A stretch of DNA of 64,000 bases from Loxodes magnus (taxonomy: Eukaryota; Ciliophora; Karyorelictea; Loxodida; Loxodidae). Below, piece after piece: positions 1 through 64,000 of this stretch. The stretch spans positions 620,001 through 684,000 of the forward strand of contig CAMPDV010000117.1 of the NCBI GenBank assembly GCA_946699065.1, written 5' to 3'. How positions within the stretch are numbered: the stretch's first letter is position 1; the number at the start of each line of letters is the position of its first letter. The translations under genes were made by a program, and so were the position numbers. The notes under the pieces were generated by a model that saw nothing but the letters and a program-made list of their open reading frames with translations, did not search any database and was not told the DNA's origin.

Positions 1-3000
1 TTATGATTTATTCAGTCTCTTAAATATCTTACATATAGGACTATTAGTTTTATTTTTAAATTCTACAGATAAATACAGCATAATAATAAACATTTTCCTA
101 ATCTTTTTTTATCAATTAAGCATAACTAAACAAATAATTTGAAAAATTTAGTTAACTTAAATTCTAATTTGCTAAAAGTAGAGTTAAATCATAGCTATAA
201 TTTAATGAAGATATCTAACCTTTGATAAATCAAGATTCAATGATAGTTGTTAATAAGAAAACAAAATATTATTTCTATTTAGCTAATTTAAAGACTTCTT
301 AGACAACTAATAAGGATAATATAATAAATATATGAAAGAATTAATTGTTAATCATAACTATAGCACAATCTTACACTATTTATTTCTATAAGTTATATTA
401 ATAAATTCAGATGTTGCAAGCAAATCTAGGATCCTGTTATAATCACCTAATTTAATAAATTTGGCAAAGAAATGAAGAAAATCTGCAATAATGCAAGTCT
501 ATTAACTAGTAGTTGTATAAAGTAAATAGTAAAATAAATGCTTGTAATATTCCTAAATTGATTCATTAAAGCATGTAAGGGTTAATTATGCAAAAGCAAT
601 ATACGAAATATTATAGGACATTTTTTAAACTCCAATAACAAATAAACTTAAGAAATAGGAATAAAATATAAAATAATAGCAATTTGTAATCACTAAAAAT
701 AGAAAGAAGCTTGATATAATGTTTAAAGTATTATAAAGACTCATGTAATGTAAAAATAATTTTAAGTTTAGATAAAATGAAATAGATATATAAAATAATT
801 AAAATTGTACAATTTAAATATATTTGCTATATTATCTATATATCATATCTTTCCTATAATATTATTATAAAGAATTGGCTTATTATTACTTTAATTATTT
901 ATAGCTATTATTGAATTGTTAAATATAGGGTAAATAGTATTAATTTAAAGTTAAAGTATCATTCAAATTTCTTGTCTCAAATAATCTTAGAAGATTTTTT
1001 GGAAATGCAAATATTAGAAAAAGAAGAATTGATGATATTAAAAGCTAGATTATTTGTATGAAATAGCTGATAACTTCATAAAAACAAAATATGTGATATT
1101 ATGAAACTGTAAAAAAATAAATAGATAAAGTAATACTACAAATGCTAAAATTAAAAAATATTAGACTTATTAACTTCTTAATAGAAAATAATAAAGGACA
1201 AAGAAATATATTTATTGATAACGAGCTGATTATGAATAAACTGGAAGAATAATCATACATTATATAGCTGAGGGTATAAATATTCTATCTTGATAATTCT
1301 TTTTAATTTTTTAACTTTAAAAAGTGGATGACTTACAAATGGAATTACTAAAATTAAATACCAGTATTAAACTTTGGTTTACTAAGATTATTTTTGCTTG
1401 AAATACAGCTTGACTTGCAAAAAATGAATGTAATTTTAGAATTATAGTATTATTATTATAGTTCAATTTAATGTAATTAATATTTAATTACTATTTAGCT
1501 TAATTTCTAAAGACTTTTATAAAACTTGGTCAAGACAATTTCGGTCAAGAAGATGTTGGAAATTTTTATTTAGTTTTATTATGAATTTGAAAACTGCTTT
1601 ATAAATATTTTAAATATTTAATAAATTAAAAGGAATTAGTAACAGAGAAAAGTATCGCCTAATTTTAAAGATATTTTAGCAAAATATTTGCTAAATGATT
1701 TATTATTTCTCAATCATTTTATGCATTGATTAAAAATGACTAAATAGTTGCTTAAATGTAAGAATCTTTTTACAGTCTAATGTAATTAAATAGATATGCT
1801 TCATATGTAGTTTATTATACCACGTTTAAAGGCAAATATGGTTTTATTTTTACTTTAATTATGCTACAATTAAACATTCTTAGATACCAAGCTTAAAATT
1901 TGCTTAAAGTCAAAGAGTTTAATGATAAGATCTTAAAACGTATGAATATATCATGCAAGGAATAAGAAAAAAGTTGCCGATTATTTTAAAGCTTTTACAA
2001 AGGATGATGCTTTGCAACGTATTTAGAAAAATTTTAGAGAATTTATTTGAATAATAGGCATAAAACTACATATCTCAGCATATATAACTAATATACTTCA
2101 AGAATATGAATTAGCAAAAATCAAGATTAAGCTTATTAAAAAATCAAAATAATAGATGAAAGAAGAAAAATCATTATTTAAATAAAATATACTACTATCT
2201 CTATTAAAGATATGATAAACCTAGAAATTTTTAGATAGCAAAGAAAGACTAAAGCAATCAAGCAAATAAATTAAAATAAAGAGTTTAAGAATGTGACTAA
2301 TAGATTATAAAATAGTAAAAAAATAAGAAGTTAAATAATACTTGTAGCATTAATTAAAAAATTAAAAAAATAAATAATTTTAATATAAGAGAAATATTTA
2401 AGATTAAAAAGTTAAAGCTTAAAATTAAATTCGTAATAACATCTTTATGTCTAATGTATAAATATTTTATCTTAAAAGTCTTATTAATTATACTTAATAA
2501 TAGCCTTATTTCATTGAACATATTAGAGATTTACCAAATCAAGAGTATTTAGTAATTTTTCAATTGAACTGTATGATAAAAAAACATGATATTTGGCAGA
2601 AAAACTTTAATTTAAGCTCAGATTCTAATGAATTTAAAAAAAAGGAAATGAATATTTCAATTAAATATGTTTTCTTTGAATAAATTAATAATAATAATTT
2701 TAGATAGAAATACTTTATATCATCTAAAATTTAATAAGCAAAATAATATAAAAATAATTAAAAAAATTTATTTTAATAATTACATGTGCTACTACTGTTA
2801 TGATCAAGCTTTCATCTTTTTTAATTAATTTATTGAATAAAGATAAATTAAACATGCTGAATATCTAATTTAAATTTATTTAGTAATAATTTTGCTAAAA
2901 ATATGTGATCTATCCATATTTGATAATTATTTATTTTATATAATACTTTATTAATAAAAACTAACTTTAACTTTTTTATAAATAAATTAGTATTATTTAT

Positions 3001-3069
3001 CCTGTTCAATTTATGCTTTAAATTTTAACTCTAAATTTAAATTCATATAATTTATTTTAGTTTATGAGT
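1..3069. other. AT-rich stretch, no gene recognised
   Basis: Very AT-rich sequence in which I see no frame with gene-like composition even when TAA/TAG are read as Gln. Short A-rich stretches around 1.0-2.4 kb could be very old retroelement remains, but no motif supports this. The last ~70 bases before 3070 are 3'-flanking sequence shared with the paralogous gene near 21.0 kb. Confidence 0.5.
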
Positions 3070-4098
3070 TCAAGAATCGAAATATACTACGTTTGAATAT
3101 AGAAATTCATCCATATCCAAAACAGCTTCTAATTGTTCCTTTTGTCCTCCACTTCCTTGGAAATTAACTACAATCTTAGCTGGAAATTCGTATGTATACT
3201 TTTGCTAGCATCCTCCTCCGTTATACTTTTTATATAGTTAATCTATTTAAGGTTAAACTTTATTATCTAATTCTTGTTACAAAAGCTTTTTTATTTCTTT
3301 TTAACCTTTAGGCTGTGAATATGAGGAATAGTCTAGTACACAGCAAGCTTAGAAACTTGGATGTCCTTCCAAATAATGTATAGCTCCCATTCTATAAGTA
3401 ATATTATAAATGTTTGCTCTATGTCCTCTTGAAGGAACACCATCATCAGAAATTAAACTCGTTATGCATCCAAAAGGCGAATATTTTCCATAATTACAGT
3501 TTTCTCCAGTAGAAAACGGATTATCAGCATGCTTATCCATTCTTTTCGAATAATTTTATCGATCAGAACCTACATGACCTACTAAGTTATTCTAAACTGA
3601 ATCTTTAGCATGATCTTTACAAGCTTGATGAATTTATTCATTCCAAATCAAAGGTTTCAAAGACTCTTATCTTTTTAAATATTCAATTGCTTCTTAACAT
3701 GCTGCGGCACCTTCTTTAGTTACTAGATTACCAAAATCATACCTTAATTTATTCTCTTAAAAAAATGGTAATAAATCTTAAAGGAGTTCTGCAGCAAACT
3801 ATGGATAAACTCTACAAATGTTTTGAGCCCAAAATATTTCTCTATCTTTTTAATTGACATTTGATGGAACAGTATCACGAATTTTGCTAGCTTTAAAAAC
3901 AGCCTTCACATCTATGAAATCCTAAATATGTTATTTAGGATCTCTATTAGGAGTAATAAACATTGAAACAGTCAATTTAACTCTATTACCCTCTTTTTAT
4001 TATGTAGCCCCATATTTTTAAGAACCTTAAGCTTTTGGATTTTATTGAATCTCAATTTCATTTTCCTGTCTTTATTGGGCCTCACAGCAGCTTCCCAT
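3070..4098 (-). CDS. CAP/SCP-domain protein, MGSCC start (copy A1)
   Basis: Intronless frame of 342 residues with TAA/TAG read as Gln, ending in TGA. It begins MGSCC, the pattern for N-myristoylation of Gly2 plus palmitoylation of Cys4/5, so I infer a membrane-tethered cytosolic protein rather than a secreted one. A Gln-rich linker follows. The second half is a CAP (SCP/PR-1-like) domain: GH at ~174-175, GEN, then the signature DDGVPSRGHR with His at ~226, then YRMGA. Sequence after the domain is conserved in all five copies. CAP proteins bind ions, lipids or sterols in other lineages; the role here is unknown. A close paralogue lies at 21029-22231 on the same strand, with homology extending into the 3' flank. 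I chose this start because MGxCC is shared by all copies. Confidence 0.9.
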
Positions 4099-6529
4099 TT
4101 TATATAGATGGATGATTTAAGAGACTTTAAAATTAATAAAAAAATGAAATCTAAACTATTAAATCAATAATAAAACTTAAAATTGAATAAACTAAATTAT
4201 AATGCAACCTAATTTATTTAAGTACTCTTCAATTATGCTTAAATAATCATCAGTTTGTCTAATACCAATATGATTATGTTATTATTACTTTTTAAGTTTG
4301 TTTTAAGTCTATTTTCAAATAAAACGAGACTTAATCTATCTAGGTATAATATTATTAAAAATTTTTAGTTAATAATAGCATAGAGACTGAAATAATAAAG
4401 CTGGGAAATATTTTATTTCTATTTCAAAATTGGATAAAATAGTTAAATATTAATTTACAGAAGTTAGTTATAGAACTCCTAAGATCTATTTTAATCAAAA
4501 TAAATTATATAAATATGCTATTTCTTTTATTTTTATCGAAACATTATTTTAAATTAAATATCAATCAAAAATAACCTTACGCTAAAAATAACCAAAATTA
4601 AATTAAAATTAAATGACCTAAAATAAAAAAATAATACTTTAATCAAGTTTTTAGTTAGCCAATAAGAATTAAAAATTATAAAAAGTTAAATATTATAATT
4701 TATAAATAATTAGGTTAAATCAAATAAAAAATGAAATATAATACAAAAAAACTTAAATTAACAAATAAATAATAAAGTTATCTATTTAGTTTTAATATAT
4801 TTTAAATACAGAAATATTAAGCATACTATAAATAAAAATAATTGTATATTAATTTAAAAAAATATCATATTTTTGAGTCTTCATATTGACTTTTAAAAAT
4901 TAAATCTTTTTATATTTTAGCAAATTAAAAATAAATAATATAGAACTAATTTGAAATAGCTTTATCTTATGCTAAATTTATTTTGCAAGTTCGATAAAAG
5001 TATATTAGAATTATTATTATTTTTATTTAAAATATATAGAAAAAGATAGCTAGTATTTAAATGATTGACATAAAATATTATAATATCAAAGTAAATTACT
5101 ATAATTCATATAATAATTTTGAAAATTATATTAAATAAATAAACCTTTAATACACTAATATTATTATAAAATTATATAAACTTATACCTATAATAAAACA
5201 CATACTGCTAGGATTAACAAAGTTTATGCCTTTTTAATTTTTTACAAAAATGAAGATTTAAATATTTTGATATTAAATTTCTATATAAACTTAACTTTAA
5301 TATATTTAATATTATTTTCATACTACCATGTAAAATGTTTATAAATTTAAAAAGTTAAATGAAACTCCATTTATATAAAAATAGTTATTATTTAATTTAT
5401 AAGGATTTATAATACATTTTTATTCTAATAGGTCATATATAAACAGGATGCAAAATTTAGCAAAATTAAATAATAATCTATTTCTTAATTAAAGCATTAT
5501 TTTTAATAAAATAGTTATAATATAACTAAAATATTTTTAAGTTAGTATACTAATTAATCCCAAGCAATTTTAATAAATATATTATTTAAAATAGCAATTT
5601 ATAAAATATTTAAGATCTATATAGATAGGCATTATAATATTAATATATCAAACATTATCGTTAAATTAAAGAATTTTCATTATTTTAAGTAATAACCATA
5701 TATTACTTTAGGATTATATTGCTATAGCCTAAATTTTCTCTATTAAATAAAGTTTATAATTTACTTTATTGGAAAATTCTTCTTAAAATCCTTATTAATA
5801 GATCAAATAAGTGATTTTAATTCTTTATTTTTTAAGAAAAGCTAAGCTATTAAAGATTGTTAAATAATTATGTGATATGAATGATCTAGAGGCTTACTAA
5901 AATTCAAAGATATTTTAGATAAGTTAAATTGGAGTAGAAATAAATAAATGAATCATTGAATTAATAAGTCGTTGGAGATTATCAAAAAAATCAACTGATA
6001 AGCATTTTCAATTAATAGAAGAAGATAATTTGAAACACTAATTCAAAAATATTCTCCAATGCAATGTTATTAGCATTCATTAAGTTCTAGGTTAAATTTA
6101 CATTAATCTACCTTTTAAATTTCTAAACTATTTTAAGACTTGTAAATTGTTTTAATAGATATTAAAAACTTTAGTTTAACATTTTATAATTAAAAGAAAA
6201 ATTATCATATTGACTTAATAATTTAAAAAATATAAATATAATTATTGAAATTAAAGATAATTAAGCAGATATAATTATATTTATATTTAATATCTTTCAA
6301 AACTTCTAAACAAGAAAATACTTAATCATAAGTAATTTAGAAATTATTATATTCTTAAAGTTTTTCTTTAATGTACAAATGAAAAATAATTTATTTGAAT
6401 CTTAATAATAGTAAAATAGGAGACTTAAAGCATAACTAAAAATTATAATATTTTTTAGTAATAGTTTTATAAGATAATATCAATTTCTTATTCTTATTAT
6501 TTTTATCTTATATGTAAAAAGAAGCAAAA
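4099..6529. other. AT-rich stretch, no gene recognised
   Basis: No supported gene. The right part (about 5455-5765) is recognisably similar to 10913-11275, so it belongs to an old dispersed repeat. The remainder is low-complexity A/T sequence. Confidence 0.5.
5455..5765. repeat. Old dispersed AT-rich repeat, copy 1
   Basis: Aligns by eye with 10913-11275: both run through AATAATCTA, a TTTCTTAATT block and end near ATTTACTTTATT. The copies are diverged. They flank the LINE at 6.5-10.5 kb in the same orientation, so they may mark a duplicated flank or independent old insertions. Confidence 0.45.
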
Positions 6530-7099
6530 CTATTATTATCATTATTATTTAATAAAATTAAAAAAATTATTATTTTTTATGGATTTTTAATCTGCTCATT
6601 TTTTATTAAGGTTTAATTACTAGACCATTTTTCGACGTGCATGGTAACTACTTTTATTCAGCTTACTAAATTCCTTAGTTTATATTTAGCTTTTTACGTT
6701 CTTCCAAATTTTTGAGAAGACTTGTTATAGAAATAATTTTGTAATTTGTCTATTTTATATTTGAAAAAGTTTTTAGACTGAGATTGCTTAAGAAATTCTG
6801 TAGATCGTTATTACTTAATTCTGAAATTATTAAACTTAAGCAAAGTATAGAAATACTTTTAGCCAATTGATGAAAATAGAACCTATTGGTGATCTTGGAA
6901 AATCATTATTTCTTTCTTCATTTATATCAGAATTTGAAGAATTTCAGAGCCATAATATGCTTGAAAATTAACAATTCAAATCTATTTAACATGATTTGTA
7001 AAAAGTTGAAATTGCCGATTAAAAGCCTTTCCTGATATCCTTCTCATGCTTGATTCAATTCTATTCAAAACTTCAGTAACTCATTTTTAAGTACCATAT

Positions 7100-9000
7100 T
7101 CTGCTTTATGTAATGTAAAATCTACATAGAGATTTAAAATGTATGATATCTCATTCTCATATCTCACCAGTTAAAAAACAGCCTTCTTTATTGCATTTAT
7201 ATATTTAAATTGACTTCTTTGTAATGATGATTCAATTTCTTCTTCTGATGTAGAATAACTCCTTATAATGTGACTTGTTATTTTTAAACAATTGGTTAAT
7301 TTTCTAAACATAAATTTAAGATTTATTATTTTTAATGCTTCTTTAGAAATTAGAAGCATTCAGATTTGGTTAACGTTGATCTTTAAATGATCTCAAGCAA
7401 AAGTATTACTTTTTTCATTTATTAAATTCTATTTTTTCTTTGTAGATTTGGAAAGAAGAACAAAATCATCTGACAATCTTCTACTATTGAAGCTAACACT
7501 CAAGCCCTATTATTTATATTTCAGTTAGGTACTTTTACTTTCCAAATATCTAATTTTAATGTCATAATAATAATATATTAAAGTGACAATATCTTCATTT
7601 ATAAGTACTAATAAGAGTTTGTAAAATGTATTTGTCCTCATTAGGTTTCATAGTCAAATTCTTCTGGCTTTTCTGGGTCGTAAATTCTTTTTACTTTCTG
7701 GCTTTCTCCTCTAGCTAAGGATAGGAAATCAAAACCTACTATCATTTCTCGAATTTTCTCAGTGTATCCATAATCTTTGGAGCTTCTAAGTATGGTTGAA
7801 AGTTTTTTTCTTATATAGTCTTTCGTTTGTCTTGCAGTAAATCTTAATAGATTGTAAGTACCATTTTTATATTTCTTTGTCTTATTTTGATTAAGATTTA
7901 TCGCAATTTCTTATCTTGTGGCCATAATTTTTACAATATCAACATTTAGCTTTTCTTTTTTATGCGAATATTTAGGATGAAATCTACTTTTCTATTGACT
8001 CTGGATTTGTTCATTTGCTGATCTAGATTTGCTCCAATGATTAATTCGCTGACTCAAGTTTTCTCTTAAATTTCTTTCATTTGTATTGAATTACATTTCC
8101 ACTATTGATGAGAGGCTATTAGTTAATTTCTTATTTAAGATTCTATTTATTTATCAATTTACTGATTGTTTGCATAATAGATTAAGTTATTTATTTTAGA
8201 TCTTAAATTTCTTTTGCTAGGTACTAATTGTCCAATTGTCATGTAGAAATCATTTCTTAAGTCTGGTTAATTATTTGGTTTTGTTGTATGTATCTATTAT
8301 TTATTCGGAGCCATTTTATTTAATATATAATACAACAATGAAAAAACTTGTCCATGTGAACTTCCTTACAAATTCCATTGTTGTATTATATTGTTCTAGT
8401 TTTAATTCCATCTATAATAAATGAGGAGTTTATGCTTTTTTAAATGATTCTAGTGCGATCATTAATTCAAGTGGTAGTTTAGTTTTCTTAATTTAATCAA
8501 ACAAGAGTCTTCTTTTTATTGAATCAAACAATTTTCCAACATCTATCAATATTATAATATTGTGATAAATTTAGTCTTCCCTTTAGCACGTTTCCTATAG
8601 TTATTAATTATTTGCTATATCGTCATAATCTATTAAGTGGCTTATCTAATTCTCATATGAATCCCATTTAAGAATGATGAGTCAAATTCCTCAAATAAAT
8701 CAAATTGTATAGTTTTTTTAAAGCTTTCCCATCTAACTTAAAAATATATTAATAAAAGAATTTGATTTCCAGTTTTTCTAATATTATTTACCCCTTTTTT
8801 AAATATTGGAAGATCACTGATGTATTTAGTTCCTAAATAATTCTTCCAAATCTTAGCATATTATTTAGAAAAGAGTGAAGAATAATAGTAAGATAATCTC
8901 TTTCTTATTTCATTAATTCTCCTTTTATAACGTTTAGATCAACTAGAATTTATTTTTTATTTTTTTATATTTCTTGCATGATAAAAAGATCAATTCATTA
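7100..9000 (-). pseudogene. Reverse transcriptase region of LINE A
   Basis: Minus-strand RT relic. A motif-A-like block (FDS) lies at ~8.53 kb and the catalytic block with SDDFVLLS at ~7.47 kb; in intact RTs that position is usually Y/F-A-D-D. Between them about 160 residues (8.16 to 7.68 kb) stay open, Lys/Arg-rich, containing ARGESQKVKR and then an acidic EKPEEFDYE stretch. This is far longer than the usual spacing between RT motifs B and C. At least two frame changes separate the blocks. They could be mutations or unrecognised 15-17-nt introns. Confidence 0.65.
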
Positions 9001-9499
9001 TAATATTAGAGTGGATAATCTTTAATTTCTTAATACTATTGAATATGTTATCCATTTTTAATTACTTAAATTTATCTATTATAGAATTAAATTAAAATTA
9101 TCGCTAAAATCACAATTCTCCATTATCTTATGAATTTATTTTTGATTTTTTAATTAAAGTTAATTTAATTTCTTTCCTTAGGATTTAAAATATTTGTAGC
9201 CTGTGAAAAAACTTCCTTATCATCTCCATTAAGAAGTATTTCTTTTTTATTTTATTTTTCTTGAATTTCCGCATTCTATGTTTGAGGTGTTTTCGAAATT
9301 GTTTAGTAGTTTCGTGAAAATTAGTCCTTTATTAGCTTATTCTTCCAAGTTTAATGTGAGTTTCCTTACATGTGACATAGCCTTTTAGTTCAATATATTT
9401 CTTAGTTAAATCTCAAGGAAGTTTGTTATAATTTGAATCCAAAACAAACTACCCTAATATTTAATCTTTATGTTCATTTCTTTAAATGCACTTATATTA

Positions 9500-10465
9500 A
9501 TCTTAAAGATTATCTTAATTTATTTAAAATATCTCTAGATAAGTTTATAGAAAATACTTTTAATATTTTTTACTAACTATTGCATCTAATAGTCTATTAA
9601 TTTATATTTTCTTTGAGTTATTTTTTCACAATAAATTGAAAATTAAAGATAAAATTTATAGTGATTTGAATATGATCAATAAATATGCTATTATAATGAA
9701 CATCTAAATTTGCTTGCTATTTTATTTTAAATGGTTATCTATAATGATATAATAATTGCAATACTTTTTTATTTTCCTTTATGTATAAACGTATCAAAGT
9801 TATTATCATTCACTATATCAAGATTATTTTATAATAAAATTTCTTATATTATATAAGTATAATCAAAAGTATTTTCAGTATTGTCTCTGAAACCCTATAA
9901 AAGGACATTGAAATCTCCTATAAATATATGTGAATTATCATTAAATTTGTTTAGCAATGTGCTAAAATAATCATAAGCTTAATCTGTGAAATTTAACTTT
10001 TCCACTATCAGGCATGTAACGAAAAGTTATTAACATAGTATCCAGCCTAATTGTAATAAATATGTTTAATTATTTTTAAATCTTCTATTTGCATTTCTTT
10101 ATTATTGAGTTTTATCCTAAAACTAGGCATACACCTTCTTCCTTTCCTGTGCTTTTAACTTTGTAAGTAATTTGTGGAAATTGGTTAAGATTATTAAACT
10201 GTTTAGTATATATTTTATCTGCTTTAATTCTCTTAAACTTTTGGGTAGCTTTATTATAGAAATAATGTTTTATTTTGTCTCTTTAATATCATGTGTATTA
10301 AATGCATATTCCAAATTCATTAATTTCAAGCCTCTATTAAGCCAGATAATCTCCAGATGCATATCCTCCAAGATCTTGGATTCAAGCAGGGACCTCTCAA
10401 AGTATTGGAGGTGTAGTCATACGATTAAAAATCCGGCTATCTCCATTCTTTTAATTATTTAATCC
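9500..10465 (-). pseudogene. APE-type endonuclease region of LINE A
   Basis: Minus-strand frame around GDFN (9907-9918), preceded by HIFI and followed by LQGFRDNTENTFDYT, as in exonuclease/endonuclease/phosphatase-fold domains of non-LTR elements. A DHIQI stretch near 9.68 kb may be the C-terminal catalytic His segment. The N-terminal part near 10.4 kb is too degraded to read with confidence. In an intact element this enzyme would nick target DNA to prime reverse transcription. Confidence 0.6.
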
Positions 10466-10470
10466 ACACG

Positions 10471-11288
10471 TTAAAAAAATGATGATAATTTTAAATAATT
10501 TTTTGAATAAATTAAAGCACTAAATATAGTTTTTAGAATAAGCTTAAAATAAGTTTTTAAAAAGATACTTTAAAATATGATAGATAATCAATTATTTAAA
10601 AAATAAAATAGAATCTTTAAGCAAATACATAGTTAAAGAAAATTTCTAATTATAGTTTTATTATTATAAACTTAGAATCATAAATAATCTTTTAATTCTA
10701 AATTTAGAAAAAAATAATTTATCTTCATTTCTTTTTTGAAAAATAGTTACTTGATTATATTAATATCTAAACTCTATTCTAAATTTAACTTAATATATTT
10801 TTAGTTTTATTTTTTCATAATTAAAATATAAATGCTGATTAATTTAAAATAATTAAGCTAATAAAGGATTATAATTAGTTATTTAAATACTAATATTTTA
10901 AGAAAGATATAAAATTTAATAAAATAAATAATAATCTAATTTCTTAATTCTAATATTATTTTAGATAATCATTCTAATATAGCAAAAATATTTGATAAAG
11001 CATGAATACTTATTAATATTTAGTAAATTTAATAAATATATTATTTAATTTAACATTTTAAAAGAATATATAATGCTATTACTAAAAATATTTATGAGTA
11101 TTAATTATGATTAAAATATTATGAAATAAAGCATATATTTAATTAAATGCTATAATTAAATTAATATCTTTTTATTATTTTGTTGTATTAAGTTATGCTT
11201 TCTTTAGGATATATTATTATAATCAAATTTTCTTTATAAAATATAATTTTTAATTTACTTTATTAGAAATCATTTTATTTGTTTAAAG
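10471..11288. other. AT-rich spacer with copy 2 of the old repeat
   Basis: No gene seen. Positions 10913-11275 resemble 5455-5765. The sharp rise in G+C at about 11280 marks the start of the next ORF. Confidence 0.45.
10913..11275. repeat. Old dispersed AT-rich repeat, copy 2
   Basis: Diverged counterpart of 5455-5765 in the same orientation. It ends a few bases before the ATG of the following GC-richer ORF. Confidence 0.45.
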
Positions 11289-12344
11289 ATGTCGAATCTT
11301 GAGCTGGACCTACAACGCAATCATAGATTGGAACGAAGAGGTTTGAGAATAAATTTAACTAAAACATAACACTTTTCTTACTCCTTGAGACTGTAGGAGT
11401 CCTTCGATAGACATCTGGTAGCTGAAGGATAATGGGGAAAGTGTGGAGTGCCACTCCCCCTGATTTCTATCAAGCATCTCCACGTAGAACCGCATTGACA
11501 AGATCTATGCCAAATATCAGAAGACGAACTGCAACAACAAAAGTGAAAGGTTCTCAATACTGACCATAGATCTAGTGAAGGGTAAATCCACATTGAATTT
11601 TAAGCCGGAACTCTAAAGCTAGAAAACCTTCATAGTGGGAAAAGCTTCGACTTAGTCAATAAAGAAAGGAAAATTCACACTGAAATTATATTGCTTTAAT
11701 AGAGAGAGTAGGAGTATCTTATTTCAGTATGATCACAGCTCACAACAATAATAATGGAGTTAGACAGTAATAGATCAACAGAAGACCAACAATTTTCCGA
11801 TTGATATGAAGGGATAAAATGCTATAATACCCATAAAGTGCTCAAAAAGCAGTCTTTTGCATCGTTCTTTCCATTCGTACACCCCTTCCAAGATAAGAAA
11901 AATATTCCAAGGAATATTAAGAGCCAATGGAGGACGAGGTCATTCAGTCAAGAGAAACTTATACAGACTAGACATACCAACCAAGTTTAAATTCAAGACC
12001 TATAACTTGAAGCAACCATAGACAAAAGAGATTATACTGGAAGGAGACAAAGAAAAAAATCCAGCCAATAGGTAACCAGGTAGAAAATAGCTTAAATCAA
12101 AACTGATTAACCTTTCATTTCGTAAATAAATTATTTAATGTTATTTGAAACAGCCTGCTAAAGTCTTTAATAGTAGATTTTATAAAGTGATTTTTTTGTG
12201 AAAGTTGTAGATTTAAGTGAAAAGTTAAAAATTTTATAAATTCACATATTTTATTTCAAATAATAATTGTATTAATAATTTTTAATCTATAAATTTTTCA
12301 ACTATTTAAATAATTAAAATAAAGAATTTTTAAAGTTTTTATGA
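11289..12344 (+). CDS. Unidentified GC-richer ORF with in-frame TGA
   Basis: Starting at ATG 11289, a frame stays open with TAA/TAG = Gln and four internal TGA codons placed where Trp fits well (for example VEPH-TGA-QDL, FSD-TGA-YEG). The first ~275 residues are complex, hydrophilic sequence much richer in G+C than the surroundings. G+C falls near 12115, and the next in-frame TGA at 12342 is probably beyond the true end. I do not recognise a family. The composition and the short retroposons just downstream suggest a mobile-element ORF, but a host gene is possible. A second plus frame is partly open here but lacks a good start. Confidence 0.5.
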
Positions 12345-12477
12345 CATCAGCTGGTTTATGTTAGAAATTATATTAAAAAAGTTATTAGAAATATATAAGA
12401 TTATACTTTTATATGAAATTTATTAATAAATTGAGTACTCTTTGCAATTTTTTAGAATTATATATATTAATAAATTA

Positions 12478-12940
12478 ATAATATGATGTCGCTTCGATGG
12501 TTTATCAGGTATTAAAATTTAACTGTTTTTTCTCTCAGAGTTTTGAAATCGCAATGGATTACATTCTTCTTCAATGATTATTGATTCTAGATTTTCATTC
12601 TGAAGGCTGTAGAGTGAAGACCATGAAAGATTTTTCATTCTTATTAAAAAATTTCGCATGAGTTCTAAATAATTCTAAAATTAAATTAAAAATTAAAAGT
12701 GTTCTCAGTCTTATCTTTTTCAATCTGTCCATGTTAAGGCAGGAGATCTCTGAGGCTTGTATCTCAAAAATTTATTTATCAAGCTCCGATATTAAGGTTG
12801 TTAGACAAGCTTTCATACTGCTAGAGAGAACCCTCAAATGGATTAGGCTTATCTTAGGAACCATACACCTTTATTCATGAAGGTGCAGTATACACTGCTA
12901 CAAATTACCTATTAAACTAACTATCGACTTCGTTTCCTTA
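12478..12940 (-). mobile_element. SINE-like retroposon, family 1 (copy E)
   Basis: Minus-strand copy whose head shares with copies A-D a TAGGTAAT block, an imperfect hairpin around GCAGTGTATACTGC, and the block GAGGGTTCTCTCTAGCAG followed by TATGAAAGCTTG. Its 3' end at ~12.5 kb carries the ATCGAAG core hairpin and a T/A-rich tail. It lies immediately behind the tail of copy D, giving a head-to-tail pair. Confidence 0.65.
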
Positions 12941-12944
12941 TTTT

Positions 12945-13505
12945 TTTATTTATAATATAAATAAATAATTTAAAGTGATACCATCGTTGTTTAATTCACC
13001 ACTATTTCTATTCTCGAAATTCTTGATTTATTTTTCATTTTCTGGGTAATACTCTATTTATGTCCTCTTTTAAAATCAAAGATGATTACCTTCTTTCTCA
13101 ATTCTTGAAGTTATTTCATAAGGCTGGATTTGAAGGGACAAGAGAAAATCAAAATCTTGAGCAAAATATCATAGCTGATTAAGTTCTTCTAAATAAAAAT
13201 TTTTATTAGTCTCATTCATATCTTTAGATCTTTCCAACTCCTGCTCAATTTAGCGATATGTGAAAGCAGGAGAACTTTGTGCTTGGACTTCAGTACACAG
13301 TATTCTAAGCATTGATATCGCTCCCCTAATCAACTTCTCGTAACGATAGAGGGAACCCTCAAACAAGTAAGGCTTATCACACAAAGACCACTCTCTTACT
13401 TATTTATGGTGGCATCTATTAAAAGAGAACTTGTTATGCAGATTTTACTGCACCGGATTACCTACTCGACCGATTAGAGCCCATCGTCCATTTTCAAATG
13501 ATTAT
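12945..13505 (-). mobile_element. SINE-like retroposon, family 1 (copy D)
   Basis: Minus-strand copy. The head contains GTCGAGTAGGTAATCC, then the GCAG...CTGC hairpin, GATGCCACCAT and GAGGGTTCCCTCTA. The middle shares GAGCAGGAGTTGGAAA with copy C. The 3' end has a hairpin with ACAACGATGG in its loop and GTGA/TCAC as stem, then ATTATTTATTTAT. No Pol III box could be assigned confidently; the head is loosely tRNA-like. Confidence 0.7.
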
Positions 13506-15879
13506 TATTCGAAAAATATTTTAGTTATTTTTAAGGTAAGCTATTCTTAATATTGATTAAGATTGTTAATATTGTAGTATTGATATTTAGTTTTAGTAAA
13601 ATATTGATGCTATATAAAGCTTTTAAGTCTATTTATTTTCTCATTAATCTTTCTTTATTACTTTTATTTATTAAGAAAATCTTTTTATATTTTCTAAAAA
13701 GAAAAAATTTAAATTTCTATTTGATATAATACTAAAGTAGCATTTCAACTAGAAAGTTAAAAGATCTTAAAATTAGACTTTTAAAACTAGCAATAGATAA
13801 AATTTAGTTAAAAATAATTTAATTTATTTGAAACTATTTCTGTTAAATTGGTAAGCTCATTATAGATATGAGAAGAAAGAAAGAGATAAGGATTCCAATA
13901 TAAAAATTAATTTTATGAATTCATTAATAAGAAAATTAAATAATAAATAAATTTAAATCTTTATATGATTTATTATCTAAAAGAAACTACTTTACTAAAA
14001 AAGCAAATCTAATTAGTTTACATTAAAAACAGAAATAAAAGTTTAAGAAAGAGTATAAAGGAAAGTTTACATAAAACAAATAGATGATAAACAAATATTG
14101 CTATAAATTAAATATATATCTCGAAGGATTAAGCTTTAAAAATAAATTTATTACAGATAAACACTATTTAAGTAATAAATAAACTAAAAATTAAAGAATT
14201 GATTTCTTATAAGAGAAAATATAATTTTACAAATATAAAGCAGCTATTAAATGTAATCAAAATCTAATTTGTCTAAGAACTAATTTAATAAGTTAAGAAT
14301 CAACCAAAATTAAAAAAATTAAAAACCTATAGCAAATAAATTAATATTGGCATCCCTAAAATTCTATTATTAATATTATTATGTTTAACTTTTTAACTTT
14401 AATCTTGACGTAACTGATTAACCTTAAACTTTAGCAGATTCCATTAAAATTAAAGCCTTTTTATGATGGTTTTTTTTATGAGAAGAATAAATACTTAAGC
14501 ACATATTTTAAAATAATAACAATGCTACTTTCTTAGTTGCTATGAAACTATTAGCAAATTAGATTAGATAAAATGTTTATCAGTAAAAATAGATAAAGAT
14601 GTAATAATTGTTAGCGATTAAAATGAATAGATAAAATATATACACAATAACGTATAAGAAATTATAAAGAAAGCAAAAGAAATCTTTTTATTATTAAAAG
14701 AGTTGAAAGCTATTTTAAATTAATTTTATTTGCAATCATCATAAAATTGTATATCTATTTATTAAAATTAAAGGTAAAGCTTAACTTAGTAAAATTTTAC
14801 ATTTATTTTTATTCATTTTATTTAAATTCTTAATCAGTTTACTTAAAGATATTTTATAAAAGTGTCGTTTATGAAATGGGATATTAAGATGCTGAATAAA
14901 AATTAATAAAAACACATAATTTAGAATCAACAGCCAATAAAGAGATCTTCAAGTACTTTTTAATAAAAAGACATATTAATAAAATTTAATAATCAATAAA
15001 TAAATTTTAGGAATAGAATAATAGATTTATGAAATTTTATACATTAATTTGATTTTCTAAATCAAACTGCTAGCAAAGAATTAAAATGGAAATTAAGAAA
15101 ATTCCTTCTAAAAGTTAAAAAGAATTAAAAATAAAAACGTCTAATGTAAAAAAAATTATTTATACATAAAAAGCATTTAATTTCAGTCATATAAGTGAAC
15201 ACATTCAATCAATTAAGTGACTTGAAAGAAGCTTTAAGTTTATGATTATTGAATATGCACTAAACTAGCACCACAATACAATCTCACTAGTAGAATCTTG
15301 CTTATTTTTTAATTTATTGTACTATTATAGTAAATTCTATTTTAAGCAGTTTCAATTTATTTCTGGATATTATTTTAGATTAAGCTATTTCTATTTTGCT
15401 ATATAATTCAAAAATTTATTTATATCCCACTTTTGTGACAAGAGTTTTGAAAAAATTTATTCATGCTTGCTTAGGTTTTGCATTGCTTTTACAAGTTTTT
15501 TAACCTATTTTTAAAGTTAAATTCTACTTTAATTAGTTATTAAGAATTAATTTTGATTTTTGAAAATTTTAGAAACCTCTTTGCTTAATACAGATTTTTT
15601 CTATTTTCTATACTTTTCTTCAGAGATTGGAGTTAAAGCATTTTATTTGGCCTACCTTTTACAAATGAAACATATTAAGATGAAATATGTATCTATTTAT
15701 TAAAATTTTTTAAAAATGCTTAGGTAATTTTTAAATTTTAAGTTAAAAATGAAAGATGTTTTAATATTTAAGTTAGGTAGATTAAATAATATAAATTTTT
15801 ATTACTACAGTACTAATATTAAGTTTATGAATAAATTTCTTTACAATCTACCAAATATTTTATTATATATTATATAAAA
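13506..15879. other. AT-rich stretch, no gene recognised
   Basis: Long A/T-rich region with no frame I would call. A-rich runs at 13.9-15.2 kb have lysine/glutamine-like composition in several frames but frequent TGA and no motif. Confidence 0.45.
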
Positions 15880-16315
15880 TGGATGTCGGCCGCGTCAGAT
15901 TAATTAGTAGGTAATCTGGTGCAGTGTATACTGCATTGTGAGTAATCTCGCACTAGATGCCACCACGGGGAAGGGCGGATAACTCGGAAGAGACATACCT
16001 AATTACCCCAAGGGTTCTCTCTAGCAGTATGAAAGATTGACTGACGGGCCTTCTAATTACCGACTTAATAACTAATTCTTATTTGGACCTTATTCAAGAA
16101 GACTGAAGTATTTGACTCAAGATTTAAGAATAAATTTTAATAAGAAGATTCCCCATTTGGGGAAGTTGACATGACTCATCGGACCTTTAGAATTTTAACA
16201 AGAAACATGAGATCATTTTTCTTAATATTAAATATTAATATTGAAAGAGCTGACGCCAATGAGGTGCTACGCACTCTATAATCATTTTTATTTATTTATT
16301 TTATCATAATTTAAT
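15880..16315 (+). mobile_element. SINE-like retroposon, family 1 (copy A)
   Basis: Best-preserved long copy. The head has GTAGGTAATC, the perfect hairpin TGCAGTGTATACTGCA and GATGCCACCACG. The body has GGTTCTCTCTAGCAGTATGA, a DNA block also found at 49.58 kb. The end is a hairpin with the loop core AATGAGGTGCTACGC, then TTTATTTATTTATT. The tail closely matches that of the RT-bearing LINE at 62.66-62.71 kb. Confidence 0.75.
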
Positions 16316-16319
16316 TTGA

Positions 16320-16553
16320 AAGCCATACTTAATCTAAGAGGGAAGAGGAAAGGGACATCTTCATCAGAGCTTGGGAAAGGAAGTACCAATAATAAATTTT
16401 TGTCTTCCTTTGCTTTGTTTTTACTCTGTGATGCAACCTACATTTTTGAAGATCTTAAGTAGTATTTATTTTTATATATATTTGAACAGTAAAAGGGCTG
16501 TACACTATCGAAGTGCTGGCATACTCTAATCTCCTTTCTTATATATAATTTAA
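16320..16553 (+). mobile_element. SINE-like retroposon, family 2 (copy H)
   Basis: Contains CATCTTCATCAGAG and a CTTCCTTTGCTTTG block shared with the 51.5-52.0 kb element. It ends with a GGGCTGTACACTATCGAAGT hairpin, the same 3' architecture as family 1. It sits directly between family-1 copies A and C, all on the plus strand. Confidence 0.6.
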
Positions 16554-16554
16554 A

Positions 16555-16840
16555 AATGGATGGTGGTGCTTTAGTCAGTCGAGTAGGTAATCCAGTTCAA
16601 TATAGACTGAATTACGAGTATTTCTCTAATAGATATCACCACGAATAAGTAAGGTTGTTCCCTTTGTGTGATATGTCTTATCTATTCTTGGGTTATATCA
16701 AATAGTACGAGAAGCCTGCTAATAATTCAGCATTAGTACTTTGAATGATGAATACTAAGAACAGGGTACAAAGTCCTCCTATTTTCACATGTCATTATTT
16801 TGAGCAGGAGTTGGAAAAACCTAAAAAACGACTGAGAACA
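16555..16840 (+). mobile_element. SINE-like retroposon, family 1 (copy C)
   Basis: The head has GTCAGTCGAGTAGGTAATCC, an imperfect TTCA...TGAA hairpin and TATCACCACGA. The opening GGTGGTG could pair with CACCAC about 85 bases later, as in a tRNA acceptor stem, but clover-leaf arms are not convincing. The body shares GAGCAGGAGTTGGAAA with copy D. No LINE-type tail is obvious, so the 3' end is uncertain. Confidence 0.6.
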
Positions 16841-17855
16841 ACTATAAAATTAAGTTTTTATTTAAAAGAATTTAATTTGAATATGTCATTTAACATAATA
16901 GATGAAAATTTTTCTTATTCCTTCTAGCTCCAGCTTTCTTAAAAAAATTTAAACAGCTTATAGAAAGTAATTAATTTTCATTCGAAAAACGGAGAAAAAA
17001 GAAAATATGATCCAGCAAAGGAAAAATAAATAAAGATAATGTGAATCAAGAGTTGCAAGAGCAGAAGCAAAGAACCAGCCAACGATGAAATTGATGTAAA
17101 TCTATAATTTTAATAAATATTAAACATACTGAAATAGAACCAGAAGTATTTGAGAGCATCAAAGATTAGGTGAAATTAGAAACATTTCTAGACAATTATT
17201 AGCAGTAAAATTTGGTTTCTTTTATTAATCGTGATGATATTAATAATGCTAGATCACGCTATATTGTTTAAAAATAAAATAAATTTTTTACCTTAGAAAT
17301 TAACAATTTCAACATATATTCTAAATTATGAAATAAACAAATTCAATTTCATATAATGAGATTTTTTAATATTTTGCTCAAAGAATTACAATTTAAATTA
17401 TAAATAATATTTTTCTAGCTAAGAAATGAATTAATAGTTTTATAGAGGCTAGGCAACTGTTTTAATAGAAAATTAAAAAATTAACGTTAAAAAATATAAA
17501 AAATAAATATAAAACGTTATAATTATTACTTATTTTTATTAATAATATTTTTTTTATTAATGTTAATTTATATTAATTTATGTTATATAATTTTGCTTAA
17601 TAATTTATGAAAAATTTGTAATTTTCTTATTATCATACTTAAAATAAGAGATTTTCTGGTTAAATTTCTTTTTTCTCATTTTCCTCTATAAAATTTTAAT
17701 TTAGTATTTAGTTTCAGTCAAATAGATAAATTAAAAAAAATGAGATTTTATTTTTTTTAATTTAATATGTTAATTGCATAGATTAAAGAACCCTAAAGCA
17801 ATTAATTTTTTATAATTAGATTTTTAAAAATTTATAATATAACATAATATAAAAT
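16841..17855. other. AT-rich spacer, no gene recognised
   Basis: Possibly the degraded 3' part of copy C at the left; otherwise nothing supported. Confidence 0.4.
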
Positions 17856-18185
17856 ATAAATTAACGTGGCTTCGACGTTATTAGTTTAACCTTAATTTTA
17901 ATTGTTCAATACTGATAAATAGGATACTTCTTGAAAAATGCAGTCATGGCAGGTTGGATCTCTAAGCACTACCAAGGCAATGCTCACATATCTTCCCAAA
18001 TCAGATTTCAAAGACAAATAATCGTCAAAATTAGGATTATTACATTCCAAATACTGAGGATCAGCAAGAAGACATAATCGATTGTTGGCACTTAACCTCT
18101 GAAAAATCTGTCCTTTTCTTCATTCCTCGATTCATGCCTTAAAATTCTGCAGAGGTTCAACCTACTTAAGCATGCTAAATCTTGG
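17856..18185 (-). mobile_element. SINE-like retroposon, family 2 (copy J)
   Basis: Minus-strand copy resembling the 51.5-52.0 kb element: TTTCAGAGGTTAAGTGCC, a TGTCTTCTTGCTG block, CTGCCATG, and one TATCAGTATTGAACA unit before the end. The 3' hairpin is TAACGTCGAAGCCACGTTA (positions about 17861-17880), a perfect six-base stem. It differs in sequence but not in shape from the other tails. Confidence 0.6.
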
Positions 18186-18591
18186 AAATATCCATCATAA
18201 TATCTAAAATTGTATAATATTATTTAAAGCATTTTAATTAAATTTTAGATTTAAATTTAATTAGAAAAAAAAAATTAAATATTGTAACTAATATGAAAAG
18301 CCGAACATTTTACTGAATTTTATAATATTTAGGGTAGTTATTATATTTTATAATGTTATCTTTTATTATTTTATGCTTAAAAAACTCATTAATTTCTATA
18401 TTTTCTTCTTAATTAAAATTATAAATTAACTTATTTTGATATTTTTTAATCTATTTAAAAAATAAACTTTAGTATTATAATTATTTAATTTTTCTATATA
18501 TAAATAAAATATTAAAAATTAAAGCTATTTTTGATTTAAATATAGAATTAATAGAATAATTGTCTAAGTTTTAATAATTTTTTTATTAAAA

Positions 18592-19200
18592 AATGATAGA
18601 CAGCTTAAAAAAAGCTTTTTATCATATCCTCAAAGCAATAGAGAAAGTAAGAAGAGTCAATTTTAAAATATATATAGTCTTCTAATTAACCTTCTTCTTA
18701 ATAAAATGTAATAAATGACTTATAAAGATAGTAATGAGAAAAAAGTAGTTATATGAAATTTCAATTACTATAAAGAAGTTAAGAAAAAGAAAGAAAATTA
18801 TCTTGCAACAAACAGAATTTAAATTTGAATTTGGATTGAAGTAAATGAACGATACTCAACATTTGTTAACGGTCGACAACCTACATGAAAAATTATAAAA
18901 ATTTAAGAATTATTGTAAAAGGTCTTAGCATGACTGAAGTTAAAAGAAAATAAACAGAAATAAGACTGATAATCTGATAAAGATATAAAGCACTTTCTTT
19001 AACATATCAGAAGACTAAAGCAGCCAATCTTAAAAAAAGCAATAAAAGCAAATAAAACTGAGAAATTTTAATAAAAAATATAAGAAAATTAATAAAAATT
19101 AAAAATTAAAAATTTAAATAGAACTAAAGAATATAAAATCGATCCAAAAGTAGTAGAAGAAGAAATGATAAGTAAGTCTTTAAGAAATTAGAAATAAATA
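18592..19200 (+). pseudogene. Decayed ORF1 (retroposon gag-like) relic
   Basis: Begins with a frame reading LKKAFY right after its start, matching the N-terminus of the intact ORF1 at 47972 (MEGLKKAFY). Downstream Lys/Glu/Gln-rich sequence is interrupted by TGA codons and frame changes. Identification rests mainly on the short N-terminal match. Confidence 0.45.
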
Positions 19201-20520
19201 AAAATTAAAAAGAAATTTTTTACTGTGAAATAAATTATTTTTTATCTTTATTGCTATAAATTCAGCAGAAATAAATAAATATCAAATTCAAGAATAATAA
19301 AGAAAGAAAAGATAGTTTATGTTTAATCTTTGAATTTATTGAATAATGGATTAAATAATTTTAAAAGATTTAAAATTTTAAAATATTTTATTATTTCAGA
19401 AATTATTTTAATAAATGTAAAAGATTAATTTTCAAATTTTACTTTAAATCAAATTCTATAAAATTTATTAATTTGAATAAAATTAATAAATAAGCTTTAA
19501 TTGAGGAAAATTTTTTAATTATATTATTAAATTTTCTTTTAATTGCTTTTTTTATGAAATATTTTTAAACTTTTCTTTTAATTTATTTTATAAACATGAA
19601 AATGATTTAATTAAATTGATCATTTCAATAATAATTTAAAGAAGCATCTTTCATCTTTCACAAAATATTTGGATATAGAATTAAATTTAATTATGTTTAT
19701 TGATATTAGAAATTCTTTTAGGAAGATAAATTATTGTTCTTATCATTAAGGTTAATCTAATTCATAGTACATTCATAGTCTAAATCAATTAAACTCTATA
19801 GATTTGACTATATATTTCCAAAGCTTAAGATTACTCAAGATCTAATTAAATTATCTTGTAATTATAAGTTTTAATTAATATCTGCTTCATTCTAACTAAA
19901 TAAAGTGAATTTTTAATTAAAAAATTTAAATAAATAGCAAAATAATTAGATTTAATAGATGAATCATTATAATATTTTAAAATTGAACTAGATTAAATAA
20001 ACAAACACATAAATATAAATTTCATATCATTTTTCATTAAATTAAAGTCGAAACTTAACTTATAATTTAAAATAATATTTAGATTTAAAATATTGTAATA
20101 AAAATCCTAATAAGAGCTAAATTTATTTTAAATATTTTTAGATAGATTTAGAATAAATATAAATAATTTATAAGAAGTAAATTTATAAGAAGTAAATTTT
20201 AACTTTTTATTTATTATATCATACTTAAAATAATTAAAAATTAATTATAACTTAAAAAAGCTAAATTATTTTAATTTTTTCTATTTTATTTTAAATTATG
20301 AATGATAAAAATATTATTAACTTAAAAACTTTGGACAGTCAATTTATTTATTTCGTTGCTTCAATTTTATTTATAATAAATATTTTAAAAAATAAATTAA
20401 TTTTATTTTTATTAAAAAATTACATATACTATATAAAATTTTCTAAGTTTAATTATTATTTAATAAGAATTAAAATATTATTAATTATACTATAATATTA
20501 AATTTAATTTTCCCATTATA
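19201..20520. other. AT-rich stretch, no gene recognised
   Basis: Nothing supported. The short open frame at 20.3-20.5 kb is Ile/Leu/Lys/Asn low-complexity sequence of the kind expected from random AT-rich DNA. Confidence 0.45.
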
Positions 20521-20765
20521 AAATTTTTCAACCTCATCCGGAAGAAAGCATTAGATGCTCTGTATTGTTTAATAAAAATTCTATATGCCCCCAATTTTAG
20601 CAAGATTGGGAACTCAGGTTTTTCCTGGTTTTCCATCTTCTTCTTTATGACATTGGTCTAGTCAAAGCTTTTATGATTTTTTATTTATCTCCACTTGGAC
20701 TGTAAACATTCTATTCCGTCTTGCTTCTTCTTGTTTATTGCTATTATAATTGTTAATTATAACTA
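20521..20765 (-). other. GC-richer islet, possible retroelement fragment
   Basis: A ~240-bp islet with clearly higher G+C. On the minus strand an ATG near 20632 opens MENQEKPEFPILLKLG and then a basic stretch, without TGA. Its length and composition resemble the retroposon ORFs of this window, but no shared motif was found. Confidence 0.3.
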
Positions 20766-21028
20766 TGTTAAATCTTGGATCTTTTAATATAATATGTCGC
20801 ATAATTAAAATTAAAAAAAAATCAGATTGAATATCTAAAGAATTAAATTAAATTAATTTCATCTAAGAATAGAAAATTTTTAACTAAAAATCTAATGTTT
20901 AAATCTAAAATTAGAAGAATCTCATTTTAATGCACTATAAATAGATCTTAATTAATTTATCTTAATAAAATATGCTTTAAATTTATTATTTATTTTTAAA
21001 TTCATATAATTTATTTTAGTTTATGAGT

Positions 21029-22231
21029 TCAAGATTCAAAATATACTACGTTTGAATATAGAAATTCATCCATATCCAAAACAGCTTCTAATTGCTCTTT
21101 TTGTCCTCTACTTCCTTGGAAATTAACTACAATCTTAGCTGGAAATTCGTATGTATATCTTTGCTAGCATCCTCCTCCGTTATACTTTTTATATAGTTAA
21201 TCTATTTAAGGTTAAACTTTATTATCTAATTCTTGTTACAAAAGCTTTTTTATATCCTTTTAACCTTTAGGCTATGAATATGAGGAAAAATCTAGTACAC
21301 AGCAAGCTTAGAAACTTGGATGTCCTTCCAAATAATGTATAGCTCCCATTCTATAAGTAATATTATAAATGTTTGCTCTATGTCCTCTTGAAGGAACACC
21401 ATCATCAGAAATTAAACTCGTTATGCATCCAAAAGGCGAATATTTTCCATAACTACAGTTTTCTCCAGTAGAAAACGGATTATCAGCATGCTTATCCATT
21501 CTTTTCGAATAATTTTATCGATCAGAACCTACATGACCTACTAAGTTATTCTAAACTGAATCTTTAGCATGATCTATGCAAGCTTGATGAATTTATTCAT
21601 TCCAAATCAAAGGTTTCAAAGACTCTTATTTTTTTAAATATTCAATTGCTTCTTTACATGCTGCAACACCTTCTTTAGTCACTAGATTACCAAAATCATA
21701 CCTTAATCTAAATTCTTAAAAAAATGGTAATAAATCTTCAATGAGTTCTGCAGCAAACTATGGATAAACTCTACAAATGTTTTGAGCCCAAAATATTTCT
21801 CTATCTTTTTAATTGACATTTGATGGAACAGTATCACGAATTTTGCTAGCTTTAAAAACAGCCTTCATGTCTATGATGTCCTAAATATGTTATTTAGGAT
21901 TTCTATTAGGAGGAATAAACATCGAAAGACTTATCTATTGTTTTCTACTATCTTTTATAACTTCTTGCTTACTTTTGCTTTTTTGCTCTTATTTACTTTC
22001 TGCATTTTCCTATTTTTTATTTTTATTTGTTTCTTCTTTTTATTTTTATTTCGTTTCCTCGTTTTTTTATTAATTTTTATCTTATTTTTAACTTTCTTTT
22101 TTTACTTCTTATTAGATCTCTTTTTTAGTCTCCTGCTGCTATGGAACTTCATATTTCTGGGACTTTTTATGATCCTCTATCTCGGAAGATTCTTTTTTTT
22201 ATTTTTGTTAGGGTTTACAACAATTTCCCAT
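21029..22231 (-). CDS. CAP/SCP-domain protein, MGNCC start (copy A2)
   Basis: Intronless frame of 400 residues, TAA/TAG = Gln, TGA stop. It starts MGNCC (predicted myristoylation plus palmitoylation). An ~85-residue linker follows that is almost entirely Lys, Gln, Glu and Ser. From about residue 90 it is nearly identical to copy A1: FKASK block, GHVGS, GENCSYG, DDGVPSRGHR and YRMGA. DNA identity with 3070-4098 is high from the stop to ~21925 and then ends abruptly, so the linker has been replaced or grown independently. The canonical CAP signature is intact. Probably a membrane-anchored CAP protein with a long charged tether. Confidence 0.9.
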
Positions 22232-25200
22232 TTTTTATAATTTGATTAAAGTTTTAACGAAAACACAAAAGAAGATTTTAAAGTCATTTTCTTTGTTTTG
22301 AATAAGATAAAAGTTAAATAATCAAAAAAAATGGATACCTTAAAATAGTTAGTAATTAACTAGTTACATTTTCTATATTATTTATTTAATTAAATCTAAT
22401 TATATTTCTATACGAAGGCTAAGCTTTCACTTTATTTTTTTTGACAGGAAGATAGAAAAATTTTAAAATGAATATTGATCTAAAAGAGGAAAAATTAAAG
22501 AAACAAATTAATGGATAAATAAACGAAATAATTAGATTAAATTTCTTAAAAGTATCTTAAAGTCTTAATTAATAAAGCAACAAATAAATTTCAAAAGAGA
22601 GCTATTAATGCTATGATAATCAAGTAAATGTTATTAAAATTTAAATTTTTACTAGATTTTTGCTAAGCGAAAAACTAAAAAATTGCTTTAATTCTAAAAA
22701 CTAAGAAAAATCAGTATTAAAAATAAATTTAATAAAAGATGATAAATAATAAAGAGAAAGAATTTTATATTTTAAAATGAGATTCTCACTTATAAAAATT
22801 AAAAATAACTAAAAAATCAAATGAAGTTAAAAATTAAAAATTTAATAAATTAATTAAACTTAAAAAAATTTAGAAATAATAAAAAAAATTGAATATTAAG
22901 TTATGTTTTTATTTAATAATTAAGGCTGAAGCTAAATCAAGAAAGAGAAATTTTTAAGTAAATGTAGGCATTCCTTAGCTTTTATAATATTTAATTATTT
23001 TTATAAAAATAAGTTTAAATCATCTTAAAGTTAATAATAATGATTTATAAATTAAGAAATAAAATTCACAGCTATTAAGTAAAAAAGAATAAAAAATAAA
23101 AATAAATATTCATATTACAAAATGGTAACGTTTAAAAGTAGATATATTAAACTAAGAAAAATGTTAATCATTCTAAAAATATAAACTTAATTTAAATTTA
23201 AGCTTCTAGATTTAATTTTAAATTCTAAAATAAATATTTTTTTATTTTTAAAAATTTAAAATTTTTAAAAAAATTTAGAAGAAAAATAAAAAATTATTAG
23301 ATAAGTTTAATTTTCTTTTGTTTATTAGTGACCTTGAAAGTTTTATTTATAAAATATAAAATAATTCTTTTCTAATATAAATTTTAATTTTATTAACAAA
23401 CTAATTTTTAAATTAAAGAAAAGTCTCTATTATTATCTCGATAACCTTTCGAATAAAAATTAATATAAATTTCTAAATTTTTAAAATTATAAAAATTTAA
23501 ATATAATTAATTTTATCTGCGAATTTTCATATTTGGTACAAAATTAAAGTATTTGATTATAAATTTTCTTATTTAATTTAATATTTCATACATTATCATT
23601 AAAAATAAAAGTCATATAAAAAGATTTAATAAATAAAATTAAGATATAAGTGTAGATAAATCAATAAAATAGTTTAAAATACCTATTTAATAAAATTTAA
23701 ATTAAATTAAATTAAATTAAATTAATTTGTTTAAGAGTGATTTTATATATAGTTAATATAATCCAATAAGATATTAAAGTTTAAAAATTATTTAAATAAA
23801 GCTTTAATGTTTTTCATAAATATAAATAGTTGTTTTACAAATGAAGTCAATTACGAAAGAAAACTATTTTATATTCTAAAAATATTGATAAATAATTATT
23901 TTAATTCAAAAATATTAAATAAAAAATTAATATATAATGATAAATATTTTTCCTTTTATATATATGCAAGCAACAATGTAAATTCATTTAATGTGATTAA
24001 GGGTGACAGATCAATAACTTTCTCAAGATTTTATTATTTTTATCAAATAATTTTAATATTATAAATGTTTATAATAAAAAGTATTTCTAGAAAATAATTT
24101 TATTTATTTTTTAAAGTTATTTTTTCTTAAATAACCTCTAAAGTAAATATAAATTAAATGTAATTTGTAAATTCATTCAAATTCTGGAAATAGATATAAG
24201 AATATTAAATTTTTAGTTTCAATTAAATAAAAAAATACAGATTTGTATATTCTAATTTATTTTATAATTATTAATAATTTGTAAAATATAGAAAGTCAAA
24301 AATTAAGATAAACTTAAAGTTTAATTAATATAAACTTTATTTTAATTTAGATAGAATATATGAAATTAAAATTAAATTAACATTATTTTAATTAACAAAA
24401 TTTAAAATATAAAATCCTCTTTAATAAAGATAATATATTTATCATATTCCATTAAAAAATTTCTAAAATAATTATAAAATATAAAGAAAAAGTTATTAAT
24501 TTCATAAAAATTTATAAATTATTTCAATATATTTAAATTAAATTTAAAGATCGTTTTAATATTCTTTGCTTTAAGTTTTTTTTAATTTTCCTAGCAATAT
24601 TTCCATTCTCACTAATTACAAAAAAACCTTTTTTATAGTTTTGCAATTTCTATATCATCCTAGAGATTAAATATTTTTCAAGGTAAATTTTTATTAAAAA
24701 ATAATTAAAATTTGATTAAATGAAGCAATCAATGAAATAAAAATAATTATATTATTTTATTAATTTTAAATAAAAGAGTGAGGATACTCAAAATGTCCAT
24801 CTTTTAGTTTTATTTTAAAGAAATTTAGAATATATTTTGCTAAATTATTTCTACTTTTGAAAAAAAAAGTAATTTCTTTAAATTTATTAAATAGATTGAA
24901 AGATGGAGATCTTAATCAATCATAAAAATTAAATTTATAAATAGAATGTTTGTTTAATGTATTAACTTAAAGAAGTTGCATTTTGGTAAGTGATTTGTAG
25001 ATTATATTTAAAAATTATTAACCTTGCATTTATTCATATTTCTATTTAATTTTACAATATAATTCTTTATTTTTTCTGTTAAAATTGTAAGCATTAATTA
25101 TGATTCGTAAGGATTTTTAAAATATTTTTATATATCTTATTTTAATTAAAAAAATCTAAAGTTTTTGAGTGTTTCTTTTTAAAAAGTTATTTGTTTAATA

Positions 25201-25937
25201 AAATTAATAAATAATATTAATTAATAAAAAAAAGAAATTGTAAAAAAAAGCTTTAAAATGAGTATTCAGGTCTCTTGGTATAATTTAATGGCTTATTGAG
25301 TTTGATTATAAAAGAATTAAAACTTAGCTATCCGAGGCCCTTGATATCTACATTATTTTGGCTTAAATTTTTTTAAATAAGAAATTTCCAAAAACAATTT
25401 TTGCTTCTATTTAAGATTAAAGGCTTAAATTAAAGAAAAATAATAAAAAATAATTTAAACTTATAAAATAATAAACTGAAATTATATCAAATGAATAATA
25501 ATTTATTAATTTTGCTGAATTTATCAATCTTTAAGTTTATTTATAAAAATTAAATAAAAATACAAATAAAATCTTCAATTTGTTTAAGTTGAAAAAACTA
25601 ATAAAAAATTAAACTCTAATAAAATAAAAAAAACAAAAATTTTTTCATTTTTATTTAATTTTAGATATTTTTTATAAAGATTTTATTAATATTAATAAAA
25701 TTCAAATAATAAAACTTAATTTTAGAAACTAATGAAAAGATTATATGTTTTATAAACAGCTAAAAACTTTAATAATTAAATATTTTATGTTTAATGATAA
25801 ATTTACCCTTTTAATTATTTAAGATTAAAATATTAATTATTTATGTGATTTTATACATTTATTTTCTGGATTAAGATTTCATTTTAGTTTAAATAAAAAT
25901 TTATTTCAGTAAGAAAAATATTTATAAAATTGGATGT
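22232..25937. other. AT-rich desert, no gene recognised
   Basis: 3.7 kb of extreme A/T sequence. Candidate frames such as 23807-24064 are low-complexity Asn/Ile/Lys/Phe. A short direct repeat of AAATT units lies at ~23.70-23.72 kb. Nothing else is supported. Confidence 0.5.
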
Positions 25938-27020
25938 TCAAGGATCGAAGAGAACTATATTTGGATAAAGTAAAGCTTCCGTGTCTAACGTCACTTCGAA
26001 ATTTTCCTTCTATCCGCCACTTCCCTCAAATTCTACCTATAACACTGCTGGAAAACCAAAATCATATTTTTATTGCCAACCTCCTCCTCTATACTTTTTA
26101 ACACACTCGTCTAACTAAGGCTAGACTTTAGCACTAAGTTAATCTTGGATTTACTACTTTATATCACCCTAATCTTTTGGCTATGAATATGTCGAATAGT
26201 TCATAACTCCTATAGCTTTCAAAGCAGGATGACCTTCCATATAACTTAAAGCTCCCATCCTATATTTCTAACTTAAAAGGTTATCTCTGTTTCCTTTCGT
26301 TTTATTTCCATCGTCAATCAGAATGTTTAATACTAATGCAAAAGGCGTGAACTTTCCATAAGTACAGTTTTCTGCAGTATTTAAAGGACTATCGCAATAT
26401 TTATCCATTCGGAATTGGAAGTTCTTTTTATTGCTTCCTACATGTCCGAATAAGTTATTCTAAACGGAATCTTAAGCGTGATCTTTGCATGCTTAATAAA
26501 TGTCGTTATTCCAAATGAGGGGCTATGAAGGCTTTGCATTTTTACATGCTTCAATAGCTGACTTACAAGCTTCGACTCCTTCTTTAGTTTGTTAGTTAAC
26601 ACCTTAATACTTTAAAAGAATTCCTTAGTAAAACTATTGTAAATCTTCTAAGAGTTCGGCAGCAAACAAGGGATAAGCTCGGACGATATTAAGAGCCCAA
26701 AATCTTTCTCTATCGACTTGATTGACGCTTTCAGGAACGGTATCATGTATTTTACTAGCTTTGAAGACAGGAGTGATATCAAGTATATCTTGAGCAGGTA
26801 AATTCGGATTTCTGTTTTCAGGAAGGAAAGTTTTAAGAGAAAAAGGCTTAGGCGGTTCAGGTTCAACTTTAGGTTCTTCTTTTGGTTTTGGAGAATCAAC
26901 TTTTATGGGTATTTGCTACAAGGGTTCTTCCTTTTATCTAACCATTTAAACTTAAGGATTTTAAGCCACAGGCACAGGCTTAGCAATGGTAGTGTTCTTA
27001 CGTTCACAGCAATTACCCAT
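25938..27020 (-). CDS. CAP-like protein, MGNCC start (copy B1)
   Basis: Intronless 360-residue frame with TAA/TAG = Gln and a TGA stop. It starts MGNCC, followed by a Pro/Glu/Lys linker with KPKEEPKVEPEPPKP. The block FKASKIHDTVPESVNQVDRE is shared with B2 and B3. The C-terminal half aligns with the A copies, but the CAP signature is altered: DDGVPSRGHR of A becomes a DDGN-K-KGNR type, losing the signature His. GHVGS and YRMGA are kept. Near-identical DNA to 30107-31105 (inverted) and 45742-46752. Probably still a folded CAP domain whose ion-binding site has changed. Confidence 0.88.
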
Positions 27021-28555
27021 ATTTATTATATAAGTTTAATGTGCGCATATTAAATAGTAAAACGTTTAAATTAAAATTTAAATATGTCCTTTAATATTTT
27101 TTTCAAATCATATAATAAATCTTCTTTAATACATTTTTTATAATTAAACACATTTGAAGTTAAAAGATCAGAATTTTATATTTTATTATATTATTTCATC
27201 CTATACTTTTATTATTACCTTTATAGAAAAAGTTCTGGCTATGTAATAATTAATTTTAGCTTTATTTGTCTTTATTTTTAAATAAAACATATTAAACTTA
27301 GCATCTTTAATTTATTTTAGTTCAATAAGAATTTTAAAAATACTATTAACTCTACAATTTTACAAATGCTATATTAATATTAGGTTTTAAATGTATTTCT
27401 TTATAAAAGTTGTATAAATCATCTAGATTTTGACCAGTAATTACTTTAGATAAATGTTTAAATTTTCAGACTACAATTTAAATTTCCTTTTGTAAATTTT
27501 GCATGATTTTATTATACAAATGAAGAATTAATAAATTTTAAAATTTATCTTTTAACTAAATTTTAAGTGAATTCTTAGTTTATTCTTTCTTTGTAAGTTA
27601 AGCTGCTATAGACTAACGCTATTATGGAATTTTTTATTCTAATTTCTATTTAACGAGATTTTTCCAAATCAGCTAATTAATACATAAAAAGTCTTTAATG
27701 CTAAATAGTGGTTCTTTAGATTATTATTTTGAATTTAATTATTTAATTTCATTTAAAAAAAGAACTTCTATAAATAGTAGACTTTAATAACTTGTAGCAT
27801 TATAAGAAAAATTAAATTAAATAGTTAAACAATACACTAACAAAACAATAAGCTTTAATTTAATTTTCTGGTAAATTTATTAAAATAATATTATCAAAAG
27901 GCTATTATTTTAAATTAAAATAATAATCCCAATGCTTTCAATTCTTAAATTTAAATAAGAACTCTAAATAAAATAATTATATATATATTCTTTTTGTAAG
28001 TTTAATATGCATAATTAAATTAAAAATAAGACTAACCTAAATCTAACTAAGATTATTATTTTATATTTTTTATCTCTCTTCAATTTTTGATTTAAATTAA
28101 TTAATATGAAGTTAAAATAAAAGAAGAAATATAGCTAGAAAATAAAGAGTATTTATTATAAATTAAAGTAAACTTTAAATAAAACTATATTAAAATTTTA
28201 AAATATTAGCTTCATTAATAAATTAGAAAGAAATATATTTATCAAAGATTAAACTCCAATATTAAAGACTTTAAGATAAATATTAATTTATTTATTAATA
28301 TGCCAGCCTAAAATATATTTATTTATTGCAATTTTATATTATAAAATTTTTAAGATAATACAAAAATCAAATTTTATCAAATACCAAAAGAGAAAATTTT
28401 TAACTGATTTAAGCAAAATTATTATTTTTTAATTTTATTATATATTAAATTTAATAATTTTTACGTTAAAAATAATTTCTTAATTAAAAATAGAATAGTA
28501 ACACAAAAAGGATAAGTTTTCGATACTTTTAAAATATTTGTATATAAAATAAATA
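27021..28555. other. AT-rich stretch, no gene recognised
   Basis: No supported gene or repeat. Confidence 0.45.
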
Positions 28556-28860
28556 GGGAGGAACAATCCTACAACTGTGAATGACTTAATTCTGGCACCA
28601 GGAAGTATCCCATGGGCGAATTACTGAATAAGAATCTTGGCAGGAGCCAAGAGAAGACGGAACTGAAGAGACATCAAGGAGCATTAATGATGAAAGAAGC
28701 CAAATACTAAGATCTCTTAGGGAGCATTTCGATCACAGCCCTAGACTCACAAGATAATGCTGGCACTGTGGAAGAATTCAGCAAACATTTTATAAAAAAG
28801 CTGCGCCATTAAGGTACTAATCTCTTTATAATTTTATTTATTATTTATTTATACATCTTC
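28556..28860 (+). mobile_element. Truncated ORF1 fragment with LINE-type 3' tail (copy G)
   Basis: Reads as a short Glu/Arg-rich frame (from ATG at ~28580) ending in CWHCGRIQQTF, which aligns with the CYFCGSYRHLYRKC zinc knuckle of the intact ORF1 at 48 kb, except that the knuckle His is Gln. Immediately after comes AAGCTGCGCC...GGTAC and a TTTATTTATTATTTATTTAT tail. It shows ORF1 coding sequence joined directly to the shared 3' end, as in the 48-kb element. Confidence 0.6.
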
Positions 28861-30106
28861 TGTTCTTTTGCTTGATAGAAATTTAACGATTTTGATTAAA
28901 GTGATAAAATTTAAATTAAAAAATTACAATTTAATAAAAAAACAAAATATTAAATTTAATTGCCTTTATAATATTGGAAATAATGTTTATATTTTTTTAA
29001 AGAATTAAAACATTGCATAATAAATATTTTTTTCATATTTCAATCATGAAATTTTATTGTTTTTTGTTGTATAACAAAAAAATATTATATTATATTTCTC
29101 TAAATTTTTTTAAATTAATTATACAAATTAGTAAAGATATTCCTATTTAAAAATTAAATTTTATAATAATTATTTAGTAAAAAAATAAACTAGTTTATTT
29201 AATTATTTAAGACAAAATTAAAATATTCATCAAAAAATTGCATATTTAGCTTCTTAATAAAAAATTTATTAATTTTTTAAATAAACTTTAGATATCATTA
29301 AGATGAAATTTTATAATTATAAAAGTATTATATATTAAAATTCTGAAAAATTAAGATAAAATAATTAATTAAATTCAATAGAGATATTTAATTATTTTTT
29401 TAAGTATATGAGCTTACTTTTTTAGAATAATATAGAAAATAATAATAATAATATAATATAAAAAATATTAAAATCGCTTCAAAATAAATTAAAGATATTG
29501 GATTTTTTAATATATATTTAAGTTATAAAATTAAAATTAAAATATTATTTAAATTTATACCTATTTATTATAGAAAAATATATTATAAAAATTAATGTTT
29601 AGTTTAATTAAATTAATAAAATAATAAAAAAGAACATGAAAATAATAATAATTATTATAAATTAAAAAAATCAAATACCAAATAAAATATTATTTAAAAT
29701 TAATTTAGAAAAAAAAGACATATGTAAGCAAATTAAAAGTAAAACTTAAATAATATTTATTAGAATGCTTTATTTATTTAAATTTCTTTTGTTTAATATA
29801 TAACCTAATTTCGTACTAATTTTATCAAATATTAAGAATTAAATTAAAATATGATAAAAAATTTCTTATATTTATAATATTTTTTTTATTTAAAAAATGA
29901 ATTAATTATATATGAATATTAAAATAAAATGTAGATACTTATTAACTTTCTTATATTTTAAAGTTTATTTAATATTAGCAAGTAAGATTATTAAATTTTC
30001 ATAATATTTTAAAATTTTTGAAGTTTCAATGATTATTTTGTTTAAAAAATGTTTTATTAAGGAAAAAAAATAAAATTGACTAAATTTTTAAATTTATTTA
30101 ATAAAT
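28861..30106. other. AT-rich stretch, no gene recognised
   Basis: Nothing supported; extreme A/T composition throughout. Confidence 0.45.
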
Positions 30107-31105
30107 ATGGGGGTTTGTTGCGAAAAAGAAAGAGATGAACATATTTATGAGACTTAAATATTAAGTTAAATTCCTACAAAAATTTCAAAACAAGTTGCCT
30201 TTACTGTTTAAGTTTTCCTTCCTGAAAACAGAGATCCGAATTTACCTGCTCATGAAATACTTGATATCACTCCTGTCTTCAAAGCTAGTAAAATACATGA
30301 TACCGTTCCTGAAAGCGTCAATCAAGTCGATAGAGAAAGATTTTGGGCTCTTAATATCGTCCGAGCTTATCCCTTGTTTGCTGCCGAACTCTTAGAAGAT
30401 TTACAAAAGTTTTACTAAGGAAATCTTTTAAAGTATTAAGGTGTTAGCTAACAAACTAAAGAAGGAGTCGAAGCTTGTAAGTCAGCTATTGAAACATGTA
30501 AAAATGCAAAACCTGCAAAGCCCCTCATTTGGAATAACGAAATTTATTAAGCATGCAAAGATCACGCTTAAGATTCCGTTAAGAATAACTTATTCGGACA
30601 TGTAGGAAGCAATAAAAAGAACTTCCAATTCCGAATGGATAAATATTGCGATAGTCCTTTAAATACTGCAGAAAACTGTACTTATGGAAAGTTCACGCCT
30701 TTTGCATTAGTATTAAACATTCTGATTGACGATGGAAATAAAACGAAAGGAAACAGAGATAACCTTTTAAGTTAGAAATATAGGATGGGAGCTTTAAGTT
30801 ATATGGAAGGTCATCCTGCTTTGAAAGCTATAGGAGTTATGAACTATTCGACATATTCATAGCCAAAAGATTAGGGTGATATAAAGTAGTAAATCCAAGA
30901 TTAACTTAGTGCTAAAGTCTAGCCTTAATTAGACGAGTGTGTTAAAAAGTATAGAGGCGGGCAGTGGAATTAAAAATATGATTTTGGTTTTCCAGCAGTG
31001 TTATAGGTAGAATTCGAGGGAAGTGGCGGATAGAAGGAAAATTTCGAAGTGACGTTAGACACGGAAGCTTTACTTTATCCAAATATAGTTCTCTTCGATT
31101 CTTGA
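30107..31105 (+). CDS. CAP-like protein, MGVCC start (copy B2)
   Basis: Intronless 332-residue frame, TAA/TAG = Gln, TGA stop. It starts MGVCCEKERDE (predicted dual acylation) with only a short linker before the shared FLPENR block. The rest follows B1: VFKASKIHDTVPE, GHVGSNKKN, TAENCTYGK, then DDGNKTKGNRDN in place of the canonical RGHR signature, and YRMGA. It faces copy B1 in inverted orientation about 3 kb away, so B1 and B2 form a large inverted pair. Conservation of the frame without any TGA argues it is functional. Confidence 0.88.
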
Positions 31106-31587
31106 ACAATCAATTTCGTAATAATATTTTTGCTAAATAAGTTTAATTTAAAAGATTTTATGTTTTTATAGCAATAAAAAATTAACAATTAATAGAAAAG
31201 TTTAACTTTTAAATAAAATATAAATAGTATATTTTAGATGTATTTTCACATAAAATTTTCTAGATAAATTTTAAAATTTTATAAAGCTAATGATAAATTT
31301 AAATTAAGTATAAGTATAATAAAAACTCAAGTTAAACATTAAATTATAATTTTTGAAATAATAGTGAATATTGTTTTGGTGTTTGAATAATAATAAAATA
31401 AATTTGTTAAAGTTTAAAGATTATTTTTAATTTAAGCTTGAAATATTAAAAAATTTTAATTTGGGTAAATTTTATAAAGTTTTTTAAATTAGTAAATTTT
31501 GTAGTTAAATTTTATTAAATTTTTAGTAAATAAATAATTAGATTAAAATATCATATATTTTATTAATTAGTTAATTTAAATTAAAAG
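31106..31587. other. AT-rich spacer
   Basis: No feature seen. Confidence 0.45.
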
Positions 31588-31875
31588 AGTTTTGACCGGA
31601 AACTCCTTTCCAATTTTACGACTCGCGCTCTCTATTTATGGAATAACGGGGATATCCTGTTGTGCTCCAGGCACAGCTTCTAGGCAGCTCCATCGCTGTG
31701 AGCAACCAGGCTTCAAGTCCCTACCAAGAGCGGATAATCTCAAAGACAGCGTTCCCTTCAGAAAATGACTCTGACCAGGGACTTTCTCAGCGACAGGAAA
31801 GGAACTTGTTCCTAGCCATAAAACCAGAAATTTTAGTCTCGAAGATCATTCTCCTCCTCCCACCATCTTTTAAAT
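31588..31875. other. GC-rich island of unknown nature
   Basis: About 290 bases near 50% G+C inside very AT-rich sequence, with sharp edges. A plus frame is open across it (TAA-free, TGA-free) but does not look like a known domain. It contains GGCTTCAAGTCC, which loosely resembles a Pol III B box, and a few short inverted matches such as TGTGCTCCAGGCACA. It could be a Pol III-type RNA gene, a SINE of another family, or transferred/contaminant DNA. Confidence 0.35.
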
Positions 31876-34800
31876 TATATCATATATTTTATTTTACTTT
31901 GAAGATATCTTATATTAAAATCCATTGATTTTAAGAATTCTTTTTTACATAATTAAAATATTTGTATATACTTTAAATTTTATTCTCTGTAAAAATAAGT
32001 TTTATCATAAATTGTTATCACTTAAAATACTTATAATTTGGAAGCCCATTTTTAACTTAACTAAATATATTTCTAGAGTTATATTATGTATTCAGACTTG
32101 CTAAATTATAAGATCAAAATAGTAGATTATTTTAAAGTGAAATTAGTTTTAAAGATATGATTTTCTAAAAAATAATTTTTCACATAATTAATTAAAATTT
32201 TAATAGGAATAATTTAATTTAAAAAGATGAAATATATCTATTCATAATAACTAAGAAGATAATTTGCTATTTTATTTTGAGGTATATATTCATCTTTTTA
32301 ATAATTTTACAACTTTATATAATTATTCAACTGAATTAGCAATTTTTTAGAAATCTTCTATTAAAGATATAGGAAGATGTAAAAGAGATAAATAATTGAG
32401 ATCTACTTTATTTTTTTTATTTAGTTTATATGTATCTATCTATATTTAAAGAGAAAACTATTTCCTTAATAATTTCTAAAGAAATTAATTAATAAAAGGT
32501 TAAGCTACTATAATTATCTTTAAATTTTTTTGGATAAAATATAAACAAAAATCACTTTAAATCTTTAACTTTATATATTAGTTCTCTCATTTAATTTTGC
32601 TATTATTATTTTTAATAGTAGCTGACTAAAATTATGATTGCAAAACTTAGATAAAAATAGATATAAGTTATTTAATATCTTTAATCTTTTAAATTATGAG
32701 ATAAATAATTTAATTAGCTTGAAATTTATTATTTTTATTAAAATTATTTAAAATTAATACATATTTATAAACATTTTCTGTTTAAAATTTAAAATTAAGA
32801 AATAGTTCCATTTTTAAGATAAAATGAAGAAAGTATCTTAATAAATTTAAATTTGCTTTGATTAACTAAAATAATCATTTTTATTATTTAATATCTTTAA
32901 AGGATTATATGTAAATGATTCTATTGGAAATGGAAATAATTCTTTAAATTTAAAATCTTAGATTGATAAATTAATTTTATAAACTTAAGAAATATGGGAA
33001 ATTGCAATTTCGAAATATATTTAAAAAATTTAAATTTTTTATTTGAATAATTTATAAAATAAAGCAAATTATTTAAATTAAATAACTAAATTCTTAAAAT
33101 TGCGCAAAATTTACTAAAGGCAAATAGTAAAGAACTAAACTTAATTTATTCTTTATCATAATTACTAAGATTAATTGCTTTTTACAATTAATAAAAGATG
33201 CTATAGCTTTAAATATATTTTTTATTATTAATTTTTATTTTTAAATTATTTTAGTTTAAGCTTTTGCACACTTATATTTTTTATTGCAAATAAACTTAAA
33301 AATTCTTAAGATAAATAGCTTTATAATTAGGATATTTATAAAATTAAAGTTAGTTGCATTTAATTATTTATTTAAATTATCTTTAATTTTAAATATATCT
33401 ATTATACAATCTCATAAGAGTATTTAAACCTTTTATATATGTATTTATTTTAAAATAATACGCAAAAAAACATAATTATTTGATTTAAACGTATTATTTA
33501 ACCTAAATCTTTTTTTTTAAAATCCTATTTAAAAATATTTCTTTTATATTATCTTAGAAAATATTTATTATTTTTAATTTGAAACTCATCATTTCTTTAT
33601 AAGAAAAATATAATAAAATAATAAAAAATTTGAAAATATTATAAAAATAAAATAATAGAGTAATTATTATTTTTGCTTTGTTTTTAAGATAAACTTTTAA
33701 TTATTAATATTAGAATTTTATTTAAAATATAGTTGAATATATTTATCTTAAATATATCAGATTTAAGTTTTTTTATATATAACAATAAAGTATTAATAAT
33801 AAAAGTTTTTTAAAGCTCTATTGTTGTTATATAATTGATTATTAAGTTGAATGTAGCTAAACTTAATCATATGAATTATTTGGATAAAATAAGATAATTT
33901 GTAATTAAAAGTATATTATAATATTATAATTAGCTTGATTTATTTTTAATTACATTTTTTAAGATAATACTTTTTACTATTTTTATTTAAATATTTATTT
34001 TATTTTTTATTTTAATAGATTTATATAAATATAATTAATTATAATTCAATTCTGTATTTATCATAGAGGTTTAAACCCAAAAAGTACGTTTATTCAAAAA
34101 TAGATATAATTTTCTTCTATTTTAGCAGACTTTTTTTGTAATTTTATTTATACCTTTTATGTAAAAATGATCAACACTGAATTTAAAAATAAATATTAAA
34201 AAATCTAAAGGTTAAAATAATTGAAATCTAGTTAATGGTGACTATAAAATTAAATTATGCAAAAAATAAAAAGTAAATATTATAAATTAAATTATTTCAT
34301 TTTTGATTTATCAAAGCATAGTTATTTAATAGAGAACTCTTTACTTATGATCCTATTTTAATTATTTTGTTTAATATTTTTTACAAAATAATGATTCTTT
34401 TATTCTTAAATTATTTTATTAATTTTAAACATTATATATCAAGATAAATTATTAAAGCTTTTCATTCTTAAATAGAACCTTTATCTATATCTATATCTAT
34501 ATTTACATCTATTTAAAATGTATAATGATTCTTTGTTTAAATTTTAATAATTAGGTAAATAGATTAAATTTATTTAAGTTCTTTATTTATGCTTATATTT
34601 ATTTAGAAATTAATAGAGAATAGCAACGAAATTGCTTTAAATTTCATCAAGCTATTTTAGGAATTATTTTATTAAATCATCCGTTCATATAAAATTTATT
34701 TTGGTGAAATTGAAAGCATATAGTGATAGTTTTATAAAATTGATTTGTCTTTTAAAGAAAGTTAACTTTATAAAACCAAAAGAGAAAACAATTAAAATAT

Positions 34801-35896
34801 TAATGATTCAAATACCTAGGAATCCAATTACATTATAAAAATTTGTAGTTATAATAATTCTTTAGCTTTATAACAAATATTGAGTTATTCAGTCCTTTAA
34901 TTATATATAATCTAAATTTATTATTTTAAATAGTTTCTTATTTAGATAGTAATAATTAACCATTCAAATATAAAAAGCCTATTATCTAAATAATAAATAT
35001 CATATATTGAATAGCTCTTTAAATTTTAAAATCATTTAAATTTAATAATTAATAAGAGAGTCTTAAGTCTTAAAATTAATAAATATTTGATTTATTATGT
35101 TTTGTTGTAAGATCATCTAATAAAAAGGATTATCGATTTCACTATTTCTAGATATAAAAATATTGATTATGCAATTATTTCTTATAGATTGTTTCAACTC
35201 TCTTCTATCTTATGCATTATTTTTATATTTTAATTTCTTATATTTTTTCATATATGCCAACAATAAAAATCCTATTTAATAATAATGAAGGTAAATCATT
35301 AAAAAATAATTTTAGTGAGCATCCTTTGTAATAATTTTAATTTCTTAATTGTATTATATTTAAAGCATGCTTGATTACTAGATATTTTATCAAATAAAGG
35401 ATAAATTAAAAATAATTTTTGATTGATATTTGAGAAATTAATAATTAAATATTAGATTATTTAGAATCTTGTAGTAAAGCTTTCAGATCCAAATTTATCA
35501 CATAGCAAAACAGTGAAAAATGAAGATAAAAGTTAAGAATTTATTTGTTTAAATAGTGCATAAGTACAAATGAGATAAGTAATTATCAAAATTTATTCTT
35601 AGATATATGAAGCTAAAAGCATACATAGAATATTAAAAAAATAAGCTAAACTTTATTTGAGGAGTTTATCTTTCCTTTATGTATTATTTCTATAAATGTT
35701 TCTCTAATTCAATTATAGCAAATTTATTAAATCCTAGTTAAATTAATTTAAAGTTAGAAACTATTCAAATAATTCTTAGCTTCATTTGATTTTCCTAAGA
35801 TTTGTATATATTTGTTTTATTTGCTTTAATTAAAATAATAGAAAGAAAAATGTTAAATCAATTTGATAAAGCAATTATTTTAAATATAAGTTTAAA
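31876..35896. other. AT-rich desert, no gene recognised
   Basis: 4 kb without a supported gene. A short (TCTATA)n-like microsatellite lies at about 34.48-34.51 kb. Confidence 0.5.
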
Positions 35897-38800
35897 TCAT
35901 ACAAAAGCTTTCCAATCTTCATGCTTTTTATTGTTCTAAACTAATCCCATTCTAATCACTTTTACTTTTAATTTGTTAATTGTTTTATAGCTTATATCCT
36001 TTATCCAGAATACTGAAAATGGTAAAATAAGAACTTCTTTCTCATTTTTATAAACTGAAAGTTCCTCTATTTTTGCAGCATGTAAACATTGGGCTGGAAT
36101 GTTGATTTCTAATAAAGATGGTATTTATCCTTATGGAGAAGCTCTAATTTTTCCTTAAGCAAAATTTTTATCAGTAGTAGTAGCCAAATAGTGAGGAATT
36201 CTAAACCCTTTCTAATTTCTTACTTCAGCATCTGAACCTTTAAAAACTTCATCGTCTACAGCTCTATAAACTGTATAAGATTTTTTGTTTTATGGAGCTC
36301 CATCATCAATAATATATCTATTAAGCATCCTAATTCAAGGAATAAGGCTTTTAACAGCATTTTGGCAAAATTGTAAAGTTAAATTCCATTTATTATTTGC
36401 TGCACCTTACTAGAATTTAATTAAACTAATTAAGATTCTAGTAGATTACTATGATATTCCATTCCCAGTTCATAGACGTACACTGGCATATTTTGCTAAT
36501 GTATGTTCATCTTGAATATTCCATTAGTATGATCTAAAAAGTTGAACATATTATTTAAACTCATTAACAAGATTTAAGCCTGATTTTTTCAAGCCTTCTT
36601 CAATTTCCTTTATAGAATATAATCTTTTTGATTACCTGTATTCTACCATATAGAAACTTTGCTGAGACTACTCTAAATTTACAAATATTAATCCTATTGA
36701 GCAAGTTTCTTTGCCACAGTATAAACAAATCACTTTATTACATGTAGGACACTATTTGTCAGGGCATATACTGCATAAGTTCATTTAGCAATGATTGCAC
36801 TATTTTTAAGAGCATTTCTTGCAAAGCTGCTATTAACATTACTCGCAATTAACTTATATGCAATCTTTGCAAAAAGTAAGTTAGCAAGACATACATTTCT
36901 TTATACAATTATTACAAACAATTTTTTAACATTCCTAGCATTGTGAAGAAAGGCAATTCATACAGTATGTTTTCAAGCAGAGCAAACATAGTTGCTGTAC
37001 GCATTCTTTGCAGCAAATGTTTTAGCATTGGAGACAAACTTAGCTATTGCATTTATCGCATATTATTCTTGTGCAACTATCACAGTACGAAATGATACAA
37101 TTTAGGCAGATAAATTCCTTGCAATCATAGCATATAATTTCACATTTCTTACAAAATGGACGCTAACACTTTCAGCATCTTTTAATACTACATTAATTGC
37201 AGATAGGCTGTTAGCATTTTTAGCATTACTATAGATTACAATTTATGCACAATGAACTTGAACAGTCAGAACAAGTACTCGTTTAGCAAGTTAAACAAAT
37301 TGGGCTGTTACAGTTTGAACACCAAATAAGCAAACATTATTAGCAAATCACTTTTTGGCAGTTTATGCACTTGTTTACTTTACAATCTTGGCACACAGAA
37401 GTTAAACAGTTAGAACACTTTTGAGTTTAGCATTAATTGCAAATATAATTTTAGCATTCTTCACACTTTTTAGATAAACATTAATTGCAAATTAAGTTTT
37501 TGCATTTTACGCATTATTTCTACTTACATTCTGGACAATTTTAAAATTAACAATTAGAAATATGCTTCAAGTCTTGGATAGGATTTTTACAGTTTGAGCA
37601 TTATTGAGTGTTATTTGGTACTTAAGATTAGTTTTAATACGACTAAACAGTAGGTTGAGGATTTTATTAGAGGAATGATTACTATACTTAACTTTCATGT
37701 TACTTATAATTTTGAGCTTAGTTAACATTTATCTTGTTCTTTTATTAATCCATTTGGTATAAATATCTATTATCTTGCTAAATAAAGTCTTATTTATTTA
37801 TTTAGATTGATTAATTAGCAGGAAATGGTTTTTCTAAAACCTATATCTCTTTTTATTATTATTAATAGCTAGTAGCTGGATTATTTTAATAGCTAACCTA
37901 GTTCTGCTTGATTTTATTATCTATTTGCAAACTTTAATTATTTTATGGAGTAAATTGTTGATTGCTTCAGGTGGCTATTGAACTTTACTATAAATTTTAA
38001 TTTATAGTAGCTTAATTTGTCTAGTTAGCTGGATTGTTTAGCTAATAAAAATGATTCTTAATAGTATTTCCACTTTAATATTAGAAGCTTTGATCCTAAT
38101 AGTTTGATAAATTCTAGCTTTGAATTTAAGATTTTTCTAAGATTAAGCTTTTGTCATTCTAATAATTAATTTAATTAGTTTGAGGTTGATGAGAGTATAG
38201 TGAGTGATTTAAATTCTGGTTTTATAGATAAACCACTTCAAACTTAACTAATTGTCTAAGGCTTTGAGTAATTTTTTGCAAAAGATCTTAATTGATTAAT
38301 AGCTTTATTTAAAATTAAGACTGTAGAGGGGTTAATACTTTGCTATTTTAAACTTATTATAAGCTTTTCCTGAACTTTAGCAATTATTATATATCATTCT
38401 CAAATTGAAGTTAGTGAGTTTGCTTATAAAGCAGTTATAGAGTTTGCTGCTATTACTATAATGAATTTAAGGATTCATTTTAGGTTTAATTAAAGTTATT
38501 TACTAAGTCTTTCTATTATTTTACTTATTCTTCTAGAACTGTTTGAATAGCTTAATGTAAAGTGTTTAGTTAATTATTCAATGTCTACTCATTTTTGCTA
38601 TACTGATCTACAACTTGTTACCTGAGCTTTGATAATTAGCTTAATTCTTCTTAAATGCTTTAAAGATTTTTCTAAATAAACTGATTAGAAATAGTTTGAG
38701 ATACTTCATTTTTGCAGATTTAAAACGCTGTTTCTTAGTTACTAATTTGGTGATTTTGAAGCTAACATTTTGTAGAGATGCAAATTTAGCATACAAATTC

Positions 38801-39751
38801 ATTGCAGTTCATACAGATTTAGTTAGACTAATAATAATGGGATAAGCATTTATAATATGACTAGTTACTACTTTAGCTATTAAGATTAGGCTTTCACTAT
38901 ATCTAATTGTTTTAGCCTTCTTATGCCTATTAAGATTATTACACTGTAAATTAGCTTATTGGCTAATTTAAATCTTATTAATTCTTTTAGTTTTGGAAGC
39001 TATTAATAGGTTGTTATGATTGCTAAGAGTTCAATAAATCAGGATTTTACTGTTAAGTCTAGTCTTTATTTTATTGCTATTTCAAATCAAACTAAAAAGT
39101 GTTTTAGTTATAAAAGAAGGGTAAATTTTAAACTTATTCAAGATTTTATTATAACGCTTACTTTTAAGAAAAGCTGGGATCTTAGTATTAAGGATAAAAA
39201 GACTTGCTAATAGGAATTTACTAATTAAGCGACTAGTTAATATCCTAATAAGTGGATTAAGCAAGATAATTGTTATTTTGCTAAGAATCTTTCAGATTTA
39301 GAGTTTAGCCTTAATTTTATTACTAATACTGATTAATTGTATTAGAGTTTGCTATGCTCTATTAAGCTAACTAATCTGTTTAATGCTACTAGTTATTTTG
39401 GTTTAAAGTTTGTATATTCTATTGCTAATTGAAATTGTTAAAGTTCTATTAATTAGCCTTCTAGTTATGCTAACTGTCAAATATTTGAGGAACTTAAAAT
39501 TAATTATTAGGTAATTAAGCATTTCATTGTGGGCTTCTAATTTATTGCATCATTTCTTCATTTCTACTTATTTGAAGACTAGGCTAATTGCAGGAGAGAC
39601 AATAATACATATTTTACTATTTATTAGTTTCCATGCAAATCTAGCAAAAGGTATGGCCACAACTAAGAGAAAATGGAATTCTTTCAGCAGTATAAGGTTA
39701 GTTACATTTACAAAATAGACAAGGTAAATTTGGAGTCTCTTACTTTAGCAT
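35897..39751 (-). CDS. RING finger + Cys-repeat array + ADP-ribosyltransferase
   Basis: One uninterrupted frame of 1284 residues, no intron, if TAA/TAG = Gln and six internal TGA codons (76, 287, 595, 860, 1094, 1139) = Trp; it ends in TGA. Residues 11-54 are a textbook C3HC4 RING (C-x2-C-x16-C-x-H-x2-C-x2-C-x11-C-x2-C), predicted E3 ubiquitin ligase. A long Gln/Asn-rich region holds a small Cys/His finger near 310-335. Residues ~715-1020 are an array of C-x2-C-x4 units. The C-terminus (~1090-1284) is an arginine-type ADP-ribosyltransferase: YTVYRAV with Arg ~1163, an ATTTD block ~1190-1194, and E-K-E at 1237-1239. The R-[ST]-ExE set is complete, so activity is plausible. Likely intracellular; no signal peptide. 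Start chosen at the first Met before the RING. Confidence 0.88.
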
Positions 39752-40603
39752 TTTATAAAAATAAGTGTTTTGGCTAAATTAAAGTTACTAAATATACAGT
39801 TATGATTGCTTAAAATAATTATAATCATAATTAATTATATCTAAATATAATTGTCATCTCATCATATAATCTCCTTATTTTCTGCATTTATAAATTTGCT
39901 ATTATTCTACAATTAAGAAATTAAATTAATTTAGATTTATTTAGTTACAATAATATTGAATGAAATATTTTTCTACTATAGCAAAATTATAAAATCTACT
40001 TTTATTTAATTAATTATACTCTTAAGATAATCCTAATTAAGCATTTCATTAATTTAAATTTATTAAAACATAACTAAGCAACACACTAAGTATATTTATC
40101 TAAGGATATTCCTTTTACTAGTGTACTTATAGCACAACATTTCTCTCTAATTATTTCTAATTTTTATTTTGTTTTCGATGACTAAATAAAAAGTTAATAA
40201 AAACGTTAGAAAGAATTCAATTAAAAGATTTAGATCTAATAGTCTATTTTATTAATAACTAAATATTTCTAGCCTATTAAAATAATTATTTTTAAAATGA
40301 CTAAACTAAAATATTATCTTAATACTTTTACACTAAATTTTTATTTTTATTTCTAAAGTTAAATTTAAAATTTCTTGGCATAATAATCAACAAAATAAGA
40401 AACTTAGTATAAATAAATTATTATAGAATGTTAATACACATTAAGTTAAAAATAGATTTAGAATATATTAATTTTAATATTTTATACTTATTTACTTGCT
40501 CTAAGCTTCTATTTAATTGAATCTGATTTAATGGATAGTTGAAATATAATTTCTCATTCTAGAGATTTATTAAAAATAAGATTAATTGATTACATTTAGA
40601 AAG

Positions 40604-41747
40604 TTACAAATTAACCTTTAGGTAGACCATTCCTAGCTTTGGGTGATTATAACTGCGGGTAAATTTAGTAAGGAACGTTTTCCATTCTTTGTAATATTGA
40701 GCTATATTCTGAAAATAACTTTCCAACTCTTCCTTTTTCCACATTTCCTTCACAAAGAATAAAAACTCTATTCTTTTTTCAATTAGGAAAGGAATTTTTC
40801 TTTCATTTATATATCTAACGCTTTTACTTTCGTGTATGATAGTAGCAATACCATACAAATCTTATTCTCTAAAGTCTTCTTTTATAAAGCTGGGATAAAA
40901 TAGCTTGGCAGTTTTGGTGAATGTCTCAATAAATTAGTCTTAAAGCATCTCAAGAAAGCTTGTGAAAATAGCTTCAGTTATTAGTTTGAATACCTTTAGC
41001 TTCTAAGGAATAAAGAAAGATTCTCCGTTTTGTTATTCAATATTTCCTACACATTTTAAAATGTACTCTATGTGATCATCCTAAATAAAAGCTTACAAGT
41101 TCACGAAATTGACTAATATCTATTTTTGTATGCTCTTCAAAAGGTATCTTTTAAGAAATTGTTGAAATGATATCTAAGCTATACGCAGGACAAGGATACA
41201 TTAGAATAGGAGAAGAATTGAAAGAATATTCAAAAACATTAAGAGCTTACAAATAATCTATTATCTGCTGCTTAGAGGCTTAAGTTTAAAGAAAGATATT
41301 CTCTAAAGTTTCAAATGTAAATTGTTTTTCTTCTTATTTAAGTTAAGCTAACATTTGAGGAGAGTAAGGAATTAAATTTTTACCTATTTTGCTTAATTCT
41401 GGAGCTCTTATATCTATTTTATAGATTGAAGAAGTTAAAGTTTTTACAATTCTCTATTAAGTTTCTTCTGCCTAATCTCTGCTTTCTTCATTTTCTATAA
41501 TATTTGTTAAAACAAAACTATTAGAACTTCTTCACTCTAATACGCTATATGTTTCATTTTCACTACACATTACTGCTTAATCATTATGACTTCCTTTTAT
41601 TTTCAGAACACACTTTTCTTCAGTTTCCTATGATTCGCTCTCCTTTCTTTGCTACTTAGACATAAAGTCTAGCAAAAGCTAATCAATTTCAGGAGGAAAT
41701 TCGAAGATAAGAAAGTTTTCAAGTTTATCAAGGTAAATGTTTTACAT
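40604..41747 (-). CDS. DSCC1: Sister-chromatid cohesion protein Dcc1 homologue
   Basis: Dcc1 is a subunit of the alternative clamp loader RFC-Ctf18-Dcc1-Ctf8, which loads or unloads PCNA and supports sister-chromatid cohesion in the nucleus. Two exons (41097-41747, 41080-40604) are joined across a 16-nt intron; both exons are multiples of three. Recognisable blocks are KGSHNDQAVMCSENETYSV near the N-terminus, a central helical region with DDHIEYILKCVG after the intron, and the C-terminal winged-helix part with EKRIEFLFFVKEMWKKEEL and FLTKFTRS. Codon 72 is TGA, read as Trp. The expected end is at a TAA (40604); the next in-frame TGA is at 40217, so termination is unresolved. The start lies 17 nt from the stop of the upstream ORF. 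Confidence 0.82.
41081..41096 (-). other. 16-nt intron in the Dcc1 homologue
   Basis: GTAAGCTTTTATTTAG on the minus strand. Upstream codons end in REL and the frame resumes with DDHIEYILK; without removal the Dcc1 frame is lost. GT-AG boundaries, AT-rich interior. Confidence 0.85.
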
Positions 41748-41764
41748 TGGCGCGTTTATAAAAT

Positions 41765-42502
41765 TCAAAGAAGGGAATTATTTTAAATGAAGTTTAAATA
41801 AATAAAAAATAAATCAATATAATATTAATCTATCCAATTACTCTTAGACGTATATCCATCATTAAGAAATTTATTAATCATTAAAATAACTATTAGCCCT
41901 TTATTTATTTCTAGATTCCTATTTGCGTATTCTTTAATTATAAATTTGATGTCTACCTCTTTTTCTTCCAATTATTTTAAATACTGTTATTCGATTTCAG
42001 TAATCTAATCTTATAATAATTGGTCTCTTTCCTTGTTTATTATTATTTTCCAATTTCAAATATTGTATTAATTTTGTTATTTTTCTAACTCATGTTTTAG
42101 ATTTTCTTTTTTTTATTTCATTTTGGTAATCTAAAATTCAAATTGTTCTTTTTCTATCTCTGAATTTATATTTAGATTTTAAATTTCTTACTCCAATAAA
42201 TCGTTATAATCTATTTATTATGTTCATTTTTCTTACAACACTATATTATTATCTTTAAATATTTCTTTAATTTCATAGAGTTCTTATATTTATTTTTCTT
42301 GATTATTTATTTCTTTTTATAATTTTATTATTTCTTCTGATTTTTTTTATGAGCATTTAGTTTTTAGATTTTTATTGGGAAATTATTTATTTTTAAGAAG
42401 AATTATTAAATATTCTTTATGCGCATTAACTTTTCGATGTTATTTGATGCATTTTTTATTTTAATTAATGAAATTAAATGTTTTTAGTTCATTACTATTC
42501 AT
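41765..42502 (-). CDS. Coiled-coil protein, unidentified
   Basis: A frame of 245 residues (two internal TGA read as Trp; stop TGA at 41765-41767). Most of it is Glu/Lys/Gln-rich heptad-like sequence typical of a coiled coil, with a non-coiled C-terminal ~60 residues. Its ATG overlaps the TGA of the upstream ORF in the motif ATGA, and its own stop is 17 nt before the Dcc1 ATG, all on the same strand. It could be a host gene or the second ORF of a mobile element whose first ORF carries a zinc knuckle. No family recognised. Confidence 0.5.
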
Positions 42503-43725
42503 CTTGATTCTTCTTCATTGTTTGTCTCATCCTAAAATTAATCAGCTCTTTCCATTTTTTGCATTTCTTAGTTTTCTTACTATTTCTTAAGGCTATTTTA
42601 TTCAAATAATTTTCTCTAGGAATTTAAAGGTGAACTTTTTTGATATTTTGCTTCTTCTTCGTTCTTTTCTTGCTATATTTCAATATTATTAAAGGTTTCT
42701 GCTTGTTATCTTATATTTTTTTTTAGTTCCTGCAGCATTTTGTGCTCTGGAATTTCTTCTTATATAACTAAATTATTGTTTAGGAATTTGTTAAACTATT
42801 ACTAGTTACTTTGCTACTATTAATTTTTTAATTCTTAAAGTTTAGTTGCTGACTGTAAAAAAATTATTTTATCTAGTTCTTATTGTTAAATTTTTATTTG
42901 CGCTTAAAACTCTAAGTGCTCTTAAATTTCATCTCTTTATGTCCTTTTTGTCCTTTTGATTTTTTTATTTATTTATTCGATTTTTTAATCTTATATTCTT
43001 CTGCAGAAGTCAAATTTGTGTCCCACTTAGCCACAGAATATACATATTATTTAAGTTTTGTGTCTCATAGTTATATTTTAATCATAATATTTTATTTCAT
43101 TTGGTAATTTTAAAATTTCTTGTTATGTGATTTCACATATTATTTCTATTATTGGGTAGGACTTGCTTTCTATTTGTTTGAAGTTAATTTCTTTTATATT
43201 TCGCTTGTAAAAGTTAAAAAGAGATTTAGAATATCATCTAATTTCATTGCATTTGTGCTTGTTATTCTTATTTTATAGTGATTTCTGTTATATTAGTTAT
43301 CGAATAATTTTTCTTCAATTTTTAGTTATATCAATTATTTTGGCATATTGTTATCGGCTAGGTTAATGTGAAAAAATTGTTTATTGGTGTATTTCTTCAT
43401 TAGTTCTTTACTTTTGAAGAAAAGTACGTAATTCCCTTTAAAATTAAACTTCGAATTGCATAGAACCTCCATTCTTTTGATATTTCCAAAGATTTTATTG
43501 AATATTTTGTTTTCGATTAGTTTTTTAATTTGATATTACTCTCCCGGGTCATTTTCGAATTAAGTCAAAAGTTGATTTGTGTAAATAATTGATTAATAGT
43601 TAGTGGTTTATTCGTCTAGAAATGTGATTAGTTAGGAGAGAGTTATCCCTTCTTTCAGTTGACAACCAACTTTAATGACTTAGGTAGGTTGTTGTCAACT
43701 GAATTCTAGGAAATGTAATAATCCA
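42499..43725 (-). CDS. Zinc-knuckle (CCHC) ORF, retroelement ORF1-like
   Basis: Long TGA-free minus-strand frame in two segments. The first (about 43.70-43.21 kb) has RRM-like blocks, such as KRMEVLCNS and FKGNYVLFF. The second (about 43.20-42.50 kb) contains CIFCGQVGHKFDFC, an exact C-x2-C-x4-H-x4-C knuckle near 43.0 kb. A Gln/Glu/Lys-rich coiled-coil tail ends in TGA at 42499-42501. A one-base frame change near 43.20 kb, with no GT available for an intron, separates the segments. RRM plus CCHC is the usual plan of ORF1 in several LINE clades. The 5' part runs into the 43730 repeat boundary without a clear start, so it may be truncated. Confidence 0.55.
43658..43710. repeat. Short inverted repeat (hairpin)
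   Basis: CAGTTGACAACCAAC and GTTGTTGTCAACTG face each other across ~22 bases: 11 perfect base pairs plus three across a one-base bulge. It lies 20 bases from the boundary of the 43730 repeat and inside the 5' part of the zinc-knuckle ORF. Confidence 0.6.
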
Positions 43726-43729
43726 TTTT

Positions 43730-44788
43730 TTTTACTTTTAGTAATTTTTATAGAATTGTATTTCTATAAGACTTTTAAGGTGAGTACTCATTAAATATAT
43801 TTTATTGTTAATCTTTATATTTTGATTGGTAGTTAATAAATAAAATTGGTTGCTGTTAAATAAACTAGCAAGAAATCCTTTTATTAGTTGCTTAATAAAA
43901 AGTTTTTTAATTTACTACTTTTAAGCAGTTTTAAAGGTATATTTGAAGGAAATATAATAGTAGCAATCATTATATTTAATATCTTCAAAAATTTATTTTT
44001 TAGAACATTTCCAATTTATGCTAATGTTTAGTTTTTATAGAATAATGGAAAATTCGCTGTTGTCAAGCAGTTACTACAACATAATAAGGATAGCTATAAC
44101 TAAATTATTTTTCTTCTACAGATCCTTTGATGATTAACTTTTAATCCTGCCATTGTATTTCATATTAGCAATGTTCTTGATTTTAAGATTCTTAATTCTC
44201 TTTCAAAATTCCTAGCTTTTCTTGGCTCAGTAATTAAATATTTATTTAACTAAGCGCTAGGATGATTAGCAGAAACTGGGATTGTCTCAATTTTGAAATA
44301 ATTAAAGGTTTATTAGTTTGTAAGTTGTAGAGTCAAGTATGAAGACTGATAATTTGATATATTTGATTGGTTAATTTTACCTACATTTGTAATTGAAATC
44401 TAGAGACCAAATTATATAAGGTTTAACTAGCAATCTGTTCTTCTTTGGTTCTAAATTTGAAATTAGAAAGTTTTAGATAAGAGAGTCTTTTATCAGTTTG
44501 TTCAGATAAAATAGAGATTTCTGTTATGAAGGCAGATAAATAAAGTTATCTCCTTTGATTATATTTGTATAAAGTTTTGAAGAGGCAATACATTCTACTG
44601 ATTGAATAAAAAGACTATGTATAAACTAATAGGAAATGATTGTCTATCTATATTAAATTTCTAGTGTAGCGTAATTTCTTAAAGAATATTAGTTATTATT
44701 TGCAGCTATATCATAAAATTTTGCTATTTATAAATCTTAAATTGATTTCTTAAAATAAATAAATGCTTTTGTAGCTTACTAGTAATTT
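43730..44788 (+). repeat. Exact long direct repeat, copy 1
   Basis: Matches 62942-64000 base for base wherever compared, with constant offset 19212 and no indel; the second copy runs off the window, so total length is unknown. The left edges coincide at TTTTACTTTTAG and flanks are unrelated. It contains overlapping open frames: plus 44045-45082 (345 codons, two TGA) and another plus frame with T-ending codons through ~43981-44330 that reads NNGKFAVVKQLL and WLTFNP. Which is coding is unresolved. Such identity means a very recent duplication, gene conversion, a young element or an assembly artefact. Confidence 0.85.
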
Positions 44789-45082
44789 AATATTAATATC
44801 TAATATAAGTTAGATTTAAATAGCTCCAAAGAAGAAAGGAAAGTCCTAATTTAGATGAAAAGTAGAATAGTGTTAAATGAAAAGGATTTCTAATTGCAAC
44901 TTAGTAGTTTTATAAACTTAGTACTAATAAATTAATAAGATGCTTTTTATAAGTCTTTCATATATCTAGAATCTAAATTAAGTCAACAGGTATATTCTAA
45001 AGAACTTTAATATATAAAAGTATTCATACCTTGCTTTATTAAATTAAGATATTTCTAATAAGCTTAGACTTACAAAGGATGA
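44045..45082 (+). CDS. Uncertain ORF in the duplicated segment
   Basis: Open from ATG 44045 to TGA 45080-45082 (345 residues) with TAA/TAG = Gln and two internal TGA. The N-terminus has a hydrophobic stretch (LPLYFILAMFLILRFLILF) that could be a membrane helix; the rest is helical, Gln/Lys/Ser-rich. An overlapping plus frame competes for 43981-44330, so this call may be wrong for that portion. The start and most of the frame are repeated at 63257 to the window end. Confidence 0.35.
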
Positions 45083-45741
45083 AAGCATACTATTTGCAAC
45101 ATCTAAGATAACTAGTATTTGATGATGCTATTAGTGCTGTTACTTGAAATAAACTTAATTACCTTAAATAATAATAATCAATTATCTACCAATAGATATA
45201 CATTAATTTAAATATATATCATTTAACAATAAATCATTTAAGAACTAGCATTATCTAAATTAATAGCAAGCATGATTTAGGGAAGTGATAGAAGTAAATG
45301 CATTTAAATAATAAACTAACACATAAATTTAGATAGCAAATTTAATAATTAATATTAGTTTAATAATAATGGCAGAGAAATAAATAAACTAAATTATTAC
45401 CACCAACTAAATGTAGAACATTTATTTATCTCTATTTCTACATTTACCTTTATAATATATTAATATCAAACTAAAATCAAAACTACCTAAAATACCTATT
45501 TTTAGCCCATCTACTTTTACTAATTTATGCTTTTTCTTCAGGAAATAGCTTTCCATTATAAAATACATTCATATCAACTAAACATAATTATTATCTTTTT
45601 ATACTTTAGAGTTTATTTAATAATAGATAGAAAGATTGCTGCCATCATTCTTTAATTCTAAACAACTAAGGTAATTAAATTCAATAAAGCTAGCTTTCAG
45701 GAATCAACTTTAATATTTAATTCAATCTTCATTTTATAAAT
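45083..45741. other. AT-rich spacer
   Basis: No feature seen, although the frame of the preceding ORF happens to stay free of TGA here. Confidence 0.4.
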
Positions 45742-46752
45742 ATGGGAATTTGCTGTGAAAAGGAAAGATAGCAACCTTCTTAGCCTCAGGATCTTCAACC
45801 CAAAAATCAGGGAGAAATTCCTACCAAAATTTAAAAAAAAGTTGCCTTTACTGTTTAAGTTTTCCTTCCTGAAAACAGAGAGCCGAATTTACCTGCTCAT
45901 GAAATACTTGATATCACTCCTGTCTTCAAAGCTAGTAAAATACATGATACCGTTCCTGAAAGCGTCAATCAAGTCGATAGAGAAAGATTTTGGGCTCTTA
46001 ATATCGTCCGAGCTTATCCCTTGTTTGCTGCCGAACTCTTAGAAGATTTACAAAAGTTTTACTAAGGAAATCTTTTAAAGTATTAAGGTGTTAGCTAACA
46101 AACTAAAGAAGGAGTCGAAGCTTGTAAGTCAGCTATTGAAACATGTAAAAATGCAAAACCTGCAAAGCCCCTCATTTGGAATAACGACATTTATTAAGCA
46201 TGCAAAGATCACGCTTAAGATTCCGTTTAGAATAACTTATTCGGACATGTAGGAAGCAATAAAAAGAACTTCCAATTCCGAATGGATAAATATTGCGATA
46301 GTCCTTTAAATACTGCAGAAAACTGTACTTATGGAAAGTTCACGCCTTTTGCATTAGTATTAAACATTCTGATTGACGATGGAAATAAAACGAAAGGAAA
46401 CAGAGATAACCTTTTAAGTTAGAAATATAGGATGGGAGCTTTAAGTTATATGGAAGGTCATCCTGCTTTGAAAGCTATAGGAGTTATGAACTATTCGACA
46501 TATTCATAGCCAAAAGATTAGGGTGATATAAAGTAGTAAATCCAAGATTAACTTAATGCTAAAGTCTAGCCTTAAATAGACGAGTGTGTTAAAAAGTATT
46601 AAGGAGGAGGTTGGTAATCAAAATATGATTTTGGCTTTCCAGCAGTGATTCAAGTAGAATTTGAAGGAAAAAGTGGATAGAAGGAAAATTTCGAAGAGAC
46701 GTTAGACACAGAAGCTTTGCTTTATCCAAACGTGGTTCTGTTCGATTGTTGA
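45742..46752 (+). CDS. CAP-like protein, MGICC start (copy B3)
   Basis: Intronless 336-residue frame, TAA/TAG = Gln, TGA stop. MGICCEKERQQ start, a short Gln/Pro linker, then sequence nearly identical to B2, including the modified signature lacking the RGHR His and the C-terminal LYPNVVLFDC ending. It retains YQGGGWQSKYDF where B2 has a variant, showing independent small changes near residue 295. Distance from B2 is about 15.6 kb, same orientation. Flanks differ from those of B2, as expected of dispersed copies. Confidence 0.88.
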
Positions 46753-47946
46753 GAATAAATTTGATAAATATTTATCTAAGCAAAATAAATATAATTTAAG
46801 GTTTTAAAGTAATAACAAATTTACATTAGGGAGAAAAGTTCTCTTACTAATTAAAATGTATTTAGTATAAGATTGACTAGGTATCTTCTAGATAAAACTA
46901 TGCATTTATTGAAAAAATAATAAATAAAATATGATTTTAGTTTAATTAGAACGGGAATTTAAATTTAGTTAGTCATTATGGAATAAGCTAGTGTAAGCTA
47001 CTTTTTTGTTTAAATTTGATTAAAAATATCTATTATTTAAAATTTGGTTTTTATACTAAATGCAAATAGATGTATAAAATCTAAAGCTTTTAGTAGTCTT
47101 TTATATTTTCATATATGAAACAATCTTATTTAATCTAGTTAAGTGTTACATCTGGCTATTTATAAAAATTTATAAACTTTTAAATTTCAGATTTAAGCTA
47201 GATACACTGCTCTAAAATGACAGAAAGGCTTTTATAATTTTTCTAAATAAGGAAATTTATTAATTTTAGGTTTATACAATATTTAGTAAATAAATAGCGA
47301 ATTATAAGAGTCAAGTTCTTCTATTTTAATAGTAATAGTCATAACTTAAAATCTAAAGATGCTAAGCTTTTTGTATTTATACAATTAAATTGCTTATATC
47401 ATTTTTATTTTTAAGCAATAAAAAATAATCTTAAATTGATATACTTAAGCTTATGGTTTGAGAGTTTACTTATAACTAAATGAAGGCTATTGCTAAGTTT
47501 ATATTATGCTTTAATTTATAAATTATTAAACTAAAAGTATTAGTGCCTTTCTAAAATAAATAGCTTCCAAATAACTTTCATCAAATTTAAATTTATTATT
47601 TTACACTTCTAGCTTATTAGTCACCTGAAATAGCTAAATCATTGGATCTTTTAATTAATTTATTAAAAAATAGAAAAACTTTAAAAGAGGTAAAGAGAGT
47701 CTCTTACTTTATTAGGACTATCATAAATAAATAACTTTATTTTAAAAAGAAACATTTGATAGATCAAGAAATTATAATATGAAATCAGTTAACGATATAT
47801 TAATATATAAGCAAATGGAATTAGTTTTTGGCTGCAATTTTTATATAAAAATATTTTTAAATATCTATGAAATTTATTTTAGGAATAATTATTAGTTTTT
47901 GAAAAAACTTAGAACAACTTAAATTTATATTATTCAAATTATATCA
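46753..47946. other. AT-rich stretch, no gene recognised
   Basis: Nothing supported. Confidence 0.45.
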
Positions 47947-48872
47947 ATTAGGGAGCCTAAAAAATTTTTAAATGGAAGGCTTAAAGAAAGCTTTCTACAC
48001 CACCTCCAAGAAATAGGAGAGGAAACCAGAAACCCAAATAACCCAGACCCCTGCCAAGTAACAAGAATCTAATCTATCAGGAACACAAACTAGGGAAGAG
48101 TACTAACAGACTAGGAAAACCCACGAACTTACCCCGGCATCTTAGGAGAAGCCAAGGAAACAACCTAAGTCTGCCCTACATTAGGAGACATCGGAAGTCT
48201 ATCCTTCTGGACAAATGAGCGTGGAGCAGCTCATTAAAGTAGTGCTAAGCCTCTAGCAAGAGGTAAAGAAGCTTAAAAGGGAAAATACGAAACTAATGGA
48301 CCTGATTGAGCAACAGGATAAAAGAGAGCTCCGAATGGCAAACTGGGAAAGGGAGCTCGACAACATCTGGAAACACCAACAGGAACAAATGAAACATATG
48401 AATGACTCAATAAAGACGATTCAAGAGCAGAACAAGCAAATAATCTAGAGCCAAGTGCAAGAAATTCCTAAGATAGAGAAAATGGACATTGAAGAAGAGC
48501 AAGTAATCAAAATGACAAGAGAGAAAAGAATTAAGAAGAAATGCTATTTCTGTGGTAGCTATAGACACCTATATAGGAAATGTAGGAAATTCCAGGAATA
48601 CAAAAGAGAATATTGGATAAGAGAAAAGAAAGAAAGAGAAATGCTCTATTGTAGCGCAGAGGGGAATATATATAAAAAAAGATGGAATCAAAGAAGTGGT
48701 GAAACAAGAACCTTAATAATACGGAAGAAGGGAAAACAAGAAATGTAAATAGGACCAAGGAAGAGAAAACAAGACATAAATCAAGAAAACTTTTTACAAA
48801 CTTATTTTACGCGGCGGTGATGTAGACTGCGGCGAAACATTTAAATCAAATTATAATTATTAGGGAGCCTAA
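47947..48872 (+). mobile_element. Compact ORF1-only retroposon with target-site duplication
   Basis: The 898-bp unit 47961-48858 is bracketed by identical 14-bp copies of ATTAGGGAGCCTAA (47947-47960 and 48859-48872). Inside are an 11-nt leader, one intact ORF (47972-48820) and a 38-nt 3' UTR containing part of a GCGGC-rich hairpin, followed by TTTAAATCAAATTATAATT. G+C is well above the flanks. The plan resembles half-LINEs, which keep ORF1 but depend on another element for reverse transcription. The intact frame and perfect duplication indicate recent insertion. Confidence 0.8.
47972..48820 (+). CDS. Gag-like ORF1 with coiled coil and CCHC zinc knuckle
   Basis: Complete frame of 282 residues, TAA/TAG = Gln, no internal TGA, TGA stop. 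The N-terminus (~1-75) is polar and Pro/Gln/Thr-rich. Residues ~85-165 are a strong coiled coil (EVKKLKRENTKLMDLIEQQ). A zinc knuckle CYFCGSYRHLYRKC (C-x2-C-x4-H-x4-C) lies near 190-203, followed by a basic tail with REYWIREKKEREMLYC. This is the layout of nucleic-acid-binding ORF1/Gag chaperones, expected to coat retroposon RNA. At least four decayed relatives lie in this window (18.6, 52.6, 53.0 and 58.6 kb), plus a tailed fragment at 28.6 kb. Confidence 0.85.
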
Positions 48873-49476
48873 TCTTCTAAATAGAGAATTTATTCATAAT
48901 CCTTTGGATATGATGAAAATTACCACTTTTAAAGTTGTAAAATAAAAAATTACTTAAATTGAGAAGTATTATTTAAAAAATAATAAGTACTTCTACAAAA
49001 AATTTAAAGCAAGAGATATAATCTTTTGCTAGAAAACTTTATTAAAATGAAAATAGAATGATACATTTCATTGAAGTTTTGCAAATATATTATATATTAA
49101 AAATATTAGAAACTTTTATATTTGCTAATTTATTAGTTCTAATCATTTTATTAATAGAAATATTAAAGCAACCATGCTCCTTTTAGAGATTTCCTTTAAA
49201 TACATAAGCTTAATACTTTATTTTATAACTTATTTTCAATTTTGCTATTGTAATCAATTTAGATAAAAGGAATATAATTAAACTTAAGAAATCTAAATAA
49301 ACTCTATTTAAGTATTTCAGTATCTTTAGTCTATTCATTTTTCTATTTTTAAATCAATGCTCTAACTATAGAGATATATATTTTATACCTTGCTAACTCT
49401 ATTTTTTTAATTATTCCAATTATGTAGTTAAGCTAAAAATATCTATAATGCTTAGTATTTATAATATAAAATCTAT
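48873..49476. other. AT-rich spacer
   Basis: No feature seen. Confidence 0.45.
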
Positions 49477-49860
49477 GTCAGCATCACAAAAACTAGTAGG
49501 TAATCTGATATAATATACTGCATTGCGAGTAATCTTAAATTAGAAGCCACTATGGGGAACGGTGGATTCTAGCAGTATGAAAGCTTGACTGACGGGCCTT
49601 CTAATTAATGACTTAATAACTAATTCTTATTTGGATCTTATTAAAGAAGACTGAAGCATTTGATTCAAGATTTAAGAATAATTTTTAATAAGAAGATTCT
49701 CCATTTAGAGAAGATGAAGTGACTCTTTGAACAAATAGAATGAAATCAAGCTTTTGAGATCACTTTTTTCTTAATATTAAATATTAATACTGAAAGAGCT
49801 GCGCGCCAACGAGGTGTTACGCTCTATAATAATATTTATTTATAATTATTTATTTAAATT
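49477..49860 (+). mobile_element. SINE-like retroposon, family 1 (copy B)
   Basis: Closely follows copy A (15.88 kb) but lacks ~60 bases in the head/body junction. It shares GTAGGTAATCTG, CTAGCAGTATGAAAG and TTCTTAATATTAAATATTAA, and ends in a hairpin with CCAACGAGGTGTTACGCTC, then TATTTATTTATAATTATTTA. The match to A is interrupted only by substitutions and this deletion. Confidence 0.75.
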
Positions 49861-50089
49861 TAAAATTTAGAAAAACATTAATTTAAATATAAATGAAATT
49901 AATAATTCTAATAATTCTAATAATTATAATAATATAATTTTAAATTAAAATTTAAGCTTCCCCTGGACTTTTAACCAGGTATCTCCCTTTTTTCACATAG
50001 ATGAATAAGAACATTTTTATATGTGATAGGTTATCACTACAAAATTATTTTCAGTTCTTTATAAAATTTTATATTTATAAACTCCATTT

Positions 50090-50707
50090 TCAGTTATTCA
50101 GAATTTATTCATCATCCTTCATGTTCTTTATTTTTCTCTTATCTTTAATTATATTCAAGCTATTTATTGTCGTAAAATATGGTAAAAATAGTAGTACCAG
50201 CAGTTTTTGATCTATTTTTCCTGGATTTGTTTCTAAAGCAATTTCTCTATTTTCTTTTGTAAACTTATGTTTACTTTTCTTTTTAATATTTTTCTTAATC
50301 AATAAGTTTAGTCTTTTTCTATACCCATATTTGTTATTGATCAACTATGATTGAGATTGCTCATAAAGTTACTGTTTTGTTGCTAAGTTATTTAAGATTA
50401 GCTGATGACGTATAAATAATAACTCATTATTTTATTCGTCATACTGTTCGTTAATTCTCTGATTTTATTCCTTAATTATAATTGTTTCTCCATACTTTTA
50501 GATTATTTTTTACATTTTATCAAGTTTATTTTTGCATTTTTAGTCAATTTCATTTTTAGGTTATTCTATCTCTATATTTCCGAACATGGCTTTACCTTCC
50601 GATGAAGAACTTTATCCCGCCCGTTTCAACTTTTTTCTTAATTTATTTTGCTGCTTTTTCACTCAATTATCTGAGTTAATTTCCGAGAGATGAGCAGATT
50701 ACTGCAT
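50090..50707 (-). CDS. Small basic coiled-coil protein, unidentified
   Basis: 205-residue frame with one internal TGA (codon 15, DN-TGA-VKKQQ, read as Trp) and a TGA stop. The N-terminal third is basic with KKLKRAGQSSSSEGK, the middle is Gln/Glu-rich and helical, and the C-terminus is Lys-rich. No domain recognised. An alternative start is Met at 50587 (165 residues), which avoids the TGA. I prefer 50707 because the reading upstream of that Met stays coherent. No repeats flank it closely, so a host gene is plausible. Confidence 0.55.
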
Positions 50708-51530
50708 TTAATATGATATAATTAGTAATTTAAAGGAAATGAATGCAATTAATTAAATAATTGTACTTAGTTGATAAATGTAACTTTATAGCTTTAATAT
50801 ACTTTACCATGGTGAGCTTTAATTAGTCTTGATTATATTTTTATATTTGTAAACTTATAAATAAAAACTAAATTCAAAATATTTTACTTTTTTTTCTCAT
50901 TAAATCATTTATCCTCTCAGGGATTTTCACCCTCTCTATCCACAACAGAGTTCATTTCTGAAAGATTAATAAAATATTCAGACATTCAATTTTTACGGGC
51001 TTCGTAACTCACAATTCCTTGAATTTCTTGAAGCTTTCTTCTTTATCATTATCCTTCATTATAAATGGATTAAATCTCTTCTAAAATAAAAAGAAAAACA
51101 ACATTAACCATGAATTACGAAAAGGAAATGTAATAACTAAGTTAGGATTATAAACCCTATAATCTTAAGTTTTAAATTAAACCAAAAACATAGGACTAGG
51201 GTATAAACTAGCTGAATATGTAATAAGAAAATTAATAACTAAAAAAGGAAATTAGCAGTATATCGGAAACGTAAGAGCTAAATTTTCAACTAAAGTAAAT
51301 ATAAGATAGACTCAACTAGTTTACCTTGTCTTAATAATTAATAATCTAGAAAAACTAAAACAATTGAGAACCTATGAAAATATTGAGAAAGATTAAAACT
51401 TGGATACTCTATAAGTAGAGAAATATAAGCTAGCTCTGTAATAGGAAAGGATATTCAATAAGGAAATGCTAACAGTTTAGATCAAATTAAGAAAAAAAAC
51501 TTTGAGTCAAACATATTATATATATTTTTT
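50708..51530. other. AT-rich spacer, no gene recognised
   Basis: Nothing supported. Confidence 0.4.
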
Positions 51531-52040
51531 TAAAACCGCCATAGTTGTTCGAAGGTGAACAATAAGGTCATCTTCATCAGAGGTGGGGAATTTAAGTACC
51601 CATAATTGACACATGTCTTCCTCTGCTTTGGTTTGGCCTCGAGACATAAGATTCTTAGACCTTCAACACTGGCTTGGCTTAGTTTATTTTTAATTCTGGA
51701 ACGAAAAAGAAATAATATTGCGAGTTTCATCAGAGGTGGGGAATTTAAGTACCCATAATTGACACATGTCGTCCTCTGCTTTGGTGACGCAATGAGACAC
51801 AATCCTGCCATGTCCTTGGACCTTCAGCAAGTATTAAAGATTACGAGTATTCTAAAATTATATCAGTATTGAACATTTTTATCAGTACTGAATAATTATA
51901 CCAGTATTGAACAAGGTTTATCAGTATCTGATAATTTTATCAGTAAGAAACATTCTTGTCAGTATGAAACATTTTTTTAAAGAGCTGCGCACCAACGAGA
52001 GAGCTACGCGCTCTATAATCAAATTTATTTATTTATTAAG
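51531..52040 (+). mobile_element. SINE-like retroposon, family 2, internal dimer (copy F)
   Basis: Contains two nearly identical ~62-bp units (about 51568-51630 and 51724-51786) starting TCATCAGAGGTGGGGAATTT and ending CCTCTGCTTTGG. Single matching units are in copies H and J. CTGCCATGTCCTTGG, a run of degenerate TATCAGTATTGAACA units and a final GAGCTGCGCACCAACGAGAG hairpin with TTTATTTATTTATT follow. The 3' end is nearly that of the LINE at 62.66 kb. Confidence 0.7.
51868..51975 (+). repeat. Degenerate ~18-bp tandem repeat inside copy F
   Basis: Six variants of ATCAGTATTGAACAnTTT follow one another just before the terminal hairpin. Copy J carries a single unit at the same place. Confidence 0.65.
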
Positions 52041-52074
52041 GAATGGAATTATATTAATCAATAGCGGAAGAAAA

Positions 52075-52990
52075 TGATTGAATAGTGAGGAAAATATTAA
52101 AAGGAGCTACAGGACGTATAGAACAAGAAGAGCAAAAAAGTAATGATCTTCAGAATAAAGATGAAGACAAGGAAAAGAAGAGCAAAAATGTAGGAGAAAC
52201 TTCGCAGGAAACAGAAATTTGATATTAATAAATACATTTGAAATTAAAGTTATTAACCTAATAATTGTAGAGCCACTATAATAAATTTTTATTATTATTA
52301 TATTAAAAAAAGATTCTTGCATTAAGTCTCTTCTAAACAGAATCCATACCAATCAAATTACGATTAGTAAAATATACTCTAAGAACTCAAAGTTATGCAA
52401 TAGAAGAATTTTAAACTTTTAAGAAACTTACAAGAACTGGAAGGAAAAATCGAATACCTGTGTCTAATACATAAATACTAAAAAATTCCCATTCAGTCAG
52501 TCTGAGAATTGAGCAAATAGAATCAAAATTCTATCAATTAGCGGAGATTACTGAAGCTTATTTCTAAAAATACTACAACAAATGACCTCATAAATGTGAA
52601 TCTTCAACCAGCAAAAATTCAGATAGTAAAGAATAGAAAGTAATGGAATTGCAGTAAATATGATCACATTTTAAGATAATACTAAAAATTCTAATAAAAA
52701 TAAAAACTTGAAAGCTTTAAGTTATGGAGAACCATAAGTAATCTATAGTGCTCTCCAGAAGGTTTAGTATACAGAAAAAAGATGTACATAGGGAATGAAA
52801 TCTTGAAGACATCATATTTGTTTAATAAAGAAGAAATTTAAATATAATTAGAATCGAATTCGATTGAAGCAAGATACCTTTTATTAAAAAAGGGTTACGA
52901 AGTACTGGAAGATATGTATTTAAGAATATAAATGGAATAATATTTAACACAATTTTAAACTTTAAAACAGTGATAAGCCTTATTTTTAGG
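52075..52990 (+). pseudogene. Decayed ORF1 relic with knuckle tail
   Basis: In one frame near 52.65-52.80 kb it reads WNCSKYDHILRQYQ and then QCSPEGLVYRKKM. These align with CYFCGSYRHLYRKC and YCSAEGNIYKKR of the intact ORF1 at 48 kb in the same order and spacing. The first and last knuckle Cys are lost. Upstream sequence is basic and broken. It begins just downstream of copy F. Confidence 0.55.
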
Positions 52991-53025
52991 TAGAATCGCT
53001 ATATCTCAATATTATTATATAAAAA

Positions 53026-53700
53026 TGGTACCTAAGAAATGGTTCTCTTTTGGCTCATTTATTAAAAACAAGAAGAATAATCTAACCTATCAGAATAAGT
53101 ACCTTAGCAAGTTTAAGAAAATTAGTCTAAAGAAGTTTACGCATAATAAATGTAGCAACGAATAACTAATATGTAATAAGAATTAAAATAGCAAAGATAA
53201 AGGATAAAAAAATTAGAAAAATTGATTGAATAACTACATCTATTATTCCCATCCATAGAAGAAGCATTCGGTAAAATTTAATCGTAAATAGCAATTAAAT
53301 TGGAATAGATAAATAATTTAATTAGGTTCCTCAAATGCTTTAATTCCAATTTTCTTAATTTTAGTATAAAATAAAACAACTTTAAGAAAGGTAAGAATAT
53401 TAGCAAGCAGAAATTTAAAAATCATAAGATTAGTAATCAAGCATTCCAATGAAAATTTAATCTGAATAATAATAATAAGATTTAAATAAGATTAATTTCT
53501 ATCCTAGAAAGACGGAGCTATATAGAAGAACTGTGCTGAAAAAAATTTAAATCGAAAGAATTAATAAGAAATAAATATTAGACGAACTTTTCTGCTTTTT
53601 ACCAACAAGGAAAATATTAATATATAGGAAGAAGTTTTATAACTCAAGAATATAAGAATAGAGAAGCAATTGAGCCAGAAGGACAAATGGATCTTGGGGA
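53026..53700 (+). pseudogene. Decayed ORF1 relic, N-terminal and coiled-coil part
   Basis: ATG at 53026 opens MVPKKWFSFGSF, comparable to the ORF1 start. After a frame change the reading QQELKQQRQRIKKLEKLIEQ matches the coiled-coil segment of the 48-kb ORF1 in character and position. Frame changes and a lost knuckle show it is dead. Confidence 0.5.
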
Positions 53701-53760
53701 AGATAAAGATGGCTGACTAACGAAGTCCTACACAATCACTTAGTTTGGGAGAGAGCAGCA

Positions 53761-54375
53761 TCAAATTAAAATTAGCTGTGAAGTTCTCTTCTTAGATTGT
53801 AAACTTATTTTTATCCTTTTTTATATTATATTATTGTTAATTCTCTTCACGTTTAATTAGACATATTTCTCTCTCAATTTTTGAATTTTAACTCTTTATT
53901 AGGTATTGGAAGTAATAGTACTGTTTCCTAAAATGTCTGATTAGTATAAAATCGACTAAATTTCATTCTTCTTTGTTTCTTCAAAGTCCGTTTAATGCAT
54001 TGATTTCCTTAGGTGTTTCATTATGCTTTAGTATTATACCAGGCTCAATTTTTAAGAACATTCTGCAGACTTAGATTTCATTGATAATGTTTAGTTTTTA
54101 TTTGTAAATAAAGCTTTCATATAGCTTTGACAATTAATTAATCTGTCTTATCTGTTTAAACTTTTATCCAAAATTAATTTATTTGACTGTTTTGATTTTT
54201 GAATGTCTTGCTTATGCAAAGCTTTAATAAATTGCTCTTGAATTGTAAGTTCTTCGTTTCTGTGTTAAATAATAACTTTCTATTTTCTGGTTTCTTATAG
54301 TTGCTTTAATTTGAGAAGTTATAATTGAGATTCTGGTATTAATTTGATTTTGCATGATTTGGTTCTAAAATTGAA
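53761..54375 (-). CDS. Unidentified Ser/Lys/Gln-rich protein (5' end uncertain)
   Basis: A TGA-free minus frame of about 205 codons ending in TGA at 53761-53763. Its composition is coherent (Ser, Lys, Gln, Asn) with helical stretches such as LKQLQETRKQKV. No Met lies at a convincing 5' position; upstream coding may continue through a short intron not identified. A Met in another frame (~54350) would need a frame change. No family recognised. It lies tail-to-tail with the ORF1 relic to its left. Confidence 0.4.
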
Positions 54376-54399
54376 ATGGGCGATTATTTAAATTTGTGG

Positions 54400-55231
54400 A
54401 AGGAAATAAAAAATAGGAAAGAATAATTGATTAGCTAAGACTAATATAATTTATAGTGATTAAAGATTAAATAGCTTTAAATAAAGTATAGTTAGTAATT
54501 TTTAGAGCAATGCTATTTTTGATTATTTAAATTAAAAAATACTAAAGATAATTACTTGGATGTATACTACGATTTTCATAAAATTAGGATACCTTAACTA
54601 AAATTTTCTAACTGATTTATTTAAATCTCCTTATATTTATAATGTCTTTGTGTGCTTTAATATGAAAGCATAATAATATATTAATTTATTAGTATGTGTA
54701 ACTAGTTATAATCTTTTATGCTATATTAGTTAAAAGCCTTTATATGACATTAATAATTATAATAAATCTTAGTTTACGCTTTTAAATCTAAAATTATTAC
54801 TTCAATAAGTCGCTCATCGCCAATTTTGCTTTATTCCTTCTATGTTGGAAGACATTATTTGATTCCTATTTAAGCTAACTAGAATACTTTGCTTAAATCA
54901 GAATAGTTCAATTATATAGATGGAAATAGAATTATGCCATACCTAATAAAGACAGTTATGAAGGTATTAGATAAAAGCTTCTTTAGTTAAGGGATTAATT
55001 TAATAATAACCAAATAAGAAATTAATTTAAATAATATTTGTTTCTATAAGCATTTTGATATTACATCAATCATAATCTTAATACTACCTAGTATTTAATA
55101 CTATTGCTTCTAATACTAAGTGTAGTTAAACAAATAGAGAGTCTATTTTCCTAAGAAAAGAAGCTTCTATTAAGTTCTTAGTAAAGTAATTTAATCAAAC
55201 TTATTAAATCAACTCACTAATTATTAAAATA
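54400..55231. other. AT-rich spacer, no gene recognised
   Basis: Nothing supported. Confidence 0.4.
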
Positions 55232-55991
55232 ATGGACACAAAGTTAATTCAGGACTTAGAACTGGATTTCACCTAGGAAATAAGATAAGTCGTAATAATC
55301 CAATTCAACTAATTACTTCTAAGAAACAAACTTATACATCTCAAATCCTAATCTATAGTGAGAAATCTTAATAAATCTAACTTGCATTAAGAAACTTTCT
55401 TGAGTTAAACCAAAAATAGACCAATAATGTTAACTAGCAGCAATATCCAACTATTTTAAACGCTGTAATAAATAAAAAAGAGTACATTAAATTGAGAAAG
55501 ACATTATCTCAGCAAAATTAAGATTCTTAATACAAATTTATGATCCAGGAAAGGAATCTCCAAACATTTTTAAATAAGACCTAAAAATTCAAATTAATAG
55601 ACAATAAATTAAAAAGGAAACTAATAAATAGATTGATGAAAAGATACAAAACTAATTTGCATTTTTTCGTAAAATCAATTATTTAGTGTATAAGTTAAAA
55701 AAGAAATAGAGAAAAATCATTAAATTAAAAACTAAGACAAGAATATGCAAGTTTGCTACATTCATAAACAAAAATTATTTATACAGACAACGCAAGAAAT
55801 TTCAAGAATTTCAGAGAAATAATTAAATCAAAATAAAGAAATATAAGATTTAAAAATAACTAGACTTCAAAATATAATCAATAAAGATTAGGACCAGATT
55901 TAAAATCTTTATTATAATAAAAAAATAATTTATACAATAAAAAAGAATGATACTCATTATAAGTATTAGAAAGATAAATAAAAACGCATGA
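55232..55991 (+). CDS. Unidentified spliced gene, 247 aa
   Basis: Exon 1 is 55232-55403 and exon 2 is 55420-55991, joined across a 16-nt GT-AG intron. The spliced frame is 248 codons including a TGA stop, with no internal TGA. Without splicing the two good frames are out of register by one. The N-terminal part is mixed and helical (DLELDFTQEIRQVV), the centre has YFKRCNKQKRV and IYDPGKESPNIF, and the C-terminal half is very Lys/Gln/Ile-rich. No domain recognised. The gene converges on the next one: stops are separated by 48 bases, a tight arrangement supporting both calls. Confidence 0.6.
55404..55419 (+). other. 16-nt intron
   Basis: GTTAAACCAAAAATAG; removing it joins two open frames with preserved phase. 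Same length and boundaries as the Dcc1 intron. Confidence 0.7.
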
Positions 55992-56039
55992 GATAGCGAA
56001 TATGAAAGATTGTAGGCATAATATTAAATATAAACTTTT

Positions 56040-57122
56040 TCATTATCCACCAGAATAAATTTTTATAGTAAAATATAAAAAATAGAAATATCTCAAAAAT
56101 CTTAAACTTATTTATCTTTATTAATTAATAAAGTGCATTATTTGCTAAAACTTAGGCAAAATCTCATTGATTAATTACATTGTTTTTAAAATACTAGTTT
56201 TTTGTATATCCTTATAATGCAAATTAAATAAAATCATTAAAATAACTATTCTTCCTTCGTTAAATTGAAATTTTAAACGTATAAATTCTTCTTTCCTGCA
56301 TGTTCTATTTTTCATTGTATTTTTTTGAAAGATTTTTTATCTGAGTTGAGAATTTGCTTTTTCTTTCAAATTTTCTTGCTTCCCGATGGACGAATTTCTT
56401 CACTCTTTACTTCAATTCCTAACAGTTAATATTTCTCCAGAAATTCCTTCTTATTTAATTCTATTGAGGGAATTTCCATTACAAACTTCAAGTGTTTTTG
56501 TAGATGTAGCATTTTTTACTTGTTCCAGGAAATGTCTTTACTTGTTTCTCTATTTTCATGAAAATTCCTTATAAAGACTTCACCAAATTTTCTTATATTA
56601 ATTGGAGTCTTGAATCTAATTTTATTCAATTTTCTCGTCTTCTCCCTCATTTTTTAAATACCATTCTCTAATCATGTCATTTGTTCATAGACTCCGACTA
56701 TATTTCTTCGGTCTACCATATGAATTTATCATAATTTTCATGCTTTATCAGGTCCTAAATTTATTCAAATATTTCTTCTTTCTATGAGTTTAATTAACCT
56801 TTGAGCTTTTTATCTTTTAAATAATTTAATATAATAGCTGCGTCATTTATTAAGAGTCCATTTATTATATTTAGAAATCATCTAGATCAAAGATATCAGA
56901 ATCTGCTATGAATCTCCGTACTTCTTCGCTTATTTTTTATTTTCTTGTTTCAATGATTCAATTGAAAGCTCTCTTTTTCAGTTATAAATAGCGAACTGAG
57001 AGTTTGCTCTACCTTTCTGTTAGAAGTTTTTTTCTTATCTTTTCTTATCCTTTGATGTAAGAGAGTTGCTTTATTTTAATTTTATGATTTTATATTTTTC
57101 TTAAGTTCTTCCATTTTATCAT
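56040..57122 (-). CDS. Unidentified spliced gene with seven in-frame TGA
   Basis: Three exons: 57122-56799 (108 codons), 56781-56584 (66 codons) and 56567-56040 (176 codons). The introns are 17 nt (56782-56798) and 16 nt (56568-56583), both GT-AG, and all exons are multiples of three. The joined frame is 349 residues if seven TGA = Trp, ending in TGA. Coherent blocks run across both junctions: KISEEVRRFIADSDIFDLDD, QTEEIQSESMNK and VKNATSTKTLEVCNG. The last ~70 residues are low-complexity and might be 3' UTR. The frame is also open for ~35 codons upstream of the chosen Met. The protein looks helical and charged; no family recognised. Confidence 0.6.
56568..56583 (-). other. 16-nt intron
   Basis: GTGAAGTCTTTATAAG on the minus strand; removal links LIQENL to EFSWKQRNK in one frame. 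Confidence 0.6.
56782..56798 (-). other. 17-nt intron
   Basis: GTTAATTAAACTCATAG on the minus strand; removal links IKSSK to KEEIFEQIQD in one frame. Confidence 0.6.
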
Positions 57123-58535
57123 GTTGCTATGACTAAATTTATTAAGAAGAGTGTTAATTTGAAGAGGAAGTGGCAAGAGAAAACGTTTCTGATTTGATTT
57201 CCTGCTCTTAGGAGGTGATAGCCTTGGTAAGCCAGCAATTTTATAATTTGCTTATATAAATTATATAAATTATTCTTTTTTATCTTTAAAAGTTAATATA
57301 AATTATATGTAATTAGCTAATTAGATTATTTGCATTAGATAGATTCTTCTTTTAAATTTTAAATTTTTTAATTGTAAGTATTCTTTAAAATATGAAATAA
57401 TAGCTTTATATAGCTTATAATTAAAGAAACTAGTGTGATATAATAAAATAAAATTTACTTCAAGAGTTATTCAGATTTCCTTATCCTTTTTATAGGAAAT
57501 TAAAGTTTCTTCCATTAAATATTCCTTCTTCTATTCTGACTACTTGCTTTAAAAAGTGAATATTTAAGGTTTTTATTTTATCCTTTTCTTTTTATAATTT
57601 TACTTTTCTCTCACTAAATGATTAGTAACTAGGAAGGAGTTAGCAGGCTCATTGCAAGAATTTGCCTTGTTACTTAATTGTTAAGTTTCATTTGACTCTT
57701 ATTTAGTCCCTTTAAACTTATTCTTAGTTATTTTTCCATAAATTAAAATAAATTTATCAAACTAAGGTAAAGAAATGTATTCTAATAAAGGCTAGTAGGG
57801 ATTTATTTGGTTTAGTTGATTTGCAAGTTAAATGTCATATTCCTTAGATATTAAGTTAGAATTATTTGCTTACATTTCTTTAAGATTTAAAGTAGATTCT
57901 TAAATTAGACTTTCTACAAAATCTATTCTTCCATTTTACGTAAAAAAACTCTAACTTTCAGATTCTATTTAGTTAGAAATCTATATCTAGCGATTTATTT
58001 TATAAAACTAGGAAATTAACTAAGCAAGCACCTAAAAATCATATATATCAGCAAGATTTTCTTTACCTATTGGAAAAGCAAACTAATACTATTTATATAT
58101 TTACTCTATAACAAATATCAAAGTAACAACTTATAAATTTCCCATTTTAAGGTTGTAAACGAAGATTAATAAATTTTAATCATCTTACTAAAGGTCTTAG
58201 CAGAGTCTATGAATAGCAATCCTCGTAGAGTAGTCAAGTTAGAACCTAAATTCTTCCATTTGTATTTTTTATTTTGAACGCATATAAAATCGTATGATAT
58301 TAATAAATTTCATCCATAATAAAATTGATAAGGCTATATTCTAAAATATATTAAAATAAATTTATGAAGTAAACTGAAATTATAATAAGTTTATTAAACT
58401 AATCCCTCTAAAACTTATTATCATATTTTAATAAATACCAGAATCTATTTTATTAAACTGGCCTATTAAATAATGATTGATATGATAAATTACAAAAATA
58501 TATATCATAATTCATATCAAAATCTTACACGGCTA
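57123..58535. other. AT-rich spacer, no gene recognised
   Basis: The first ~110 bases may be 5' coding or leader of the preceding gene. Otherwise nothing supported. Confidence 0.4.
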
Positions 58536-58539
58536 CAAG

Positions 58540-59290
58540 AAAGCAGGAGTTAACAACATCTTAGAGAAATTAGCACAGGAAAAAAATTCCAAAAAGATTG
58601 AAAGCTAAATCGAGAGTTTTACTTCTAAAGAAAAACCTAGGAAATAAGTTAAAAATATTATGCACTCGGTAAGACTCGATTACCCCAGAACAATAAATAT
58701 AATAAATATGCTATGATTAGATGATAAAAGTGTTGATGGACCTCCAAGAAGAGGTCTGAAGAAAGATAATAAGAATCAGATGGAAAAACTTGAAATAAAA
58801 TCCTGATTCATGACCAAAGAAAAGAGTTCTTAATGCCTTCTAAAATATTTCATAATTCCAGAACAATTAATTATAGAACTAGCAATAGGAACAGAAAGAA
58901 CTGAACATTAAGATAGAAAAAAGCCAACAAAATTGCAGTGCTAAATGGAACTAAGAGAATAAAGGAATGATTCAATGATAATCGAATGAGAAAAAAGCTC
59001 AAGCTATAAGACTAAACGAAAACTAAAAGATGCTATTACTGTTCCTCTTGTTCGCATTTTTGGAAAATATGATAGAAATTTTACAACTTCAAACAAGAGT
59101 ATTGAAACTAATAAAAGAAGTTAGAGAACAAATATAAGAGAAAACATCAGCTATCACTTTAAATAAAAAGAGCAAGATTATATTCAAAATATTCGGAATA
59201 GTATGCAAGAAAAAAGATGCCAAGCATTATCTAGGCGAAAAAATACATCAAGGATCATATGTTTAGCAAGGAGAAGAAATGTAGAGACTT
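58540..59290 (+). pseudogene. Decayed ORF1 relic with damaged zinc knuckle
   Basis: Reads CYYCSSCSHFWKI in one frame near 59.03 kb, aligned with the ORF1 knuckle. Then comes TGA where the fourth Cys should be, and KQEY-TGA where the intact copy has REYW encoded with TGG. That second position supports TGA as Trp, while the first shows decay. It precedes the satellite and the RT relic on the same strand and may be ORF1 of the same LINE. Confidence 0.55.
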
Positions 59291-59862
59291 TAAAACTTTT
59301 ATATTTAGCCCTTAGAGCAATATAGAGGCTGAAATACATCGAAGAACAGGAAAGATTTAATTTTATCTTATATTGTCATAAATTTCCAAAAGCAAAAAAG
59401 ATTTAAATCTGTGTATAAAATTGTATCTTTAAAAGAGTTTGAATTAGTTCTAATAAGTAATTCTTATAAGATTTGCTTTATTTGTATTATTTGTGAATAT
59501 ATTAATATAATTTGATCTAGACAGATAAAATTTGATAATTAGAAGATAAAGAAAATATTTAGTAAAATAACTTAGCATAAATATAATTCCTAAGCTAAGC
59601 AATTTATTTAGCTAAGTGATTTCTTCATTATAAATACTAAGTTTTTCTGATGGATTATTACTTAGGAATGTAATCTTTTACTATTTCTCATTATTTTCCT
59701 TAGTTATTTTGATAACTTGAATAAATAGATTTTTTAATTATTAAACTTAACGAATAAGATTGTTTAAAGCAAGTTATAAAATAAGCAGGAAAGCATAAGG
59801 AAAATGTAATATAAAATACATGAAGAAAAAATAAATAGAGCAGCTTATCTTAATACTTAATA
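59291..59862. other. AT-rich spacer before the satellite
   Basis: No feature seen. Confidence 0.4.
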
Positions 59863-60920
59863 TTAATTTCTTTAATTTCTTTAATTTCTTTAATTTCTTT
59901 AATTTCTTTAATTTCTTTAATTTCTTTAATTTCTTTAATTTCTTTAATTTCTTTAATTTCTTTAATTTCTTTAATTTCTTTAATTTCTTTAATTTCTTTA
60001 ATTTCTTTAATTTCTTTAATTTCTTTAATTTCTTTAATTTCTTTAATTTCTTTAATTTCTTTAATTTCTTTAATTTCTTTAATTTCTTTAATTTCTTTAA
60101 TTTCTTTAATTTCTTTAATTTCTTTAATTTCTTTAATTTCTTTAATTTCTTTAATTTCTTTAATTTCTTTAATTTCTTTAATTTCTTTAATTTCTTTAAT
60201 TTCTTTAATTTCTTTAATTTCTTTAATTTCTTTAATTTCTTTAATTTCTTTAATTTCTTTAATTTCTTTAATTTCTTTAATTTCTTTAATTTCTTTAATT
60301 TCTTTAATTTCTTTAATTTCTTTAATTTCTTTAATTTCTTTAATTTCTTTAATTTCTTTAATTTCTTTAATTTCTTTAATTTCTTTAATTTCTTTAATTT
60401 CTTTAATTTCTTTAATTTCTTTAATTTCTTTAATTTCTTTAATTTCTTTAATTTCTTTAATTTCTTTAATTTCTTTAATTTCTTTAATTTCTTTAATTTC
60501 TTTAATTTCTTTAATTTCTTTAATTTCTTTAATTTCTTTAATTTCTTTAATTTCTTTAATTTCTTTAATTTCTTTAATTTCTTTAATTTCTTTAATTTCT
60601 TTAATTTCTTTAATTTCTTTAATTTCTTTAATTTCTTTAATTTCTTTAATTTCTTTAATTTCTTTAATTTCTTTAATTTCTTTAATTTCTTTAATTTCTT
60701 TAATTTCTTTAATTTCTTTAATTTCTTTAATTTCTTTAATTTCTTTAATTTCTTTAATTTCTTTAATTTCTTTAATTTCTTTAATTTCTTTAATTTCTTT
60801 AATTTCTTTAATTTCTTTAATTTCTTTAATTTCTTTAATTTCTTTAATTTCTTTAATTTCTTTAATTTCTTTAATTTCTTTAATTTCTTTAATTTCTTTA
60901 ATTTCTTTAATTTCTTTAAT
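59863..60920. repeat. Perfect 9-bp satellite (TTAATTTCT)n
   Basis: About 117 uninterrupted copies of a 9-bp unit over ~1058 bp with no variant seen. The reverse complement is AGAAATTAA. It starts and ends within single units against unrelated AT-rich sequence. Such homogeneity indicates recent expansion or active homogenisation. Confidence 0.95.
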
Positions 60921-61019
60921 ATTAAAACTAATTAAAGAATATTGTCTAATATAATTATTCTGAAATAACCTGCTATTATTAGTTTATATTTTATTTAGCT
61001 GCTTTAACTTACAATTCAT

Positions 61020-62715
61020 ACTTTTAAAATAAATTAGCTAACTGTATTTAAGTTTATTAAAAAACGAAGAGGGATGAACATAAGAAATAAATGCAGGATG
61101 TTTTGCATATTCAGAAGACCTAGCTTTAATAAGTGAATGGGAATAATTAGAGGAAGTAATCGAAAATTTAACATAATGGGCAGAAAAATACAAACTGGAA
61201 ATTGCAGATTAAGCAAAATGAATGATATGAAAAGCAGCAAAAAATAGTAACTGAGAAAATATAGTCAATACTATTGAGGTGGGAAATTTAAGAATCGAAA
61301 GAGTAACGTCCTTTTAGTACCTAGGGCATATAATAGAAGAGACCATCAGCTTTGAAAAGCACATGGAGAACAGACTAGAAGCAGCATAAAAGATGTAAAC
61401 ATGAATACTGAGAAAAATAGCAATGAATAAGGGATTAACACCATATAATGCAGGAATAATGATAAAAACATTCGTAAGCTCAGTATTCAGCTATGGGACA
61501 GAAGTTATCCCATATTGTGAATAATTTGTAGGAAAATAAGTGATGTAACAATTAGAAATAATATAGAGAAGATCTTTACGAGCAATCATAGATGCCCCTT
61601 TCTAAGTGTAAAATGATTTGCTATAATACGAGTTACAGTTTATGAAATTTGAACATTACCTATGGCAGAAAACGCTGAGAATAAGAGGCAGACTAATAGA
61701 TAACAAAGGAAAAACAGTAGATGGATTAATGTTCGATCTAAGTAAAGAAGAGAACTTTATATTTGAATAATATTGCATGTCAATAAATTATAATTAAAAA
61801 TTGAGGACAAAGAAATATTTATAGATGATGGTAATAACAATTAAAAAGGGAAGAAAAATATTAATCGTGAAATTTGAGAATATAGAGTATATGTAGAAGA
61901 TAGAGAAAGAATGGAGTAAATGATAACAACTCTACAGTATAGAAAAACATGATTTGATGAATATGTAGTAGGACCACCCAACTACCTGAGATACAATAAA
62001 AATAGAAAGGAAGAAATATGCTACATATTTAGAATAAAAACGAGATGTAATGGGAGCCAGGATTGTTTAAAAGAAAGACACCTAGTTGCGACAAGCAAAT
62101 GCCCTTTCTGTAATGATGCAAGAGAAAACGAAAGGCATATCATAGAAAAATGCTCAGAATACAAAGAAGGAAGATAAATATGTATTTGAAATATAAGAGC
62201 AATAGGAGTAGAGAGATAAGGAATGGAACTATTTGTTATAATATGAGGTACAGCCAAATTCGAGAAATTCATTAGAACCTAAGAAGAGTAAAAAAGAGCT
62301 AAAACTGACTTGATAATAAAAGATTAAAAACATATTAGAAAAAAGAAAAAAAGGATACTTAGAAAAGAAAATTGAATGAAAAAAGAAATAGGAAAAGATT
62401 ATAGAGCAGGAAAAGTATAATTTTTATGAGTTTATAAAAGCTTGATTAAGAAGAAAAGTATTAGAAACGAAAATTAGCAAAGTATGTAAAAAAAATTAAG
62501 CTTGGAATAGAGATCTAATAAAGCTTAGATAGATAGAAGACAGAAGAACAAGAGATAATGAAGAAGAAAATGATTAAGATATGGAACTAATAAGAGAAGA
62601 ATTTCTATTACCTGAAGGCTTACTTGAAGAAATAGACATATATTGAGATATAGAAAGAGCTGCACAACAACGAGGTGCTACGCGCTCTATAATCAAATTT
62701 ATTTATTTATTTGTT
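61020..62715 (+). mobile_element. 3' part of a LINE (RT C-terminus, CCHC, 3' tail)
   Basis: Starts inside a reverse transcriptase. AYSEDLALIS carries a degraded Y-x-D-D at 61108-61119. Downstream come SFQYLGHIIEE and the thumb/connection region with SSVFSYGTEVIPY and RRSLRAIID. A C-terminal knuckle C-x2-C-x8-H-x4-C is encoded at 62100-62153 (CPFCNDARENERHIIEKC). One frame change lies between about 61.93 and 62.03 kb, and several TGA codons occur, some where Trp is plausible. The 3' end is a GAGCTGC...GCGCTC hairpin at ~62657-62690 followed by TTTATTTATTTAT. It is the only RT-bearing element here with the tail shared by the short retroposons. Confidence 0.8.
62655..62712 (+). promoter_or_regulatory. 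LINE 3' hairpin and TTTA tail, shared recognition end
   Basis: GAGCTGCACAACAACGAGG then TGCTACGCGCTC can fold with GAGC pairing to GCTC, followed by ATAATCAAATTTATTTATTT. Close matches end copies A, B, F and G; shape-equivalent hairpins end D, E, H and J. In LINE/SINE pairs such a 3' end is what the reverse transcriptase recognises; here that role is inferred. Confidence 0.65.
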
Positions 62716-62941
62716 TAACTAAATTCTCAAGTCTAGTAATCTAATAAATTCATTAATATAATTTATAATCTTAGAGTTTAAAACATTATATTACTTCAAA
62801 CTTTTTTCTTTAGGTATAGAACTTAAATAATTAATTTTAAAATAAACTAAATATTATAAATAAAGTCCAAATAGCAATATTATTTCATCAATGCTTTAAT
62901 TAAGCTTCAATTTCTCAACTAAAGGTATAAGAATTTTAAGC

Positions 62942-64000
62942 TTTTACTTTTAGTAATTTTTATAGAATTGTATTTCTATAAGACTTTTAAGGTGAGTACT
63001 CATTAAATATATTTTATTGTTAATCTTTATATTTTGATTGGTAGTTAATAAATAAAATTGGTTGCTGTTAAATAAACTAGCAAGAAATCCTTTTATTAGT
63101 TGCTTAATAAAAAGTTTTTTAATTTACTACTTTTAAGCAGTTTTAAAGGTATATTTGAAGGAAATATAATAGTAGCAATCATTATATTTAATATCTTCAA
63201 AAATTTATTTTTTAGAACATTTCCAATTTATGCTAATGTTTAGTTTTTATAGAATAATGGAAAATTCGCTGTTGTCAAGCAGTTACTACAACATAATAAG
63301 GATAGCTATAACTAAATTATTTTTCTTCTACAGATCCTTTGATGATTAACTTTTAATCCTGCCATTGTATTTCATATTAGCAATGTTCTTGATTTTAAGA
63401 TTCTTAATTCTCTTTCAAAATTCCTAGCTTTTCTTGGCTCAGTAATTAAATATTTATTTAACTAAGCGCTAGGATGATTAGCAGAAACTGGGATTGTCTC
63501 AATTTTGAAATAATTAAAGGTTTATTAGTTTGTAAGTTGTAGAGTCAAGTATGAAGACTGATAATTTGATATATTTGATTGGTTAATTTTACCTACATTT
63601 GTAATTGAAATCTAGAGACCAAATTATATAAGGTTTAACTAGCAATCTGTTCTTCTTTGGTTCTAAATTTGAAATTAGAAAGTTTTAGATAAGAGAGTCT
63701 TTTATCAGTTTGTTCAGATAAAATAGAGATTTCTGTTATGAAGGCAGATAAATAAAGTTATCTCCTTTGATTATATTTGTATAAAGTTTTGAAGAGGCAA
63801 TACATTCTACTGATTGAATAAAAAGACTATGTATAAACTAATAGGAAATGATTGTCTATCTATATTAAATTTCTAGTGTAGCGTAATTTCTTAAAGAATA
63901 TTAGTTATTATTTGCAGCTATATCATAAAATTTTGCTATTTATAAATCTTAAATTGATTTCTTAAAATAAATAAATGCTTTTGTAGCTTACTAGTAATTT
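62942..64000 (+). repeat. Exact long direct repeat, copy 2 (continues past window)
   Basis: Same sequence and orientation as 43730-44788; the ATG of the 44045 ORF recurs at 63257. Unlike copy 1, the left flank here is AT-rich DNA with no zinc-knuckle ORF, so 62942 is a true junction. Confidence 0.85.

Follow-up and report, generated by a model that had tools for sequence, protein, structure and literature searches.

ADP-ribosyltransferases that carry a ubiquitin-pathway domain on the same chain are known among the PARP-type enzymes. As described in the part of the source available to us, PARP6/8 contain UBCc or UBA domains, a Dictyostelium Clade 3 PARP has an N-terminal U-box and PARP10 possesses UIMs (PMC4245714). 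Bacterial ubiquitin-directed ADP-ribosyltransferases are represented by the SidE-type enzymes and CteC, which are injected effectors according to the accessible sections of the respective articles (PMC5518988, PMC10810742). Here, we describe a gene from Loxodes magnus, located in a 64,000-nucleotide stretch of contig CAMPDV010000117.1 (positions 620,001 to 684,000, referred to as the window), whose product combines a RING segment, a long Cys array and an ADP-ribosyltransferase (ART) domain. It resembles the PARP-type enzymes, as far as the source excerpt describes them, in having an ADP-ribosyltransferase and a ubiquitin-pathway domain on one chain, but these contain a PARP domain, whereas the Loxodes ART belongs to the PF01129 class and is joined to a RING, a B-box-like finger, an array or a USP domain. 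With the SidE-type enzymes and CteC, compared by their published descriptions, it would share ubiquitin-directed ART chemistry, which is what we propose for the Loxodes fusion, but it differs in not being a bacterial effector. The N-terminus also follows the order of TRIM (RBCC) proteins, namely RING, B-box-like finger and a coiled-coil-like segment read by eye, but differs from these in a B-box far under the Pfam cut-off, in Gln-rich linkers and in the C-terminal Cys array and ART. To our knowledge, neither the SidE-type enzymes nor CteC have a RING or a Cys array, and we know of no TRIM C-terminal domain that the combination of array and ART resembles. In the open-licence literature, as far as its accessible text extends, a PF01129-type ART fused to a RING (and a Cys array) was not found. 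The statement of a preliminary description of this DNA that no standard family has this order therefore holds, within this search, for a PF01129-type ART with a RING, but is too wide for ADP-ribosyltransferases as such, given the published PARP-type ARTs with UBCc, UBA or U-box (PMC4245714, in the part available). The reading that we favour on the basis of the sequence is that of one cellular karyorelict protein, with a TRIM-like head, a Cys-array stalk and a PF01129-type mono-ADP-ribosyltransferase.

The gene occupies positions 35897..39751 on the minus strand and is a single frame of 1284 codons plus stop, which starts with an ATG at 39751 and ends with a TGA at 35897-35899. From the N- to the C-terminus, it codes for the RING, a Gln/Asn-rich linker (aa 63-296, 38864..39565, delimited by sequence and paralogue comparison), the B-box-like finger, the coiled coil, a second Gln/Asn-rich linker (aa 521-728, 37568..38191), the CxxC array and the ART, all on the minus strand. 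The fusion of RING, Cys array and ART reported in the preliminary description is thus present in one frame, and its order is kept in four copies; the B-box-like finger and the coiled-coil-like segment between the RING and the array had been missed. When entire proteins were used for hmmscan, no families were returned for the window's protein, L026, L029 or L030, and families emerged segment by segment, which is probably due to the Gln and Cys bias of these proteins. A separate upstream neighbour outside the fusion, at 40217..41584 on the minus strand, codes for Dcc1 (PF09724, 36.7 bits, cut-off 22.9). Elsewhere in the window, five genes are related to each other (3106-4098, 21065-22231 and 25941-27020 on the minus strand, 30107-31105 and 45736-46752 on the plus strand); a CAP domain (PF00188) was found in both of those scanned, the MG-x-CC N-termini of the five suggest lipid anchoring, and TGA is seen in them solely as a stop.

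Under table 6, the fusion frame contains six internal TGA codons, on which the preliminary description is silent, compared to five TGG codons, and it is open only if TGA can stand for Trp. For L. magnus, use of NCBI table 27 has been reported, in which UGA is the sole stop and is also able to encode Trp (PMC11441545, as stated in the available part). For comparison with other ART domains of the same genome, 25 domains were examined and 22 were aligned; L021, L023 and L024 were left out since their BLAST matches fell below the threshold of E 1e-10. In the first alignment column with a TGA of the window's gene, 12 domains have TGA and 10 have TGG, and in the second one 19 have TGA and three have TGG, with no other residue in either column. 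Some other TGA columns are less clean, but overall TGG is the codon found most frequently opposite TGA. As TGA and TGG alone occupy both of these columns, the alignment supports a reading of the internal TGA codons as Trp. The GC content is 27% across the fusion gene and 18% in either flank, and the coding GC is continuous; compared to the value of 33.5% given for L. magnus coding sequences in the consulted part of the genome study (PMC11441545), this is a mild mismatch.

The RING segment (aa 1-62, 39566..39751, minus strand) was assigned from the alignment, from a zf-RING_5 match below the cut-off (24.9 bits, cut-off 27.9, E 2e-5) and from its closest paralogue L026, which reaches 32.4 bits and lies over the cut-off in four RING models. 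The RING of L030 is over the cut-off in one Pfam model and those of L029 and L051 in none. Candidate zinc ligands of the window's RING (aa 11-54) are C11/C14/C16, C31, H33, C36, C39, C51 and C54. All four fused copies retain the ligand positions, but with a C-x-C first pair as opposed to C-x2-C in L033; the window's protein has C11 as an additional Cys. A complete C3HC4 RING had been announced for this segment; its ligands are indeed present, but the conserved first pair has the C-x-C and not the C-x2-C spacing and the zf-RING_5 score stays below the cut-off. The final ligand pair reads C-L-S-C-N in the window's protein and C-I-S-C-S, C-I-I-C-N and C-S-T-C-N in the other copies. Active RING E3s usually have a Pro after the seventh ligand and a basic linchpin residue. 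Both are absent from the window's RING, as can be seen from its C-L-S-C-N, and residues typical of E2 contact are lacking. The B-box-like finger (aa 297-350, 38702..38863, minus strand) scores 10.5-11.6 bits with zf-B_box in the window's protein and its paralogues and is never above the cut-off of 24.1, and its pattern can be recognised by eye in L026, L027, L028 and L033. It is followed by the coiled-coil-like segment (aa 351-520, 38192..38701, minus strand), which was read by eye and is 61% identical to that of L026. Searching the genome with the RING of L026 gave 114 matches at E <= 1, among which L027 and L028 rank next after L026 itself and the window's gene, followed by a pair on contig C376. 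One of this pair, L033, codes for a RING, B-box and coiled coil and has neither array nor ART, and a genome search with the window's ART gave no match on C376. L033 therefore indicates that the parts of the fusion are separable modules.

The Cys array (aa 729-1018, 36698..37567, minus strand) contains 73 Cys in 290 residues, which form 35 CxxC knuckles with a spacing of exactly eight residues in 32 of 34 steps, so that the nearly unbroken C-x2-C-x4 repeat over about 300 residues noticed from the DNA is borne out. The best self-match of the array is found at a lag of 16, and 2000 shuffles of its residues gave a mean of 18 and a maximum of 29 CxxC, compared to the 35 observed. A Pfam scan of the array returned no match, and a PDB search gave weak Cys-rich matches alone, the top one being TRIM56 (E 0.067). 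From the CxxC pattern, we infer that the array binds zinc, and with its period of eight and no Pfam match it may represent an undescribed zinc solenoid. Structure predictions for the ART alone and for a 64-residue piece of the array had mean pLDDT values of 33 and 48, respectively, and the models are unusable. An array of this kind also stands before the ART in L018, L037, L038, L045 and L049, and that of L018 has more than 1600 residues, is built of long internal duplications and extends beyond the fetched piece. Array-ART genes form a cluster on contig C15 of the genome (G000, about 1.18-1.54 Mb), which comprises L012, L018, L029, L030, L037, L038, L045 and L049.

The ART domain (aa 1019-1284, 35900..36697, minus strand) matches PF01129 with 26.9 bits, above the gathering cut-off of 22.3, and PF03496 with 22.4 bits, below the cut-off of 23.4. 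PF01129 matches 13 of 15 family members at E 0.01, and a 15-row family profile matches the solved ARTs Vis (6.7e-5), Certhrax (4e-4) and rat ART2 (0.005), with the E-x-E of the window's ART in register with that of Vis; PDB searches with the in-frame window protein or a 4-row profile gave no relevant match. The putative catalytic Arg is Arg1163, which, like Glu1239, is invariant in the 15 aligned members, while Glu1237 is nearly so. The E-x-E motif reads Glu1237-Lys-Glu1239, and four of 22 family members have G-x-E. The expected Arg, Thr-Thr and E-x-E are hence all in place. However, the position of the S-T-S motif, opposite T-S-T-S of Vis, is occupied by Ala-Thr-Thr (1190-1192), and the window's ART is short of one defining residue, the first Ser of S-T-S, which is also replaced by Ala in most family members. 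The Arg, the E-x-E and the PF01129 score link the domain to the R-S-E mono-ARTs such as Vis, Certhrax and rat ART2, from which it differs by this Ala, by its position behind a RING and a Cys array and by the absence of a recognisable membrane anchor from the window's protein. PARP models had no match in the window's protein or the family members scanned, in which PF01129 and PF03496 were the sole ART-type matches. By these profile and motif comparisons, the domain is a predicted PF01129-class mono-ADP-ribosyltransferase with one motif deviation, and not a PARP. Among viral contigs, the ART profile gave 64 pattern matches and no confirmed relatives.

The fused order is found at four loci on three contigs, namely in the window's gene, L026, L027 and L028. 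In L026 on contig C88, the entire order from the RING through the ART is kept, with 59% protein identity across 1173 aligned codons, from the first to the last domain. L027 and L028 have the same part order and a common 20-base GT...AG intron; a mean intron length of 19.3 bases is given for L. magnus in the available part of the genome study (PMC11441545). Between the window's gene and L026, the dN/dS ratio (NG86) is 0.27 overall, 0.27 for the RING, 0.26 each for the B-box and the coiled coil, 0.38 for linker 1, 0.59 for linker 2, the least constrained part, 0.13 for the array and 0.22 for the ART; these values are rough, as dS is near 1 and is saturated in the array. With ratios below 1 in all segments, the pair is, by this estimate, under purifying selection. 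A tree of 22 ARTs unites the six RING-array-ART genes in a single clade (support 100/98); according to a warning of the tool, the positions of long branches in other groups could be wrong. That separate genes had been misread as one was considered and is ruled out by the order shared with other loci and by the selection along the full frame.

The window's ART has 69 matches in its own genome at E <= 10 and 64 at E <= 1e-7, the window's gene included; some of these rows are pieces of one gene and, since several loci are near-identical copies, the gene counts may include haplotigs. The upstream region was read for 42 ART domains, that is the 22 of the alignment and 20 more. Seven have a RING head, five a catalytically changed USP domain, 17 a receptor-like part and 13 other parts. 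Among the RING-headed genes, four have the RING-B-box-coiled coil-array order, two have a second RING type followed by an array, and in one (L051, G000 C104:715480-717480) a third RING type, below the Pfam cut-offs, and a coiled-coil-like segment lead straight to the ART with no array. The 13 others consist of five array genes whose N-terminus is outside the piece read, in which no RING was seen, four MGSC-type genes, three coiled coils and L044. The MGSC-type genes (L013, L014, L017 and L020) are near-copies with an MGSC N-terminus and G-x-E in place of E-x-E, and L013 and L014 have tandem repeats in addition. In the receptor-like genes (L012, L031, L032, L034-L036, L039-L043, L046-L048, L050, L052 and L053), the ART is at the protein end, and L053 shows the membrane tail alone. 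Most of them have a GPS-like W...C.C motif, recognised by eye, before transmembrane segments, and the Trp of this motif is often encoded by TGA; a strict version of the pattern matched six of 12 receptor-like genes tested, and Pfam GPS was not found in the three scanned. In L040 (G000 C984:146400-148400), the ART start and the rest are in different frames, indicating an intron or indel inside the gene. Overall, a ubiquitin-related part is seen in 12 of the 42 genes and none in the remaining 30, and the ART is therefore not bound to ubiquitin alone.

The USP domain lies upstream of the ART in the same frame in L016 and L022 (G000 C7718), L019 and L025 (C181) and L011 (C2132). Both members scanned match PF00443 (cut-off 23.9), L016 with 52.2 and L025 with 34.1 bits, and the USP regions of L011, L019 and L022 share an identity of 98% or more with that of L016. 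By eye, the Cys-box position reads D-F-Y in L016 and L025, with Asp for the catalytic Cys, and G-H-Y is replaced by N-Y-Y in all five, with Tyr for the catalytic His. Since both catalytic positions are changed, the domain resembles a ubiquitin reader more than a protease. These sister genes point to ubiquitin recognition being as likely a role for the partner domains as ubiquitin transfer.

What the fusion does can be read in several ways. Under table 6, the six in-frame TGA codons would be expected of a pseudogene, or of a chimera of adjacent genes or of the assembly, but TGA sits in invariant Trp columns of the ART family, coding GC is unbroken through the gene, and the same order at four loci on three contigs goes along with a dN/dS below 1 in every segment; we give this explanation hardly any credence. 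A pseudo-enzyme, in which the ART would bind NAD or a target and transfer no ADP-ribose, would fit with the substitution of the leading Ser of S-T-S by Ala, which most family members share. It is, however, very unlikely in view of the invariant Arg and last Glu, the nearly invariant first Glu of E-x-E among 15 members and the dN/dS of 0.22 for the ART.

The remaining readings concern the relation of the ART to ubiquitin. In the preliminary description, a bifunctional enzyme was envisaged, whose RING would ubiquitinate and whose ART would ADP-ribosylate the same target. The zinc-ligand positions kept in four fused copies, the selection acting on both RING and ART in the pair with L026, and the retained Arg and E-x-E are all consistent with this. 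But the residues at the E2 contact and linchpin positions are atypical in the last ligand pair of all four copies, and the sister USP with changed catalytic positions suggests that ubiquitin binding alone may matter, so that we regard this proposal as rather unlikely. The sequence comparisons gave no support to the defence role that was also suggested there. One could also imagine that the presumed zinc-binding parts serve in scaffolding or localisation only and that the ART has an unrelated target, for instance in membrane signalling, with an accidental link to ubiquitin. This would be in line with the ART standing behind receptor-like proteins (17/42), RING-less arrays (5), MGSC-type parts (4) and coiled coils (3), and with the abundance of RING genes in the genome (114 matches at E <= 1); yet three RING types and a USP domain joined to one ART family look non-random, and we consider an accidental link unlikely. 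An ART that works on ubiquitin or is guided by it is the simplest view to cover the RING and USP partners alike, and for this reason we favour it: that the fusion protein is a PF01129-type ADP-ribosyltransferase which acts on ubiquitin, or is steered by it, in this branch has in our estimate about an even chance of being correct. Against it stand the scores of the window's RING and B-box under the Pfam cut-offs, which is also true of the RINGs of L029 and L051, the C-x-C spacing and missing Pro of the RING, the Ala in S-T-S of most family members and the 30 genes in which no ubiquitin-related part is seen. Under this ubiquitin-linked model, the head would dimerise via its coiled coil and engage E2-ubiquitin or ubiquitinated complexes, and the array could serve as a rigid spacer that binds about 17 zinc ions, with two CxxC for each. 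The ART would then move ADP-ribose from NAD+ onto an arginine of ubiquitin or of the tagged protein. As no membrane anchor was seen in its sequence, we take the window's protein to be cytosolic. Within the family, the ART could be a common output module, for which the RING, USP-like, array and receptor parts would be interchangeable inputs.

Extending this, we tentatively suggest, while regarding it as doubtful, that a single expanded PF01129-type ART of Loxodes might be the shared output of receptors, RING/TRIM-like heads, USP-derived readers and giant arrays, with ubiquitin as cue or substrate in the ubiquitin-linked branch. If true, this would be a eukaryotic, self-encoded counterpart of the bacterial effectors that ADP-ribosylate ubiquitin. 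The links between ubiquitin and ADP-ribose known from the sources available to us in part are those of the PARP-type enzymes with ubiquitin domains (PMC4245714) and of the bacterial effectors, and a lineage of eukaryotes in which a PF01129-type ART has repeatedly gained RING, TRIM-like and USP partners would represent a separate invention of such a link. The Loxodes ART family offers several natural fusions in which this link can be tested.
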